In this document: piece after piece, positions 1 to 64,000 of the stretch | Position numbering within the stretch: position 1 is the first letter of the stretch | How the letters are laid out: each line of letters begins with the position of its first letter | Origin: Pseudomonadales bacterium | GTDB taxonomy: Bacteria > Pseudomonadota > Gammaproteobacteria > Pseudomonadales > Pseudohongiellaceae | Assembly (NCBI GenBank): GCA_023257655.1 | Contig: JALRBQ010000013.1 | Coordinates: 1-64,000, forward strand | Reading direction: 5' to 3' | DNA length: 64,000 bases | Position numbers and translations under genes: made by a program | The notes under the pieces: model-generated | Database searches by the model: none | The model's input: only the letters and a program-made list of their open reading frames with translations | Told to the model about the DNA's origin: nothing

Positions 1-195
1 GAGCTGGAAACACTCGTGACGGCGATGGAGGATGGCGAGTTGAGTCTGGAAGAATCCATGCAGGCCTTCGAGAAAGGCATCAAGCTGACCCGGGAGTGCC
101 AGAGCGCGCTCAGACAGGCGGAACAGAAAGTGCAGATTCTGATTAATGAAAATGGCGATACCGAAGCCCTCGACGACGCCGAGACGGACGACTGA
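1..195 (+). CDS. xseB: Exodeoxyribonuclease VII small subunit (3' part)
   Basis: The reading frame is open from the window edge to a TGA at 193-195. It encodes the C-terminal 64 residues of XseB, the small helical subunit that joins XseA to form the nuclease degrading single-stranded DNA to oligonucleotides. Visible family features are the acidic helix [20 protein letters not shown] and the [12 protein letters not shown] segment, followed by the usual acidic tail. The gene is cut only by the window start. It lies 11 nt upstream of ispA on the same strand, the standard xseB-ispA-dxs order of gammaproteobacteria. Confidence 0.93.
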
Positions 196-206
196 TCCCG
201 CTCCCG

Positions 207-1106
207 ATGAACTCCGATTTCACCCAGACCCTGCCCTCATTCATGAAGCAGTGTGAGCAGCGTGCCAACGACCTGCTGCGGCGACAGATTGTCGCGCACG
301 CCCCCAGCGTGCGCCTGCGCGAAGCAATGGAGCATGCGGCGCTGGGCGGAGGTAAACGGCTGCGCCCGGTACTGGTGTACGGCAGTGCTCTGGCTGTTGG
401 CGGAACGCTGGATGCCGCCGATGCGGCCGCCAGTGCCGTCGAACTGATTCACAATTATTCCCTCGTGCATGACGACTTGCCGGCAATGGATGACGACGAT
501 CTGCGACGCGGTCGACCGACCGTGCACAAGGCCTTCGATGAGGCGACTGCGATTCTGGTCGGCGACGCCCTGCAATCGCTCGCGTTTCGGGTGCTCAGCG
601 AGCCCTCGACAATCGCCCCTGCTACCCAACTTCGAATGGTGCAGATACTGAGTGAAGCGGCTGGCGAATTGGGCATGGTCGGCGGCCAATCCCTGGATTT
701 CGACGCGATGGGCAAGTTGCTCTCACTCGAGGCGCTGGAGACATTGCACAAGCTCAAGACTGGCGCCCTGATTCGCGCGAGTGTGGCCCTCGGCGGCCTC
801 AGTCATGCCGGCACCACGGCGGTGCAACTGCAGGCGTTGGATAACTATGCGCTGAATGTCGGACTCGCCTTCCAGGTCCGCGACGATATTCTGGACGTGA
901 CCAGCGACACGGCGACACTCGGCAAACCCCAGGGCTCTGATCGCAAGAGCAACAAGCCCACCTATGTTTCCTTATTGGGAGTCGATGCCGCGAAAGACAA
1001 GGCAACTGAACTGGCCGAAACCGCCATCGCCGCCCTGGCAGACTTCCCGCCGGAGGCCGACCATTTGCGGGAACTCGCCTCTTATATTGTCAGTCGCTTG
1101 CATTAA
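207..1106 (+). CDS. ispA: Farnesyl diphosphate synthase (geranyltranstransferase)
   Basis: This 299-residue enzyme has the family's usual length. It condenses IPP with DMAPP and then GPP to make farnesyl diphosphate for quinones, undecaprenyl phosphate and hopanoids. The first aspartate-rich motif (DDLPAMDDDD, about residues 89-98) and the second (RDDILD, about 225-230) bind the magnesium-diphosphate. The GGGKRLRP substrate motif is near residue 47. It sits between xseB and dxs, so precursor supply (Dxs) and chain elongation (IspA) are adjacent and probably co-transcribed. Confidence 0.96.
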   Translation: MNSDFTQTLPSFMKQCEQRANDLLRRQIVAHAPSVRLREAMEHAALGGGKRLRPVLVYGSALAVGGTLDAADAAASAVELIHNYSLVHDDLPAMDDDDLRRGRPTVHKAFDEATAILVGDALQSLAFRVLSEPSTIAPATQLRMVQILSEAAGELGMVGGQSLDFDAMGKLLSLEALETLHKLKTGALIRASVALGGLSHAGTTAVQLQALDNYALNVGLAFQVRDDILDVTSDTATLGKPQGSDRKSNKPTYVSLLGVDAAKDKATELAETAIAALADFPPEADHLRELASYIVSRLH

Positions 1107-1179
1107 CCGATAATCGCAGAAAAGGCGCCCGGGAGTTCCTACTGTTGTAATTCCGGGTGGCAGGAGTTGAAATAGACCG

Positions 1180-3081
1180 ATGCTCGAAGAGATACCCTTA
1201 ACGCGCCCGCAGACGCCCCTGCTGGACGCCATCGATAGTCCGGCTGACCTGAAGCAGCTGGAACCCGATCAGCTCATCGAGCTGGCGGAAGAACTGCGCC
1301 TGTTCCTGTTGTACGCCGTCGGCCAGACCGGTGGACATCTGGGTGCCGGTCTCGGTGTCGTCGAACTCACTATCGCCCTGCATTATGTTTTCAACACGCC
1401 CAAGGATCGACTGATCTGGGACGTAGGGCACCAGGCTTACCCGCACAAGATTCTTACGGGTCGACGCGATCGCATGCTGACAATGCGACAAGCCGGCGGA
1501 CTCGCCGCATTTCCAAGTCGCAAGGAGAGTCAATACGATGCCTTCGGCGTCGGCCACTCCAGCACCTCAATCAGCGCCGCCCTGGGTATGATGCTCGCCG
1601 CCGAGATGCAGGACCAGGACCAGCACACGATTGCGGTCATCGGTGATGGGGCGATGACCGCCGGCATGGCCTTCGAGGCACTCAATCACGCTGGACATCT
1701 GGACAAGAACATTCTGGTTGTACTAAACGACAATAATATGTCGATCTCGAACAACGTCGGCGGCCTCTCCAGCTATTTCGCCCGCATGTGGGCGAGCAAG
1801 CCCTATAACTTCATCCGCACCGGCAGCAAACGCGTGCTCTCCAAGATTCCCCCCGCCCTTAAGGCTGCGCACCGCGCCGAGGAATACATGAAGGGAATGG
1901 TGTCACCCGGCACCTTGTTCGAGGAGATCGGATTCAATTACATCGGGGTTATCGATGGTCACGACACTCTGGGCCTCGTCGACATCCTCAGCAACATAAA
2001 GACCCTGCGTGGCCCGCAACTGCTGCACATCGTCACGCAAAAAGGCAAGGGCTACGCGGCATCAGAGAATGATCCATTCGGCATGCATGCGATGAGCAAG
2101 ATCAGCCCGGCGAGCAAATCCACCGCCAATGGGCTGCAGTCGAGCCCGACCTATTCACTGGTGTTCGGCGACTGGCTCTGCGATATGGCCACCAGCGAAC
2201 CCCTGCTTGTCGGCATAACACCAGCCATGGGCGAGGGTTCCGGCATGAAGCGATTCGCCGAAGAATTCCCTGACCGGTTCCATGATGTCGCCATTGCAGA
2301 GCAGCACTCGCTGACTTTCGCCGCCGGGATGGCCTGTGACGGTCTGAAGCCAGTAGTCGCCATCTACTCCACGTTTCTGCAACGCGCCTATGACCAGTTG
2401 ATTCACGACATCGCCCTGCAGGATCTTAACGTGTTATTTGCGATCGATCGTGCCGGTCTCGTTGGCGAGGATGGACCCACCCACGCGGGCAGCTTCGACC
2501 TCAGTTTCCTGCGCTGCATACCCAATATGATTGTTATGACTCCAAGCGACGAGAACGAGACTCGTCGCTTGCTCTCCACCGGGTTTGCCCATCGCGGACC
2601 TGCCGCCGTGCGCTATCCGCGAGGCAAGGGCCCTGGCACTCCGTTGGAGGCAACACTGGAGCCCGTTGCAATCGGCAAAGGGGTAATCCGGCGCCAGGGC
2701 AAATCGGTGGCAATTCTCGCCTTTGGCAGTATGGTCACGCCGGCGTTGCAGGCAGCCGAACAACTCGATGCAAGTGTCATTGACATGCGTTTCGTTAAAC
2801 CCCTCGATACCGATCTGGTCGAGGCGATGGCCAGATCCCATCAGTTGCTGGTCACGGTGGAAGAAAATGCAGTAATGGGCGGCGCCGGCTCCGCGGTGAA
2901 TGAACACCTGCTGCAGGCCGACTACCGTATTCCGATTCTCAACCTTGGTTTACCTGATCGCTTCCTGGATCAGGGCAAAGTGCCCGAGATGCTGGCTGCC
3001 GTGGGTCTCGACAGCGAAACGATTGCTGCCGCCATCAAGGCCAAGCTCAAGGCCTGCAAGATACAGTCGGAGGCTGTCTGA
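1180..3081 (+). CDS. dxs: 1-deoxy-D-xylulose-5-phosphate synthase
   Basis: The 633-residue protein is a full-length Dxs, the thiamine-diphosphate enzyme that joins pyruvate and glyceraldehyde-3-phosphate in the first step of the MEP isoprenoid pathway. The TPP/magnesium motif [15 protein letters not shown] starts near residue 155 and continues to the NDNNMSIS segment. The pyrimidine-binding domain carries [15 protein letters not shown] and [18 protein letters not shown], and the C-terminal transketolase domain is complete. It lies 73 nt after ispA. The next element downstream is the B12 riboswitch of a separate unit. Confidence 0.97.
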
Positions 3082-3194
3082 ACCCCGCCCGGTCCATCAC
3101 CCACCCCATCGTGTTTGACTGCCCCCTGCTCACTCTATAGACTGCCCTCAATCCGGTGTTGCACCGCAAGACCGGATCGAGTTGATTCAGGTAC

Positions 3195-3312
3195 CCGGCC
3201 GCTTGCTTCACTGGTCTGGTTAATTGGGAAGTTGGTTAGACTCCAACACTGCCCCCGCAACGGTAATTCGCCGGCATCACCGGCGCTAAGTCCGATACCA
3301 GCCTGATCGACT
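3195..3312 (+). promoter_or_regulatory. Cobalamin (B12) riboswitch
   Basis: Conserved cobalamin-riboswitch sequence runs in order: the TTAATTGGGAA segment near 3218, the core CTGCCCCCGCAACGGTAA at about 3249-3266, a small GC hairpin, and the B12-box-like AAGTCCGATACCAGCCTG at about 3288-3305. A further hairpin, TGATG-C-AGC / GCT-A-CATCA with loop GGAGG, lies at 3321-3343 and may belong to the expression platform. It is on the same strand as btuB and ends about 130 nt before the start codon, so adenosylcobalamin should repress the btuB unit. Confidence 0.92.
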
Positions 3313-3439
3313 TTTCACTTTGATGCAGCGGAGGGCTACATCAGTGCTTGAGTCGCGTCTTGTGCTCATCACCCTGTCCCCTCCCTGATGAATAAATCCA
3401 TCTGTCATTCTTGGCAGGTTCATTCATTGGGAGAAAATC

Positions 3440-5293
3440 ATGAACTTTGCAAAACCTGCAAGACTGCTTTGCGCCTTGGCTACGGCGCTCGGCTTCACGA
3501 CCAGCGTTAACGCGCAGGATCCTGCTCTCGAACAGATCGTCGTCATTGCCAATCGCATCCCCGTACCGGTGAAGCAGATTGGCACTTCTGTGTCGGTTAT
3601 CGATGCCGACGCAATACTCGAGCACGGCAACGTCTCGCTCAATGATATCCTCCGCCAATCTGCGGCTGTCGGCGGCAGCAACTACGGCGGTACCGGGGCC
3701 ATTTCGGCGATTCGTATTCGCGGCGAGGAAGGTTTTCGTACCCTGACCCTGTTCGATGGTCTGCGCCTATCAGATCCCAGTAGTCCACAGGTGGCGACAC
3801 CAGTAGAGCACATACTCAGCGGCGGTGTCGGCCGGGTGGAAATTCTGCGCGGCCCGCAGGGTCTGAGTTATGGGGCAGACGCGGGCGGCGTTGTCAGCAT
3901 CTCCTCACTGAGCAAGACTGACGGTTTCGCCATCAATCTCGACGGCCAGACTGGCAGCTTTGGCACGAACCAGATCGCCGCCACTGTCTCGGCGGCCAAT
4001 GACAATGCCGACTTCTTCCTTGCCGCCTCTGATTTCCAGGGCGATGGCTACAACGTGCGACTCTCCGATACAGTGCTGTCAGATAAAGACGGTTATGAGA
4101 ATCAGACTCTGCACACACGCATCGGCTACAATCTGAATTCGGCGCTGCGAGTCGAACTCGTGCACCGCGAAGTCGATGGTGAGACGCAATACGATGGATG
4201 CTGGGCAGGCACCACCGTGTATGACTGTGAGGCACTCTATGCGCTGGATGCGACCCGGCTGTCGACCAGTTACACCGGCGAGCGGTTCTCCCATACGCTC
4301 GCCTATGCCCGCTCCGAGACTGATCGCGACGATCTGGCGCTTGGTACCAGTGCCTTCAGTTCGAATGGCCAGCTTGAACGTTGGGAATATGTGGGTAGCG
4401 TCAAGAAACTGCCGGGCTTCGATCTCGTATTCGGGGTTGATCTTGAGCAGGAAGAGAATGACCTTGCCGAGCGCGACAACGAAGGCTACTACCTCGAGCT
4501 GCTGAGCAATTTCTCCGATTCACTCTACCTCACCGCCGGGGTACGTCGTGATCATAACGATGACTATGGCAATCACCAGAGTTATCGCGTAAGCGCCGCG
4601 TATCTGATTACCCTGCCAGGCGGAGTCTTAAAATTGCGATCTAGTTTCGGATCCGGGTTCCGCGCTCCCAGCCTGTACGAGGTTGCCTACAACAGCGGAC
4701 CATTTGCCTATCCCCCAGCCTCACTCGTGCGACTCGGCGAAGAAACGAGCAAAGGCCTCGAAGCAGGTATCGAGTATGCAGGCGACAACGGTCTGCAACT
4801 CGAGTTCGTTGTCTTCGAGCAGCGCGTGGAGGATGCTATCTATTTCGATCTGTCGGCGTACAGTGGCTACCTGCAGGATCTCGGTCGCAGCGATTCCACA
4901 GGCTTCGAACTCGTCGGCTCCTATCCATTACTGCCCGGGCTGAGCCTGCAGGGCAACTACACCTATAACGAGACCGAGCGCCCAAATGGAAAGCCGCGCT
5001 TGCGTCGGCCAGAGCATCTGGCCAATGTTGGACTGAGTTACCGCAGCGGGAACGAGAGGCTGTATCTGCATGGCTTCTGGCGCGCCACACGGGATGCCAT
5101 CGATGAGGTGTTTGGCAGCGCCGTGGCGCTCGAGGATACGGCGGTACTCGATCTGGGGGCGAATTACCGCTTCAGCGACTCGATCGAGCTCTATGCCCGG
5201 CTGGAGAACGCACTTGATGACCGCTTTCAGGAAGTGGTGGACTATCGCGCTCCCGGGCGCGCCTCCTATCTTGGAATCAGGGTAAACTTCTAG
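3440..5293 (+). CDS. btuB: TonB-dependent vitamin B12 outer-membrane receptor
   Basis: This 617-residue outer-membrane beta-barrel imports cobalamin using TonB energy. It begins with a signal peptide (about residues 1-26, ending VNAQ), followed by a TonB-box-like EQIVVIANR and a plug domain (IRIRGEEGFRTLTLFDGLRLSDP; RVEILRGPQGLSYG). The barrel ends with the terminal aromatic YLGIRVNF expected for BAM recognition. The size is close to E. coli BtuB. The upstream riboswitch and the downstream cobO and btuF genes fix the substrate as a corrinoid. The start has a GGGAGA ribosome site 6 nt upstream. Confidence 0.93.
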   Translation: MNFAKPARLLCALATALGFTTSVNAQDPALEQIVVIANRIPVPVKQIGTSVSVIDADAILEHGNVSLNDILRQSAAVGGSNYGGTGAISAIRIRGEEGFRTLTLFDGLRLSDPSSPQVATPVEHILSGGVGRVEILRGPQGLSYGADAGGVVSISSLSKTDGFAINLDGQTGSFGTNQIAATVSAANDNADFFLAASDFQGDGYNVRLSDTVLSDKDGYENQTLHTRIGYNLNSALRVELVHREVDGETQYDGCWAGTTVYDCEALYALDATRLSTSYTGERFSHTLAYARSETDRDDLALGTSAFSSNGQLERWEYVGSVKKLPGFDLVFGVDLEQEENDLAERDNEGYYLELLSNFSDSLYLTAGVRRDHNDDYGNHQSYRVSAAYLITLPGGVLKLRSSFGSGFRAPSLYEVAYNSGPFAYPPASLVRLGEETSKGLEAGIEYAGDNGLQLEFVVFEQRVEDAIYFDLSAYSGYLQDLGRSDSTGFELVGSYPLLPGLSLQGNYTYNETERPNGKPRLRRPEHLANVGLSYRSGNERLYLHGFWRATRDAIDEVFGSAVALEDTAVLDLGANYRFSDSIELYARLENALDDRFQEVVDYRAPGRASYLGIRVNF

Positions 5294-5320
5294 TTCAAAC
5301 ATTCGCCCGGGGAAACCGAC

Positions 5321-5941
5321 GTGACAACTTCCGACGACAGCAAGACCGCGCGCAATCTCCGCCACAAGAAGGCGATGCAGCGCAAGAAGGCTCATATCGA
5401 CGCGAACATCGCCGCGGCGACGATCGACAAGGGCCTGTTGCTGGTGCTGACCGGCAATGGCAAGGGCAAGAGCTCGTCGGCGTTCGGTATGCTAGCGCGC
5501 AGCGTCGGCCACGGCCTGCGCTGCGGCGTGGTGCAATTCATCAAGGGTCAGTGGGAATGCGGCGAGCAGATGCTGTTTGGTCAGCATCCGCTCGTCGAGT
5601 TTCATGTCATGAATACCGGCTTTACCTGGGAGACGCAGGACCGCGACAAAGATATTGCCGCGGCAAAGGCGACCTGGGCCAAGGCAACGACACTGCTGAA
5701 CAATCCCGCGATCGATGTCGTCATTCTGGACGAGCTCACCTATATGCTTACCTACGGCTACCTCGACAAGGAACTCGTCCTCAAAACCCTGGCGGGCCGA
5801 CCATCAGGACAACATGTCATCATCACCGGTCGCAATGCCTCGAAGGAGCTGATTGAGATGGCAGATACGGTCACCGAACTCGGTGAAACCAAACATGCGT
5901 TCTATGCAGGCGTCAAGGTACAGAAGGGAATTGACTATTAA
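5321..5941 (+). CDS. cobO: Cob(I)yrinic acid a,c-diamide / corrinoid adenosyltransferase
   Basis: This 206-residue CobA/CobO/BtuR-family enzyme transfers the 5'-deoxyadenosyl group of ATP to reduced corrinoids. The P-loop GNGKGKSSS lies near residues 46-54, followed by VGHGLRCGVVQFIKG and the Walker-B-like VVILDELTYML. The start is GTG; the preceding GGGGAAACC is a weak ribosome site. The gene follows btuB by 27 nt. In a cell importing B12, the enzyme would convert salvaged cobalamin to adenosylcobalamin, the same ligand that should shut the operon off through the riboswitch. Confidence 0.92.
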   Translation: MTTSDDSKTARNLRHKKAMQRKKAHIDANIAAATIDKGLLLVLTGNGKGKSSSAFGMLARSVGHGLRCGVVQFIKGQWECGEQMLFGQHPLVEFHVMNTGFTWETQDRDKDIAAAKATWAKATTLLNNPAIDVVILDELTYMLTYGYLDKELVLKTLAGRPSGQHVIITGRNASKELIEMADTVTELGETKHAFYAGVKVQKGIDY

Positions 5942-5980
5942 TCAGTCTGCTCAAACTAACCAGTCGAACAAATCCAGCCC

Positions 5981-6895
5981 ATGCCGATCACAATCCTGCA
6001 GCTTCGCCCTCTTACTTCCCTTCTGCTCTGCCTGATCCTCTGCACCGCCATGCTGACGCCGAGCCGGGGTCTCGCACAAGCAGTGGAGGTGACGGATGAT
6101 GAAAACGCCAAAGTACGGCTTGCACACCCTGCTGAGCGCATCATCTCATTGGCACCCTCACTCACTGAGCTGTTGTTCGCGGCCGGCGCCGGCGACAAAC
6201 TCGTCGGCGTGGTGGAATACAGCGACTATCCACCCGCTGCCAGTGCCCTGCCGATCGTCGGCCGGTTTGATCTGCTCGACATGGAGCGCATCCTGCAACT
6301 GGAACCCGATCTCATCGTGGCGTGGCAATCCGGGAATCCCCGTGCCTCGGTGAAGCGCTTGCGGGAGCTTGGTCTCACCGTCTATATCGCCGAACCCAAG
6401 CAGCTCAGTTCAATTCCTTCCCACATAGAACGTCTGGCGGCACTGGCTGGCACGGCTGACACAGCCGACGTCGCAACTGCGGCATTTCGCGAACGACTGG
6501 CGCAACTGAGTACCCGCTATGAAACGAGAACACCTGTCAGCGTGTTCTATCAGGTCTGGGATTTGCCGCTGATTACCGCCGGCGGTAACGAACTGATTAA
6601 TGACATCATCACGCTGTGTGGCGGTCGCAATATCTTCGCGGATATCAGCCTCGTCGCTCCCAAGGTCAGCGTGGAAGCCGTACTGGCACGAAATCCGACC
6701 GCCATTATCGCCAGCGGCATGGATATCGAACGACCGGAATGGCTGGATGACTGGAAGCGCTGGCCTGGAGTGCCCGCCGTCGCCAAAGACAATCTCTTCT
6801 TTGTGCCGCCAGAATTGCTGCAACGACATACTCCGCGTGCATTGCAAGGTGCGCAGATGATGTGCGAGCAGATTGAAATCGCCCGTACCCGCTAA
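5981..6895 (+). CDS. btuF: Cobalamin-binding periplasmic protein, BtuF-like
   Basis: This 304-residue protein has an N-terminal signal sequence with a hydrophobic core around residues 9-32 (ending GLAQA). It is followed by a class-III substrate-binding fold: AERIISLAPSLTELLFAAGAGDKLVGV, then LEPDLIVAW, and in the second lobe NELINDIITLCGGRNIF. These match BtuF/HemT-type corrinoid binders that deliver substrate to BtuCD. It closes the btuB-cobO run. No BtuC or BtuD gene is visible nearby, so the partner permease must be encoded elsewhere. Its 3' end overlaps the convergent cobC-like gene by 4 nt. Confidence 0.85.
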   Translation: MPITILQLRPLTSLLLCLILCTAMLTPSRGLAQAVEVTDDENAKVRLAHPAERIISLAPSLTELLFAAGAGDKLVGVVEYSDYPPAASALPIVGRFDLLDMERILQLEPDLIVAWQSGNPRASVKRLRELGLTVYIAEPKQLSSIPSHIERLAALAGTADTADVATAAFRERLAQLSTRYETRTPVSVFYQVWDLPLITAGGNELINDIITLCGGRNIFADISLVAPKVSVEAVLARNPTAIIASGMDIERPEWLDDWKRWPGVPAVAKDNLFFVPPELLQRHTPRALQGAQMMCEQIEIARTR

Positions 6896-7524
6896 TCGGC
6901 AGCGTTGTGAAAGACCAGACTCGACTGTGCCTGCCCGTTACGCACGCGCAGGGCGACGCGGCTGAAGCTGGCAAAGGGAATTTGCAGAGGTTGGCTTCGA
7001 TTGAGCGGCATGCCCAATACGGTCGGCAGAACCACCCGCAAGACACCACCATGGGTCACGACCAGCACATGACTGTCATCGGGCAATTCAGCGAGCTGCT
7101 GCCAAGCTGCCAATACCCGTCCTGAAAAGCTCGGGAAATCTTCTCCATTCGGTGGCGCCAGTTGCGCCATGTCGGCACGGAACGCGGCGAACTGGGCGGC
7201 AGACACGCGTCGCCATTCTGCCAGGGGCAGACCATCCCACTCGCCATAATCGATTTCCTGCCAATCGGTGACAATCGCCGGTTGTAACTGTAATTCAGAC
7301 GCGAGCGATTCGGCGAAGGCGCGGCACCGTTGCAGAGGAGACGTGATGATGTGCGTGTAGTCAGCGGCAGCCTGGGTCTGGCGAGCGCGGGCCATGGCCT
7401 TGTGCATCTGGGACCAGCCCAGCGGCGACAGCGCATGATCGAGGCGTCCGCGCAGCACATCTCCGCCCTCGGGTTCACCGTGACGCAGTAAATCGATGAT
7501 GATGTTGCGATTGGAGTCTGCCAC
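6892..7524 (-). CDS. cobC: Histidine phosphatase, alpha-ribazole phosphatase-like
   Basis: This 210-residue protein is a branch-1 histidine phosphatase. The phosphohistidine loop LLRHGEPE lies near residues 12-19, TSPLQRCRAFAE gives the second arginine, and VVTHGGVLRV near residue 155 gives the second catalytic histidine. Its position beside btuB-cobO-btuF suggests CobC, which dephosphorylates alpha-ribazole-5'-phosphate in nucleotide-loop assembly. However, the cobU/S/T genes are not here, so a generic phosphatase role is possible. It is convergent with btuF and ends within its last codons. Confidence 0.72.
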   Translation of the reverse strand: MADSNRNIIIDLLRHGEPEGGDVLRGRLDHALSPLGWSQMHKAMARARQTQAAADYTHIITSPLQRCRAFAESLASELQLQPAIVTDWQEIDYGEWDGLPLAEWRRVSAAQFAAFRADMAQLAPPNGEDFPSFSGRVLAAWQQLAELPDDSHVLVVTHGGVLRVVLPTVLGMPLNRSQPLQIPFASFSRVALRVRNGQAQSSLVFHNAAD

Positions 7525-7561
7525 AGCTATTCGCTTCGGCCGAATAAGTCGACTCTCGGCA

Positions 7562-8149
7562 CTATTTTTTGATGTGTCCGAGCTTCATGATTTTCACCGA
7601 CAGATAACTCTCGTTATGAGGGTTTGCGCCGGTGTGTATGGGAACAATCTCGGTCACGTCGATTCCCATCTCCTGCAAGGCTTCGACCTTAAGCGGGTTA
7701 TTGGTCATGATGCGCACACGCTTGACCTTGAAAAAGTCGAGCATCGGTTTGCAGATCTGGTACTCACGACTGTCCGGGTCGAAACCGAGTTGCACATTCG
7801 CTTCAACCGTGTCGGCGCCGGAATCCTGCAGGGCATAGGCACGAATCTTGTTGAGCAGGCCAATGCCGCGGCCTTCCTGGCGCAAGTACAGAATCAGGCC
7901 GCGACCTGCATTGCCGACTCTCTCCATCGCGCACTGTAGCTGGGGACCGCAGTCGCAACGCAGGCTGAACAGGCAATCGCCTGTGAGGCATTCGGAGTGA
8001 ATCCGGCATAACAGCGGCTCATCACCGGCGAGATCGCCGAGGGCGAGCGCCACATGTTCCTTGCCGGTCTCGACATCCTCGAATCCGTAGATAGTGAACT
8101 GTCCCCACGGTGTGGGCAGGAGGGCAGATGCAGCAAAATTGACGGTCAA
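7562..8149 (-). CDS. ribA: GTP cyclohydrolase II
   Basis: RibA opens GTP to 2,5-diamino-6-ribosylamino-pyrimidinone phosphate, the first committed step of riboflavin synthesis. Zinc-binding cysteines are in [18 protein letters not shown], the GTP-binding [19 protein letters not shown] follows, and the C-terminal part is complete. I chose the TTG start at 8149 because AGAGGA sits 7-8 nt upstream and it gives 195 residues, almost the E. coli length. The alternative ATG at 8194 would add 15 non-conserved residues and overlap pgpA by 20 nt. A separate degenerate GCH2 domain exists in ribB. Confidence 0.93.
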
Positions 8150-8174
8150 CAGCAAATCCTCTTTATAGCGGGCA

Positions 8175-8663
8175 TCAGGGCAGCAAAACGACAATGGCCT
8201 GAATGCACAAGGCTGACATTATACCCGCTAACACATCATCAAGCATGATTCCCATGCCCCCTTTCACCTGTCGGTCCACCCACTTGATGGGCCACGGCTT
8301 GAAAATATCGAGCACCCGAAACAGGCCGAAGCCAATCAGCGCCCAGCTCCAGCCAGCCGGCGCCAGAAACATCGTTATCCAGTACCCTACAAACTCGTCC
8401 CAGACAATGCCACCATGGTCATGCACACCCAGATCGCTGGCGGTCTTGCCGCACAGCCATACCCCCAGCAGAAAACTGCCGACGATCAGTGCCGCATGCG
8501 CCAGAGGCGTCATGGGCGGGAGCGCCAGATAGATCAGCATCGCCACTGCGGTACCGGCAGTCCCTGGCCCCCTCGGCACCGCCCCGCTACCAAACCCAAA
8601 CGCGAGAAAATGCACCGGATTGCGCCAAATCGATTGCGGTGTGCGTGTGGCTGGACTCGTCAT
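8175..8663 (-). CDS. pgpA: Phosphatidylglycerophosphatase A
   Basis: This 162-residue inner-membrane enzyme removes the phosphate from phosphatidylglycerophosphate to give phosphatidylglycerol. The typical N-terminal motif [18 protein letters not shown] is followed by several hydrophobic helices. The acidic catalytic stretch [18 protein letters not shown] and the [29 protein letters not shown] segment are both diagnostic of the PgpA family. It lies between thiL and ribA on the same strand, the normal arrangement in pseudomonads, and is probably co-transcribed with them. Confidence 0.94.
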
Positions 8664-8679
8664 TCAGGCCTCGGTGGGA

Positions 8680-9687
8680 TTAACCAAAATGCTGGTACGC
8701 GCTACCCGTGATCGGGAGACTAACACCAGATGCTGTAACGAGCTGCAAGCCCGGTTCCGACACGATCTCGCCGACACGGGTCAGTGGAACACCCAATGCA
8801 TGGGCCGCTGCCTCGACGGTAGCGCACGCTGCCGGTGGGACGGTTACACAGAGTTCGTAGTCATCGCCGCCAAACAAGGCGGCGAGTTCACAATTGGCCG
8901 GCGACATGCTCTGCGCTGCCGGAATCGAGACGGGCAGGGTTGAGGCATACAATCGGGCACCGACACCGCTGGCGCTCAGAATATGCCCCAGATCACCGGC
9001 CAATCCGTCTGACAGGTCGATGCCACTGGTTGCCTCGACAGCCACGGCCTGTGCCAGGCCGATGCGGGGCTGGGGCTGGAAATAAGCCTGCAGAAAATGG
9101 CGGTGTTGGGATTGCTGCGGCATGCCTTCCACACAGACGAACTGTGGTCCAAGCGCGCTGGGCAATCCCATCGCCACCAGCGCAATCGCCGCATCACCCA
9201 GCGTGCCGGAGACATAGACCTGGTCACCCACTCGTGCCCCTTGCCGTCGCAAGACGCGGGTTGGCGACACCAACCCCTGTACCTGGATGCTGATGGCGAG
9301 CGGCCCGCGCACGAGATCACCACCAACCAGAGGACAATTGAACTGCTGCGCGAGGGCGAGTAGTCCCCGACTGAAACCGGCGAGCCAGTTCGCATCGGCC
9401 TGCGGCAGGCTGAGACCCAGGGTGAAACACAACGGGGTGGCCGCCATCGCCGCCAGATCACTCAGATTGACCGCGAGCGCACGATTGCCGATGGCTTCGG
9501 CATCCGCACCCACAGGGAAATGCACGCCTTCATTGAGCACATCCAGCGACAGGGCCAGTTGTGAATCAGGCGGTACCGTCAGAAGTGACGCATCATCGCC
9601 GATACCGGCGACCACGCCTTCACGGGCAAATCCAAGTCCGGAGTCGGCAAAGTAGCGGCGAATGATATCGAATTCGGATTGACTCAT
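8680..9687 (-). CDS. thiL: Thiamine-monophosphate kinase
   Basis: This 335-residue protein of the PurM/ThiL ATP-binding family phosphorylates thiamine monophosphate to the active cofactor thiamine diphosphate. Evidence is the N-terminal FDIIRRYF, the magnesium/ATP segment GIGDDASLL, VNLSDLAAMAATP, LVGGDLVRGP and the later GIDLSDGLAGDLGHIL and FGGDDYELCVTV. It lies between nusB and pgpA on the minus strand with short gaps. Its product is needed by Dxs, encoded 6 kb away. Confidence 0.95.
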   Translation of the reverse strand: MSQSEFDIIRRYFADSGLGFAREGVVAGIGDDASLLTVPPDSQLALSLDVLNEGVHFPVGADAEAIGNRALAVNLSDLAAMAATPLCFTLGLSLPQADANWLAGFSRGLLALAQQFNCPLVGGDLVRGPLAISIQVQGLVSPTRVLRRQGARVGDQVYVSGTLGDAAIALVAMGLPSALGPQFVCVEGMPQQSQHRHFLQAYFQPQPRIGLAQAVAVEATSGIDLSDGLAGDLGHILSASGVGARLYASTLPVSIPAAQSMSPANCELAALFGGDDYELCVTVPPAACATVEAAAHALGVPLTRVGEIVSEPGLQLVTASGVSLPITGSAYQHFG

Positions 9688-9707
9688 CGCGCGGCGCGCG
9701 GCGGACG

Positions 9708-10184
9708 CTAGGACCGCTGCTTCCTGTATTCGGCCTTTCTCAGCACCGGTACGAGCTTGTCGAGCACGCCATTGATGTATTTGTGACTTTCGGTAGCCCC
9801 AAACATTTTGGCCAGCTCGACTGCCTCATTGATTACGACGCGATAGGGAACATCGATGCGGAACGCGAGTTCATAACTGCCAAGATAGAGTAGCGCCTTC
9901 TCAATCGGATCCAGAGCATCGAGGTCACGATCAAGCAGCGGACGCAGATGCTCGTCGAGAGTTGCAGCCTGCTTCGGCACTGCGTGCAGCACTTCCTGAA
10001 AAAAATCCCAATCGATCTTGCCGGGATTCTCTTCCCGGAACTGCTTGAGGATGTCGGTGGTTTCGTTACCGGCAATCAGCCAGGAATACAGCGCCTGCAC
10101 CAGCAATCGCCGCGCCTTGCGGCGCTCGGCGAGCGACATACGGGGCTTGTTGGTCCCGTCCTGAGCGACCTTGGCCTGGACCAC
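9708..10184 (-). CDS. nusB: Transcription antitermination factor NusB
   Basis: NusB (158 residues) binds boxA RNA with S10 and prevents premature termination in rRNA operons. Family segments seen are RRKARRLLVQALYSW near residue 22, WDFFQEVLHAVP, and the C-terminal PYRVVINEAVELAKMFGATESHKYINGVLDKL. The start is GTG directly abutting the TAG stop of ribH, so translation is very likely coupled. The ribH-nusB-thiL order is conserved in many proteobacteria. Confidence 0.95.
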   Translation of the reverse strand: MVQAKVAQDGTNKPRMSLAERRKARRLLVQALYSWLIAGNETTDILKQFREENPGKIDWDFFQEVLHAVPKQAATLDEHLRPLLDRDLDALDPIEKALLYLGSYELAFRIDVPYRVVINEAVELAKMFGATESHKYINGVLDKLVPVLRKAEYRKQRS

Positions 10185-10661
10185 CTAGTTCTCCAATTGG
10201 CGTAATACACTCACCATTTCAATGGCAGTGATGGCCGCCTCGGCACCCTTGTTGCCCGCTTTCGTGCCTGCTCGTTCAATCGCCTGCTCGATGGTATCGA
10301 CGGTGAGCACACCGAAGGCGACCGGTTTATTGCCCTCGAGGCTCGCCTGACTAATGCCTTTCACGCATTCACCGGCAACGTATTCGAAATGCGGGGTACC
10401 ACCGCGAATGACGGCACCGAGCGCAATCACCGCATCGACCTTGTCCTTCGCAACCAGCTGTTTGACTACCAGAGGCAATTCGAAGGCCCCCGGTACTTTA
10501 ACAATTGTTATGTCCTTGTCCTGCACACCGTGTTTCTTCAACACATCGAGCGCACCATCGAGTAGTCGGTCGACGATGAAGCTGTTGAAGCGTGCCACGG
10601 CAATCGCGTAGCCCGCCGTCGCATTGTTGTAATTACCTTCATAGGTTTTGATCGTGCTCAT
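10185..10661 (-). CDS. ribH: 6,7-dimethyl-8-ribityllumazine synthase
   Basis: Lumazine synthase (158 residues) condenses the pyrimidine from the RibD branch with the butanone phosphate from RibB, forming the riboflavin precursor in a 60-mer or pentamer shell. Recognisable segments are [51 protein letters not shown] with the catalytic histidine, and [24 protein letters not shown]. It stands between ribB and nusB on the same strand in a riboflavin cluster. Confidence 0.96.
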
Positions 10662-10702
10662 GGTAAATTCCTGTTAAAACCCGGTGCTGTAACGTACTTC
10701 GC

Positions 10703-11815
10703 TTATTTCTCGAATTGGACAAATTCCACGACTTCGAGATCAAACCCGGAAATCGCATTGAATTTCGCCGGGTAGCTCAGCAGCCGCATCTTGCCGACGC
10801 CGAGGTCGCGGAGAATCTGCGATCCGGTGCCAATTGTGAGGTCATTGCGTGGCACATTGCTGCGAGAAGTGCCCCGCCCGGTCGCCAGTGCGGCGGCAAT
10901 CGTGTGCTCAAGATCCTGTCCGTAATCGTCGCCGGATAATAGCACAGCTACCCCCTTGCCTTCTGCGGCTATTTTCTCCAGCGCCGCGCTGAAGGACCAG
11001 CTGGTCCGGTCGGCATTAAACACCTCACAGACATCACGCAGTGTATTGGGGATATGCACCCGGACCAATACCGGGTCATCGGCCTGAATCTCGCCCATCG
11101 TGAACGCAAGGTGGGTGCTGCCGCTGATGGAATCGTGGAAACTGTGCACAACAAACTGACCAAATTTGGTCTGCATGGGGTTCGATTCGAGGCGGGTGAT
11201 AGTCTGTTCGTTGGCGATGCGATAGTGAATGAGATCGACAATCGTACCAATCTTGATGCCGTGTTTCTGAGCAAATTTTTCCAGATCCGGCCGACGCGCC
11301 ATGGTCCCGTCGTCGTTCATGATCTCGACGATCGCCGCGGCTGGCTGATAACCAGCCATACGCGCCAAGTCACAACCGGATTCAGTATGTCCGGCACGGC
11401 GCAGTACGCCACCAGGCTGAGCCATAATAGGAAAGATATGGCCAGGCTGAACGATGTCACTGGCGACACTGTCCCTGCCAACCGCAACCTGAATCGTGCG
11501 AGCTCGGTCGGCGGCAGAAATGCCTGTCGTAACGCCAGTGGCCGCTTCAATAGAGACAGTAAAACTGGTGTTATAGGGCGTGTTGTTTTCATGCACCATG
11601 AGGGGAAGATTGAGATGCTCGCATCGCTCACGCGTCAAGGTGAGGCAGATCAATCCGCGGGCGTAAGTCGCCATGAAATTGATGTCTTCCATGCGTACGC
11701 GCTCGGCGGCGATGATCAGATCGCCTTCGTTCTCACGATCTTCGTCATCCATCAAGATCACCATCTTGCCCTGGCGAATATCGTCGATGATCTCTTCTAT
11801 TGAATTCAGTTCCAT
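10703..11815 (-). CDS. ribB: 3,4-dihydroxy-2-butanone-4-phosphate synthase with degenerate GTP cyclohydrolase II domain
   Basis: The N-terminal domain (about residues 1-200) is a complete DHBP synthase: DDEDRENEGDLIIAAE carries the magnesium ligands and RAGHTESGCDLARMAG the second active-site part. It makes the four-carbon unit of riboflavin from ribulose-5-phosphate. The C-terminal part resembles GTP cyclohydrolase II in layout but lacks the SECLTGD and CDCG cysteines and the RQEGRGIG motif, so it is probably inactive. True GCH2 activity would come from ribA. I set the start at the ATG giving MELNSIEEI; an upstream in-frame start would overlap ribE. Confidence 0.92.
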   Translation of the reverse strand: MELNSIEEIIDDIRQGKMVILMDDEDRENEGDLIIAAERVRMEDINFMATYARGLICLTLTRERCEHLNLPLMVHENNTPYNTSFTVSIEAATGVTTGISAADRARTIQVAVGRDSVASDIVQPGHIFPIMAQPGGVLRRAGHTESGCDLARMAGYQPAAAIVEIMNDDGTMARRPDLEKFAQKHGIKIGTIVDLIHYRIANEQTITRLESNPMQTKFGQFVVHSFHDSISGSTHLAFTMGEIQADDPVLVRVHIPNTLRDVCEVFNADRTSWSFSAALEKIAAEGKGVAVLLSGDDYGQDLEHTIAAALATGRGTSRSNVPRNDLTIGTGSQILRDLGVGKMRLLSYPAKFNAISGFDLEVVEFVQFEK

Positions 11816-11846
11816 TAAACCTGTTACCCGTGTGCTGAGACTTACC

Positions 11847-12500
11847 CTATTTGAATCCGTGTCTGGCCAGCAACTCATTGCTGATCCCGCCTTGCTCGCC
11901 AGAATTCTTGTCCGCGCGCATCATGCGCTCGAGATAGCGCGCGATCAAATCCACTTCGATATTGACGCGCTGTCCCACCACATAACCACCGATAACCGTT
12001 TCCTGCTGGGTATGAGGGATGACATTGACCGTAAAACTGTTGCTGTCGATCTCGTTAACGGTCAGGCTGGTCCCGTCTACACAGATCGAACCCTTCGCCG
12101 CGATGTAGCGCGAGAGCGTCGCAGGCACGCCAAAGCGGAGTCGCACACTTTGAGCGTCGGCGGTTGACTCTAACAAACTTCCTACGCCATCGACGTGACC
12201 GCTGACGATGTGCCCACCAAACCGATCGCTTGCCAGCATCGCCTTCTCGAGATTCACACGCGTTCCTCTGGAGAAATTGCCAAGAGTTGTGCATTCCAGG
12301 GTTGCATTCGAGACATCGGCGCTGAATCCCTTCGCGCTCAGTTCGACGACGGTCAAACAACAACCATTGACTGCAATGCTGTCTCCCAGCCTGACGTCAT
12401 CAAGTACCAGTTTTCCGCTGTCGAGTGACAGCCGCCACTCCGAGGCGATCTGGGTTAGCCGGGTCACTGTGCCCGTGGCTTCAATAATGCCGGTAAACAT
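11847..12500 (-). CDS. ribE: Riboflavin synthase, alpha subunit
   Basis: This 217-residue RibE/RibC enzyme dismutates two lumazines to riboflavin and pyrimidine. It begins with the family-invariant MFTGIIEATGTV. Two homologous lumazine-binding barrels are visible: residues 1-97, with GDSIAVNGCCLTV and SRGTRVNLEKAM, and 98-200, with GHIVSGHVDGVG, GSICVDGTSLTV and VNIEVDLIARYLERM. The gene lies between ribD and ribB with gaps of only a few to 31 nt, indicating an operon. Confidence 0.96.
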   Translation of the reverse strand: MFTGIIEATGTVTRLTQIASEWRLSLDSGKLVLDDVRLGDSIAVNGCCLTVVELSAKGFSADVSNATLECTTLGNFSRGTRVNLEKAMLASDRFGGHIVSGHVDGVGSLLESTADAQSVRLRFGVPATLSRYIAAKGSICVDGTSLTVNEIDSNSFTVNVIPHTQQETVIGGYVVGQRVNIEVDLIARYLERMMRADKNSGEQGGISNELLARHGFK

Positions 12501-12503
12501 CGA

Positions 12504-13676
12504 CTAGTCGCTCTTGCCATACTGTGGATGCAGCGTCAGCCGCACATCATTGCCGAAACGCTCGACATCGGCCAGCTCAAACTGTGGGGCTGTGGTGAGG
12601 GCCGTCAATCCAGAGGCTTCAAACAGGGCGCGGGCATCACTGCCCAGCAATTTTGGTGCAATATAGACGATCAATTCGTCCACGAGTCCAGCGCTAATAA
12701 AGGCACTGCTCAGGGTTGAGCCCGCCTCGACGAGAATTTCATTGCACTCAAAATCCGAGGCGAGGGATTCTAGCACAGAAAGCAGATCGACTCCTTGCCG
12801 ATTGGCGGCAACCGGGAGCACCTGAACCGCAGCCGGCAGGCCGCTCGGCGCCTGACTCTCACGCCCGATGTACACCTTGACACCGGTGCCGTCTCCCAGA
12901 ATTCGTGCGTTCGCGGGAACGCGCCCCTTGCTGTCCAGGATCACACGCAGCGGCTGTCGCCGCAGCGCCAGGGCATTCACCTGCTGCGCCTCTGCTGACA
13001 GTTGCAGTTCCGCGGGCCTTACCGTCAACGAGGGATCGTCAAACAGGACCGTCGCAATGCCCGTAACAATTGCGCAACTGCGGGCGCGCAATCGTTGCAC
13101 GTCCGCCCGCGCCTCGCCGCCAGTAATCCACTTGCTGGTGCCATTGGCGAGAGCGGTGCGCCCGTCGATGCTCATCGCCAGTTTGCAGGTTACCCAGGGA
13201 CGGCCAAACTGCCGACGTTTGAAATACCCGCGATTGAGCGATTGCGCGGCTGCCTCGAAATCCACCAGATGCGCAACCTCGATGCCGACCGCTTCCAGCC
13301 GTGCAATCCCTTTGCCTGCTACCGCCGGATTCGGATCGATGCCGGCAATCACGACGCGAGCGACTCCAGCGGCAATCAGAGCATCGGCACAGGGGCCGGT
13401 TCGCCCATGATGGGCACAGGGCTCGAGTGTGACGAAGACGGTTGCATTGCGCGCGGCGTTCCCGGCCATTCGCAATGCTTCGATCTCCGCATGGGGCTGC
13501 CCGGCTGCACTGTGCCAACCCTCGCCCACGATACCTTCAGCGCACACAATCACGCAGCCAACACGTGGATTGGGGGCAGCCGACATCACGCGCGCCGCCA
13601 GCATCAGTGCACGCTGCATTGTAACTGGCCAGTCAATAATTTCCTGGCTCAGTGCCTTGTTGGAATAGACTTGCAT
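12504..13676 (-). CDS. ribD: Riboflavin biosynthesis deaminase/reductase
   Basis: The bifunctional 390-residue RibD carries out steps 2 and 3 of riboflavin synthesis. The N-terminal deaminase has the zinc site in HAEIEALRMAG (catalytic HAE) and LEPCAHHGRTGPCADAL. The C-terminal reductase begins near residue 160 with RPWVTCKLAMSIDGRTA and continues through SKWITGGEARADVQRLRA to EILVEAGSTLSSAFI. It is the first gene of the riboflavin run and ends 3 nt before ribE. A later start at MQRALMLAARV is possible, but its upstream sequence has no ribosome site. Confidence 0.95.
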   Translation of the reverse strand: MQVYSNKALSQEIIDWPVTMQRALMLAARVMSAAPNPRVGCVIVCAEGIVGEGWHSAAGQPHAEIEALRMAGNAARNATVFVTLEPCAHHGRTGPCADALIAAGVARVVIAGIDPNPAVAGKGIARLEAVGIEVAHLVDFEAAAQSLNRGYFKRRQFGRPWVTCKLAMSIDGRTALANGTSKWITGGEARADVQRLRARSCAIVTGIATVLFDDPSLTVRPAELQLSAEAQQVNALALRRQPLRVILDSKGRVPANARILGDGTGVKVYIGRESQAPSGLPAAVQVLPVAANRQGVDLLSVLESLASDFECNEILVEAGSTLSSAFISAGLVDELIVYIAPKLLGSDARALFEASGLTALTTAPQFELADVERFGNDVRLTLHPQYGKSD

Positions 13677-13868
13677 GACTCAGGGTTAATTAAGCAAACA
13701 CCTTATAGGGTTAGAGTATTCAGGCGAATCGTGCTGCAGTGATCTCTTTTACGGGAATCTCTATTACTGGATTCCGGATTACAGGGTTCTGAAGCACAGG
13801 ATTTTAAATGACAAGAAGCACTGTAGTGGAATTTGGCCGTAAAGCAAGGCGGCCCGGGAACAGAGTGC

Positions 13869-14342
13869 CTACTCGACGCTGTCCTTGTTGCTGTCATTGG
13901 AGAGCCTGTCGATTTCCTGTCGGAATTCGTTCAGATCCTTGAAGCTGCGATACACAGAAGCGAAACGCACGTAGGCAACCTCATCGAGATTGCGCAGTTC
14001 CTTCATTACCTGCTCACCAACAGCTCGGGATTCAATTTCGCGTTCGCCGGAACCACGCAGAAAGGCCTTGATGCGACTCACGGCCTCCTCGACGCTTTCG
14101 ATACTGACTGGTCGCTTCTCCAGCGCCTTGGTCAGACCGGCGAGCAACTTGTCTTCGTTGAAGGGCTCACGAATTCCATTCTGTTTGATGATGCGCGGCA
14201 TCACCAGCTCGGCTGTCTCGTAGGTGGTGAAACGTTCAGCACAGGTTATGCACTCGCGCCGACGACGCACCTGATCGCCTTCCGAGACGAGCCGGGAATC
14301 GATCACCTTGGTATCTACCGCACTACAGAATGGACAATGCAT
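13869..14342 (-). CDS. nrdR: Transcriptional repressor NrdR
   Basis: This 157-residue ATP-cone regulator represses ribonucleotide reductase genes when dATP is high. The N-terminal zinc ribbon has two cysteine pairs, MHCPFC and CITC, with the RRRREC stretch between. The ATP-cone domain follows from about residue 46 ([22 protein letters not shown]) to [13 protein letters not shown]. It sits between glyA and ribD, the conserved location in gammaproteobacteria. A 190-nt gap separates it from ribD. Confidence 0.96.
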
Positions 14343-14403
14343 GTTGGCCGCTCTCTTGGTGTTGCGTGAATAGCTCGCGCCGCGTCATGTGCGCGGCATC
14401 GCA

Positions 14404-15663
14404 TCAGCCCCGCTTGTACACCGGAAATCGTGCGCACAGCTCGAGAACCTTCGCCTTGGTGGCCTCGATCAGGGCTTCGTTTCCGAGATCGTCCAGAATA
14501 TCGCACATCCATCCGGTTAAGGCAGTCGCCTCGGCTTCCTTGAAACCTCGGGTGGTGATGGCTGGTGAGCCGATGCGCAGACCGCTGGTGACGAAGGGCG
14601 GTTTGGGGTCATTGGGAACGGCGTTCTTGTTCACCGTGATATTGGCGCGCCCCATGGCGGCATCCGCATCCTTGCCGGTGATGCCCTGCTTGATCAGGCT
14701 CAACAGGAAAAGGTGATCGTCAGTGCCGTTGGAGACCACATCGTACCCGCGGTCGATAAAGCCCTGGGCCATGGCGCGGGCGTTCTTCAAGACCTGTTCC
14801 TGATAGGCTCTGAACCCCGGCTGCATGGCTTCCTTGAAGCACACGGCCTTGGCGGCTATCACGTGCATCAGCGGTCCACCCTGACTCTCCGGGAACACGG
14901 CGAAATTGAGTTTCTTCTCCAACTCGGGATTGGCGCGCGCCAGAATGAGCCCGCCACGGGGACCGCGCAGGGTCTTGTGCGTGGTTGACGTTGTCACGTC
15001 GGCGATGTTGACCGGGCTCGGGTAGACCCCGGCGGCAATCAGACCGGCGACATGGGCCATGTCGACGACGAAATAGGCACCGACACTGTCGGCGATCTCG
15101 CGAAACTTCTGCCAGTCGATGACCCGGGAATAGGCAGAGAAGCCGGCCATGATCATCTTCGGCTTGTGTTCCTGCGCGAGGGCGGCCACCTGGGCATAGT
15201 CGATCTCGCCAGTGCTCGCATTCAGGCCGTACTGCACGGCTTTGTAGATGCGACCGGAGAAACTGACGCTGGCGCCGTGAGTCAAATGGCCGCCGTCGGC
15301 CAGGCTCATGCCAAGCACGGTATCGCCGGGTTTCAGCAAAGCCATATAGACCGCGGCATTGGCCTGTGATCCGGAGTGCGGTTGCACGTTGGCATAATCG
15401 GCCTTGAACAGCTCCTTGGCCCGCGCGATTGCCAGCTCTTCGATGACATCGACGTGTTCACACCCACCGTAGTAGCGTTTGCCGGGGTAACCCTCGGCGT
15501 ATTTGTTGGTGAGCACCGAGCCCTGCGCCTGCATCACGAGCGGGCTGGTGTAGTTCTCCGAGGCAATCAGTTCGATGTGCTGCTCCTGCCGGGTTTGCTC
15601 AGCTTCGATCGCTGCATTAACGTCAGAATCGAATTCAGACAGGCTGGTGTCGCTCGTAAACAT
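14404..15663 (-). CDS. glyA: Serine hydroxymethyltransferase
   Basis: GlyA (419 residues) interconverts serine and glycine with tetrahydrofolate, the main source of one-carbon units. Evidence includes the N-terminal [54 protein letters not shown] and the pyridoxal-phosphate lysine in [13 protein letters not shown]. The C-terminal half is full length. It is followed by nrdR 61 nt downstream on the same strand. No glycine riboswitch is apparent in the upstream 190 nt. Confidence 0.97.
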
Positions 15664-15854
15664 CTGCTACTCCGTATTGGATTTGAGGCGGAAACCCGGG
15701 GGATTTTTTGAAGGCGCTATTCTACATGATGGGCCGGGATTGGACATCCTCAAAATCACGTTTCCGGGGAGCCTTCCTCTCCCGCAGTGCATCAAACCGG
15801 CGGCGGCTGTGACATAATACCGCCCTCATTTTTATCTGGTCGCAGGAACACAGC

Positions 15855-17525
15855 ATGGCGCAATTTGTTTACACGATGAACCGGGTCGGCAAGATCGTCC
15901 CCCCGAAGCGAGAAATCCTGAAAGACATCTCCCTGTCCTTCTTTCCCGGCGCCAAGATCGGCGTGCTGGGTCTCAACGGCTCGGGCAAGTCCACGCTGCT
16001 GCGCATCATGGCCGGTCGGGACAAGGAATATAACGGTGAGGCTCGCCCCCAGTCAGATATCCGCATCGGCTATCTGCCACAGGAGCCGGAACTGGATGAG
16101 GCTAAGGACGTGCGCGGTAATGTCCAGGATGGCATCAAGAACATCATCGAGCTGTTGGACAAATTCAATGCCATCAGCGACAAGTTTGCCGAACCCATGA
16201 GTGATGACGAGATGAATGCCCTGCTGGAACAGCAGGGTACGCTGCAGAACGAGATCGATGCAGTGGATGGCTGGCAGGTCGAGCGCATTCTGGAACAGGC
16301 GGCTGATGCCTTGCGTCTGCCGCCCTGGGAGGCCAAGGTCAGCACACTCTCCGGCGGTGAGAAGCGCCGGGTTGCCCTGTGCAGACTGCTACTGTCCAAG
16401 CCGGACATGCTGCTGCTCGATGAGCCCACTAACCACCTCGACGCGGAAAGCGTCGCCTGGCTCGAGCGCTTCCTGCAGGAATACCCCGGCACCGTGGTGG
16501 CAATCACCCACGATCGCTATTTCCTCGATAACGCTGCCGGCTGGATTCTGGAACTGGATCGCGGCCACGGCATTCCCTATGAGGGCAACTACAGTACCTG
16601 GCTGGAGACCAAGGAGAAGCGCCTGGAGGTGGAAGCCAAGCAGGAAGCCGCCCACGAGCGCACGATCAAGTCCGAGCTGGAATGGGTGCGCGCCAATCCG
16701 AAGGGTCGTCAGTCCAAGAGCAAGGCGCGTATCGCCCGCTTCGAGGAACTCAACTCCCAGGAATTCCAGAAGCGCAACGAAACTTCGGAACTCTATATCC
16801 CGCCCGGACCCCGGCTTGGCGACAAGGTGATCGTCGTGAAGGATCTGTGTAAGGGCTTCGGCGACAAGGTGCTGATCGACAATCTTAGCTTCTCAGTCCC
16901 CAAGGGCAGTATCGTTGGCATCATCGGCGGCAACGGCGCCGGCAAGACCACGTTCCTGCGCATGCTGGTTGGCAGCGAGAAGCCCGATTCCGGTTCCATC
17001 GAATTGGGCGAGACTGTCGAGCTGGCCTATGTTGACCAGAGCCGCGATGCGCTCAAAGGCGACAATACCGTGTGGGAGGAGATTTCCGACGGACAGGACA
17101 TTCTGCAGATTGGCAAATACGAGATCCCCTCCCGCGCCTATGCCAGTCGCTTCAACTTCAAGGGTGGCGATCAGCAGAAATTCGTGAAAGATTTGTCTGG
17201 CGGTGAACGCAACCGCCTGCATACGGCGAAGCTGTTAAAGCGCGGCGCCAACGTGTTGTTGCTGGACGAACCGACCAACGACCTGGATGTGGAAACCCTG
17301 CGCGCGCTGGAAGAGGGCCTGCTTGCCTTCCCAGGTTGCGCCATTGTGGTGTCGCACGATCGCTGGTTTCTCGATCGCATCTGCACCCACATCCTCGCCT
17401 TTGAGGGTGACAGCCAGATTGTTTTCCACGACGGGAACTACACGGACTACGAAGCCGATCGCAAGAAACGGCTCGGCGAGAATGCGGCGCCAACCCGCAT
17501 CAAATATCGCAAGCTCAACGGCTAG
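15855..17525 (+). CDS. ettA: Energy-dependent translational throttle protein EttA
   Basis: This 556-residue ABCF ATPase binds the ribosomal E site and gates entry into elongation according to the ATP/ADP ratio. There are two ABC domains. The first has Walker A GLNGSGKSTLLRI near residue 40, signature LSGGEKRRVAL and Walker B LLLDEPTNHLD. The second has GGNGAGKTTFLRM near residue 356, LSGGERNRLH and LLLDEPTNDLD. The N-terminal FVYTMNRVGKIVPPKREILKDISLSFFPGAKIGV and the C-terminal end are typical of EttA. It is monocistronic and divergent from glyA. Confidence 0.96.
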   Translation: MAQFVYTMNRVGKIVPPKREILKDISLSFFPGAKIGVLGLNGSGKSTLLRIMAGRDKEYNGEARPQSDIRIGYLPQEPELDEAKDVRGNVQDGIKNIIELLDKFNAISDKFAEPMSDDEMNALLEQQGTLQNEIDAVDGWQVERILEQAADALRLPPWEAKVSTLSGGEKRRVALCRLLLSKPDMLLLDEPTNHLDAESVAWLERFLQEYPGTVVAITHDRYFLDNAAGWILELDRGHGIPYEGNYSTWLETKEKRLEVEAKQEAAHERTIKSELEWVRANPKGRQSKSKARIARFEELNSQEFQKRNETSELYIPPGPRLGDKVIVVKDLCKGFGDKVLIDNLSFSVPKGSIVGIIGGNGAGKTTFLRMLVGSEKPDSGSIELGETVELAYVDQSRDALKGDNTVWEEISDGQDILQIGKYEIPSRAYASRFNFKGGDQQKFVKDLSGGERNRLHTAKLLKRGANVLLLDEPTNDLDVETLRALEEGLLAFPGCAIVVSHDRWFLDRICTHILAFEGDSQIVFHDGNYTDYEADRKKRLGENAAPTRIKYRKLNG

Positions 17526-17560
17526 GGCGATATTTTTAGAAGTCGAGGTTGGAGATCGAG

Positions 17561-18277
17561 TTAGAGATCGAGGTCGGCCTTCAGTTTCGCGATGCGCGCC
17601 TGCGCTTCCTCGCGATCCAGCGGACGCTCGACCCGATCGGCGATCGGTTGCGGAATTTCGATGGTGAGCGCTTCACCATTCATCACCCGGCGGCACAGCG
17701 CCGTGTAGTTGTACTCGAACGCCGGAAACGCTGTGGCCTCAGGCTCATTGGCGAGCAGATACCAGCCTGTGACCTTGCCCGCATAGTACACGGCCTCATG
17801 GCTCCACCGATGTGAGCGTTTCGGCGAAGGCGCCGAACAGGCTTCGTAATAGGCCTGCCGAGGTGCTGGCAGACCGAACAAATCGAACCCTTCCTCGCAG
17901 GCACGCACGAGCGCGGCGATGGATGGCAGATAATCCTGGGTCTTGATCAGGCGCTTCGCTGCCTGCACGATCTGCGTCGGCGTATAGTGTTCCAGACTGG
18001 AGAGCCAGTATTTTTTTGCGATTACCAGGCTCTCGACGCTGGCGAATGCCTTGTGAAACTGGTTGTGGTAGGCGAACTCGAATTCCGCAAACACCTGGTT
18101 TATGGCGTCAACATGATCGAGTTCCGCGTCTTGCGCGAAACCGGCACCGGGCTCGCCCACGCGATCGACCATCGCCGGAGTCGGCTGACTACTCCGCCCA
18201 GCTACGGTCGGCGATGCGCTGGAACTTTTCTTTAATCCTTTGCTGGCTTGTTCCAACAAGGGTTTGATTTTCTGCAT
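17561..18277 (-). CDS. Replication protein P-like (lambda P family)
   Basis: The 238-residue protein resembles the replication protein P family, named for the phage lambda helicase loader but also found on gammaproteobacterial chromosomes. The supporting segment is NQVFAEFEFAYHNQFHKAF followed by AKKYWLSSL, LIKTQDYLPSIAALVRACE and GLPAPRQAYYEACSAP, typical of the P core. It is preceded by a low-complexity Lys/Ser-rich leader. The start overlaps the end of the DnaT-like gene by 89 nt in another frame, so the two are probably translationally coupled. A helicase-loader role is inference. Confidence 0.72.
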   Translation of the reverse strand: MQKIKPLLEQASKGLKKSSSASPTVAGRSSQPTPAMVDRVGEPGAGFAQDAELDHVDAINQVFAEFEFAYHNQFHKAFASVESLVIAKKYWLSSLEHYTPTQIVQAAKRLIKTQDYLPSIAALVRACEEGFDLFGLPAPRQAYYEACSAPSPKRSHRWSHEAVYYAGKVTGWYLLANEPEATAFPAFEYNYTALCRRVMNGEALTIEIPQPIADRVERPLDREEAQARIAKLKADLDL

Positions 18278-19316
18278 GAGTGATATCCGCGGATTCCTGT
18301 TGTTTCAGTTGTCGCGCCCAATCTTGTTTAATGAATTGTAGAAAGACTGTGTTCCAGGAAGCTTTAACCTGCTGACTGTCTTTCCAGTACAAAACGAATT
18401 CCGGAATCTTGCTACGCGCGTAGTCTTCATCAATCTCGGCAAGTTGCAAAATCTCATAACAATCTGCACTTGGTTGCCAGTCTGAAGGGATCACCCTCGG
18501 CGTATCATCAAGTCCGAACGAGGCGGAGAACTTCGCCCACTGCCGCCGTATGTGTTCGATAAATTTCGTGTTCCACGCGCCCTGCACCAATCCCCGCTCG
18601 CGCCAGTACAACACAAATTCGGGAATGGCATCTTCGATAAAGCTGGCATTGATACCGGCATTCTCCAGAATGCCGATGGCATCCTCACTGGGTCGCCAGG
18701 TTGCGGACATGGTACTGGACTGTTCCCAGGCGCCCTGTCGTGTCTGCTCGGCCCGCCATTCACGGAGCACGTGCTTGTAGAAGGCATTGCCCCAGGAGGC
18801 TCGGGCCTGACCACGATCGCGCCAGTAACGCACGAATTCCGGCACGAGAGAATGGACGAATGGCTCCGGGACGCCGTGCTGCAGGCAGAAAGCGACCCAG
18901 TCCGGTTCCGGCTGCCAGTTCGGCGGCATAAGCGTAGCCCCGCTGGGGCCCACTGCCCGGGGCGCGGTCGCGACCGGTTTCGGCTTCGCCACCGGGGCCG
19001 TGGCAGTCGCCTCGTCTATCGCAAACAACGCACTGTGTTGTGACGGCGTACCGGGGTCAACGAGTAACAATCCCAGGTTCTGCAGACTGAGCTGTACCCG
19101 CTTGATGTCAACCAGAGCCCAGAAGGGAAACACGTCGAGCAAATCCTGATCACTCAATTCCAACCATCGGCGCTGCTTGTGGGTGTCGGTGGAGCGCAGC
19201 GCGATCAGCTGCGCGAGCTCTTGCAACATCACCGCCTCTTCCAGCCCGATTGTCGCCGCGAGTGTGGGCGAGATCAGCAAGGGTCGTTCGGGCAGCAGGG
19301 ATGTGGACATCGGCAT
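18189..19316 (-). CDS. DnaT-like ssDNA-binding protein with three tandem DnaT domains
   Basis: This 375-residue protein begins with a conserved segment (LLPERPLLISPTLAATIGLEEAVMLQELAQL) and contains three copies of the DnaT DNA-binding module. Each follows the pattern W-x-P-(10-15 residues)-(I/V)PEFV-x-YW-(R/K)-(D/E)-x(5)-W-N-x(6)-R-x-W. The copies lie about residues 136-195, 205-262 and 275-332. DnaT acts with PriA and PriB to load DnaB/DnaC during replication restart. Most DnaT proteins have one module, so three is unusual. A second ATG at 19310 is an equally good start. Confidence 0.82.
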   Translation of the reverse strand: MPMSTSLLPERPLLISPTLAATIGLEEAVMLQELAQLIALRSTDTHKQRRWLELSDQDLLDVFPFWALVDIKRVQLSLQNLGLLLVDPGTPSQHSALFAIDEATATAPVAKPKPVATAPRAVGPSGATLMPPNWQPEPDWVAFCLQHGVPEPFVHSLVPEFVRYWRDRGQARASWGNAFYKHVLREWRAEQTRQGAWEQSSTMSATWRPSEDAIGILENAGINASFIEDAIPEFVLYWRERGLVQGAWNTKFIEHIRRQWAKFSASFGLDDTPRVIPSDWQPSADCYEILQLAEIDEDYARSKIPEFVLYWKDSQQVKASWNTVFLQFIKQDWARQLKQQESADITHAENQTLVGTSQQRIKEKFQRIADRSWAE

Positions 19317-19390
19317 GTTTCGGCGTTGTGGTGGTTAACCAGGCGGTCAGCGGCGAGACGCGCTGCTGGGTTATCACGGTGAATCCGGGC

Positions 19391-19580
19391 TTTTGTTTTT
19401 ACTGTTCTTTCTGTTCTTGCTGTTATTTCTGTTCTTGCTGTTCTTTCTCTTCTATCTTTTCTTTTTTCTGTTCTTTCTGTTCTTTCTGTTCTTTCTGTTT
19501 TTCCTGGTTTTCTGCTTTTGGTTCTTCTTCTAACTCTTCTTCTAATTCTTCTTCTAATTCTTCTTGTAGTTTTACTTTGT
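19391..19580. repeat. Polypurine/polypyrimidine tract with 9-bp and 12-bp tandem repeats
   Basis: About 190 bp are almost entirely pyrimidine on the plus strand apart from regularly spaced G. The first part is built from degenerate copies of CTGTTCTTT (9 bp) and the second from TTCTTCTTCTAA (12 bp). Both periods are multiples of three. Read on the minus strand in one frame they give E-E-E-L and K-E-Q repeats, but this frame has no ATG, GTG or TTG start and is closed by TAA. It lies upstream of the DnaT-like gene, in the 441-nt gap 19317-19757. The rest of that gap shows nothing recognisable. Confidence 0.85.
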
Positions 19581-19757
19581 GAACAACTGGAGTAGCGGGC
19601 GGGAGCCGGATGCGCGGTCTCAGGATCCCGATCGCGCAGAGGGGAATGCTAACACAGGAGCGGAATGAGACCTATGCAAAAGCTTGGAATCACCAAATAA
19701 CTGTGGGATAAACGCAGTACACACTCGATTCAAATCCATCGACAAAAACTATACACA

Positions 19758-20657
19758 ATGTATCAACAGTTTATTGACGAGTTTATCGCGCAGGAAGACT
19801 TGCCCGAGTCCTATTGTGACGATATCGCGGACTGGTTCCTGCCGCTGGTCCCGGAACTTGTCGCCTGTCGGCGTCGCACTCCTGACAAGCCTCTCCTGAT
19901 TGGCGTCAATGGAGCACAGGGCACTGGCAAGTCTACGCTGGCACATCTTCTCACCGGACTCTTGCAGGGAATGGGCCAGCATGCGGTCGCTCTGTCCCTC
20001 GATGATTTCTACCTGACCAAGGCCGAACGCACCCGACTGAGTCAGGACATCCACCCGTTGCTGGCGTGCCGCGGTGTACCGGGCACACACGATGTCAGGC
20101 TGGCGAGTCAGACACTCGACAAGTTGCTTGCGGCGGGGCCCGGCGACCTGGTGCACCTGCCGGGCTTCGACAAGGGCGCCGACGACCGGCTGCCCGAGTC
20201 GCAGTGGTCCCTCGTAAGCGGCCCTCTGGACATAATCTTCTTCGAGGGCTGGTGCGTCGGCGCGACGCCACAGGCCGACGGGGAATTGCTGATGCCGATG
20301 AATACCCTGGAGAAAACCGAAGACCAGGACGGGAGATGGCGCCACTTTGTTAACGAGGCGCTGTCACTGGGCTATCAGTCACTGTTCGCTCGCCTGAACC
20401 TGCTGCTGGTCCTGCAGGCACCGGATTTCGAGCAGGTCTACGCGTGGCGCGGTCATCAGGAATTACAGATGCAGCGCAAGCGTGGGGACAGGGAAATCGG
20501 CTTCAATGCCCTGGAGCTGGTGCGCTTCATCCAGCATTTCGAGCGCTTGACCCGGCATTGTCTGCATACCCTGCCCGTCAATGCCGACGTCGTGTTCTAC
20601 CTGGACAATGATCACCGTGTCACGCAGCGATCCAGCGGGCTCACGCATCGCCTGTAA
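19758..20657 (+). CDS. P-loop kinase, D-glycerate 3-kinase-like
   Basis: This 299-residue protein belongs to the phosphoribulokinase/uridine-kinase-like group, close to plant-type D-glycerate 3-kinase and yeast Tda10. Walker A is GVNGAQGTGKSTLAHLL near residue 49. Next come LSLDDFYLTKAERTRL and HPLLACRGVPGTHDV, the family-specific lid and substrate region, then IIFFEGWCVGA. The probable reaction is ATP-dependent phosphorylation of glycerate or a similar small acid. It is monocistronic. Its end overlaps the convergent permease gene by 17 nt. Substrate is not proven by sequence alone. Confidence 0.78.
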   Translation: MYQQFIDEFIAQEDLPESYCDDIADWFLPLVPELVACRRRTPDKPLLIGVNGAQGTGKSTLAHLLTGLLQGMGQHAVALSLDDFYLTKAERTRLSQDIHPLLACRGVPGTHDVRLASQTLDKLLAAGPGDLVHLPGFDKGADDRLPESQWSLVSGPLDIIFFEGWCVGATPQADGELLMPMNTLEKTEDQDGRWRHFVNEALSLGYQSLFARLNLLLVLQAPDFEQVYAWRGHQELQMQRKRGDREIGFNALELVRFIQHFERLTRHCLHTLPVNADVVFYLDNDHRVTQRSSGLTHRL

Positions 20658-21702
20658 CAGCGCGCCCACCCTGGAAGCGTGAGCGCCACAGCGGCCGCAG
20701 CCAGACGCGGGCAATCAACAACAGCAGAATAACCGCGGCGAGTTGTCGCCAGAGTGCCATATCCATACCCTGCTGCACCATCGCCAGCTGCAGATCCCAG
20801 CCGTAGTAGTTAAACAGGCCGTTCAGTGCCAGCCCACAGGCGATCGCGCTGCCGATGACGCCAACCAGATAAGCGGCCAGCGACCGATTACCGAGTTGTG
20901 CCCGGATCACCCCCATCGTCGCGATGTTGGTGGCAGGACCGGTGAGCATGAAGACGAGCGCGGCACCCGGAGAGACGCCGGCGAATAACAGGCTCGCGGC
21001 CAACGGCGTCGAGGCTGTCGCACAGATGTACATGGGGAGACCCACCAGCACCATGACAAGCATCGCCGCCACCCCATTGCCCCACTCCAGAAAGAACGAC
21101 TGCGGCACTACGGCCGTCACCAGTGAGGCACCGACCAGTCCGATGACCAGCCATTTCGCCGTATCGGCGATCATATTGTCAAAGCCGTAACGAATCGCAC
21201 CAAGCAGACGCTGAGAGAGGCTTTCCTGCGGAGGGGGTGCCGCACAGGTCTTGCCGCTGCAACACGCGGATTTCGTCGCCACCTCCGGCACCGGTTCGGT
21301 TTCCCGATCGAACCCATTGACGAGGATGCCGGCAACGACGGCACTCAGCAAGGCTGCAACCGGGCGCGCGATGGCGAAAACAGGACCCAACACGGCGTAA
21401 GAGAAAGAGATGGAATCGACACCGGTTTCCGGTGTTGCCACCAAAAAAGATGACGTGGCGCCTTTGGAAGCACCCGCCTTGCGTACAGCCAGCGCCGTGG
21501 GAATAACTCCACAGGAGCACAGCGGCAGGGGCGCGCCGATGATTGCCCCCTTGACGATGGAGAGCAGGCCGGGTGTTGCGAGTTGCTTCTGCACCCAGGA
21601 AGAAGGAATCAGTTGTTTGATGATTCCCGCGAGCAGAAACCCCAGAAGCAACCACGGTGCACTCTCCACTACCATCTCCCAGAAGACGCTTAACAGGCTC
21701 AT
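20641..21702 (-). CDS. SO_0444-family Cu/Zn efflux permease
   Basis: The 353-residue integral membrane protein has eight to ten predicted hydrophobic segments and belongs to the DUF318/ArsP-like permease group. Its signature is GAIIGAPLPLCSCGVIPTAL (CSCG motif), repeated as VGLPMYICATASTPLAASL and FMLTGPATNIATMGV. A cysteine-rich cytoplasmic loop, SACCSGKTCAAPPP (about residues 144-157), could bind soft metals. The start ATG overlaps the stop of the ZntR-like regulator gene (ATGA), so the two form an operon and the substrate is probably a metal ion. Confidence 0.83.
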   Translation of the reverse strand: MSLLSVFWEMVVESAPWLLLGFLLAGIIKQLIPSSWVQKQLATPGLLSIVKGAIIGAPLPLCSCGVIPTALAVRKAGASKGATSSFLVATPETGVDSISFSYAVLGPVFAIARPVAALLSAVVAGILVNGFDRETEPVPEVATKSACCSGKTCAAPPPQESLSQRLLGAIRYGFDNMIADTAKWLVIGLVGASLVTAVVPQSFFLEWGNGVAAMLVMVLVGLPMYICATASTPLAASLLFAGVSPGAALVFMLTGPATNIATMGVIRAQLGNRSLAAYLVGVIGSAIACGLALNGLFNYYGWDLQLAMVQQGMDMALWRQLAAVILLLLIARVWLRPLWRSRFQGGRAVTGDA

Positions 21703-22145
21703 GAGGCTTTCCTCTTATGGGTATGGGCGTTTGTGTCTCGCACGGTCCCCGCATCCAGTGCTTCCATGATCGAACAATGGGTCGCGCTTTCCGGACCTCC
21801 GCAACAGCTGTCGAGCAGAATCTCCAGTGTGCGCTGCATCGATTGCAGCTCGGTGATCTTGGCGCTGACTTCCTTCAGTTTCGCCTGGGTGATGTCGGTA
21901 ACTTCCTGACAGGTGTGGCTGCGCTTATCCAGTCGAATCGACAACAACATCCCGATGTCTTCGAGCGAGAAGCCAATGCTGCGCGCGGCCTTCACAAACT
22001 CAACGCGCTTGATGTCGCTCGTATTGTAGTACCGGTAGCCGGAATCACTGCGGCTGCTGGCCTGGATCAGGCCATGCTTCTCGTAGAAGCGCAGAGTGTG
22101 GGGTGTAAGCCCGGTACAGGCTGACAATTCGCTGATCTTGAGCAC
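21699..22145 (-). CDS. MerR-family, ZntR-like metal-responsive regulator
   Basis: The protein (148 residues from GTG at 22145) has a MerR helix-turn-helix, LKISELSACTGLTPHTLRFYEKHGLI, and a dimerisation helix. The metal loop holds the ZntR ligands: cysteine in SHTCQEV and the C-terminal CCGG-x5-HCSIMEAL cluster. I chose the GTG because GAGGT lies 5 nt upstream and the longer ATG at 22238 is inside the promoter described separately. Expected ligand is zinc or a related divalent metal. It is followed without a gap by the efflux permease gene, which it presumably controls together with itself. Confidence 0.86.
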   Translation of the reverse strand: MLKISELSACTGLTPHTLRFYEKHGLIQASSRSDSGYRYYNTSDIKRVEFVKAARSIGFSLEDIGMLLSIRLDKRSHTCQEVTDITQAKLKEVSAKITELQSMQRTLEILLDSCCGGPESATHCSIMEALDAGTVRDTNAHTHKRKAS

Positions 22146-22206
22146 GCTGGACCTCGCAGTGACAGCCACCATCGGCGGGAAGGTGGATTTGGATTGACGA
22201 GGTCGC

Positions 22207-22238
22207 ATTATAAACCTTAGAGCCAGGTCTAAGGTCAA
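22207..22238 (-). promoter_or_regulatory. MerR-type promoter and operator of the zntR-like/permease operon
   Basis: On the minus strand a -35 TTGACC (22233-22238) and a -10 TATAAT (22207-22212) are separated by 20 nt, the long spacer typical of MerR-activated promoters. The spacer holds a perfect inverted repeat ACCTTAGA-N6-TCTAAGGT (22214-22235). The predicted start of transcription is near 22200, about 55 nt before the GTG start of the regulator. Confidence 0.88.
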
Positions 22239-22268
22239 GCCCGGTTTTTAAGGGGTCACCGTAGCGCG

Positions 22269-22940
22269 TTACGACTTGGCTCTGAACACGCGGGTCAGCC
22301 AGGCGCCAATGTCCACAATCTCCGCGGGGCACACCGCATGCTCCATCGGGTAGCTATGGAATTCCGGCGCGAAGCCTCGCTCCTGGAGCGTCGCCTCACT
22401 GCGACGACCAAGCAATTCCGGCACCACAGTGTCGCGATTGCCATGACAGATCAGCACCGGCAGCCGATGCTGGACCGGATCGATGCGAATACTTGCCGCC
22501 GTGGCGAAATAGGTGGACAGGGCCATGATGCCACCCAGTCGTTGCGGATAGGTGAGCCCGGCCTGAAAGGCCACAGCGCCACCCTGGGAGAAGCCGGCGA
22601 TGACGATGCGCTCTGGAGCGATGCCGCGTTCGATCTCGCGGGCGATGAGATCGTGGACCCAGCTCGCGGATTGAAGTAATTGTGCCTCGTCGACATGCCT
22701 GTCGATATCGAGCATCTTGATGTCGTACCAGGCCGGCATGACATACCCACTATTAATAGTCACAGGAATCGACGGCGCGTGAGGAAACACAAAGCGGATA
22801 CCGAATGCGGTTGGCAGCTCTAGCTGCGGCACGATGGGCGCGAAGTCATTGCCGTCGGCACCGAGCCCGTGCAACCAGATCACTGAGGCAGTGACTGTGA
22901 CCCCGTGTGGTGATTCCATTTCAACTGCTGGCAAATACTG
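22269..22940 (-). CDS. Carboxylesterase / lysophospholipase (alpha/beta hydrolase)
   Basis: This 223-residue protein belongs to the phospholipase/carboxylesterase (EstB, acyl-protein thioesterase-like) family. Evidence: VIWLHGLGADGNDFAPIV, the nucleophile elbow AGFSQGGAVAFQAG (Ser near residue 117), and the late LICHGNRDTVVPELLG with Asp and the YPMEHAVC segment with the catalytic His. It is cytoplasmic, with no signal peptide. I set the start at the ATG preceded by AAGGAAGGG, giving the family's normal length. It probably hydrolyses short-chain esters or acylglycerols. Confidence 0.88.
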   Translation of the reverse strand, partial: QYLPAVEMESPHGVTVTASVIWLHGLGADGNDFAPIVPQLELPTAFGIRFVFPHAPSIPVTINSGYVMPAWYDIKMLDIDRHVDEAQLLQSASWVHDLIAREIERGIAPERIVIAGFSQGGAVAFQAGLTYPQRLGGIMALSTYFATAASIRIDPVQHRLPVLICHGNRDTVVPELLGRRSEATLQERGFAPEFHSYPMEHAVCPAEIVDIGAWLTRVFRAKS

Positions 22941-23150
22941 CATGCGTCCCTTCCTTTGTTGACTCTGTTGACTCTGAGTTCTCGCTTTGATTGGTGACAA
23001 GCTCACTAGCACCCGTGGCAGTCTGTGACCGCTGGCTGCACCCCATTGTGATGGTTAGTTGACCTGACACGCAAGTTCCGCGACGAGCGACGACCTCAGG
23101 TTGGTCAAACGACGAACCACATACTCTCAAGGTATAGCCAGGCCTCGTCG

Positions 23151-23167
23151 CGCACAAATAAGGTGCG
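23151..23167. promoter_or_regulatory. Putative NtrC-type enhancer site
   Basis: CGCAC-AAATAAG-GTGCG is a perfect inverted repeat whose core GCAC-N7-GTGC matches the known NtrC binding consensus. It is centred about 92 bp upstream of the -24 GG of a sigma-54-like promoter, the usual enhancer distance. Binding by NtrC itself is inference, since other sigma-54 activators use different sites. Confidence 0.55.
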
Positions 23168-23248
23168 TGGTGAATCAAATTGAGGCTATCAGCCATCGCG
23201 TTTTCACCAGGGACTGCCAGAAAGCCAGAGATTTGGGCGGCCTCACAG

Positions 23249-23265
23249 TTGGCACAGGACATGCA
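23249..23265 (+). promoter_or_regulatory. Sigma-54 (RpoN) promoter
   Basis: TTGGCAC-AGGAC-ATGCA matches the RpoN consensus YTGGCAC-N5-TTGCW with one mismatch. GG is at 23251-23252 and GC at 23263-23264, with the invariant 10-nt spacing. Transcription would start near 23275. No protein gene lies downstream on this strand before the terminator at 23370. Confidence 0.68.
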
Positions 23266-23275
23266 TTATTTCTAA

Positions 23276-23406
23276 TAAGCACAGTGGTGATTGCTGCCAT
23301 GCAGAACTGATCTCTCCCTCAGTCCCTGCGCAGTTTGGCCTATTCGCCACTGGGTCGATGGGTGATGATGCCCGCGCAGTGAGAAATCCTGCGCGGGCTT
23401 TTTTTT
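23276..23406 (+). ncRNA. Candidate sigma-54-dependent small RNA
   Basis: The interval of about 130 nt runs from the predicted RpoN start to an excellent intrinsic terminator, with no credible protein gene on either strand. Near the 5' end is a small CTGC-cat-GCAG hairpin, and CTCTCCCTC at 23312-23320 could pair with ribosome-binding sites. It does not match a family I recognise (no tRNA, 6S, tmRNA or SRP features). Pseudomonas NrsZ and CrcZ show that RpoN-driven sRNAs exist, but homology here is not claimed. The flanking 22941-23435 gap holds nothing else convincing. Confidence 0.6.
23370..23406 (+). terminator. Strong rho-independent terminator
   Basis: A perfect 10-bp GC-rich stem GCCCGCGCAG / CTGCGCGGGC (23370-23379 and 23389-23398) with a 9-nt loop is followed by eight T. 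The direction is plus. The next genes downstream are on the minus strand, so it can only end a transcript starting in the 22941-23369 gap. Confidence 0.93.
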
Positions 23407-23435
23407 GCACCGCCACCCGTCAGCAATTCACAGTC

Positions 23436-23909
23436 TCAAATACATTGAGTGTGAAGCGGCAAATACACATCCGTAATGGCGTCGCTCGCCTTCACTGTCG
23501 GACCGACATTCACGTAGTGAAAAATAATCGGGGCACCAGAAACAGTCTCGCCACTGCGGGGCAGCCAGTCATACACCAGATACTTCACCGCCTGATTATC
23601 CAATCGCGATCCAATGTCGCGCGCGAGCGCGCAGCGACAGGTCGGGATCGTACTCTCGACGATGCCTAAGGTATTGGGTTCGACTGTTTCATGGATCGAC
23701 AGACAAAAATCGACCCGGTGTTCTGAATCCGGCGCAGTACCCGGCAGATAGTGCAACCCGTAGGTTCGATACCGTTCCTGATCCAGTAATTGGTGCTGCA
23801 ACTTCCATTGCACGAGCTGCAAGACAGTCGCGTGTTCTGTTGCAGGGCTGTCACGGTGAGGCAGCAGCGCCACCCTGGTCTCGGGAAAATTGACCAGCCT
23901 GACTTCCAT
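23436..23909 (-). CDS. GyrI-like / AraC effector-binding domain protein
   Basis: This 157-residue protein is a stand-alone effector-binding domain of the kind found at the C-terminus of some AraC/MerR regulators and in SbmC/GyrI. Supporting features: MEVRLVNFPETRVALLPHRDSPATEH, DFCLSIHETVEP, GRCA-like CRCALARDIGS, and the end DVYLPLHTQ, matching the usual IYLPL end. There is no helix-turn-helix. It may bind small molecules or proteins. It is followed on the minus strand by nothing before the sRNA terminator, and it is preceded by a VOC protein 39 nt upstream. Confidence 0.74.
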   Translation of the reverse strand: MEVRLVNFPETRVALLPHRDSPATEHATVLQLVQWKLQHQLLDQERYRTYGLHYLPGTAPDSEHRVDFCLSIHETVEPNTLGIVESTIPTCRCALARDIGSRLDNQAVKYLVYDWLPRSGETVSGAPIIFHYVNVGPTVKASDAITDVYLPLHTQCI

Positions 23910-23948
23910 GGCCTGTAAACCCTGTCTCTTGTGCTGAATGAGGTGTTG

Positions 23949-24413
23949 CTACTGGCGCAGCAGCAACTCGATGGGATTGCCTTCCGGGTCCGCCACCATG
24001 GCATACACGAGACCTTCACCGGAAGTGTTCGGCGTTCCACCCTTACCGCCTTCTGCAACGACGGCCGCGATGGCCGCATCCATGTCAGGCACTTCGAGAA
24101 TCAATGCGGCCATGGACGGTGGCGGTGCCGTGCGATCGCGTTTCGTGGCAATCACAATGGGTGTGGAGTGGGCGGCTCGAGCAAGTTCGGAGCTTGCCCC
24201 GGTATTGATCACGATCTCCTTGAAAGTCGCCGTGTCCACAGGCCGACGTGTTTCGGACATGCCGAAGGCAGTCTCGTAGAAACGCGCGAGCGCTTCGACA
24301 TCCACCGCGAGTACCCGTATCGACCGCACTTCGATGCCCGTGCCCTGAGCGAATACCGGCATCGACAGGATCACGCCCAAACTCAGTACTGTGGCTTTTA
24401 TTAGCGTCTTCAT
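23949..24413 (-). CDS. Exported VOC (glyoxalase/bleomycin-resistance) family protein
   Basis: The 154-residue protein combines a signal peptide (about residues 1-22, ending VFAQ) with one vicinal-oxygen-chelate domain. Markers are VEVDALARFYETAFGMSE-like wording (DVEALARFYETAFGM), LILEVPDMDAAIAAV and the end MVADPEGNPIELLL, where the last Glu is a usual metal ligand. Most VOC proteins are cytoplasmic, so export is a notable feature. The substrate is unknown. Confidence 0.8.
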   Translation of the reverse strand: MKTLIKATVLSLGVILSMPVFAQGTGIEVRSIRVLAVDVEALARFYETAFGMSETRRPVDTATFKEIVINTGASSELARAAHSTPIVIATKRDRTAPPPSMAALILEVPDMDAAIAAVVAEGGKGGTPNTSGEGLVYAMVADPEGNPIELLLRQ

Positions 24414-24478
24414 CGAATCTCTCCGTTGTAGTGTGATTGGTACTGCTATTGCCTCGCCGGCTAACGCCTCCTGGTAAT

Positions 24479-24856
24479 CTACCAGAAACTGTCGTCTTGC
24501 CGTGCTTTCAGAGTCATCACTCTTGCTTTGGCGATCCTGGTGATGAGGGCCTTGGGGATGGGCTTGCTGTAGGGTATTTTCAGGATGCCCCGCGGCGTTA
24601 ACTCATACTCTTTTATGCCTGCACAGTGTTCTTTCATGAGGTGTTCCGAGCACATAAAACCAACGTGCGCCTTGTGTGCCGAGAACGCAAACAGGAAGCG
24701 GGGCTCGACGTAAAACGGATTGCCCCACTTGATGGCCTCTTGCGCTGTGGGCGCAATCCCTTTCAGCAAGACATGGAGTTCCTGCAAATGCGACTTCGCT
24801 ACCGGTGCTGCGGCATCGATGTACTGTGCGATTGTGGTCGGTCGTTTGCTAGCCAT
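24479..24856 (-). CDS. DUF1801 (YdhG-like) family protein
   Basis: The 125-residue protein matches the DUF1801 fold: TTIAQYIDAAAPVAKSHLQELHVLLKGIAPTAQEAIKWGNPFY, then AFSAHKAHVGFM and the C-terminal GILKIPYSKPIPKALITRIAKAR. The family is iron-chaperone/frataxin-like in structure, but its function in bacteria is not established. It is a single gene on the minus strand in a series of small enzymes. Confidence 0.82.
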   Translation of the reverse strand: MASKRPTTIAQYIDAAAPVAKSHLQELHVLLKGIAPTAQEAIKWGNPFYVEPRFLFAFSAHKAHVGFMCSEHLMKEHCAGIKEYELTPRGILKIPYSKPIPKALITRIAKARVMTLKARQDDSFW

Positions 24857-24944
24857 AAGCTCTCCGATGAAACCCTTCGCTGAAACCCATCGATGAAACC
24901 CGTCGATGATCCCCGCGATAAAACCTTCCGACGCAACCCTGCGA

Positions 24945-25307
24945 TCAGTCCCTCAGTTTGCCACCAAAGGCGATGCGACCTGCCGCCGGTGGCTCGACAC
25001 GAATATGTACGCTCTCGGCACCGCGTTCACACGCGTCACCTATCGCCTGGGCCAGCTCGCGTAATTGCGCGGCGAGCGCGGCACCGGTGGCAGGTTTGGC
25101 GAGGGTGAGCAAGACAAACACGGGCAATGCTTCGATAAGGCCGCCATTCTCGGCATACTGTTCTGGCGGCAGGTAATGCAGACGCACCCAGGTACCCTGC
25201 GGCGCAGAACCAAGCACTGCCCCGGCCGTATCGGCAATGCGTCTGGCGAGCGGAGGATTGGTCGTGGCGGCCGGGACTCCGACAATTTCTACTTCAAGCA
25301 GGGGCAT
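24945..25307 (-). CDS. Tautomerase-superfamily protein
   Basis: The 120-residue protein starts MPLLEVEIVG, which leaves Pro-1 as a potential catalytic base after Met removal, the hallmark of 4-oxalocrotonate tautomerase-like enzymes. The beta-alpha-beta pattern repeats (ARRIADTAGAVLGSAPQGTWVRLHYLP, then LRELAQAIGDACERGAESVHIRVEP), consistent with a fused two-module monomer. The substrate cannot be told. It lies upstream of the DUF1801 gene on the same strand. Confidence 0.7.
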   Translation of the reverse strand: MPLLEVEIVGVPAATTNPPLARRIADTAGAVLGSAPQGTWVRLHYLPPEQYAENGGLIEALPVFVLLTLAKPATGAALAAQLRELAQAIGDACERGAESVHIRVEPPAAGRIAFGGKLRD

Positions 25308-25383
25308 GGCGCCTCTCTTATTTGCGCTGTTGCGCGGTCAATTCCGTTTTTTGCTTGAGCAAGGGGTAAACCCGATGCGCCTC

Positions 25384-25575
25384 TCAACCCGCGACGCAGG
25401 CCCCGAGAACAATCAGCGCGATGCACAGGTTCTCGACATTCAGCATTGACCAGAATGCCTTTCCTCGCGCCAGCAAGCCATAGCCGCCAAGGCCAATCAT
25501 CAGAACTCCCGGAAATCCCAGAAGTTGGTAGCGCACGAGTTGACGGTCAACTTCCAGAATGGCGTCTGTTTGCAT
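25384..25575 (-). CDS. Small two-helix membrane protein, hypothetical
   Basis: The 63-residue product has two hydrophobic stretches, LLGFPGVLMIGLGGYGLLA (about residues 18-36) and LCIALIVLGACVAG at the C-terminus, with a charged N-terminus. A GAAGAG ribosome site precedes the ATG. I do not recognise the family. The hydrophobic pattern suggests it is real, but coding is not proven. Confidence 0.55.
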   Translation of the reverse strand: MQTDAILEVDRQLVRYQLLGFPGVLMIGLGGYGLLARGKAFWSMLNVENLCIALIVLGACVAG

Positions 25576-25620
25576 GGGCTAGCTCTTCGAACTCGCGCAA
25601 GGAGTTGGTCATTGCTTCGA

Positions 25621-26223
25621 TCAGAAAGAGGTACTGAAGCGGAAATCATAGTAGTGATTGCCGCCTTCGTCAGTGTACTCCGCAAACAGCCTCATTTCAT
25701 GTGCGTGAAGCACAGCCACGTACTGTTCTCTTCCCAGAGATCGGGACGGACGATCCGTGAGCAAATCCTGCCATTCACAACATTGCCAGGGTGACGTAAA
25801 CAGTAACCTGCCGCCAGCATTGAGCCTGGTCGCCATTCTCTCCAGGGCGATTCTCTGAACTTCCGGCTCCAGCAAAAACAGCACGCCAATTGCGAGTATG
25901 GCGTCGAAGCGGCTGTCCAGGAAGCGGGTATTTTCAATCGCTTCGCAGCGCGCCGAAACCGAAGGGAAACGTCTCTGGTATTCCGTCAGCAACACCGCCG
26001 ACGGATCGATGCCATGCACCGTCAATCCTGCATCAATCAAGCTCTGTGTATAAGGTCCTCCGAAACCGCAACCAATATCCAGAATGGATTGCCCGGCCCG
26101 CAGTGATCGGCTCCAGTTCGCCATCGTGGCTACACCGATCTGCATGCTGCGATTCGCAATGAATTCCTGTGCCCTGGCATTCCAACCGTTAGAAAAATCA
26201 CGCTGTAGACTGTTCATGACCAT
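25621..26223 (-). CDS. Class I SAM-dependent methyltransferase
   Basis: The 200-residue protein has the Rossmann SAM motif SILDIGCGFGGPYTQSL (about residues 47-63), the acidic end of beta-2 in VHGIDPSAVL, and motif IV region FDAILAIGVLFLLEP with the later LNAGGRLLFTSP. It is related to small-molecule methyltransferases of the UbiE/Tam type; the substrate is unknown. A second ATG two codons in (MNSLQRD) is an equally good start. Confidence 0.82.
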   Translation of the reverse strand: MVMNSLQRDFSNGWNARAQEFIANRSMQIGVATMANWSRSLRAGQSILDIGCGFGGPYTQSLIDAGLTVHGIDPSAVLLTEYQRRFPSVSARCEAIENTRFLDSRFDAILAIGVLFLLEPEVQRIALERMATRLNAGGRLLFTSPWQCCEWQDLLTDRPSRSLGREQYVAVLHAHEMRLFAEYTDEGGNHYYDFRFSTSF

Positions 26224-26278
26224 ACCGACTGATACTCGCGGTAATCAGAATTTCTTAGCACTGAGGCAGCAGAAAAAC

Positions 26279-26929
26279 TCAGCGCTTATGTGCGTCTGCG
26301 GCGGCGAAATGGGCGAGTTGATCGGCATGCGCCTTGATAAACGCAGGGCGGGAAGTCGCCCGCTCCACATAAGCCTGACAGGCGGGTTGATCCTCCAGCC
26401 CGTTGAATCGGTTGATGAGGCGCAGCACATCGGCTAGCGCGATATCGGCAATGGAAAAAGTGTCTACCACCCACTCGTGCTTCGCAAGCACGGGTTCCAG
26501 ATGTTTCACTCGCGTCTTTACCCAGTCGTCGAAAAACTTCGGGGCCCAGGTATCACCTGTATCACCGAAGAATTTGAATAATGACCAGGGAACACTCGCC
26601 ATCTCCATCGAATTGAGCGCCGCAAACATCCATTCGATAGAAACCAGACGCTTGGCTGGATCACGCGATAGCAGCAGCTCGCTGCACTCGCCGAGATAAA
26701 TCAGGATCGCGCCAGTCTCGAAGATTGTTTTGTCTCCCTCGGTCAGCCACGGAACCTGACCAAAGGGCTGCTTTGCAAAGTGATCTGCCTGTCTGTCCTT
26801 AAAGGGAGTGCTTTCGACCCGGTAGGGTAGGTTCGCCTCTTCCAATGCCCAGCGAATTCGCAGATCACGCACGTAGCCACGGGGCGGTTCAGGCACCCAA
26901 TCGTAGGTTGTCAGTATCAATTCAGGCAT
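26279..26929 (-). CDS. Glutathione S-transferase family protein
   Basis: The 216-residue protein has a thioredoxin-fold N-terminal domain, LILTTYDWVPEPPRGYVRDLRIRWALEEANLPY, with the glutathione-binding QVPWLTEGDKTIFETGAILIYL. A helical C-terminal domain carries the conserved FSIADIALADVL motif (Asp of the N-capping box). The family conjugates or reduces electrophiles with glutathione. I chose the ATG with a GGA site upstream over a TTG 21 nt earlier. Confidence 0.88.
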   Translation of the reverse strand: MPELILTTYDWVPEPPRGYVRDLRIRWALEEANLPYRVESTPFKDRQADHFAKQPFGQVPWLTEGDKTIFETGAILIYLGECSELLLSRDPAKRLVSIEWMFAALNSMEMASVPWSLFKFFGDTGDTWAPKFFDDWVKTRVKHLEPVLAKHEWVVDTFSIADIALADVLRLINRFNGLEDQPACQAYVERATSRPAFIKAHADQLAHFAAADAHKR

Positions 26930-26969
26930 CGGCGTTCCAGGAGTCGACAATCACAAACTGCAATCTGGC

Positions 26970-27893
26970 CTAACGATCTATCCAGGCCATGAAGGCGGTA
27001 GAAGCATCAATCAACTGTTGCCGAGGAGTCTCCAGCAACGCGGCATGATCGCCACCGGCCAGCACCACCCACTGCTTGGAGGGATTCGCGATCGCAGTGA
27101 ATACTCTGGCGTGAGCTTCTGTATCGGCGAGCGGATCGAACTCGGCCTGCAGCAACAGGGTGGGTACTGTCACCGCGCTCGCCTGCAGTGCATTCCACTG
27201 CTGTAACTGATTCCAGTCGGTGCGAACCGGGTCTGCCTTGAGCGCTTCCCGCACATAAACGGCGATGGCGGCATCGCTAATCGCACCGTCGACGATGAAA
27301 TCTGACGCCGCCGCCTCGGCCGTGTTGCGCGCGCGAGCCGGTTGTTGCTGACCTGCAGGGTCGGCATAGTTCGTATCGGGATTGACCGGATAACCATAGA
27401 GGGTCAGGGATTTGATGTGCTGCGGAGCGATCTGCGCTGTGAGCTGCGACACCATCGAACCGTAAGACCAGCCCCAGACATGAATGCTGTTGCCGGTTCG
27501 CTCAAACAACCAGTCTATGGTGTTGGCGAGATCACGCGCGGCCTTATCCGGGGTGTTCCAGCCAGAACCATCGCGCGGCGTCGCGCCGTAGCCACGTGCA
27601 TCCAACGCCCAGACTGAATATCCCTGTTCGTTAAAACCGTCCATCAGCGATTTCGACTCGCCTGGCACCTGCAGGTCGAAGTCCGGCAGTGCACTCCAGG
27701 TGCGACCATGGTGAAGAAGGATCTGGCCCTTGGGATTGGCTACCGATTTTTCCCAAAGCGCCAGCGGATGCCCTTCTGACATCACCGTATGCCTGATAAG
27801 TTCAGCTGCTCGAGCCGGCGCGGCAGCGATGAGCAACAACGCCAGTACGACTGCAATTCGGTTCAGGCAGGTCACCACTTTCACTGGTTTCAC
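26970..27893 (-). CDS. Exported alpha/beta hydrolase
   Basis: The 307-residue protein starts at GTG with AAGGAG 6 nt upstream. This start leads straight into a signal peptide (IAVVLALLLIAAAPARA) and avoids overlap with the DUF2200 gene. The hydrolase core shows ILLHHGRTW, the nucleophile elbow VWGWSYGSMVSQL (Ser near residue 143), LLQAEFDPLAD and GGDHAALL, giving a full Ser-Asp-His triad. The substrate is unknown; the fold is like lipases and haloperoxidases. Confidence 0.83.
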   Translation of the reverse strand: MKPVKVVTCLNRIAVVLALLLIAAAPARAAELIRHTVMSEGHPLALWEKSVANPKGQILLHHGRTWSALPDFDLQVPGESKSLMDGFNEQGYSVWALDARGYGATPRDGSGWNTPDKAARDLANTIDWLFERTGNSIHVWGWSYGSMVSQLTAQIAPQHIKSLTLYGYPVNPDTNYADPAGQQQPARARNTAEAAASDFIVDGAISDAAIAVYVREALKADPVRTDWNQLQQWNALQASAVTVPTLLLQAEFDPLADTEAHARVFTAIANPSKQWVVLAGGDHAALLETPRQQLIDASTAFMAWIDR

Positions 27894-27909
27894 GTTCGCT
27901 CCTTTCGCT

Positions 27910-28266
27910 TCAGGACGGCTCGCGCAGGATCTTCTCCATAGCCTTGCCCTTGGCGAGTTCATCGATCAATTTGTCGAGGAAACGAATCTTCTGCATGAGT
28001 GGATCCTTCACTTCCTCGACGCGGATACCGCATACGACGCCCTTGATCAGAGCTACATTCGGGTTCAGTTTTGGCGCCTGCGCAAAGAACGTTTCGATGT
28101 CATTGCGCTTCTTGAGTTGTTGCTCCAGCTTGGCCTGGGTATAGCCGGTCAGCCAGCGGATAATCTGGTCGACTTCTTCCTTTGTGCGGTTTTTGCGCTC
28201 GGCCTTGTTCACATACGCCGGATAGACACTGGCAAATGCCATCTTGAAGAGTCGCTGGTTATCCAT
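27910..28266 (-). CDS. DUF2200 family protein
   Basis: The 118-residue protein matches the DUF2200 family over its whole length: [40 protein letters not shown], then [15 protein letters not shown] and [30 protein letters not shown]. It is cytoplasmic with no known activity. It lies head-to-tail between the SGNH hydrolase gene (14 nt upstream) and the alpha/beta hydrolase gene, possibly in one transcript. Confidence 0.88.
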
Positions 28267-28279
28267 CGCCCGCCCTCCG

Positions 28280-29101
28280 CTACTTGCCCAGCGCAGCCAG
28301 AATCAGCCGCGCCATCTCGCTGTGGCCCTGGGCCGTTGGATGGTAACGAATGCCGCTGTCCGCCACGAGGTTGCCATTGACCCAGCGTTGAGGCACTGCG
28401 TCACAGGGGCCGTGTCCGGCTGCTCCGACGTAAGCGTCTGCAATGAGTGCGTGCTTGGCCGCGGCGACATCAACGAAGGCCTGCTCCAGTTTCGCACCAA
28501 GCGCCGCCAGATAGTTGGTGTCGTCGGCGCTCAGTTGCAGTTCGTCGCAACTTGTTGCATCAACCGGGAACACCCGTGGATAGGTCACGACCACGATCGT
28601 CGCCTCAGGAGCCTTCGCCTTGATGGCATCGAGCGTCGCACCGAGCTTGGCCGGCAACTGCGCGACGAGGCTATCGATCGCCGCCTGATCGAGATTGGCC
28701 GTGCAGCGATCAGCGGCAGGCTTGCCCGCGCAACCAAACGTCGACGAGGTATAGGTGATGTCATTGCCGCCAATCGTGACCGTGACAAGCGCCGTGTCGG
28801 CACTGACGGCATCGATCTGCAACGGTTCCCCATTCTGTGAGGTATGCAGAATATGATCAGTCGTCGCGCCGCTACAGCTCGCATCGGTAAGCACCAGCCC
28901 CAGTGTGCTCGCAACGAGGTGGGAATAGTTGCGGTCCGAGCGTCCACAGGAACCTAGCTGTTCGGCTACGCCAGGGCCTGCGGCGAACGAGCTGCCGAGT
29001 GCCGTGTATTTAGCGCCCGTTGCTATTTGCGTCTGGGCGGAAGCCGCCGTGGCGACGACGAGTGCACCACACAAACCGATGAAACGGATGGTTTTTCCCA
29101 T
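28280..29101 (-). CDS. Secreted SGNH/GDSL-type hydrolase
   Basis: The 273-residue protein has a signal peptide (residues 1-22, ending ASAQ) and the blocks of the SGNH esterase fold: [13 protein letters not shown] with the nucleophilic Ser, [10 protein letters not shown] with the Asn, and [16 protein letters not shown] with the catalytic His. It looks like the Streptomyces-type esterase/lipase branch with several cysteines. It is divergent from another SGNH gene at 29328. Confidence 0.87.
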
Positions 29102-29327
29102 GTCAATCTCCTGAATTATTGTAAGGGCCCTGTTCCCCCTGTTGTTTGCAGGTGACCCCCCGGCGGTCCTGTGCCGGGGTGAGTACGGGAGAATAAAAGC
29201 TATCTTGAGCCAAGTCCATGCGTTCTTGGGCGGAGAACAGAGTCCAACTTCTCAAGGCCCGGATAGTATGATTTACTCACTTGCATCCATCGCCACCACC
29301 CACCAATAACAAGAAAGGGTTCTTCAC

Positions 29328-30581
29328 ATGGCCATTCAACTGCTTCGCCCGCTTCTCCTGCTTGCCAATGTCCGGATGGCACTCGCGACTTTGCTGCTCA
29401 CCGGCCTCGTGCTGGGGCAGACAAGCTTCGCGCAGTCCCAGTCTGATCCCCGCTGGGTCACGACCTGGGCAGCGAGTCCCAGCACGCTTGTCGATCCCCG
29501 CGAGGATGCACCAGACATCAACAATCAGACGCTACGGCTGATCGTCCACACCTCGGCAGGCGGTAGCGCGCTGCGATTGCGCTTGGCGAATTACCATGGC
29601 GACATGCCGATGCATCTGGGCGCCGTCACTGTCGCGCTACAGAGCGAAGGCAGCGGCATCCAAGCGGGGACTAGCAAGGCCGTTACTTTCGGTGGCGAAA
29701 GCAGCATCACCATTACCCGAGGCGGTGTTGTCATGAGCGATCCGATCGCCTTCGCGGTACCAGCCCTGACCAATCTGAGCATCAGCCTCTATCTGCCCGA
29801 TGATGCCGGCTTCATCACCTCGCACAATCTCGGCATGCAGACAAACTACATCTCCACTGCCGGCAACCACACGACGTCGGCAAGCCTGGCTGGTGCCACC
29901 GAGGTCACCGTCTTTAATTTGCTGACGGCCATCGATGTGATTGCTGCCGAAGGGATCAGCACCATCGCCACAGTGGGCGATTCCATCACCGATGGCTATG
30001 GCTCCACCGTGAGCGCGAACCAGCGCTGGCCGAATCATTTTGCACGCCGCCTCTACAGCGACAGTTCCATCAAGAATTTTGCGATTGCCAGCGGCGCCAT
30101 CAGCGGCAACCGCGTGACTACTGAAGGCAGCGCCCGGTTTGGAGAGAACCTGCAGGCGCGTTTCGAGCGCGATGTGCTGGCACTCAGCAATGTCACTCAC
30201 ATGGTTCTGTTGGAAGGTATCAACGACATTGGTATGTCGTCTCGCAGCGGCGAACTGATCTCGGCTGACGCTATCATCAGTGGCTACAAACAGATTATCG
30301 CCCGTGCCCATGCCCGGGGCATCAAGGTAATCGGTGCCACATTGACTCCCTACGAAGGCGCGGCTTACTACAGTCCCGAGGGTGAAGTCGTGCGACAAAC
30401 TGTCAATAACTTCATTCGCACCGGCGGTGCGTTTGACGGCGTCATCGATTTCGAGAAGGCGGTGCAGGATCCGGCCAACCCGACCCGTCTTCGAGCCGAC
30501 TTCACCACCGACAATCTGCATCCCAATGATGCCGGCTACAAATCGATGGCCGACATGATCGACCTGAATCTGTTTCGTTAA
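29328..30581 (+). CDS. Secreted SGNH/GDSL hydrolase, two-domain
   Basis: The 417-residue protein has a signal peptide ending near residue 36 (ATLLLTGLVLGQTSFAQ). A beta-rich N-terminal domain (about residues 40-190) starts RWVTTWAASPSTL. The SGNH catalytic domain then shows ATVGDSITDGYGSTVSANQRWPNHFARRL, LLEGINDIGMSS and TTDNLHPNDAGYKSMAD (Asp-His pair). This architecture is known in carbohydrate and acetyl-ester hydrolases. It is divergent from the smaller SGNH gene. RBS AGAAAGGG precedes the ATG. Confidence 0.9.
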   Translation: MAIQLLRPLLLLANVRMALATLLLTGLVLGQTSFAQSQSDPRWVTTWAASPSTLVDPREDAPDINNQTLRLIVHTSAGGSALRLRLANYHGDMPMHLGAVTVALQSEGSGIQAGTSKAVTFGGESSITITRGGVVMSDPIAFAVPALTNLSISLYLPDDAGFITSHNLGMQTNYISTAGNHTTSASLAGATEVTVFNLLTAIDVIAAEGISTIATVGDSITDGYGSTVSANQRWPNHFARRLYSDSSIKNFAIASGAISGNRVTTEGSARFGENLQARFERDVLALSNVTHMVLLEGINDIGMSSRSGELISADAIISGYKQIIARAHARGIKVIGATLTPYEGAAYYSPEGEVVRQTVNNFIRTGGAFDGVIDFEKAVQDPANPTRLRADFTTDNLHPNDAGYKSMADMIDLNLFR

Positions 30582-30593
30582 GCCTATCCGCAG

Positions 30594-30615
30594 GTGACGC
30601 CATCAGGCGTCACCG
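30594..30615. terminator. Convergent hairpin between opposing genes
   Basis: GGTGACGCC-atca-GGCGTCACC is a perfect 9-bp stem with a 4-nt loop. It sits between the end of the SGNH gene and the overlapping stop of the opposite gene. No T-run follows on either strand, so it may act as a weak or rho-assisted bidirectional terminator. Confidence 0.55.
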
Positions 30616-31199
30616 TCCTGCGGCCGCAAGGCCTCGCGAAACTCCAGCACCCGCGCCTGGTGGTTCTCACCATCGCCGAAACCCATGAATTTCTGATAAC
30701 GCCGGTGCGTGCCAACCACTTTGCGCGCATGCTTGATAGGACACCAGTACTGTTCGGTACGCGCGAGCACCTCGCGGGAGTAGCCGATCACGCCGTTGCC
30801 ATATCCGCAGTAAAAGCAATTGAATTTCTCGATGCCATTCAGGTAGGAGAGTTGGTGGCGATCCATCACGATATAGTCGCCGCGGCGGACCCGTGCGACG
30901 TTGTAGAGGCGAAAGCAGATGTGCTGGTACAGCGTGATCGTGAGATCCATGAACGCGAGCGGGATGATCATGGCATAGATGAAGGGCACAGACAGGATAT
31001 TGCGCAATAGCGACGACCGCAGCCACGGGATAATCGCCACCTTCAGCCGGCGATGCGCCTCCAGGACAGAATCTTCAAATTTGACACGGGTTCCTTCCAG
31101 CTTGTAATGAAACTCTGCCTCCTGCTCCCTGATTTCCTCCACTAACTGGTTTTCCAGTTTCGCAATCTTGTCGATCAGCTCATTGATCTTGCTGGACAT
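30603..31199 (-). CDS. Membrane protein with coiled coil and Cys motifs, unknown function
   Basis: The 198-residue protein has an N-terminal charged coiled coil (KINELIDKIAKLENQLVEEIREQEAEFHYKL, about residues 3-34). Two hydrophobic segments follow around residues 63-90 (LRNILSVPFIYAMIIPLAFMDLTITLY). A soluble part has CFYCGYGNG-x14-YWCPIKHARK, resembling a metal site. I recognise it only as a conserved proteobacterial hypothetical. Promoter elements are not clear; an 18-bp palindrome lies 28 nt upstream. Confidence 0.7.
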   Translation of the reverse strand: MSSKINELIDKIAKLENQLVEEIREQEAEFHYKLEGTRVKFEDSVLEAHRRLKVAIIPWLRSSLLRNILSVPFIYAMIIPLAFMDLTITLYQHICFRLYNVARVRRGDYIVMDRHQLSYLNGIEKFNCFYCGYGNGVIGYSREVLARTEQYWCPIKHARKVVGTHRRYQKFMGFGDGENHQARVLEFREALRPQDGDA

Positions 31200-31226
31200 G
31201 CCTCGGACTCCTGTAAATATCGCGTC

Positions 31227-31244
31227 CGGAGTCGCGCGACTCCG
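31227..31244. promoter_or_regulatory. Perfect 18-bp palindrome in intergenic region
   Basis: CGGAGTCGCGCGACTCCG is perfectly self-complementary. It lies between the start of the minus-strand membrane-protein gene (31199) and the plus-strand lipoprotein gene (31404). This suits an operator for a divergent promoter pair, although a chance GC-rich palindrome cannot be excluded. Confidence 0.4.
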
Positions 31245-31403
31245 CCACCCTGAGGTTCACTGTCTCAAATTCCGGGCGCCCTCACAACCTGAGGCTTGCA
31301 GGCCGGCAGGGGCTCTGGGAAACTGGCGTCTCACAGTCCTGTTCGCCTGCCGTCTGACGCCTCGCCCACTGCGACCGCATCCAGGAACAGTGCCGGATAC
31401 CCC

Positions 31404-31682
31404 ATGAATCGATTCCTGCTTGTGCTTGCCCTCCTCATCGCCGCCTGTACTCCGGAGCCGGCAGCCACGCCCGCACCCGCGGCGGAACCGGCAGCCGATG
31501 CCATTTCCAGTTTCCGCCTGCGCAACGGCGAGATACGGGACGAGATTCAGGCGACGATGACGGCGCGCGGCATTGAGTTCTGGGTCAATGAAGATGGCTC
31601 CATTAGCTTCTACGCCCGTGACAACAAGGCTGTGGACGCCATCTATTACGATGCGATCGGTCGCTACGCCGCGCGAAACTAG
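31404..31682 (+). CDS. Small lipoprotein, hypothetical
   Basis: The 92-residue protein starts MNRFLLVLALLIAAC: a lipoprotein signal with lipobox LIAAC (Cys near residue 15), followed by an alanine/proline-rich linker. A C-terminal domain of about 55 residues (RNGEIRDEIQATMTARGIEFWVNEDGSISFYARD) resembles a small periplasmic alpha/beta unit. The ATG at 31404 was chosen over an earlier in-frame start because it begins directly at the signal peptide. Function unknown. The ABC exporter gene follows 56 nt downstream. Confidence 0.68.
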   Translation: MNRFLLVLALLIAACTPEPAATPAPAAEPAADAISSFRLRNGEIRDEIQATMTARGIEFWVNEDGSISFYARDNKAVDAIYYDAIGRYAARN

Positions 31683-31738
31683 CACACCAGTTGGAAAAAC
31701 GTTTTTGACTCTGCGCAGGATGCTGCTACATTGCACGC

Positions 31739-33517
31739 ATGCAGCAGTCGTCTTCCACTATCCTTCGCAAATCGCTCGCCTTCCTCACTCCGTACACCAA
31801 GCAGATCGTCATCGCTTCGATCGCACTCGTGTTCACGGCGGGGCTGACACTGGGATTGGTGCAGTATGTGCGGGTGATTGTCGACAAGGGCTTTGTCGCT
31901 GGCTCAACGGAATCACTCAACGGGGCCATCCTCGGTTTCGTTATCGTGGCCCTGCTGCAGGCGGCAGGTACATTCGCCCGTTTCTACTGGGTGTCCTGGC
32001 TCGGCGAGCGCGTCACCGCCGATATCCGCAAGGCCGTTTACTCCCACATCATCGACTTGCACCCGGGTTACTTCGAAGACAATCTGAGCGGCGAGATTCA
32101 GTCGCGCATCACCACCGACACCACACTAATTCAGTCCGTAGTGGGCTCCTCTGCCTCAATCGCGCTGCGCAATCTGCTCATGATGGTGGGCGGCACCATT
32201 TTCCTGTTCATCACCAATCCGAAATTGACCAGCGTCGTGCTCATTTGCATCCCGCTCGTCATCGGACCGATCCTGTACTTCGGCCGCAAGGTGAGAAAGC
32301 TGTCGCGCAGCAGTCAGGATGAAATCGCCAACGTCGGCGCCTATGTCGGCGAAAGCATTCAGCAGATAAAGACCGTACAGGCCTACAACCACCAGGGCCA
32401 CGACGACGCCCAGTTCTCCCGACATGTGGAGACTGCCTTCAAGGTTGCGCTCAATCGCATCCTGATGCGTTCGTTTCTGATCACGGTCGTGATGACTTTG
32501 GTATTCGGTGCGCTCGCGGTGATGATCTGGGTCGGTGGACAGGATGTGATTAACGGCGTCATGTCAGCCGGCGAGCTGACCGCGTTTGTCGCCTATGCCG
32601 TGCTCGTCGCCTCGGCGGTAGGCGCCATCAGCCAGGTGATCAGCGAATTGCAACGAGCCGCTGGCGCCATGGAACGCCTGATGGAATTGTTGGAGGCAGA
32701 GAACGAGATTGTCGCCCCCGCCAATCCCCGCCATTTCGAAGCCGAATTCAAGGGCACACTGGAGCTGAAGGATCTCACTTTCAGCTATCCGAGCCGTCCC
32801 GACACACCGGCGCTGAATAGTATCTCTCTGCTGGTCAAACCCGGTGAGAGTGTCGCGCTCGTAGGCCCCTCGGGTGCCGGCAAATCGACGCTATTCGATC
32901 TGGTGCTGCGCTTCTACGATCCGCAGTCCGGCAGTCTCAGTCTCGACGGCATCAATATCCGCGAGCTTGATCCGAAAGAATTGCGCCGCCACATTGCGAT
33001 CGTGTCCCAGCAACCGACAATGTTCACCGGCAATGTGTGGGAGAACATCCGTTATGGCCGCCCTGACGCGAGCGATGCGGAAGTAAGAGCCGCTGCGGAG
33101 TCGGCCTTCGCGAACGAGTTTATCGAGAAGTTACCGCAAGGCTACGACAGTTATCTGGGTGAGTCTGGTATCCGCGTGTCTGGTGGCCAGAAGCAGCGCA
33201 TAGCCATCGCCCGCGCGATTCTGAAAGATCCTGAGATTCTGTTGCTGGACGAGGCGACCAGTGCTCTGGATGCCGAGAGCGAACGCAAGGTGCAGCTCGC
33301 TCTCGAGAAGCTCATGAAGAACCGCACGTCGCTCGTCATCGCCCATCGACTTGGGACGGTAAAGAACGTCGACCGCATCGCCGTGCTGGAGCTCGGCCAC
33401 CTCATCGCTCAGGGCTCACATGCCGAGCTGATGAAAACCTGCGAGCTCTACGCCAATCTGGCGAACCTGCAGTTCAATGACTCTGCCGTGTCCGACATCA
33501 AGCAGGCTCTGCCCTGA
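31739..33517 (+). CDS. ABC exporter, MsbA-like (permease-ATPase fusion)
   Basis: The 592-residue half-transporter has six membrane segments (about residues 1-310), then an ABC ATPase domain with Walker A LVGPSGAGKSTLFDLVL, Q-loop VSQQPTMF, signature RVSGGQKQRIAIARAI, Walker B LLLDEATSALD and H-loop VIAHRLGTV. It most resembles lipid-flippase/multidrug exporters of the MsbA type. As a homodimer it would export a hydrophobic compound. Substrate unknown. The lipoprotein gene upstream is possibly linked. Confidence 0.88.
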   Translation: MQQSSSTILRKSLAFLTPYTKQIVIASIALVFTAGLTLGLVQYVRVIVDKGFVAGSTESLNGAILGFVIVALLQAAGTFARFYWVSWLGERVTADIRKAVYSHIIDLHPGYFEDNLSGEIQSRITTDTTLIQSVVGSSASIALRNLLMMVGGTIFLFITNPKLTSVVLICIPLVIGPILYFGRKVRKLSRSSQDEIANVGAYVGESIQQIKTVQAYNHQGHDDAQFSRHVETAFKVALNRILMRSFLITVVMTLVFGALAVMIWVGGQDVINGVMSAGELTAFVAYAVLVASAVGAISQVISELQRAAGAMERLMELLEAENEIVAPANPRHFEAEFKGTLELKDLTFSYPSRPDTPALNSISLLVKPGESVALVGPSGAGKSTLFDLVLRFYDPQSGSLSLDGINIRELDPKELRRHIAIVSQQPTMFTGNVWENIRYGRPDASDAEVRAAAESAFANEFIEKLPQGYDSYLGESGIRVSGGQKQRIAIARAILKDPEILLLDEATSALDAESERKVQLALEKLMKNRTSLVIAHRLGTVKNVDRIAVLELGHLIAQGSHAELMKTCELYANLANLQFNDSAVSDIKQALP

Positions 33518-33670
33518 CGACGAGGCTTCCCGCCTCGGAAAATCAATTCGCACTGATTACAGTTGCCGCGTTAACGCGCGGCGGGTGCAGTGCTAATTTC
33601 TTAATGTCGTCGGTGACGGCTGTGGGGTGCGGGTGCTCGACTCCCCAGAGGTTTTTGTCTCGCGTCGCTC

Positions 33671-35986
33671 TCAGGCCGCCGATTTCGCCTGCAACACTGA
33701 CCACAGCTTCGCTGGGGTCACCGGCATGTCGATGTGGCGCACGCCATAATCACGCAAAGCATCCACGACCGCATTGATGATGGCTGGTGGTGCGCCGATG
33801 GCACCGGCCTCGCCAGCACCCTTGATGCCCAGCGGGTTTGTCGTACAGGGCACTTCGTTGCGCTGGAAGCGGATCGGTGGGAAGTCCGCCGCGCGCGGCA
33901 GCGTGTAGTCCATGAAGGTGGCCGACAGCAGCTGACCGGTATCGGAATCGTAGGCGCAGTGCTCCAGCAGCGCCTGCCCCAACCCCTGCCCGATACCGCC
34001 GTGCACCTGCCCTTCCAGAAGCAGAGGATTGATCACCTTGCCGAAGTCATCCACGACGGTGTAGTCCACGACCGCAATCGTCGCCTCGTCAACATCGATC
34101 TCGAGTTCGCAGATGTGGGTGCCGTTGGGATAGGTGGCGGCAGCGGGAGCGAACGAGTCGCTCTCGTCGAAACTCGCGCCGCCGTCGGCGGGCGCCGCCG
34201 CCATGGCCACGCTCTTGAAGCTCTGCACGCGGTCGGTACCAACGATACGGAATTCACCGTTGGTGAATTCGATATCGGCGACGGCAGTCTCTAGCAGCTC
34301 GGCAGCCTTCTGCTTTGCTGTCTCGATCAGTTTGATGGCGGCGAGATCGATCGCCGCACCGCCTACCGGGACGGAACGGGAACCCATCGTGCCGCCGCCG
34401 GTCGCGATGCGATCGGAGTCCCCTTGCACGATGGTGATGTCGGCGAAGTCGACGCCGAGTCGCTCGGCAAGAATCTGGCGAAACGCCGTCTCGTGACCCT
34501 GGCCATTGGACTGCGTGCCAATATACAGGGTGATATGACCATCACTCGCCACTTCCAGTCGCGCCTCTTCCGGCGCACCCCCGGAGCAGCGCTCAATGTA
34601 AGTTGCCACACCGATGCCCCGCAACTTGCCTTGCGCCCTGGCAGCGGCGCGGCGAGATTCGAAATCATTCCAAAGGGCGAGCTCGAGAGCGTCATCGAGG
34701 TTCTTAGCGAAGTCGCCGGAGTCGTACACGGAATCGAGCGCGGTCGCATAGGGCATTGCCTCGGGAGGAATAAAGTTGCGCTTGCGAATTTCCACTGGCG
34801 AGATGCCCAGATCAAGTGCTGCCGCATCCAACAATCTTTCTATGGCGTAGATGGCTTCAGGTCGCCCCGCACCGCGGTAGGCATCCACGGGCGTCGTGTT
34901 CGTGAACACTCCCTGCACTGTCACATGAGCGGCCGGCACCGCATAGCAGCCGACGAGCATTGGCGTGCCGGCAGCGGTCGCGACGAACGGTGAGAAATTG
35001 GAGAGATAGGCGCCGAGATTGGCGATAGTATTCACGCGCAGGCCGAGTATCTTCGCGTCCTTGTCCAGTGCCAGACGCATGTGAGTGACGTGATCACGGC
35101 CGTGGCTGTCGCTGACAAACGCCTCGTTGCGTTCGGAGATCCATTTCACCGGACGGCCCAGGGTACGCGCAGCGAACAACAGGGAGACGTATTCGGGAAA
35201 CAGGAATATCTTCATGCCGAAGCCCCCACCCACGTCATCGCACACGACGTGAATCTGATCTTCGGGAATCTTGAAGATCGCATTGGCGAGCAGTCGCCGC
35301 ATGATGTGCACACCCTGACAGGACACGCGCAGGGCCAGTCGCCCGGTACCTTCCTCGATAGACGCGATCGCACCGCGAGTCTCCATCGAGGTCGGGATGA
35401 CGCGATTGTTGACGAGTTCGAGTTCCACCACATGGGCGGCAGCATCAAGCGCTTTTGCCACACCCTCGACGTCGCCCGTGGCCCAGTCAAAGCAGCGATT
35501 TTGTGCTACCTCATCCCAGACCTGAGGTGCGTCCGCGGCCATGGCCGCGCCAGTGCCGACTACCGCAGGCAGAATCTCGTAGTCTACCCACACCTGTTCC
35601 GCGGCATCCCGCGCTTGCTCCGGTGTCTCGGCGACAACCACCGCCACCGGGTCTCCGACGTGGCGAACCCGGCCATTGGCAAGTGCCGGCCGCGGGGGAG
35701 CGACGAACGGCGAGCCGTCGGCGTTCTCGACCGGTGCCAGACAGGGTACGTGGCCGATATCCGCGGCGTCCAGATCAGCCACCGTATACACGCCCAGTAC
35801 TCCCGGCAGCTCCCGTGCGGCTTCGGTGTCAATCGTATTAATCGTGGCATGGGCATGGGGTGAACGCACGAAGACGGCCCAAGTCTGGTTTTCAAGATTG
35901 ATATCATCAACATAACGTCCATGACCCGTAGTGAGACGCGTATCCTCTACGCGGACAACTGCCTGACCGACGCCGAATTTCTGCAT
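33671..35986 (-). CDS. Molybdenum hydroxylase large subunit (CoxL-like, form II) paralogue
   Basis: The 771-residue protein belongs to the xanthine dehydrogenase/CO dehydrogenase large-subunit family. Evidence: [48 protein letters not shown], the active-site loop [33 protein letters not shown] and [21 protein letters not shown] at the C-terminus. The AYRGAGR loop is the form-II type and lacks the AYxCSFR loop of true CO dehydrogenase. It is divergent from the coxG-S-L-M-D-E cluster and has no small or FAD subunit of its own. Confidence 0.88.
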
Positions 35987-36058
35987 GGGGAGTACTCTTC
36001 TGTGCTGTGAAAAGAGTGCACACGGTAAAATAAAATCCGGTCGGAGTAAAACCCCGAT

Positions 36059-36073
36059 TGACAGAATCTGTCA
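36059..36073. promoter_or_regulatory. Inverted repeat in divergent cox promoter region
   Basis: TGACAG-AAT-CTGTCA is a perfect 6-bp inverted repeat between the divergent coxL paralogue (start 35986) and coxG (start 36212). The position is suitable for an operator serving both promoters. The half-site TGACA recurs in a second repeat upstream of coxS. Confidence 0.45.
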
Positions 36074-36211
36074 GTCCCCAAAGGATCCAGTTTACGTACT
36101 TCAGTCACCTGCGCGGCGGGTACTGGATGTGGTACCATGACTTCCCCGCGCGCACCACAACTCGTGCGCTTGCGCCGTCAGTCCCCAAATTCAGATCACA
36201 GGTCGCTTGTT

Positions 36212-36784
36212 ATGGAAATGAAATTTGAACATCGCATCCCCGCGAGTCGCGAGCAGGTGTGGGCCGCCCTCAATAACGTGGAAATCCTGAAAGCTTCCAT
36301 CGCCGGTTGCGAGGTTCTGGAAGCGACGAGCCCGACCAGCTTCAACGCGAAGATCACCGCCAAGGTCGGTCCGGTGAAAGCGAAATTTCAGTTCGACGTG
36401 ACCCTGACTGACCTGAACCCTCCCAATAGTTACACGATCAACGCCAAGGGTCAGGGTGGCGCTGCCGGATTTGCCAATGGCAGCGCGGCGGTGAATCTCA
36501 CGAGCGACGGCGCCGACACGATTCTCGCCTACCACGCCCAGGCCAACGTCGGCGGCAAGCTGGCGCAGCTCGGCGCGCGACTGATCGACGGGACCGCGAA
36601 GAAGATGGCGGATGATTTCTTCGGCAAGTTCAGCGAACTCGCGGCGAATCCCGAGGCCGCGGACGGTGATACCACTGCCACGGAACAACCGGCTGCAACA
36701 CCAGTGTCACAGGGGGTGCCTGCCTGGATCTGGCTTGTCGGTGGCGTCATCGTGGCTGGCATTGCCTGGGCCATGCTGTTCTGA
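36212..36784 (+). CDS. coxG: CoxG-like SRPBCC protein with C-terminal membrane anchor
   Basis: The 190-residue protein starts at ATG 36212 (MEMKFEHRIPASREQVWAALNNVEILKASIAGCE), the normal CoxG start. The SRPBCC domain (about residues 1-145) includes GVGPVKAKF-like segments (KVGPVKAKFQFDVTL) and QANVGGKLAQLGARLIDGTAKKMADDFF. A threonine/alanine linker leads to a C-terminal membrane helix VPAWIWLVGGVIVAGIAWAMLF, fitting the role of CoxG in anchoring the enzyme to the inner membrane. First gene of the plus-strand cox run. Confidence 0.87.
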   Translation: MEMKFEHRIPASREQVWAALNNVEILKASIAGCEVLEATSPTSFNAKITAKVGPVKAKFQFDVTLTDLNPPNSYTINAKGQGGAAGFANGSAAVNLTSDGADTILAYHAQANVGGKLAQLGARLIDGTAKKMADDFFGKFSELAANPEAADGDTTATEQPAATPVSQGVPAWIWLVGGVIVAGIAWAMLF

Positions 36785-36860
36785 GCACGCCCTGATTTCA
36801 CGCTGAATTCGCTCTAACCCGTCCCGTTCGGCGCGGCGCTTGACGTGCGCCATGCAATCT

Positions 36861-36873
36861 CTGACACTGTCAG
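36861..36873. promoter_or_regulatory. Inverted repeat upstream of coxS
   Basis: CTGACA-C-TGTCAG is a perfect inverted repeat 93 nt before the coxS start. It shares TGACA/TGTCA half-sites with the repeat at 36059 but with a shorter spacer, so whether one regulator reads both is uncertain. Confidence 0.38.
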
Positions 36874-36965
36874 GCCATCATCCAATTCGCCACACACAAC
36901 AACAAGGCGCCACCGCGCCTGTCGCTTAGAGGCACTCGCGGTTCAGTCGTCTGAGAGAGGACCCG

Positions 36966-37436
36966 ATGCCTACAGTGAAGATGCAAGTCAATGGAAAATC
37001 CGTTTCCGGTGAAGTCGAGAGTCGCACGCTACTCGTGCAGTTCCTGCGCGAGAATCTGCATCTGACCGGCACCCACATCGGCTGCGATACGAGTCAATGT
37101 GGCGCCTGCGTCGTCCACGTCGATGGCAAGTCCGTCAAATCCTGCACCATGCTTGCGGTGATGGCCGATGGCTGCGCCGTGACGACGATCGAAGGCCTCG
37201 CGAGCGGGGCCCAACTGCATCCCATGCAACAGGCCTTCATGGATAACCACGGCTTGCAATGCGGTTTTTGCACGCCGGGCATGGTGATGACTGCCCTCGA
37301 TATCGTCAATCGCAATGGCAATAACCTAGACGAGGCGACGATTCGCAAGGAGCTGGAAGGCAACATCTGCCGCTGCACCGGCTATCACAATATCGTCAAG
37401 TCGGTGCAAGCCGGCGCGAAAGCGATGGAGGGCTGA
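36966..37436 (+). CDS. coxS: Mo-hydroxylase [2Fe-2S] small subunit
   Basis: The 156-residue protein has the plant-type ferredoxin cluster motif [24 protein letters not shown] (about residues 38-61) and the second cluster domain motif [12 protein letters not shown] with [10 protein letters not shown]. Both [2Fe-2S] clusters pass electrons from the Mo site to the FAD subunit. The start has GAGAGGA upstream. It is followed by coxL with a 2-nt gap. The S-L-M order is the form-II arrangement. Confidence 0.95.
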
Positions 37437-37438
37437 AC

Positions 37439-39790
37439 ATGGCGGAGAATGGAATCGGCGCCAGTGTCCGCCGCAAAGAAGACAATCGCTTCCTGATTGG
37501 CAAGGGCAATTACACCGACGACATCTCGGTCGTCGGCCAAACTCATGCAGTCTTCGTGCGTTCTCCTCATGCGCACGCCACGCTCAATCGCATTGACACC
37601 AGTGCCGCTCTCGCTGCCCCTGGTGTAGTCGCGGTCTTCACCGGCGACGACCTGGTTGCCGATGGCATCGGCCCACTTATCTGTGGTGTCACGGTGACGA
37701 GTGACGATGGCCAACCCCATCGCGCACCAAGGCATCCCGCTCTCGCTCAGGGCAAGGTCAACTATGTTGGCGATCATGTCGCCGTGGTCATCGCCGAGAC
37801 CCTCGCGCAGGCGAAGGATGCCGCCGAGCTGGTCGTGGTGGACTATGGCGTATTGCCCGCCGTAACGAATACCGCCGACGCCAGTCAACCCGGCCAACCC
37901 CAGATCCATAATGAAGCTCCGAACAACGTTTGCTTCAACTGGCCTTTCGGTGAAAAGGCAGCCGTCGAGGCCGCATTCGCTTCAGCCCACAAGGTTTCGA
38001 CGCTGGAACTCGTGAACAACCGCATGGTGACAAATGCGATGGAGCCCCGGGCTGCACTCGGGGAGTACAACAGCGGCACACAGGAGATTACGCTGCATCT
38101 GACAACCCAGAACCCCCATGTTCATCGCCTCGTGATGTCGGCCTTCAACAATCTTGCGCCTGAACACAAGCTGCGAGTTGTGGGTCCGGACGTCGGCGGT
38201 GGATTCGGCGTCAAGATCTTCGTCTATGCCGAAGAACTTGTGGTCGGTTGGGCCTGTCGCAAGGTGCAGCGCCCGGTGAAATGGACGGCGGATCGCACCG
38301 AGGCCTTCCTGTCCGATGCCCACGGTCGCGACCATGTCGCGACGGCCGAAGTAGCGATGGACGCCGAGGGGCATTTCCTCGCCCTGCGCGTAATGACCCA
38401 GGCCAACCTCGGTGCCTATCTCTCGACCTTTGGCACCATGGTACCGAGTTATCTGTATGCGTTTCTGCTGGCAGGCCAGTACCGCACGCCTCTGATCTAT
38501 TCCGAAGTGAAGGCCGTGTTCACGAACACGGCGCCGGTGGATGCCTGTCGGGGCGCCGGTCGACCCGAGGCCACCTATCTGCTGGAGCGTCTGGTCGATA
38601 TTGCCGCCGCCGACATGGGGCTGGATCCGGCCGAGATCCGTCGTCGCAACTATATCCCCAAAGATGCCTTCCCTTACCAGACACCCGTTGTGCAATGTTA
38701 TGACAGCGGCGACTACGTGGCGGCACTGGACAAGGCGCTCGCGCTCGCCGACTATGCCGGCTTCCCGGCGCGGGCCGCCGAGGCGAAGGCGCGCGGCAAG
38801 CGTCGCGGCATCGGCCTGTCCTCTTACGTCGAGGCCTGTGGCATCGCCCCATCGGCCGCCGTCGGCCAGCTCGGCGGCGGTGTTGGCCTTTGGGAGAGTG
38901 CCCAGGTACGCTTCAATCCCACCGGCAATGTGCAGGTGTTTACCGGCACCCATTCGCACGGCCAGGGCCATGAGACAACTTTTGCTCAACTCGTTACGGA
39001 ATTGCTCGGTGTGCCCATCGACAGCATCGAGGTCATCCACGGCGACACGGCACGCACCCAGTTCGGCATGGGCACTTACGGTTCCCGTTCTTTGGCAGTC
39101 GGTGGCGTCGCCATCGCCAAGGCCTGTGAGAAGCTGATCGCGAAGGGCAAGAAAATCGCCGCCCATGCGCTGGAGGCCGCCGAGAGCGACATCGAGTTCG
39201 CCGCGGGTAATTTCACTGTGACCGGCACCGACAAGGCGATGTCGATCGCCGCCGTCGCCTTCAACGCCTACGTGCCGCATAGCTATCCCGAGGGACTGGA
39301 GCCCGGCTTCGACGAGAACGCGTTCTTTGACCCGATGAACTTCTCCTTCCCTGCCGGCACCCACATCTGTGAGGTGGAGGTGGACCCGGATACCGGTGAA
39401 GTGGACATCGTGCGCTATTCCGCCGTGGACGACTTCGGCAAGCTGATCAACCCGATGATCGTGGAGGGTCAGGTACACGGCGGCATCGTGCATGGCATCG
39501 GGCAGGCACTGCTGGAAGGCTGCCGCTATGACAGCGAGGGCCAGTTACTGACAGCGTCCTACATGGATTACGCGATGCCGCGTGCCGACAATGTACCCTC
39601 GTTCGATGTGGACTATGCCCCGACCAACCCGCCGCACAATCCTCTCGGGGTGAAAGGCTGCGGCGAGGCCGGCGCGATCGGTGCTCCACCGGCCGTGATC
39701 AATGCGATTGTAAACGCGTTGGGTATCCGCCATCTCGATATGCCAGCCACACCAGAAAAGGTTTGGCGAGCGGCGCAACAGGCCGCATGA
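37439..39790 (+). CDS. coxL: Mo-hydroxylase molybdopterin large subunit, form II-like
   Basis: The 783-residue protein is the catalytic subunit of an aerobic-CO-dehydrogenase-like Mo hydroxylase. Motifs: [45 protein letters not shown], the active-site loop [34 protein letters not shown] and [21 protein letters not shown]. The loop is of form II type with a Cys in place of the usual Tyr at residue 370. It cannot be called a true CO dehydrogenase; the substrate is unknown (aldehyde or heterocycle are plausible). Between coxS and coxM. Confidence 0.92.
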
Positions 39791-39833
39791 GCGAACACAC
39801 AGCCACTGCAATGCAGTCCAGGAGACTCTGACA

Positions 39834-40628
39834 ATGTACGAATTTACCTATCACAAAGCCGAAAGCATTGAGGCCGCCATTGCCACCTTGCAGCAGTCCG
39901 ATGACGCCAAGTTCGTCGCCGGCGGCCAAACCATGTTGCCGACGATGAAGCATCGCCTCGCGAGTCCGTCAGACCTTATCGATCTCGGTGGCATCGCGGC
40001 ACTGCGCGGGATTGAGGTAAACGGCGATGCGCTCGTCATCGGCGCCATGACAACCCATGCCACCGTGGCGGCCTCGGCCGAGGTGAAAAAACTGATTCCG
40101 GCACTCGCCGGTCTCGCCGGAAACATCGGTGATCCGGCGGTGCGCAACCGCGGCACCCTCGGTGGCTCTATCGCCAACAATGATCCGGCGGCGGACTATC
40201 CCGCCGCGCTGATCGCACTCGGTGCCAGCGTCAAGACGAACATGCGCGAGATCGCTGCCGATGATTTCTTCACCGGCATGTTCGAGACGGCGCTGGCCGA
40301 AAATGAGCTAATTGTCTCGGTCCGTTTTCCGAAACCGCAGGCTGCGGCCTACATGAAGTTCGAGAATCCGGCGTCGCGCTACGCCGTGGTTGGGGTGTTC
40401 GTCGCGAAGACCAAAGACGGGATCCGCGTCGGCGTTACTGGCGCGACCCCTTGCGCCCATCGCGGCCTGCGACTGGAAGCGGCGCTGAACAAGGACTTCT
40501 CCCCTGCTGCCATCGATAGCGTGGAACTCCCGGTTGAGAAGATGAACTCCGACATCCACGCCAGTGCTGAGTATCGCGCCCATCTGGTGAAGGTGATGAC
40601 GAAACGCGCAGTGACTGCCTGTGGTTAA
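39834..40628 (+). CDS. coxM: Mo-hydroxylase FAD-binding subunit
   Basis: The 264-residue FAD subunit has the flavin-binding [19 protein letters not shown] (about residues 30-48) and [31 protein letters not shown], followed by the CODH C-terminal domain. It passes electrons from the iron-sulfur clusters to the quinone or other acceptor. The start is preceded by CAGGAGA. It lies 43 nt after coxL and 26 nt before coxD. Confidence 0.93.
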
Positions 40629-40654
40629 TTGCTGACAAGGATTTCACCGTTCCG

Positions 40655-41575
40655 ATGAGTAAGACTCTCCCCACCAGCATCGAAGCGATGCTCGCCCTGC
40701 TGAACGAGGGCGATTACATCGCCGACCGCAGCCTCGCCACGACTGTGTACCTCGCACTCAAGATGGGCCGACCCTTGTTCCTCGAGGGCGAGGCAGGTGT
40801 CGGCAAGACCGAGATCGCCAAGGTGCTGGCCCGGTCCCTGGACCGTCGCCTCGTGCGCTTGCAATGCTATGAAGGGCTGGATGTCTCCTCGGCGGTCTAT
40901 GAGTGGAATTACTCGCGACAGATGATCGAAATCCGTCTCGCCGAGGCCGCGGGCAACATCGACAGGGACAGCCTCGCCGCGGATGTGCTGTCCCGGGAAT
41001 TTCTGATCGAGCGGCCCCTTCTGCAAGCCCTGCGCAGCGATGACCGCGGCGCTCCCGTGCTGCTGATCGACGAGTTGGATCGCACCGACGAACCCTTTGA
41101 AGCGTATTTGCTGGAGATCCTGTCGGACTACCAGATAACCGTGCCCGAAATCGGGACGATCAAGGCCGAGACGCCACCGATCGTGATCATCACATCCAAT
41201 CGCACTCGCGAGATTCATGACGCGCTCAAGCGTCGCTGCCTCTATCACTGGGTCGATTATCCCAGTGCGGAACGAGAGTTGCAGATCGTGACGGCGAAAC
41301 TGCCTGGCATCGACAAGCAACTCAGTCGCCAGCTCGTGGCCTTCGTACAGCACCTGCGCGAGCAAGACCTGTTCAAGCTGCCCGGCGTCGCCGAGACACT
41401 GGACTGGGCCGACGCCCTTACCCAGCTCGACCGCGTCGCCCTCGACAGCCAGACGATCGACGACACACTCGGCGCGCTCTTGAAATACCAGGATGACATC
41501 GCCCGCATCCGCGGCAGCGAGGCGGCACAACTCCTGGAACAGGTGAAACGGGAAGTCGCCGCCGTCGGCGAGTAA
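40655..41575 (+). CDS. coxD: MoxR-family AAA ATPase
   Basis: The 306-residue AAA+ protein has Walker A LEGEAGVGKTEIAKVLA near residue 48, Walker B VLLIDELDRTDEPFEAYLLEIL and sensor IVIITSNRTREIHDALKRRCLYHW. MoxR/CoxD proteins act as chaperones with a von Willebrand partner and, for CO dehydrogenase, help assemble the Cu-S-Mo site. Its partner is coxE, starting 3 nt later. Stop and start are nearly touching, so translation is probably coupled. Confidence 0.93.
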   Translation: MSKTLPTSIEAMLALLNEGDYIADRSLATTVYLALKMGRPLFLEGEAGVGKTEIAKVLARSLDRRLVRLQCYEGLDVSSAVYEWNYSRQMIEIRLAEAAGNIDRDSLAADVLSREFLIERPLLQALRSDDRGAPVLLIDELDRTDEPFEAYLLEILSDYQITVPEIGTIKAETPPIVIITSNRTREIHDALKRRCLYHWVDYPSAERELQIVTAKLPGIDKQLSRQLVAFVQHLREQDLFKLPGVAETLDWADALTQLDRVALDSQTIDDTLGALLKYQDDIARIRGSEAAQLLEQVKREVAAVGE

Positions 41576-41578
41576 GGC

Positions 41579-42790
41579 ATGATCGCCAACGTCTCACCAC
41601 ACGAACCTCTACCCTCGGACTCCGGACGCATTGCCACCAATATCCTCGCCTTCGCGCGCCTGTTACGCTCCGCCGGTTTGCCGGTTGGAACCGGCCGCGT
41701 GCTGGATACCATCGCCGCAGTGCAGACGCTGGGCATCGGACTGCGCGACGATTTCTATTGGTGCATGTTCGCCCTCTTCGTTTCCCGCGCAGAACAGCGC
41801 GAATTATTCGATCAGGCGTTTCACATCTTCTGGCGCAACCCTCGCATCATGGAACGGCTGTTAGGTTTGATGCTGCCTGCTCTCCGGATCGACGCCGAAG
41901 CGGAACTCGAAGAGATGAGCCGCCGACTCGCGGATGCGCTTGGTAATCACACATCGCAAGTCCCGACACAGGACGAGTCCGAGACGTTTGAGCTGGATGC
42001 CGCCTTCACATTCTCGTCATGTGAGGTGTTGCAGACGATGGATTTTGAACAGATGTCGGCGGCCGAACTGCGAGCAGCGAAGCAGGCGATAGCAAAACTA
42101 AGACTGCCGATAATGGATGTTCCCACCCGCCGCTTCGACCGCGCCGAGCAGGGTACCAGCATCGATATGCACGCCACCCTGCGCGCCTCATTGCGGGCCG
42201 GTGTCGCCATTCCACTGAAATACCGCACCCCGCGCCGCCGTCATCCCCCACTCGTTGTGCTGTGTGATATCTCTGGCTCCATGCAACGTTATTCGCGCAT
42301 GTTCCTGCATTTCATGCATGCCGTGACAAACGACCGCGACCGGGTCCATACCTTCGTGTTCGCGACGCACCTCACTAACATCAGTCGCCACCTGCGCCAT
42401 CGCGACGTGGATCTGGCGCTGGACAACGTGTCCGGCGCCGTCACCGATTGGGCCGGCGGCACGCGCATCGGCGCCTGCCTTCGAGAGTTCAACAACCAGT
42501 GGTCACGGCGAGTGCTCGGTCAGGGCGCGGTAACGCTGATCATCTCGGATGGGCTGGATCGGGACGAGGCCAGCGGCTTGCGCACACAGATGGAGCGGCT
42601 CGCCAAGTCGAGCCGCCGTCTGATCTGGCTGAACCCGCTGCTGCGTTATGAGCGTTTCGAGGCGAAGGCCCAGGGTATCAAGGCAATGCTGCCCTATGTG
42701 GACGATTTCCGCAGCGCCCACAGCCTGGCGAGTCTGACGGAACTGGCGGACGTGTTGAGTGGAAATACAAATGGGGCCAGCATACGCTGA
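41579..42790 (+). CDS. coxE: VWA-domain protein, CoxE-like
   Basis: The 403-residue protein ends the cox run. The C-terminal von Willebrand A domain has the MIDAS motif VVLCDISGSMQRYSRMFLHFM (Asp-x-Ser-x-Ser) and SGAVTDWAGGTRIGACLREF, with a later LIISDGLDRDE. The N-terminal part is the DUF1365-unrelated, CoxE-specific helical region. It works with CoxD in maturation of the Mo enzyme. The stop codon is inside a REP-like palindrome. No coxF/xdhC gene follows. Confidence 0.91.
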   Translation: MIANVSPHEPLPSDSGRIATNILAFARLLRSAGLPVGTGRVLDTIAAVQTLGIGLRDDFYWCMFALFVSRAEQRELFDQAFHIFWRNPRIMERLLGLMLPALRIDAEAELEEMSRRLADALGNHTSQVPTQDESETFELDAAFTFSSCEVLQTMDFEQMSAAELRAAKQAIAKLRLPIMDVPTRRFDRAEQGTSIDMHATLRASLRAGVAIPLKYRTPRRRHPPLVVLCDISGSMQRYSRMFLHFMHAVTNDRDRVHTFVFATHLTNISRHLRHRDVDLALDNVSGAVTDWAGGTRIGACLREFNNQWSRRVLGQGAVTLIISDGLDRDEASGLRTQMERLAKSSRRLIWLNPLLRYERFEAKAQGIKAMLPYVDDFRSAHSLASLTELADVLSGNTNGASIR

Positions 42791-42797
42791 CCCCATT
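42770..42797. repeat. REP-like palindrome at end of coxE
   Basis: AATGGGG..AGC-ATAC-GCT..CCCCATT is an imperfect palindrome with GGGG and CCCC arms. It resembles the GGGGTCAG/CTGACCCC type repeat, also found at 45932-45970. Here it also spans the stop codon of coxE and may serve as a terminator for the two convergent genes. Confidence 0.42.
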
Positions 42798-42814
42798 CAT
42801 TCTTCCCCGCGGCG

Positions 42815-43315
42815 CTAGTCCAGGTCGAAATCGATCACGTCGCCATTGACGTGGACCAGATAGTTGCCGGCAGCGAGCCCGGTCACATCCAGCGATACGG
42901 TGACGTCGAACGGCACGACCTGTGCGATACACAGCGCGGCCGGATCCGGTGGCACTTCCGCGACGACGACATGGAAGTCGTTACCATTACGGCTGACCGA
43001 AATGGGTTCCAGGTGCACACAGGGATCGGAGAACACGCCGGACAGTTCCAGCTCAACTGAGGTCGGCAGCGTCTCCACCACGGTTACTGACATGGCATCG
43101 ATCGTGGCGAGTGTACGTGGGCTGGCCTCACGCAGACGAAATTCCTGCCCGTCGGTCAGCTCCAAAGTCACGTCGCCGTAATACGCAACCTCATCGCCCT
43201 GCAGGCTGACAACTGCAGGAATCTTCAACGTGCCATCACGAAACAGTGGCACATCGGCATGAACCAGATAGCTGCTCAGTACCATCGAGAGCAGTAACAA
43301 CTTCAGAGCTTGCAT
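42815..43315 (-). CDS. Secreted protein, unknown function
   Basis: The 166-residue protein begins at ATG 43315, preceded by AAGGAGG, with a signal peptide MQALKLLLLSMVLSSYLVHA. The mature part is beta-rich (DVTLELTDGQEF, SVTVVETLPTSVELELSGVF) and has two cysteines about 40 residues apart (DPCVHLEP; ALCIAQVV) that could pair in the periplasm. I do not recognise the family. An upstream ATG would add 45 unlikely residues. Confidence 0.66.
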   Translation of the reverse strand: MQALKLLLLSMVLSSYLVHADVPLFRDGTLKIPAVVSLQGDEVAYYGDVTLELTDGQEFRLREASPRTLATIDAMSVTVVETLPTSVELELSGVFSDPCVHLEPISVSRNGNDFHVVVAEVPPDPAALCIAQVVPFDVTVSLDVTGLAAGNYLVHVNGDVIDFDLD

Positions 43316-43517
43316 GATTACCTCCTTGAGATGAGTGGCTGGAGACGGAGGCTCGGTGCCTCCCCTACCATAGTGCTCATCATGCCCGAGCTCCGCATCC
43401 AGTGTTGTGCTGTTGTGTATGAAGAATGTAGCGAATTGTAAACGGCACAATTATCCGGCGGTTTGGTCCAGAGCCTGGGATTCAACTCCGGCCCCGATTG
43501 GCTTAAGCTAAACAGCT

Positions 43518-44663
43518 ATGCCTACCAATCACCTGACTTTTGTTCGCGCAGCGGCTTCGCTCAAATCTCTTTTCGTCGGTGATGCGCTTGCCATGCCGGT
43601 GCACTGGTATTACAACACCCTGGATATCTACCGGCAGTTTCCGCAGGGCATCACACGACTCGAAGCGGCACCCGCACAGCACCCCTCTTCGATTATGTCG
43701 CTGCACTCCACCGTGGCAGGTGGCCGAAGTTCCCATAACAGGCATAAGGCTGCTCCAGAGATTGTGGGCGATGTAATCCTGAAGGGCCGGCGTCACCTCT
43801 GGAACCAGGCCGGTACCCATTATCACCACGGTATGCGGGCGGGTGAGAATACACTGAACGCGCATTGCGCCAGGGTCGCACTGAGAGAACTGTCGCGCTT
43901 GGGTGGCAGGTATTCCAGCGATGAACTACTTGCAGCTTACATTGACTTCATGACGGCGGATCCGCCGGCGCACCCGGACACCTATGCTGAGTCCTATCAT
44001 CGCGGATTCTTCGCCAACCTGACAGCGGGCAAGTCGCCGCAAGCCTGTGGCGCGGTGACTCATGACACAGATTCCATCGGAGCACTTGTCAGCATTTCTG
44101 CAATCGCTTTTTCCGAGCTGCTGCAGGGCAAACCGCTTGCTGCCGTGGCACAAACCTGCGCGCAATACGTGTTGTTGACCCACCCCAGCAAAACCATGGC
44201 CAAAGTAACCAAGGATTATGTTGGTCTCCTCAATGACCTTCTGTTCCGTGAATCGGCTGTTAGCGCCAGGGAAATCATTGATGAATGGTCCGCTCGCAGC
44301 ATCGGTCGGCGGATTTCGAGTCTGACGCGTCATGCAACACAGGACAGGGATGTGGTTGGCAGGTTGTTCTCCAGCGCCTGCTATATCACCGACTCATGGC
44401 CCAGCGTTTTCTATCTGGCCTTCAAATATTGCGAAGATCAGCGAGCCGGATTGCTGGCAAATGCCAATCTCGGAGGAGATAACGTTCATCGCGGTGCCGT
44501 TCTCGGGTCTATCTTGGGCCTTAGCACCGGTGAAACTGTCGACGAACTGTTTGAGCAACTGCTGTGCGGCACTGAGATTGCTCAGGAAATCCGGGACTTG
44601 CTGGCAGCGGTGGAAAACCGGGCATCGATGTCACAAGCCCCGACGGCAACGCTGTCGCAGTGA
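43518..44663 (+). CDS. ADP-ribosylglycohydrolase family protein
   Basis: The 381-residue protein matches the ADP-ribosyl-glycohydrolase (DraG/ARH) family. The N-terminal helix has SLFVGDALAMPVHWYYN, and the metal-binding acidic residues lie in THDTDSIGALVSISA and NLGGDNVHRGAVLGSILGLS. These bind two Mg ions in related enzymes that remove ADP-ribose from arginine or other acceptors. No ADP-ribosyltransferase gene is visible next to it, so a target cannot be named. Confidence 0.82.
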   Translation: MPTNHLTFVRAAASLKSLFVGDALAMPVHWYYNTLDIYRQFPQGITRLEAAPAQHPSSIMSLHSTVAGGRSSHNRHKAAPEIVGDVILKGRRHLWNQAGTHYHHGMRAGENTLNAHCARVALRELSRLGGRYSSDELLAAYIDFMTADPPAHPDTYAESYHRGFFANLTAGKSPQACGAVTHDTDSIGALVSISAIAFSELLQGKPLAAVAQTCAQYVLLTHPSKTMAKVTKDYVGLLNDLLFRESAVSAREIIDEWSARSIGRRISSLTRHATQDRDVVGRLFSSACYITDSWPSVFYLAFKYCEDQRAGLLANANLGGDNVHRGAVLGSILGLSTGETVDELFEQLLCGTEIAQEIRDLLAAVENRASMSQAPTATLSQ

Positions 44664-44695
44664 CATAGTCCAGACGCAAATTTATGTTGGTCCGG

Positions 44696-45382
44696 CTACT
44701 CGGCCTGCTCGATTTCCCGTAACGTGTTTTCCAGCCGTCTGATAAGACCCGTCGAAGTGTCCAGCGCCAGATCTGCCCAGAGTATTTTTTCCGCGACGGC
44801 GTTTTGTAATTCCAGGGTGTTTAACAGCGCCGTCTCGCCCAGACTTTCGCGATGTGCGTAGTCTCGTCGGATAGTAAGCAGCATTGTGATGTCACCACTG
44901 CTGCGCAGTATCGGCAGCAACTCATTGACATAGAAATTGCGTGCTCGCGCCTGGTTCTCTGTCGTATTGCGAATTGAACCTTGCAAGCGCCCAATGCGAT
45001 CACGAATGCCGGCATCCGTAATTAACCGCAAACGCCCCGAGCTGATCAGTGAATTCAGTATGGGAAATTGGGCATCCCACGTCGGAGAGTAGAGGGTTTC
45101 GATGGCAAGCGCATTGGGCACACTGACCATTGCGTCGATCGGCGCTGCCTGCAGGAGCGCAAGCATTTCTTCAACTGCCTCCACCTGCTGCTGAAAGAAC
45201 ACCAACTCACTCGTAAAAAAATCCCGCTCTTCCTGAAATTCCCGCGTGAGACGCCGCAACTCCTCTGCTTCTTGCTGTCGATCGCTGCGATTCTGCCAGG
45301 CAGAGTCTGCCGCCAGTGCAACCAGAATACCGACAACGATAATCACAAATTCAGCCGCGAGTTTTGCAGGGTCGAGTCTCAT
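44696..45382 (-). CDS. Membrane-anchored coiled-coil protein, DUF6090-like
   Basis: The 228-residue protein from ATG 45382 starts MRLDPAKLAAEFVIIVVGILVALAADSAW, a single N-terminal membrane helix, then a long charged helix with coiled-coil character (RQQEAEELRRLTREFQEERDFFT). It continues with ILNSLISSGRLRLITDAGIRDRI. It is similar to small membrane proteins of DUF6090 type with unknown function. A GTG at 45436 could add 18 residues. Confidence 0.6.
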   Translation of the reverse strand: MRLDPAKLAAEFVIIVVGILVALAADSAWQNRSDRQQEAEELRRLTREFQEERDFFTSELVFFQQQVEAVEEMLALLQAAPIDAMVSVPNALAIETLYSPTWDAQFPILNSLISSGRLRLITDAGIRDRIGRLQGSIRNTTENQARARNFYVNELLPILRSSGDITMLLTIRRDYAHRESLGETALLNTLELQNAVAEKILWADLALDTSTGLIRRLENTLREIEQAE

Positions 45383-45451
45383 CGCCAATATCCCAGTTTT
45401 TTCACTCAGCTTTACTCTTTCTCGCAACCAAGCCACCGGTCAAAACGTTCT

Positions 45452-45913
45452 TCAGGCTTCGTCGAAGGCTTTTTCCAGCGCAGCCAAGTCCAGCTTGATC
45501 ATCTTCAGCATGGCATCCATGACTGCCTGTACCTTCTTCGGGTTACTGTCGGCGATGAGCTCCATGAAGCGCTGGGGCACGATTTGCCAGGTAAGCCCGA
45601 AGGGGTCGACGATCCAGCCGCACTGTTCGGGTTGCGCACCCGCCGCAAGCAATTTGTCCCAATAGCGATCCACCTCTGCCTGCGATTCGCAGTTAACGAA
45701 CAGCGAGAATCCGTTGGCGAACTTGAAGTAGTCGCCGCCGTTATAGCCCATAAACTTCTGCCCGCCGACAATAAATTCGGCCGAGGTGACTGGCCCGTCT
45801 TCGCCGGTGCGGGCGATGTTCATCACCTGTGAATCCGGAAACGTCTCCGTATAAAAGGTGATGGCTGCTTCGAAATGATTATCGAACATCAGGAACGGGG
45901 TGATCTTGTTCAT
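45452..45913 (-). CDS. VOC family protein, PhnB-like
   Basis: The 153-residue protein has the PhnB/YjdN-type VOC pattern: MNKITPFLMFDNHFEAAITFYTETFPDSQV, GGQKFMGYNGG, SLFVNCESQAEVDRYWDKLLAAGAQPEQCGWIVDPFGLTWQIVPQRFMELI. The ordering is characteristic of 3-demethylubiquinone-9 3-methyltransferase-like VOC proteins of unknown substrate. It is probably cytoplasmic. Confidence 0.84.
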   Translation of the reverse strand: MNKITPFLMFDNHFEAAITFYTETFPDSQVMNIARTGEDGPVTSAEFIVGGQKFMGYNGGDYFKFANGFSLFVNCESQAEVDRYWDKLLAAGAQPEQCGWIVDPFGLTWQIVPQRFMELIADSNPKKVQAVMDAMLKMIKLDLAALEKAFDEA

Positions 45914-45931
45914 ACGCAGTTCTCGTGCCCT

Positions 45932-45970
45932 GGGGTCAGTCCTTGCAGGATGAAGCTCGACTCTGACCCC
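45932..45970. repeat. REP-like inverted repeat GGGGTCAG...CTGACCCC
   Basis: An 8-bp perfect inverted repeat with 23 nt between its arms (45932-45939 and 45963-45970) lies in the intergenic stretch between two minus-strand genes. It resembles the GGGGTCAG-type repetitive palindromes often scattered in gammaproteobacterial genomes. No transposase is present nearby. Confidence 0.5.
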
Positions 45971-45990
45971 TTGCTGTCTCTGGCTTTCCG

Positions 45991-47382
45991 CTAGGGGCCA
46001 TCCGGAATCTGTTGAGATTTAGCTACATGAGGCTTGTCGCCAAACACCATCGCTACATCCGATGCCTCGGTGTAGGCTGGCCAGTTAACGTTGTTCGCGC
46101 ACGTCAGTGATTTCGCGGCAGGGTCCATCCGGTAGAAGGCCAACCAGCAGGAGTTGACCAATTTGGCAAAGGCACGATCGACTTCATTAGCCTTGCCATT
46201 GGGTCCCACTGACCAGCTGGAAGTGCCGACGGAATCGAAGGCAAACATCAGTTCTGCCGAATGCACGGGGCCATTGCTCCACTCCGACCGAAAGCTCGGC
46301 ACATAAGCGAAGCTGTAAAGCCACGCACCGGCACCACTGTCACCGGTCAGGCTCGCTACCCGACGAGCGCTGTTGAAGCCCCGCTCCCCGGTATTCGAAC
46401 CCACCATGACCGGCACATCGATCTCGGTTCCGGCCTCCAGGGCATCGACAGTGGACACGGGACGGAAGCGCGCATCCAGGTTCGTTCCCAGCCCGGCTCG
46501 CGTGGCCTTGTTGTAGGTGAAGGATTGCGCCGACATGGCGCGCAACTGATCGGCAGTAGCCTGACCTGGTAATCCCAACGCCGCGGCGGCCGCCACGCCC
46601 CGCTGTTCGGAGTCCGCCAGTGCCCGTCCGGGCGATAGCAAGGCACCGGATTCGATGATGGCCTTGTGATAGAGCCCCTTGGCCGAGGGAATCGACAGTA
46701 GATCCACCACCATGGCACCACCGGCAGACTGACCCGCGATCGTTACGTTGTCGGGGTCGCCTCCGAACGCGGCCGCATTGCGTTGAATCCATTGCAGTGC
46801 AGACACTGCATCGGTCAGGGCGTAATTGCCCAGAGGTTCGTCATGACTTGCCACCTCGGTCAGGGCCGGATGAGTGAAGTTGGCAAGCGAGCCGAGTCGA
46901 TAATTGATGGCGAAGGTAATGACGCCGCTCTGGGCGTTAGAGGTGCCGTCATAGGAACCCAGGTGACCGGCTCCCAGAAATGCCGCCCCACCGTAGAACC
47001 ACAACACAATCGGTGCCTTGTTCGCATTGGGTGGCACATAGGCAGTCAGGTAGAGGCAGTCTTCCGACTGCACGCCGGTTACGCCGCCCCCATTCGGACG
47101 GCCATCGAGAGTTACCGGTTGCGGACACGGGGGCTCATTGGTCAGGGCCAGACGTTCCCCCGGCCAGGGTTCGGGCGCTTGCGAGGCACGCCAGCGCAAT
47201 TCGCCCACAGGTGGCTTGGCAAAGGGTACGCCGCGGTAGATATGGACGCCGTTCTCCGCCTGGCCCACCAGGACGCCGGAGTCGAGGCTTATCTTGACCG
47301 TGTCGACGCCATCGACGACCTGGGCGATGGAGACGCCTGAATTCACTAACAGGCCAAGGAGCAGCAAGGGGAATTTTTTCAT
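45991..47382 (-). CDS. Type-B carboxylesterase, exported
   Basis: The 463-residue protein has a signal peptide (residues 1-20) and the carboxylesterase/cholinesterase fold. Evidence: GVHIYRGVPFAKPPVGELRWRASQAPEPW, EDCLYLTAYVP, VLWFYGGAAFLGAG oxyanion segment, and the nucleophile elbow VTIAGQSAGGAMVVDLL (Ser near residue 219). The later HSAELMFAF carries the candidate catalytic His. It probably hydrolyses simple esters in the periplasm. Confidence 0.89.
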   Translation of the reverse strand: MKKFPLLLLGLLVNSGVSIAQVVDGVDTVKISLDSGVLVGQAENGVHIYRGVPFAKPPVGELRWRASQAPEPWPGERLALTNEPPCPQPVTLDGRPNGGGVTGVQSEDCLYLTAYVPPNANKAPIVLWFYGGAAFLGAGHLGSYDGTSNAQSGVITFAINYRLGSLANFTHPALTEVASHDEPLGNYALTDAVSALQWIQRNAAAFGGDPDNVTIAGQSAGGAMVVDLLSIPSAKGLYHKAIIESGALLSPGRALADSEQRGVAAAAALGLPGQATADQLRAMSAQSFTYNKATRAGLGTNLDARFRPVSTVDALEAGTEIDVPVMVGSNTGERGFNSARRVASLTGDSGAGAWLYSFAYVPSFRSEWSNGPVHSAELMFAFDSVGTSSWSVGPNGKANEVDRAFAKLVNSCWLAFYRMDPAAKSLTCANNVNWPAYTEASDVAMVFGDKPHVAKSQQIPDGP

Positions 47383-47581
47383 GGGTGAGATTCCTTCTTA
47401 TTGGTTTTTATGGCGAGGAAGTCAGGATGTATTGTGCCTCACGCGCCCTGAATATCCATTCAATTTTACGCAGCTCGGCGGCATTTACCGGGTTTTCTGT
47501 CGCAGCCTGCCGCGATGCCAGCATCTCGACACCGAACCAGGTTGGACTGCGCATTCTCGGGTGTCTGCGATGCCGCTGATC

Positions 47582-48061
47582 TTAGAGCCAGCGCCTGACC
47601 CGCTGTTTGTATCGCCGATACTCCTCACCAAACCGTGTTTCGAGATAGGCCTCTTCCTGCGTGATCACAGCCCGGTGCAGCACCGCCACCATCACCGCGG
47701 AGAGTGAAATTGCCACAACACTGAGATTGGCAATTCCGAGCCCCGACAGAAACAATAGCCACCCCAGATAAATCGGGTTTCTCGACAGCCGGTACACACC
47801 GGTGACGACCAGTTTGACACTGTGCCTGGCTGGATCGATGGTTGTGCCAGCCCTGGCCATGGCGTAATAGGCCAGTATCAGCACACACACTCCGAGCACA
47901 GCAATTACTCTGCCTGCGAGAGTCAGTGCAACAAGGATTTGTGAAGCAGGCGCTGGCCGCATGGAATCGGTGAGCGCGAGGGTGACGAACAGCCAGGGCA
48001 GTATGACGACTGCCGGATGAATCTTGGGCTTTGTCGGCGGGGTGTCGGTATCGTTTGGCAT
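47582..48061 (-). CDS. Isoprenylcysteine carboxyl methyltransferase-like membrane protein
   Basis: The 159-residue protein has three to four hydrophobic segments and the ICMT/phospholipid methyltransferase signature: VTGVYRLSRNPIYLGWLLFLSGLGIA, followed by EEAYLETRFGEEYRRYKQRVRRWL. In this family the RNP and EE-RYK motifs bind S-adenosylmethionine. The substrate in bacteria is unknown. It is a single gene. Confidence 0.85.
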   Translation of the reverse strand: MPNDTDTPPTKPKIHPAVVILPWLFVTLALTDSMRPAPASQILVALTLAGRVIAVLGVCVLILAYYAMARAGTTIDPARHSVKLVVTGVYRLSRNPIYLGWLLFLSGLGIANLSVVAISLSAVMVAVLHRAVITQEEAYLETRFGEEYRRYKQRVRRWL

Positions 48062-48201
48062 GGCCTTCGCGATTCGCTAGTGAATGCCCCGCACAGTATC
48101 GTCGGAGTCAGTGCCCTGAAAGAATTCTGTTGCGCTGGCCTGGAACCTTGCCGCTCCACCCTGGGTGATTGCGACGCTGAAGCGATTTTACTTGGCGGTA
48201 A

Positions 48202-48609
48202 TTACAGGCGCTCTTGCACATGACGCGTGAAGTTATTCAGGATCGCTTGCCACCCCTCGCGCTGCTGTTCTTCAGAGTGGGTTGACTCACTGTCGAAGCT
48301 TACGGTGACTGTGACTCCCTCTGCGTTTTCCGCGAATTCCACCCGCGCAGTTCGGTCACCAAAGGCATATTCGATCAATGCGTGCGGCACGACTTTTGTG
48401 TGCGTCCCGGCGAAATCGAAGCCCATACTGCCGTCCTTGGCCTCCATGCGCGAGCAGAACTCGCCACCCACACGCAAGTCAACAGTAGCGGCAGTTGTGT
48501 GCCAGTCATCGGAGGCCGCATTCCATTGCGTGATGTCCTCGGGTATCGTGTAGGCGCGCCAGACCTGATCAATGGGAGCGGCAACGGTGGTTGCGACAGA
48601 AATTCTCAT
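48202..48609 (-). CDS. SRPBCC (AHSA1-like) family protein
   Basis: The 135-residue protein is a START/Bet-v-1-like domain of AHSA1 type: MRISVATTVAAPIDQVWRAYTIPEDITQWNAASDDWHTT, DFAGTHTKVVPHALIEYAFGDRTARVEF, and the end EEQQREGWQAILNNFTRHVQERL. Such small proteins bind hydrophobic ligands, and function is rarely known. A single gene on the minus strand. Confidence 0.85.
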   Translation of the reverse strand: MRISVATTVAAPIDQVWRAYTIPEDITQWNAASDDWHTTAATVDLRVGGEFCSRMEAKDGSMGFDFAGTHTKVVPHALIEYAFGDRTARVEFAENAEGVTVTVSFDSESTHSEEQQREGWQAILNNFTRHVQERL

Positions 48610-48700
48610 AGCTAACTCCTTTTATACGGTATCCTTATTCTCATGTTTGCTTGATAAAGTGAATGCTGCCATCACGGAACGAATCAAGCGAGATCGCTCA

Positions 48701-49426
48701 CTATTCCACGTTGTGATACACGTCTTGCACGTCATCGAGATCGTTGAGCATATCGACCAGTTTCTCAAAAACCGCCACGTCGTCGCCCTGCAGGCTGATC
48801 GTGGTCTGGGGCAGGAACTGGATGACGTCGGTTTCGAAGTCCACTTCGCCGTTGGCGTTGCCGAAGGCATCACACAGGGCGTGACGCGCGAGGCCGTATT
48901 CGGTGCTGGGGGCGAAGACCGTGATGTGACCGTCCTCGTTTTCGATGTCCATGACATTGACATCGGCGCCGAGCAACGCCTCCAGCACGGCTTCCTCGTC
49001 GTCAGCCTGGAGCTTGAAGATCGCACAGTGGTCAAACAGGTGGCTGACATTGCCCGGTGTACCGAGCTTGGTCTTGGTCTTGACGAAACACTGGCGCACG
49101 TCGCCGAAGGTACGATTGGGATTGTCGGTGAGGCAGTCGACGATCAGCATGCTGCCGGCCGGGCCAAAACCCTCGTAACGAGCGACGGAGAAGTCCTCGC
49201 CGCCGGCACCGGAGGCCTTGTCCAGGGCCTTCTCTATGACGTGGGTGGGCACCTGGTCTTTCTTCGCGCGCTCGATCAAGCCGCGCAAGGTCAGATTGCC
49301 GGCCGGGTCCACCCCGCCGGATTTGGCTGCCACATAGAGTTCCCGCGCGTACTTGCTGTAAACCTTGGTCTTGGCCTCGGCGGTCTTGGCCATTGACTCC
49401 TTGCGGTTTTGATAGGCTCTGCCCAT
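48701..49426 (-). CDS. YebC/PmpR-family protein, YeeN-type
   Basis: The 241-residue protein starts at ATG 49426, [44 protein letters not shown]. This is the YeeN branch rather than the MAGHSKWANI start of classical YebC. Family regions include [53 protein letters not shown] and the C-terminal acidic domain. YebC proteins act in translation at poly-proline stretches or as regulators; for YeeN the role is less clear. Confidence 0.88.
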
Positions 49427-49551
49427 AAAGACTGCTTTCCTGAAATTGCTAAAAACTGCCGCATTATATGCGTTTATGACCCTTTCTCGCCATGCGCCAG
49501 TCCAATTCATCGCAGATAGACGCACCGCGGGCTGGAGCCGGCACTAAGCCG

Positions 49552-51435
49552 TCAGTCGGGCACAACTTCGGCCTCCAATAGCTGCAGGTCAGTGTCGCTG
49601 ACGCGCTGGAAATACAGATTGTAACGCGCGGTAAAATCCGGGTTATTGAGGATCTGGACCGCGGGCACATAGAGCTTCAGAGCACCCGGCTGCGAACCTG
49701 CGAGAGCAGCTTCCACGGCAAAATCCAGAATAGCGGTCGGCGCCCACCCTGAAACCGGAGCCAGCAATCCGGTCACCGACTGCACCGTAAACCGCGTCAG
49801 AGTCTCATCAGTGGGCACCAGGGTCGCTGTCACCTCGTTGCCGGATTCGGGGTCTCGAACGATCTCCAGCGTTAACTTGCCGGTGCCAGCATCGAAACGA
49901 TTCGCTCCTGCACCGATGCCCGCTGCGGGTCGTGGATACTGCACTACAGGTGCCGCGATAATGGCGATGTCCGGATCGAAGCGACAGTCTTGTGTGTTCG
50001 CGGCGCTGGTACAGGTTGCCTGCAAGGTCTGGGCAGAAGGTTGCCCAGCTCCGGTCTCAACCCAGGCCCGCAACTGATTCCAGGCGCTGGTACCTTCGGC
50101 GACGGTGAAACCACAATGGCTCGGGGTGGTCTCGTTGACGAGCGCGGTGGTGAGCTGTTCACGATTGATAATTGACGTAAGTGCGAGCGTGTTCTCCACC
50201 TTGACCAGACCATCCTGGGTAGTGTGAATCGCGAGTATTTTAGCCTTGCCTATGCTCCCTGTTGGCGTGAAATTGGCCTGCAGCGCCGCACGAAAGCTTG
50301 GCAATGCCACACTGCGGGTAATGCGCCAATTGAGCGCATCATCGCCATAATCGACTGCGGCATTGTGAAACGGGATGCGTCCTGCCAGCTTGGCTGGATC
50401 ATTAATCAGGCGTGGCAGCTCGAACACTGCATACCAGAGATCGAGTGCGAGAAACTCGCCAGTCGGGATGGAGGTGAGCTCGAGCAGGCGCGTGAGCCGA
50501 GCTGACTCTTCCGTGTGGCTAGCTCTCCAGTCGGTGAGCAATTGTGACTGTTGATTCTGCAACAGGCCCAACAACAATTGTTTGGAGACTGAGTCGATCG
50601 TGCCCAGATCGGTGATCTGCTTCTGCAATTCCGCCACCAATTTCTCCGTAAGCAGGCGGCTACCGAGCGCCGTGCAGGCTTCCAGTGCTTGCACCAGCTT
50701 CAGTTCTGCACCGACACCCGGTACTTCATACCACGGCGTCGGCAGCGCAGAGCCGCTACCGGCGCAAACTGCGTCATATAACATGCGCGTATCAAAGGCA
50801 TGCCGCCAATTGTCGGCACCCGCCACTGCGCCGCAGGCGAGCAAGGCGCCATCCACCTGCGGCAACAGGCCTGCTTCCAGATCCCGCATCGTGACGATGC
50901 CACCTAGGGATGCCCCAATCAGATAGAACGGAGAAACACCGGTTGTCGGAATTGTGAATTTCAAGGTATCAGTCACCAGCGCGGCGAACACGGCATACAA
51001 CTCCGCATTGGCCTGATGGGAATCGAACACCGCCCAGCCGGTTTGGTTGTAGCTCGACGCGGCCATGGCATAGCCCTGGGCCAGCACAATATCGCGCCAG
51101 GGTCCGAGCCCTGGTTGGGGTTGCACCGCGCCAGTGAGCTGCTGACTCCAATCGGAGATCACGGTATTGAGTGCGAGCGCGTCGGCCAGGTCGTTGCCGG
51201 AGGCACCGGTAAGGTAACTCTGAAAACCATGATTCCAGAGTACGAGCCCCTTGTCCGGAGTCCAATTGGCCGGAATGGCAATTGTGTAATAGCCGCCGCC
51301 CGGCGTCTGGCCATACCACACCGGAATGCAGCCGGCGGAGTCGGTAGCGAGCTCATTGGAAGCGCAGGAATCGGCGCTTTGAGCAGCGGGTTGCCACAGC
51401 AGCAGGAGGCAGGCGAGAAGCGCGGGAATGCGCAT
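49552..51435 (-). CDS. Secreted alpha/beta hydrolase with extra C-terminal region
   Basis: The 627-residue protein has a signal peptide (ending QSADS) and an N-terminal alpha/beta-hydrolase core with VLWNHGFQSYLTG, the nucleophile elbow PFYLIGASLGGIVTMRDLEAG (Ser near residue 173) and IHTTQDGLVKV (Asp). A beta-rich C-terminal part of about 150 residues follows (NRFDAGTGKLTLEIVRDPESG). I cannot assign a substrate. It is preceded by a terminator for the gene upstream. Confidence 0.7.
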   Translation of the reverse strand: MRIPALLACLLLLWQPAAQSADSCASNELATDSAGCIPVWYGQTPGGGYYTIAIPANWTPDKGLVLWNHGFQSYLTGASGNDLADALALNTVISDWSQQLTGAVQPQPGLGPWRDIVLAQGYAMAASSYNQTGWAVFDSHQANAELYAVFAALVTDTLKFTIPTTGVSPFYLIGASLGGIVTMRDLEAGLLPQVDGALLACGAVAGADNWRHAFDTRMLYDAVCAGSGSALPTPWYEVPGVGAELKLVQALEACTALGSRLLTEKLVAELQKQITDLGTIDSVSKQLLLGLLQNQQSQLLTDWRASHTEESARLTRLLELTSIPTGEFLALDLWYAVFELPRLINDPAKLAGRIPFHNAAVDYGDDALNWRITRSVALPSFRAALQANFTPTGSIGKAKILAIHTTQDGLVKVENTLALTSIINREQLTTALVNETTPSHCGFTVAEGTSAWNQLRAWVETGAGQPSAQTLQATCTSAANTQDCRFDPDIAIIAAPVVQYPRPAAGIGAGANRFDAGTGKLTLEIVRDPESGNEVTATLVPTDETLTRFTVQSVTGLLAPVSGWAPTAILDFAVEAALAGSQPGALKLYVPAVQILNNPDFTARYNLYFQRVSDTDLQLLEAEVVPD

Positions 51436-51531
51436 GCTAGATTCAGCTCCTTCCTTGCACTGATGGAGAGTTCAACTTGCTCTTTCGAAAATGCGTTCGC
51501 GGTCAGTGTAGCGAATTCTGACCATAAAAAA

Positions 51532-51551
51532 AGGGTGGCCTCGGCCACCCT
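51532..51551 (-). terminator. Rho-independent terminator of the PQQ dehydrogenase gene
   Basis: On the minus strand AGGGTGGCC-GA-GGCCACCCT is followed by a T-run (the seven A at 51526-51532 on the plus strand). It lies about 60 nt after the stop of the dehydrogenase gene and before the start of the hydrolase gene at 51435, so it separates the two units. Confidence 0.88.
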
Positions 51552-51613
51552 CTTTTACTAACTACCTCTTCTCGCGAACAGCAAGACGCGAATCGAGGGC
51601 ACAAACCAACAGA

Positions 51614-53614
51614 CTAGTGCGTGTTGCTGTGATTGAATTCATCCCAGCCTGGCAGCGCCATGGTAATCAGTTTCGGGCCTGCCTGCAGCAGGATGAACTG
51701 ATGCCCCTGATGCACATAGGTCATCATGCCGTAGCGCGCGGTGTCGGACAATTCCACCTTGCCAATCTGCTCACCTGTCTGCTTGTCGACAGCGAACAGA
51801 GCCGGTGTACCATCTGACATCTGTGAGGCATACAACAACATGGTATCGGTTACCGCCATGACTGCATGTGACCCAGTGCCGGTGTTACCAATGTCAATGC
51901 CTTGCAGCGCCGGATTGCTCTTGTAGCGATCCGGTGTCTCACCGACAGGGATATACCACAAGTGCTCGCCGGTGTTCAGGTCGATCGCGGTGATCTTGCT
52001 GTACGGCGGCTTGAACAGGGGGATGCCGGCTGGATGCCGCGGTCCACCACCACCACGACCCACCGCGTAATCGGCGAAGGTAGTGCCTGTCGGCAGCTCG
52101 TACTGGGTATCGGCTTCTTCACCGGGCACCATGGTGCGGGAAGAGCAGTTCTTCACGGACGTCACATAGACGATGCCGGAAGTCGGGTCGGCTGCCGCCG
52201 GACCATTGATATTGGTTCCACCGACATCACCCGGACACCACATGGCGCCAAGCTTGCCCTCGTCATTGTCACGGTGCAGCGGAGGCTGGAAGAAGGGACC
52301 GTAGTCATACTTCGACAGCACTTCGATAGCCTGTTGACGCAGTTCCGGCGTGAAATCCACCAACTCATCCAAGGTCACTTCCTGCATCTCGTAAGGCGCA
52401 GGCTTGGTGGGAATCGGCTGAGTACGCGCCAGCTTCTCGCCGGGAATCTTTGAGACCGGGACTTCACGCTCGACGATCGGCCACAACGGCTCGCCAGTCT
52501 CGCGATTGAACGCATACAGGTTCGCCTGCTTGGTCGCCTGGGCGACTGCCGGAACCTTGCGGCCGTCGATAGTCACGTCCAACAGAATCGGTGCGGTCGG
52601 CGTGTCATAGTTCCAGATGTCGTGATGCACCATCTGGAAATGCCAGGCACGCTCGCCGGTGGAGGCATTGAGTGCAATCAAGCTGGTGCTGAACAGATTG
52701 TCACCGGGTCGGAAGCCACCGTAGAAGTCCACGGTTGCGCCATTGGTCGGTACATAGACCAGATTCAGATCCTGGTCGGCCGACAGCGGTGCCCAGGAAG
52801 ACACGTCGCCGGTCCATTCCCAGGCGTCGTTTTCCCAAGTCTCGTGGCCATATTCGCCGGGACGGGGAATGACGTTGAACTTCCACTTGAACGCACCGGT
52901 GCGCGCGTCGTAGGCGAGGATATCGCCGGGGATGTTTTCAACCCTTGACTGGTGGTAGCCCTGCTCTGCCGAGTTGCCGACGACAACAGTGCCGTTTACG
53001 ACGATGGGCGGAGAAGACGAGGTGATATAGCCAGTCTCGAGCGGAATGCCATCATAGGGGTCATAGGGATGACCGAGGTCAGCCAGCAGGTCGACCACGC
53101 CAGTCGGCGGGAACCCGGCAACCGGGATCTGGCCACCGAAACCTTCGAGCGGCGAACAGCTATTCAGATCCAACGCAGTCAGGAAGAACGCGGGTGATGT
53201 AATGTAAATTACCTTCTTGCCATCCAGTTCGGCGATGGCGACTCCCTTGCCGTAATCCTTGCGCATGGAATATTCATAACGGAAGGTATTTGGTTCGCGA
53301 TAGGAGCACAGTGTCTCGCCTGTGCCGGCATCGGCTACGATGACATGGCGGCGCGGACCTGCAACAAACACGAGTTTGCCATCGACATAGCTCGGGGTAG
53401 CGCGACCGCTCTGGGCATCGAAACTGGAGCCGTCCCAAACCCAGGCTTCTTCCAGTTCTTCAAAATTCGAGGCATCGATCTTGTTAGCCGGGGAATAACG
53501 AGTGTGGGCGTAATCGCTGCCCAGCGTCAGCCATTCCACAGTGTCCTGGGCGAATACCGAACCTGCGACGAGCGCAGTCAGCATTGTCGGCAGGACTGTG
53601 TGTTTAAGTTTCAT
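51614..53614 (-). CDS. PQQ-dependent dehydrogenase (quinoprotein), exported
   Basis: The 666-residue protein has a signal peptide (ending VFAQ) and an eight-bladed beta-propeller of the quinoprotein alcohol/glucose dehydrogenase type. Evidence: WLTLGSDYAHTRYSPANKIDASNFEELEEAWVWDGSSF, IVVNGTVVVGNSAEQGYHQSR, ALNASTGERAWHFQMVHHDIWNYDTPTAP, and repeated tryptophan-docking blades ending TGEHLWYIPVGE. No heme c domain is present, so it donates to a separate acceptor. PQQ synthesis genes are not in the window. Start at ATG 53614 with GAGGA upstream. Confidence 0.88.
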   Translation of the reverse strand: MKLKHTVLPTMLTALVAGSVFAQDTVEWLTLGSDYAHTRYSPANKIDASNFEELEEAWVWDGSSFDAQSGRATPSYVDGKLVFVAGPRRHVIVADAGTGETLCSYREPNTFRYEYSMRKDYGKGVAIAELDGKKVIYITSPAFFLTALDLNSCSPLEGFGGQIPVAGFPPTGVVDLLADLGHPYDPYDGIPLETGYITSSSPPIVVNGTVVVGNSAEQGYHQSRVENIPGDILAYDARTGAFKWKFNVIPRPGEYGHETWENDAWEWTGDVSSWAPLSADQDLNLVYVPTNGATVDFYGGFRPGDNLFSTSLIALNASTGERAWHFQMVHHDIWNYDTPTAPILLDVTIDGRKVPAVAQATKQANLYAFNRETGEPLWPIVEREVPVSKIPGEKLARTQPIPTKPAPYEMQEVTLDELVDFTPELRQQAIEVLSKYDYGPFFQPPLHRDNDEGKLGAMWCPGDVGGTNINGPAAADPTSGIVYVTSVKNCSSRTMVPGEEADTQYELPTGTTFADYAVGRGGGGPRHPAGIPLFKPPYSKITAIDLNTGEHLWYIPVGETPDRYKSNPALQGIDIGNTGTGSHAVMAVTDTMLLYASQMSDGTPALFAVDKQTGEQIGKVELSDTARYGMMTYVHQGHQFILLQAGPKLITMALPGWDEFNHSNTH

Positions 53615-53842
53615 TGCTTGAATCCTCAATAAACGAAGGGCAGCAGCGGCTGCAATTCGACATCCGATTAGCCGGAACAGGTGAAGAAATCCTCTAACTT
53701 TCAGCAACTTAGCTCGTTGCGGGCAGCTCGAGGGATTGCCAGAATAGCTTAGTTAAAAAACCAAGTCTAGACACAACATGTTACGGTTTTTGACACCCGC
53801 CACAGCTCTGGACCCCGCGGAATACGGGCCTTGCAGCGGGCT

Positions 53843-54661
53843 TCAGGAATTGAGCATGCGCACTTCGCGCTGCGGGAAGGGTATGGCAACCCCGGCGCTG
53901 CGCAGGCTCTCATGGATGCGGAGGTTGGAGGCGTATTTCAGCTCGTGGAAGCGCCGGGTCAATACCCAGCAGCGAATGCCGAGCGTGATCGCGCTGTCAT
54001 CGAAGCTGTCGATGCCCACCAGGATCGGGCGGGCCTGGCTGAGCCCATCCAGCGTCGCCAGCCCTGCGCGGATGGCGGCGATGGCCGCTTCCACATTGCT
54101 GTCATAGGCGATGCCCACCGACAGCGCCAGCACAGTATCCGACTGTGAGTTGTGAATGATCTCGCCGATGATGTGCCGGTTCGGGATGGTGATGATCTCG
54201 TCGTCTTAATTGGTGAGCAAGGTGTAGGCCAGGTGCACCTCTTTCACCACTCCCCACACACCCTGCACCCGAATCGTATCACCGACCACGAAGGGTCGGG
54301 TCAAGATGATGCTGAGGCCGGCCCCGTAGTTAGATAACAAGCCTTGTATGGCAAGACCGGCGCCAAGACCGATGGCGCCAAGGGCGGCGATGAACGGCGT
54401 AATCTGGACACCGAGTTTCGGCAGGGCGACGATCACCGCAGCACCTATGATGGCCAGGCGGGCGCAGCTGGAAAAGAAGCGGCTGAGCGTAATATCGAGA
54501 TTGCGCTTCTGGCACAGTGCCAGCACCAGCGCCCCGATCCGGCGCCCCAGCAGGACCCCGATGGTCAGGATTACAATGGCGCCAAGAATCTGGAAGCTGT
54601 AGCTGACCAAATAGGTCACGACCGTGTTATAAATGGCACTAACCTGTTCTAATTCTTCCAT
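53843..54661 (-). pseudogene. MscS-like mechanosensitive channel gene with in-frame stop
   Basis: The reading frame runs from ATG 54661 and shows a full MscS core: ILTIGVLLGRRIGALVLAL, the pore helix AALGAIGLGAGLAIQGLLSNYGAGLSIILTRPF, and VGDTIRVQGVWGVVKEVHLAYTLLTN. A TAA at 54206-54208 then interrupts the frame at codon 152, where MscS proteins have Glu/Asp-rich sequence. The same frame continues without other stops as DDEIITIPNRHIIGEIIHNSQ to a stop at 53843. A single substitution (GAA to TAA) explains it. Either a recent nonsense mutation or a sequencing error. Confidence 0.84.
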
Positions 54662-54766
54662 TGCGTGACCCGAAATCACACCAGAGAGTTAAGACTCGCA
54701 TTCTGCCATGACACCGACTGCAAGCAAAACACTGAAATGGGTAGCGGTGCATGACTTTGACCGATC

Positions 54767-55738
54767 ATGATTCCCACCGATAACGACAAACTTGCCACAG
54801 ACCCCGGCACGCTCATGCTGGAGAACCGCTTGCGCAAGAACCTGCGCAATCTGTCCAAATGGGCGCGGCAACGGGGCATCCACTGTTATCGCCTGTACGA
54901 CAACGACCTGCCGGAATATGCGTTTGCCATCGATGTCTATGGCGACCGCGTGTACATGGCCGAATATCAGGCTCCAGCGTCAATTCCCGAAGCCAAGGTG
55001 CTGGAGCGGCAGGCACAGGCGCTGCTGGCAGTACAACGCGCGCTGCAAAAACCCTCGAGCGCGATTTATCTGAAGACACGTCAGCGCCAGCGGGGCAAGA
55101 ATCAGTATCAGGTGCTGGATACCAGTCGCGAGTTCTTCGTGGTTGAGGAAGGCGGCGCCAAATTGTGGGCCAACCTGCGCGACTATTTGGACACTGGCTT
55201 GTTCCTCGATCATCGCCCCATTCGCCGCTTCATCTTCGAGAACAGCCGTGACAAGCGCTTCCTGAATCTGTTCTGCTACACCGCCAGCGCCAGCGTGCAG
55301 GCGGCGCTCGGCGGAGCCCGCTCGACCCTCAGTATCGACCTCTCCAATACGTATCTGGACTGGGCGCGGAAGAACTTCCTTCTCAATGGCATGGGCGGCA
55401 GTCAGCATCGACTGAAACGGGCAGACTGCATCGACTATCTCGCCAGCAGCGCGGCGACATTTGACCTGATCTTTCTCGATCCCCCCACTTTCTCCAACTC
55501 GAAACGCACAGACAATGTGTTGGATATCCAGAGGGATCATGTCGCACTGATTGAGAACGCGATGGGGAAACTTGAAAAGGGGGGCTTGCTGATTTTTTCA
55601 ACCAATCTACGCAATTTCAAACTCGACCCGACCCTCGCAGCACGATTCGCTGTCCGTGATTTCACGCGGCAGAGCATCGACAAGGATTTTGAGCGCAGCA
55701 GGAAGATCCACCAGACCTGGCTGCTGCAACATTCCTGA
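54767..55738 (+). CDS. Stand-alone RlmK-like 23S rRNA methyltransferase
   Basis: The 323-residue protein corresponds to the C-terminal (RlmK) half of the E. coli RlmKL fusion, which makes m7G2069. Markers: ENRLRKNLRNLSKWARQRGIHCYRLYDNDLPEYAFAIDVY, GLFLDHRPIRRFI, FLNLFCYTASASVQAALGGA, SIDLSNTYLDWARKNFLLNG and the catalytic DLIFLDPPTFSNSKR. No RlmL half is present upstream or downstream. It may be an independent RlmK with a separate RlmL elsewhere in the genome. Confidence 0.86.
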   Translation: MIPTDNDKLATDPGTLMLENRLRKNLRNLSKWARQRGIHCYRLYDNDLPEYAFAIDVYGDRVYMAEYQAPASIPEAKVLERQAQALLAVQRALQKPSSAIYLKTRQRQRGKNQYQVLDTSREFFVVEEGGAKLWANLRDYLDTGLFLDHRPIRRFIFENSRDKRFLNLFCYTASASVQAALGGARSTLSIDLSNTYLDWARKNFLLNGMGGSQHRLKRADCIDYLASSAATFDLIFLDPPTFSNSKRTDNVLDIQRDHVALIENAMGKLEKGGLLIFSTNLRNFKLDPTLAARFAVRDFTRQSIDKDFERSRKIHQTWLLQHS

Positions 55739-55781
55739 GCCGGCTTGCGCCTTGACGGCACGCTGGCATACCATGCGGGCC

Positions 55782-56174
55782 ATGCAAAGACTACGCATTT
55801 TCATCCTCTCCTTCCTGTTGCTGCCGCTCTGCGTGTTGGCCGCCGACGAACCCGTACTGCTCGGTACCTGGGAAGGTACCCTGGTGATGGGTCGGGAAGA
55901 CATGACCCTGGCATTCACGTTCGCGCGCAACGGCGAGGCCCTCACCGCCGCATTCACCAGTTCGGCGATGGGCATTTTCGGCATGCCGGCGGACACAGTT
56001 CGCGTCGATGCCAAACGGGTAATTGTGCGCATCGCACGGTTGGACATGGAGTTCAACGGCTCGCTTCGCTACGCCGACGATGGCAGCACGGTGTTACGCA
56101 TCGATGGCGATTATTTTCAGCAGAGTGAGATGGTGCCGATCGTATTGTTACCGGTCGACGCGCCAGGCCTCTGA
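55782..56174 (+). CDS. Secreted protein, unknown function
   Basis: The 130-residue protein has a signal peptide (MQRLRIFILSFLLLPLCVLAADEP) and a small beta-rich domain with LLGTWEGTLVMGREDMTLAFTFARNGEALTAAF and ADTVRVDAKRVIVRIARLDMEFNGSL. The pattern resembles small periplasmic/lipocalin-like sheets, but I do not recognise a family. ATG 55773 is an alternative start. It follows the rlmK-like gene by 43 nt. Confidence 0.65.
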   Translation: MQRLRIFILSFLLLPLCVLAADEPVLLGTWEGTLVMGREDMTLAFTFARNGEALTAAFTSSAMGIFGMPADTVRVDAKRVIVRIARLDMEFNGSLRYADDGSTVLRIDGDYFQQSEMVPIVLLPVDAPGL

Positions 56175-56197
56175 CCGCTCCGATTTTCCGATCAGAC

Positions 56198-58374
56198 TTA
56201 GATGTAGCGACTCAGGTTGCGGTTCGCGCGATGCAACCGTTCGGCCAGCACGCGAACGATGTAGGTGTTGAGCGCGGCCGTGGACGCCGGGAAGCGCTTG
56301 CCCATCGCATCCAGTTTGTCCTTGTCGAGTCGGAATAACACGGCACTTGTCTCGGTGCGCACGCTGGCGGTGCGCTTCTCGCCCGTGTAGATTGCCATCT
56401 CGCCCAGAATAGCGCCGGCAGTGTATTTGCGCAGGATGTTCTCTTGCTGACGCGGCAGTTTCAACACCACCACGACGACGCCGGAGCCGACGAAGTACAG
56501 ACTCTCGCCCTTGTCGCCTTCCCTGAACAAATACTCCCCGGCCTCTCGCTGTTCCACCTCGAAGAAAGTGGATAGATGCTCGATGTCGGCCTCGCTATAC
56601 GCTATGCGGCCGAGCACATCTTCCAACGCCAGATCTTTCTGTTCGCCATCGCGATTGAGGTCGGTGAGGATGTGTCGCTCACACCAATCCATGGCCATGT
56701 CCAGATGCTGTTTGTAGTTACGTTCCCACTGCTGATCGCCGAACGTGAAAAACTCGTGCTTGACCAGCTGCTTGATGGATTTCTCATCGGCGCCGCTGAT
56801 CACGACGTGAAAACCGATCCGATCGCTCAGCTGCGCGAGCTTGGAGAAAGTCACAATCGCCGAGGTGTCGAGCTGGCTGACGTGATGAAAGTCGAGAACC
56901 AAATAGTCAAAATGACTGCCTTCCACGTCCATGATGCGATTACGGATGGCCGAGATCAACTTGTCAGCCGTGCCAAAGAAGATAAAGCCTTGCAGAATCA
57001 GGATTAGTACTCGTTTACCTTCCTGGTTCAACAACTCACGGGTTTCGAGATCGCGGTCTACGTTGCTGGCATGGTCGCTGCCATTGGTCTCGATCTTGAT
57101 GACGCTAAGCTGCGAGTAATTCACCACGAATAGAATGATCGCGACGAAGAATCCGAAGGTAACGCCCTGCAGGATGTCCGAGAAGATGATGACGATCAGA
57201 ATCAGTACAACGACCACATAATCCGACAGTGGCAGTTCGTCGCGTGCTTTCCACAGCCAATCGATAAGGAATTCCAGACCGACATAGATCAACAGACCAC
57301 CCAGCAGGAAAGTAGGCACGAACTCGATGAACTCGGCACCTGCCAGAATCGCCGCAAGCACGAGCGCAGAATAGACGAAGCCAGTGAGCCGGTCCTTGCC
57401 ACCAACGCTCTCTACCAGAGCGGTGTCCGATACATCGTGCACTCCCGGGAATCCTCCACGGCACTGTTGACGATGTTGGTATATCCCATCACTTCCAATT
57501 CATGGTCAGGATCCAGATCGCGCTGTGCAATCAATTCGATGCCGGAGACATCCAGCAGCAGCATCATGGCACACATGAGCGCGACGACTACGATGCCACC
57601 GAGTTGATGCGAGATCGCGATCCACTTCACTTCCTGCAGAAACTCGAAATGGAACACGGGCACCAGCGTGCCGGTTGCCTCGATCGTCGGCAGCAACCCG
57701 CGCAGAGCAGCGTCTTCGCGCGATACGCCAGTAACCGTTAGCAAGGCATAGAAGATCAATACCGAGAGCAGCAGGATGAGTGGCACCGCCAGACGGTTAT
57801 CGCGGAACATCTTGCCCGCAATCAGGCACAGCGCCAGTACGATCGCCGGCAAGGCCAGTTGCAGGAACTGGGAATCCACCATTCTCGACAGCGTGGCATT
57901 CTCGTTGCCGGCAACACTCAGTCCACCCTGAATGAAGATATAACCGATGCCGGCGAAGAAGCCACCGGAAACAGGATAGGGGATATAGCGCACAAGATTG
58001 CCGAGCTTGAGCCGGCCCAGCAGCAACAGGAACAAACCGGTAATCAAGGTTGTCACCATGAAGGCAACAATGATGGTCGCCTCGGCACCAATGGAATACT
58101 CAGAACCGAAACTCGCATAGATACTGGCGATCATCACACCGAACAGTGGTGCGAGTCCGTTGCGGGGCGAACAGATAACGGACTTATAGCCGCTGAAGAG
58201 TGCGCCGCCAAGTCCGGTGACGAAGGTGCCAATCAACAGGATGGCAATGCCCGGCACCATCAGCCGCGTATCGATCTGGGCGAACAACAAGGCGGCAACC
58301 GAGACTGCCACGGAGATGTTAACGAGCGCGATCAGAGACCCGGATACAATGTTAGCGAATTTGCTGGAATGCAT
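56198..58374 (-). pseudogene. SulP transporter-STAS-cyclic nucleotide-binding fusion, frameshifted
   Basis: Two adjoining frames make one 725-residue protein when a 1-nt deletion near 57453-57457 is undone. The first frame (57412-58374) is the SulP membrane domain with ICSPRNGLAPLFGVMIAS and RYIPYPVSGGFFAGIGYIFI, ending EVMGYTNIVNSAVED. The second (56198-57442) restarts in the typical GFPGVHDVSDTALVESVGGKDRLTGF region. It continues to a STAS domain (LDFHHVSQLDTSAIVTFSKL) and a cNMP-binding domain (EYLFREGDKGESLYFVGSG). SulP proteins carry sulfate or bicarbonate. A sequencing error would restore the gene. Confidence 0.84.
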
Positions 58375-58719
58375 AATCTCGGATAGGGTCCGTCTGGGAA
58401 AGGTCCCTCAGGAAAGGGACCGGCGGCTCGCAAAGCCACGAGGATACTACCCGTTTGGCTCCGATTCCAGTGCTGATACGAGCTGATACTAACAAGGCTT
58501 CTTGTGGCATCTCGCCAGTCTGTGTCAGCGCAATTCCTGCTCGTGCGTTATCCCCGTATTGGTGCAGTTGTTGACGCGCGTCGCTGACGAAATCAACGGG
58601 TAGAACGGCACCTTCCAATGGCCTTGGGCCGGAGGCTGCACTATACTGAATCGGCGCTTTCTCGTGACAGCACCAGATCGACTTGAACGCCGCAGTACAA
58701 TTATCGGTAACTACTGAAG
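58375..58719. other. Non-coding gap with structured leader of the SulP gene
   Basis: No convincing gene lies in this 345-bp gap between divergent genes. Near the SulP start two hairpins stand on the minus-strand transcript: GGTCCCT-N6-AGGGACC (58402-58421) and GGCT-N5-AGCC (58425-58437), about 28-63 nt before the ATG. I see no T-run, so an attenuator is unlikely. The remainder, including a TATACT near 58645, shows nothing firm. Confidence 0.5.
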
Positions 58720-59412
58720 ATGAACCAGACCTCGCTCAAAGACTCACACTCACGCCACTACGCCCTAGGGTGGATGCACCGGGTATGGCTGCAGGGACTC
58801 TGGGTACTTAGCCTGGCGTTGATGTTCGGTGGCCCGGGCGGTGCCTCGGCTACGACCATTCTGGGCATGGACATCGACGAACTGGCGGGCACTGCCGAGC
58901 TGATTTTTGAGGGCGAGGTAGTGCAACGGGATACTCGCCAGGATCTGGTCTCCGGGTTGATCTTTACCTATGTCACGTTTCAGGTTCGAGATGTGGTCAA
59001 GGGTGAATTCGGTGGCGACACGCTCGAATTGAAGTTTACTGGCGGAAGTTATAACGGGCGTCTCGTTGAGATCAGTGGCCTGGTGATCCCGGCACTTGGG
59101 GAACAGGGCATTTATTTTGTGGAATCGCTCAGCGCCGATATGCTGAACCCCCTGCTCGGCTGGTCCCAGGGCCATTACCTTATTTTCGATGATAACGGCG
59201 AACGGCGTGTCAGTACCGTGGACAATCGACCGGTCGTGGACGTTCAACCGGTGAGCAATATTCCCCAGACCATCAAGAAGCCGCAAGCGCTACTCGAAGG
59301 CGATGGCGATACCGCGACCGGTGTGATGACAGAAGCGAGCGGACTCTCCATCGAACGCGCCCTGTCGGTCGATGAATTCAAATCCCGCATTCAGGCGTTG
59401 ATCCGGAACTGA
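58720..59412 (+). CDS. Exported protein paired with matrixin-like protease
   Basis: The 230-residue protein has a signal peptide (about residues 20-45, WLQGLWVLSLALMFGGPGGASA). A beta-rich domain begins TTILGMDIDELAGTAELIFEGEVVQRD and continues through FTYVTFQVRDVVKGEFGGDTLELKFTGGSYNG. This pattern of secreted domain occurs in many bacteria next to matrixin-type metalloproteases. It may be a partner, substrate or inhibitor of the protease encoded next, whose TTG start begins 4 nt after this stop. No function is proven. Confidence 0.68.
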   Translation: MNQTSLKDSHSRHYALGWMHRVWLQGLWVLSLALMFGGPGGASATTILGMDIDELAGTAELIFEGEVVQRDTRQDLVSGLIFTYVTFQVRDVVKGEFGGDTLELKFTGGSYNGRLVEISGLVIPALGEQGIYFVESLSADMLNPLLGWSQGHYLIFDDNGERRVSTVDNRPVVDVQPVSNIPQTIKKPQALLEGDGDTATGVMTEASGLSIERALSVDEFKSRIQALIRN

Positions 59413-59415
59413 GTA

Positions 59416-60849
59416 TTGCGAAAACTGTTGTTGCTGTGTGTGGTTTTAGCACTGGGCCTCCCTGTCAAGGCCTACGTTGTTTCCGGCTATTTCTGGGATA
59501 CCGGCGTCGGCACTTTTCACGTCGCGATCCCCGGCACCGCACCCAGTGGCATAAGCTGGAATGACGCCTTCAAGCAAGCGATGGACAGCTGGTCGAGCAT
59601 CGCTAATTTTCAGTATCTGCTGGCGACCGACGCTGTCGACCCGTGCAGCGGACAGATGAATGGTGGCTTCGGCGATGGCGTCACCAGCGTAGATTTTCGC
59701 GACACTGCTTGCGGCATGGACTTCGGCACCAATACCCTGGCGATCACACTCAGTTCCGGGACCTGTGTCGCGAAATGTGAAGGCGATGATCGGGTGCGAC
59801 TCACCGATGCCGATATTCTGTTCCGGTCTGACGAGAACTGGAGTGTCTACAATGGCCCGCGCAAGTCTGGCGTCAATGATTTTCGGCGGGTTGCCTTACA
59901 CGAACTCGGCCATGCGCTGGGTTTGCGTCACAGCTCTGATCCTCCGTCGATCATGGAGAGTTTTGTCTCGTCAGTGGAAACTCTGCAGAGCGACGACATC
60001 GCTGGCATCACATCAATCTATGGCGATGCACCTGCGGCGCTTACACTCAGCAAGAGCATCTATGACATCGCCGTGACTATTCCCGTCAAAACTACCCTGC
60101 CCGGGCCGACTGACAGCTTTAGCCTGAATGGCCAACTCACCAACACCGACAACAAGTTCAACAATCGATTTATCGATATCTATCAATACACCTTTGCCAA
60201 TGACTCCGACGTGACGCTGCGGCTGCAATCGGCGAGTTTTGACAGCTTCCTGTATCTGGCCCGCATCAACTCCGGCCAGGAACTGTTATCGGACTATCTG
60301 TTTGCAGATAACGACTCGGGCTGGGGCAAGAATTCCGAACTGAAGAAAACGATACCGGCCGGCACGTACTGGGTGGGCGTGAGTACTGCACTGTCGAATG
60401 CAACCGGCTTCTATGATTTGCGCGTCGACGCCAGCAGTGTCGGCACCAACGCACCTCCGGTAACTTACCTGTCGACTTACGGGGCTTCGATTCAGATTAA
60501 TCCAAACCCTTCGATAGCTGGATTGTTGAAGGCTGATGATTTCATGTTTGGTGACAAGTTCCTGGATCTGATCCAGTTCGAACTTGCCACGCCAACGACG
60601 CTCAGGATCGCTCTGACCGCCGCCGCGTTCGACCCGGTTTTGATGCTGGCGCGTGTGGTGCCTGGGTCAACGCCTGCTGCCAACCTCGTTGATGAGAGCT
60701 CGTTGCTGCTCGATGACAACGGCGGAGGCGGCACCGATGCGCTGCTGCAACAGACACTGGCGGCGGGAACCTACTGGCTCGGTGTCACCAGCAGAAACGC
60801 CTTCGCTACCGGCAGCTATCAGATCGACTCAACTGTAGTCGTGCCCTGA
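59416..60849 (+). CDS. Secreted matrixin-family zinc metalloprotease with C-terminal PPC-like domains
   Basis: The 477-residue protein starts at TTG (no ATG fits the signal peptide MRKLLLLCVVLALGLPVKA). The zinc motif HELGHALGLRHSSDPPSIMES (HExxHxxGxxH plus Met-turn; about residues 162-182) identifies a metzincin of the matrixin type. Two homologous C-terminal regions (about residues 225-340 and 350-475) look like pre-peptidase C-terminal domains, each ending in AGTYWVGV/AGTYWLGV. Secreted, and linked with the exported protein upstream. Confidence 0.84.
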   Translation: MRKLLLLCVVLALGLPVKAYVVSGYFWDTGVGTFHVAIPGTAPSGISWNDAFKQAMDSWSSIANFQYLLATDAVDPCSGQMNGGFGDGVTSVDFRDTACGMDFGTNTLAITLSSGTCVAKCEGDDRVRLTDADILFRSDENWSVYNGPRKSGVNDFRRVALHELGHALGLRHSSDPPSIMESFVSSVETLQSDDIAGITSIYGDAPAALTLSKSIYDIAVTIPVKTTLPGPTDSFSLNGQLTNTDNKFNNRFIDIYQYTFANDSDVTLRLQSASFDSFLYLARINSGQELLSDYLFADNDSGWGKNSELKKTIPAGTYWVGVSTALSNATGFYDLRVDASSVGTNAPPVTYLSTYGASIQINPNPSIAGLLKADDFMFGDKFLDLIQFELATPTTLRIALTAAAFDPVLMLARVVPGSTPAANLVDESSLLLDDNGGGGTDALLQQTLAAGTYWLGVTSRNAFATGSYQIDSTVVVP

Positions 60850-60850
60850 C

Positions 60851-62251
60851 CTAGTCGACCTGCAGATACACCATCGCGATTCGCTTCGGCACTTGTCCCA
60901 CCGGAATTGTCGCCACCCGGGTGAGGGTTGCCGCATCAACGGCCACCGTCGTATTGTCCCCGGCGGCTCCCATGTAGAAGGTCTTGCCATCCGGTGTGAA
61001 TGTCACCCATTCCGGGTGCTGACCGACGAACACACGACCGATTTCCTGCAGATCGGGTAGCGAGTGAATATAGGCGTGGCTGTAGACCTTGCTTGTGGAC
61101 CACAGGGTCTTGCCATCGGGAGACACCGCCAGGCCGTGAGCAGGTGCCGCCTGCAGGCCGTCGTAGTGGGCTACTTCGCCAGGAATCGCCGGATGTTCGA
61201 TGCGCGCCACCTCTTTGCGGGTATCGAAATCGACGACGGCGAAGCCATGGAAGTCCGACAACTGTACGAAGATCTTGTCGGTGGCACCGTTGGCTTTCTT
61301 GCTGAAGGTCATGGGCCGAATGCCGGAACTCATCTTCAATTTCCAGGCAAGTTTATTCGTGGCCGTATCAACGACATTGATCGTGCTGGTCTGGATCGAA
61401 CCGCCCACCGCATAACGACTGTCAGGTGTTACATAGACGTTGTGAATGGCACCGTCCACCGGGATGGTCTTGATATTCTGCATGCTTGCAACGTCGATCA
61501 CGTCCAGGGCACCTGGCATTTCCATGATCGCAACATAAACCCGACTTCCATCGGCGGTCACGGCAAGGTTATTGGGCCGGCCACTCAGAGGTATGCGGCG
61601 TTTTACGCGTAACGTGCGTGAGTCCACGATGTCGAGGCTGTGCAGGGATTCATTCGTGATGTAGATCTGTGATCCATCGGGGGCACCGGTGACGCCGTGT
61701 GGAATCTCGATATCGCCGATGGTGGCGACGACCGTGTTGGTCGCAGGATCGATGACCGAGGCGTCATCGCCTGCTGCATTGGTCTGGATGATGCGCACTA
61801 CCGTGTCGGCAGCGGGTCGTCGCTGTGTATAACCCGCGACCCAGTCGGCCATGATCCGCCATTCCGGATCTTGCTGATTCCTGAAATGCTTACCCCCGCC
61901 GTGAAAGGGATCGCCGCCAGCCGAGGCCGCGAGCGGGTGGGTCAAAAACCGGCTCTTCATCGGATTCTCGCCAGGCAGCACCAGTTGGCTCACCGATTCG
62001 AAATTCTTGCGCGATTGTTCCTCAGTCCAGAACAGTTGATGCTCTTCCAGCGGTTGCAACCGCAGGTTGCTGCTACGTGTATGACACTGAATACAGCGCA
62101 CACTGCCTTCGCGTTTGGCGAGGAAGATTGGCTGTACTTCATTCATGAAGTAGTCGAAGTCGAGCTTACCGGGCGCCTTCTGGGCGAGAACCGGGGGCGC
62201 GGCAAACAAGGCCAGAATGGCGAGTGTGCTGAGGGGGCGTGGCGTGCGCAT
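60851..62251 (-). CDS. Exported c-type cytochrome / YVTN beta-propeller protein
   Basis: The 466-residue protein has a signal peptide (ending VLAQ). A short region with one heme c motif CIQCH (near residue 53) follows, with later WRIMADWVAGY typical of heme-bearing domains of Planctomycete-like cytochromes. A YVTN-type beta-propeller then runs from residue 130 (TNTVVATIGDIEIPHGVTGAPDGSQIYITNE), with repeated NVVDTATNKLAWKL-like blades to the end VPKRIAMVYLQ. Start at ATG 62251. It is convergent with the protease gene. Function unknown. Confidence 0.8.
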   Translation of the reverse strand: MRTPRPLSTLAILALFAAPPVLAQKAPGKLDFDYFMNEVQPIFLAKREGSVRCIQCHTRSSNLRLQPLEEHQLFWTEEQSRKNFESVSQLVLPGENPMKSRFLTHPLAASAGGDPFHGGGKHFRNQQDPEWRIMADWVAGYTQRRPAADTVVRIIQTNAAGDDASVIDPATNTVVATIGDIEIPHGVTGAPDGSQIYITNESLHSLDIVDSRTLRVKRRIPLSGRPNNLAVTADGSRVYVAIMEMPGALDVIDVASMQNIKTIPVDGAIHNVYVTPDSRYAVGGSIQTSTINVVDTATNKLAWKLKMSSGIRPMTFSKKANGATDKIFVQLSDFHGFAVVDFDTRKEVARIEHPAIPGEVAHYDGLQAAPAHGLAVSPDGKTLWSTSKVYSHAYIHSLPDLQEIGRVFVGQHPEWVTFTPDGKTFYMGAAGDNTTVAVDAATLTRVATIPVGQVPKRIAMVYLQVD

Positions 62252-62375
62252 CGTGAATCTCCTCTTCTGTGAATTGCGGGAGCTATCTTGCTGTCGGCGA
62301 TTGCGCCGGACAGGCACCAGGGTCACAGCATAGTGAAGCCTACCGGGCAATGCAACGCGTGCGCAGACAGCTTAC

Positions 62376-64000
62376 TCAGGGCAACTGACGCGTTACCCCG
62401 GCTACCGGCAGCATTTCTGCAAATACCTTCAGATAAACTCGCTGTTCCTGCAGGGCCTCGCGTAGCGCCGGACTCAGGAAGATCGACCCTGCAGCCCGGC
62501 GACGACCGGGCCCGATCAGGTTCTCCACCACCGCATCCGTTAGCTCAAATGCCGCGCCATCGATGATAAGGGTCGCCGCAAACAGCTGGTCAGCTCCCGC
62601 GGTCACATTGATAGTGTAGTCGAGCCGGTTCACCGTCACGTCCAGAACGGTTTCCAACTGCAGTTGCAGGCCGCTCTCCTCGAATTGCAGCGCTGTGCGT
62701 TGCGGCTCCGGCGCACGTCCGGCGACGAGAGGCGGTGTTGTCGCAGGCGCACGACGCGCATTCCGGGCCTGCTCGAAGGCGTGGCCGAACGCCAGCAAGC
62801 GGGCATCCCCCAGAAACGGTCCCAGCAGTTCCACGCCCACCGGCAGGCCACTGTTGGTGAACCCTACCGGTAATGACAGCGCGGGCAATCCGGCATTCGC
62901 CGCCAGGGAGCAGTTGTTACCAGGCTGGTTCTCGCCAAGGAAAACCGGCAGCTCGGCGATGGGAGGATAGGCGATCGCGTCGAGCTCGTTATCGCCCATG
63001 ATCCGCTCGATGGTTGCGCGCAGTTCGTCTCGCGCAGCGAGTGCAATGGCATAAGCATCGTCATTCAGTACCGTGGCACGGCTGCGGACCAGCGCGCCCT
63101 GAACAGCCTCGTGATACAGCCCAAGGTCGACGATGTCATTGAGATTGCTGACGTCCGCACTGAGGAACAGCGCCAGATACTGATCCAGATCCACGCGAAA
63201 CTCGTGGCCGATGACTCCGGAGCGGCCAATCAATGTCGCCAGCTCGGGAATCTCGATATCAACAATCTCAACCCCCTGATCGGCATACCAGTCCAGCGCA
63301 GACTCGATCTCGCGTCGCACTGCAGCATCGGCTGCCGTCATGTAGGCACTCAGCTTGCCGATCCGCATGCCACTCAAATCGGCATCGTCGAGTCGCGCCA
63401 GAAATTCCGGCGGCTCCGCGTCGCGCATAACGAGTGTTGCAGGGTCATTGCTGTCATAGCCGGCGACGATGTCCAGCAGAATGGCCAAGTCTTCGGTACT
63501 GCGAGCCAGCGGGCCACCGACATCCTGGGTATGAGACAGAGGCATAATGCCGTAGATGCTGGACAGGCCCTTGCTCGGGCGCAATCCGACCAGGTTGTTG
63601 AAGGCTGCGGGGATGCGAATCGAACCACAGGTGTCGGAACCCATGCCGATGGCGGCAAGACTGGCGGCAATTGCCGCGGCGGTGCCGCCGCTGGAACCAC
63701 CGGGTACCCGGCGAATATCGTAGGGATTGCGGGTTTGACCCAGTAACGAGCCAATGCTGGTGATGCCGTAGGCGTATTCGTGCAGGTTTGTCTTGGCCAG
63801 GATAATGGCGCCCGCTGCTATCAATCTGTCGACCTGAGTCGCGTTGGCACTGGGTATGAAGCCGCCCAGCGCTACCGAGCCGCCAGTTGTGGGCATGAAC
63901 ACCGTGTTGTAATTGTCTTTCAAAACAATCGGAATGCCGTGCAGCAGGCTACGCGGGCCACTGCGCGCCCGCTCAGCGTCGAGACTGGCCGCCTGTGCGC
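62376..64000 (-). CDS. Amidase signature family protein (5' part beyond window)
   Basis: The open frame continues past the right end of the window, so the N-terminus is missing; the first residues visible are AQAASLDAERARSGPRSLLHG. The amidase signature is visible: GIPIVLKDNYNT with the catalytic Lys, GGSSGGTAAAIAASLAAIGMGSDTCGSIRIPAAFNNLVGLRPS with the cis-Ser and nucleophile Ser. It hydrolyses amide bonds of unknown substrate. The C-terminus has an unusual extra beta-rich region of about 110 residues beyond the core. Confidence 0.9.
   Translation of the reverse strand, partial: AQAASLDAERARSGPRSLLHGIPIVLKDNYNTVFMPTTGGSVALGGFIPSANATQVDRLIAAGAIILAKTNLHEYAYGITSIGSLLGQTRNPYDIRRVPGGSSGGTAAAIAASLAAIGMGSDTCGSIRIPAAFNNLVGLRPSKGLSSIYGIMPLSHTQDVGGPLARSTEDLAILLDIVAGYDSNDPATLVMRDAEPPEFLARLDDADLSGMRIGKLSAYMTAADAAVRREIESALDWYADQGVEIVDIEIPELATLIGRSGVIGHEFRVDLDQYLALFLSADVSNLNDIVDLGLYHEAVQGALVRSRATVLNDDAYAIALAARDELRATIERIMGDNELDAIAYPPIAELPVFLGENQPGNNCSLAANAGLPALSLPVGFTNSGLPVGVELLGPFLGDARLLAFGHAFEQARNARRAPATTPPLVAGRAPEPQRTALQFEESGLQLQLETVLDVTVNRLDYTINVTAGADQLFAATLIIDGAAFELTDAVVENLIGPGRRRAAGSIFLSPALREALQEQRVYLKVFAEMLPVAGVTRQLP

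Follow-up and report, generated by a model that had tools for sequence, protein, structure and literature searches.

The window, the 64,000-nt stretch of DNA that was analysed, contains an intergenic region bounded by two genes on the − strand: a carboxylesterase/phospholipase gene upstream (22269–23012; Abhydrolase_2 domain match) and a gene for a GyrI-like domain protein downstream (23436–23909). On the + strand, this region carries an NtrC-like enhancer palindrome, GCAC-N7-GTGC (GCACAAATAAGGTGC, 23152–23166), centred 91 nt before the −24 element of a sigma-54 promoter, TTGGCAC-N6-TGCA (TTGGCACAGGACATGCA, 23249–23265), which is kept in the family members described below. The promoter has the spacing GG (23251–23252), N10, GC (23263–23264) and places the expected +1 at about 23275, 12 nt past the GC; this start is predicted from the promoter rather than mapped. 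The predicted small RNA (sRNA) of about 133 nt (23275–23407, +) is convergent with the GyrI-like gene and ends in an intrinsic terminator (23370–23406, +), identified from the sequence and the alignment, in which GCCCGCGCAG (23370–23379) forms a perfect 10-bp stem with CTGCGCGGGC (23389–23398) around a 9-base loop, followed by eight T residues (23399–23406). With the genes on either side both encoded on the − strand, there is no + strand gene for this terminator to end. The first-pass annotation had reported the palindrome, the RpoN promoter and the 10-bp stem terminator with eight T, and all three are indeed in place on the + strand.

The palindrome is not rare: GCAC-N7-GTGC occurs 5 times in the window against 2.42 expected, and a count of 5 is reached in 9 of 100 shuffles. 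The window contains a single TTGGCAC-N6-TGCW promoter pattern against 0.13 expected, with one found in 13 of 100 shuffles, and nowhere else in the 64 kb, on either strand, is a perfect 10-bp stem followed by a T run (at least seven T in eight positions). A generic terminator scan missed this terminator because its loops were limited to 3–8 bases and the loop here has 9. No sigma-70-type site was found at the sRNA locus by a generic signal scan, and in Rfam 15 the sRNA interval gave only weak matches, below the curated gathering threshold of every family; the best by E-value was anti-hemB, at 19.9 bits against a threshold of 49.5 (E 0.025). Elsewhere in the window, a cobalamin riboswitch (3172–3320, +) scores 62 bits, above its Rfam threshold.

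In the predicted fold, helix P1 is formed by a 5′ arm, CAGUGGUGA (23282–23290, +), and a 3′ arm, UCGCCACUG (23344–23352, +), and encloses the inner helix P2 region (23296–23339, +). The latter bears the hairpin ACUGA-[UCUCUCCC]-UCAGU (23306–23323, +), whose loop displays a candidate anti-Shine-Dalgarno seed, CUCUCCCU (that is, CTCTCCCT; 23312–23319, +). The 7 bases CUCUCCC within it have a predicted unpaired probability of 1.0 in the fold of the window RNA. A possible mini-hairpin, GGGU-GAUGAU-GCCC (23360–23373, +), overlaps the 5′ arm of the terminator.

Homologues in relatives and covariation

None of the 29 relatives' loci around the esterase gene carries the sRNA element. Among these loci and our own (L022–L051), the GyrI and glyoxalase neighbours and the upstream TGGCAC-N6-TGCA occur at our own locus only; merR and arsP recur with the esterase in most of the relatives' loci examined, with no sRNA beside them. 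The first impression of non-conservation that this synteny gave was overturned by a homologue at a different locus in another genome (G079). A 621-base query against 84 genomes of the genus matched two, the window's own genome (G000) and G079, in the latter elsewhere in the genome; a 281-base query yielded short matches only and was of no use. A first covariance model, built from these two sequences, matched 9 of the 84 genus genomes at E ≤ 1, and eight were accepted on reading (G000, G079, G098, G082, G080, G088, G010 and G007; E 1e-42 to 1.4e-3); two matches, G095 and G098:C12, were judged non-members.

A second model (R2), built from those eight, was searched over 390 genomes of the order and matched 45 at E ≤ 0.05. 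Nine were accepted among those opened, five in the genus (G000, G010, G098, G086 and G026) and four in the sister genus g23 (G305, G285, G192 and G242). The R2 matches L096, L097, L098, L102 and L103 are leader-like RNAs, not members, and the remaining printed loci were rejected too. The pattern AGTTGGCAC-N6-TGC-N36-64-CTCTCCCT, run over genome contigs, gave 22 stretches, 14 of which are members. They come from 13 assemblies, since L123 and L132 belong to the same one, and 12 of these assemblies are genus genomes already counted. The pattern member L124, cut at a contig end before the terminator, is unplaced among the counted genomes, and the L126 RNA is identical to the G094 RNA over 140 bases. 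Six further stretches were chance or coding matches (L125, L130, L131, L133, L135 and L136), and two, L121 and L128, were sigma-54 RNAs of another kind in which the motif also occurs. The two metagenome-assembled genomes (MAGs) concerned, Ectothiorhodospiraceae NORP100 and Gammaproteobacteria bin10089, share this sigma-54 RNA, which has ATTACTCTCCCTT directly before its terminator.

A third model (R3), built from 16 sequences and searched over 137 genomes of the family, matched 52 at E ≤ 0.01, 29 of them in the genus. With membership judged by eye from promoter, loop and terminator, R3 and reading gave 22 members among the 84 genus genomes (G000, G079, G098, G082, G080, G088, G010, G007, G086, G067, G005, G061, G094, G099, G002, G022, G013, G026, G085, G058, G084 and G071); the genus matches G003, G016, G023, G093 and G097 were rejected on reading. 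Nine g23 genomes contain a member (G305, G285, G192, G482, G483, G490, G487, G486 and G242, the last accepted from the R2 search and absent from the R3 listing), and genus g146 contributed one accepted match, G491. The other 62 genus genomes yielded no accepted match under strict filters; two of them (G008 and G100) have an unread weak match, and many are incomplete MAGs. The sRNA may thus be less than universal even in the genus. Among the R3 matches opened in other genera, most were leaders or other RNAs; besides G008 and G100, the unread R3 matches include G506, G495 and G497.

The rejected R3 matches fall into several kinds. Some belong to another, strongly conserved sRNA-like element (G003, G023, G093, G097, G500 and the second matches of G085 and G481), which is possibly a sibling sRNA. 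This element, read on the reverse of the AGGGAGAGATAAATG strand in L193–L203, occurs in 11 genomes of two genera and in 7 more, contains CATTTATCTCTCCCTTGATAG, shares the anti-Shine-Dalgarno stretch and has a terminator behind it in those printed; its Rfam matches, RF02278 and RF02837, are weak and below threshold. Others are leader-like RNAs (G492, G496, G494, G481 and G501) or C-rich RNAs of genus g143 (G479, G477, G474 and G476), and G016, G264 (a g23 match) and the second G192 match were classed as other. The g143 loci (L312, L313, L317 and L318) encode a different sigma-54 RNA with several CCCCCC stretches and GGTGC/GCACC repeats upstream, which may play the same role as the window sRNA.

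The predicted pairing is retained across the genus members aligned. In the alignment of eight sequences, pairing holds in 88.5% of cells, and both sides have changed at 18 of 26 pairs; because the members are related, the shuffle counts are not probabilities, and 0 of 500 shuffles reach the observed pairing, double-change count or covariation score, with slid partners pairing at 33–45%. Further pair types are unexceptional in this alignment: 89 of 500 shuffles have as many. The alignment of 16 sequences over P1 and the terminator, all rows of which come from the genus and which, like the first, contains no g23 RNA, shows 91% pairing and double changes at 15 of 19 pairs (0 of 500 shuffles), and its further pair types are reached by 5 of 500 shuffles. 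The double changes are distributed over both helices. Single folds of the g23 RNAs predict two simple hairpins lacking the long closing stem.

Within the RNA, CUCUCCC is the most conserved stretch of the 16-row alignment and is complementary to ribosome-binding sites; the loop reads CTC[TA]CCC in 16 of 16 rows, being CTCACCC in G079. The motif is largely unpaired in most of the 21 members folded singly; in the folds predicted for G079 and G242, most of it is paired. The guess, made at first pass, that CTCTCCCTC is a seed for ribosome-site pairing is strengthened by this conservation of CTCTCCC and by its predicted exposure in most members folded.

Two other accounts of the locus fare poorly. 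An assembly of motifs by chance, giving no transcript, would suit a palindrome that is common on its own, but the elements recur jointly at other loci and the helices covary, which makes this account extremely improbable. That the locus gives a short mRNA encoding a small protein is just as hard to credit: frames of 13–38 codons do exist in members, but no small reading frame is shared across the 13 members examined, whose longest frames have no protein in common, although a few that are closely related have similar ones, and the indels of the alignment do not come in threes. It is very likely, judging from the sequence comparisons, that the intergenic stretch of the window makes a small regulatory RNA.

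Proposed upstream control and possible nitrate-operon leaders

GCAC-N7-GTGC represents the NtrC-site consensus. We scanned the 30–180 nt upstream of 32 members, excluding G061, whose contig starts at the promoter. An exact palindrome is present in 13 of the 32 and one with at most one mismatch in 22, compared with means of 0.115 (maximum 3) and 2.4 (maximum 6) over 200 dinucleotide shuffles. The best site is centred 90–94 nt before the −24 box in 15 of the 32 members, 8 of these sites being exact. At the same spacing, G080, G088 and G086 have GCCC-N7-GGGC, with two mismatches yet still symmetric. An exact site is absent from group D (G026, G085, G058, G084 and G071), G491 and six of the nine g23 members, so the assignment of the activator is less clear there; the exact g23 sites lie further off, at 129–147 nt.

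The window genome (3.1 Mb, 93% complete, 101 contigs) has one sigma-54 gene (rpoN) and a true NtrC, scoring 753 bits against a cut-off of 558.6. Its P-II gene (glnK-type, PF00543), an expected NtrC target, is preceded by the promoter TGGCACGGGCCATGCA and, 124 nt upstream, by a GCAC-N7-GTGC with one mismatch; the type of promoter and enhancer seen at the sRNA is thus the one that an expected NtrC target has in that genome. The genome contains 26 instances of TGGCAC-N6-TGCW, and the same pattern reversed, as a control, gives 14. The promoter, the upstream site and the presence of rpoN and ntrC place the sRNA, as a prediction, in the functional class of NtrC/sigma-54-activated RNAs. The first-pass annotation had proposed such an RpoN/NtrC-controlled sRNA and had suggested looking for its promoter, enhancer and terminator in close relatives. 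That proposal gains support at the sequence level from the host genes and from the relatives, in which these elements recur together at other loci and the RNA pairs are kept through double changes, with the enhancer the least constant part. The same genome has a second sigma-54 RNA candidate (L056 ~1105–1340, −; G000:C8), with TGGCACAGGACTTGCA, a one-mismatch GCAC-N7-GTGC 103 nt upstream, CTCTCTC and then GGGCGGCAATAGCCGCCC-T6; behind it are short same-strand frames only, with no clear gene.

In seven of the eight first members, no same-strand gene lies directly behind the RNA. In L127, the RNA converges on an Lrp/AsnC gene (PF01037), next to which lie an aldehyde dehydrogenase gene, the gene for the arginine N-succinyltransferase AstA (PF04958) and one for a class-III aminotransferase; judged by sequence likeness, this gene order is shared by L126 and L141, and G010 and G007 have an Lrp/AsnC gene at that place with an aminotransferase-like frame beyond. 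The single strong copy in G079 follows a nasT-type gene, which encodes an ANTAR response regulator, and precedes an nrtA-type NMT1_2 gene, its terminator about 30 nt ahead of the latter, with nitrite reductase further on. This copy is placed like a nas leader and may, from its position, be one. The claim that the RNA cannot be an attenuator therefore holds for the window locus, where the neighbouring genes are on the − strand, and does not extend to every relative, as the homologue in G079 precedes a nitrate operon. The G079 cluster also contains a second, different and weakly scoring element before a putative porin gene (no Pfam match), and the short frames that separate its ANTAR gene from the sRNA homologue resemble a broken nasS (likeness only; L081 ~8470–8900; L054 1083–1404).

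ANTAR proteins recognize a hexaloop with A1 and G4. The mini-hairpin of G079 has the loop AAUGAU, with both A1 and G4, and overlaps the terminator arm; the GAUGAU of the window lacks A1. Leader-like RNAs were also noticed in L096, L097, L098, L102, L103, L303, L304, L310 and L081 (~6415–6580), each with a sigma-54-like promoter, whose −12 element is GC or GA, and a hairpin with an A1/G4-type hexaloop overlapping the terminator. The genes behind them are porin-like in L096 and L102 (PF13372, PF13609) and of the NMT1_2 (nrtA) type in L103. These RNAs are likely to be NasT-type leaders in several families. NasT is reported to bind a nas leader RNA (PMC3795266).

The window RNA might be the leader of a nitrate-assimilation operon, or the relic of one, with a terminator once controlled by NasT (ANTAR) and an operon since lost here. 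The G079 homologue, which was the first found and the only one recovered by plain DNA search, speaks for such an origin through its place between nasT-type and nrtA-type genes and through its AAUGAU loop, which fits the ANTAR rule and overlaps the terminator arm; leaders of nrtA-type and porin-like genes in other families share the sigma-54 promoter, loop and terminator and score with our models. We nevertheless consider it improbable. The lack of a same-strand gene right behind seven of the eight first members, the position of several members beside Lrp/AsnC and arginine succinyltransferase genes and the missing A1 in the window loop argue against it, as does the retained CUCUCCC hairpin; moreover, a relic would hardly retain a perfect terminator and an enhancer. 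An ANTAR search of G000 (93% complete) gave no match, which is weak evidence because the control genomes gave none either, although the same Pfam profile does match the G079 protein by hmmscan.

The placement of the G079 copy suggests, at the level of gene order, a link between the sRNA and the leader. A combined account, which we entertain as a speculation of fairly low probability, would make the two one gene with two roles: an NtrC-driven, terminated nas leader would also act in trans through its C-rich loop, the free sRNA would be found in lineages whose operon is absent from that place, as a survivor or as the origin, and the mini-hairpin would be a remnant or a forerunner of a NasT target.

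Proposed mechanism and candidate targets

We favour, with reasonable though not full confidence, a free-standing sRNA gene of the NtrC regulon whose product acts in trans as an anti-Shine-Dalgarno RNA through its loop. Under nitrogen limitation, phosphorylated NtrC would bind GCAC-N7-GTGC about 115 nt before the start and activate sigma-54 polymerase at TTGGCAC-N6-TGCA. The resulting RNA of about 133 nt would end at the intrinsic terminator, and its long closing stem would present the hairpin loop (A/U)CUCUCCC, which in several mRNAs would most likely pair with a ribosome-binding site rich in purines (AGGGAGAG) and thereby lower their translation. The parts themselves, their joint recurrence, the covarying fold in the genus, the near-constant loop and the presence of rpoN and ntrC are observed; transcription, NtrC as the activator, pairing in trans, repression as its sign and the targets are what we infer from them.

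CrcZ is a sigma-54 RNA, and the window RNA could likewise be a decoy that titrates a protein rather than a base-pairing RNA. CrcZ itself is described as a protein-binding non-coding RNA and a global regulator (PMC6606865). The single-stranded motif conserved here is only one, C-rich and complementary to ribosome-binding sites; by eye, the alignment contains no conserved repeated A-rich or GGA motif, and no known decoy in Rfam matches over threshold. A decoy is therefore very unlikely, and anti-Shine-Dalgarno pairing remains our preferred mode of action.

A search for AGGGAGAG-N2-10-ATG in 12 genomes gave 162 matches, and the backwards control 57; this excess only reflects the composition of ribosome-binding sites. 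Among the matches listed, which do not extend to G098, the one that recurs in 11 of the 12 genomes was rejected because it is the reverse strand of a different conserved sRNA that also contains the AUCUCUCCCUUGA stretch, and a 13-base complement in G000:C14 was discarded as it lies inside a longer open frame. The best true candidate among the matches listed is hppA (membrane pyrophosphatase, PF03030), in 2 of the 12 genomes; at its start, 11 bases are complementary to the loop in G000 and fewer in G086. Further candidate starts belong to TonB-receptor plug proteins (PF07715; different receptors in G000, G007 and G082) and to one protein without identification, recurrent in G305 and G285. Judged on the matches that were read, these target candidates are too weak to claim.

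Comparison with known systems

NrsZ of Pseudomonas aeruginosa PAO1 is induced by NtrB/C together with RpoN when nitrogen is limiting; it is reported to be about 226 nt long, to lie between ntrC and PA5126, to be processed, to have the motif ACAGGCAG and to activate rhlA (PMC8395346, PMC9308961). The window RNA resembles it as a free-standing sRNA for which we propose NtrC/sigma-54 control, and differs in being about 133 nt long and in lying beside the esterase gene on contig C15, whereas ntrC is on C42. The NrsZ motif ACAGGCAG is absent from the window; of 16 members, G061 alone has it, within stem P1. No TGGCAY-N5-6-TGC promoter was found around ntrC in G176, a 6.2-Mb member of the order and the sole genome examined for this. 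The lack of resemblance to NrsZ asserted at first pass is borne out as far as the motif, the locus and the length go, with NrsZ taken from its description.

NfeR1 (alpha-r14) of Sinorhizobium meliloti, in the alpha-proteobacteria, is a nitrogen-responsive RNA of 123 nt with anti-Shine-Dalgarno motifs that pair at translation starts; it has a sigma-70 promoter, is activated by LsrB and repressed by NtrC, and carries three redundant motifs (PMC10746234). The window sRNA is of similar size and also has a candidate anti-Shine-Dalgarno loop, but it has a sigma-54 promoter and one conserved loop. In Pseudomonas stutzeri A1501, NfiR is under NtrC control and NfiS under sigma-54 control; NfiR starts 29 bp past a predicted sigma-54 site, yields a 54-nt product and targets nifD (PMC6606865). 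Going by that description, NfiR and NfiS share with the window sRNA the control by NtrC or sigma-54 that we propose for it.

Nas leaders controlled by NasT/NasR are, like the window sRNA, short RNAs with an intrinsic terminator, and the G079 copy is placed like one; unlike them, the window copy has no same-strand gene behind it, and its loop lacks A1. In Pseudomonas, such a nas leader is named NalA. No paper on an sRNA in Pseudohongiella (Pseudohongiellaceae, Pseudomonadales in the NCBI lineage) was found in the mainly openly accessible literature, nor, among the matches listed there, any title on such an RNA in this bacterial group. With no Rfam match over threshold and without the features of NrsZ and NfeR1 that were tested, the RNA makes up an sRNA family of its own, new in itself but of a functional kind already known, set apart from these systems by their descriptions.

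The NtrC- or sigma-54-driven sRNAs described in PMC6606865, PMC8395346 and PMC9308961 are from Pseudomonas. If our reading is true, the relatives of Pseudohongiella, mostly represented by metagenome-assembled genomes, would have a riboregulator for nitrogen starvation whose promoter, fold and seed are defined. Its gene adjoins arginine succinyltransferase genes in several species and precedes a nitrate-assimilation operon in one, and this leader-like copy raises a concrete, testable question: how a leader under riboregulation becomes a free sRNA, or the reverse.
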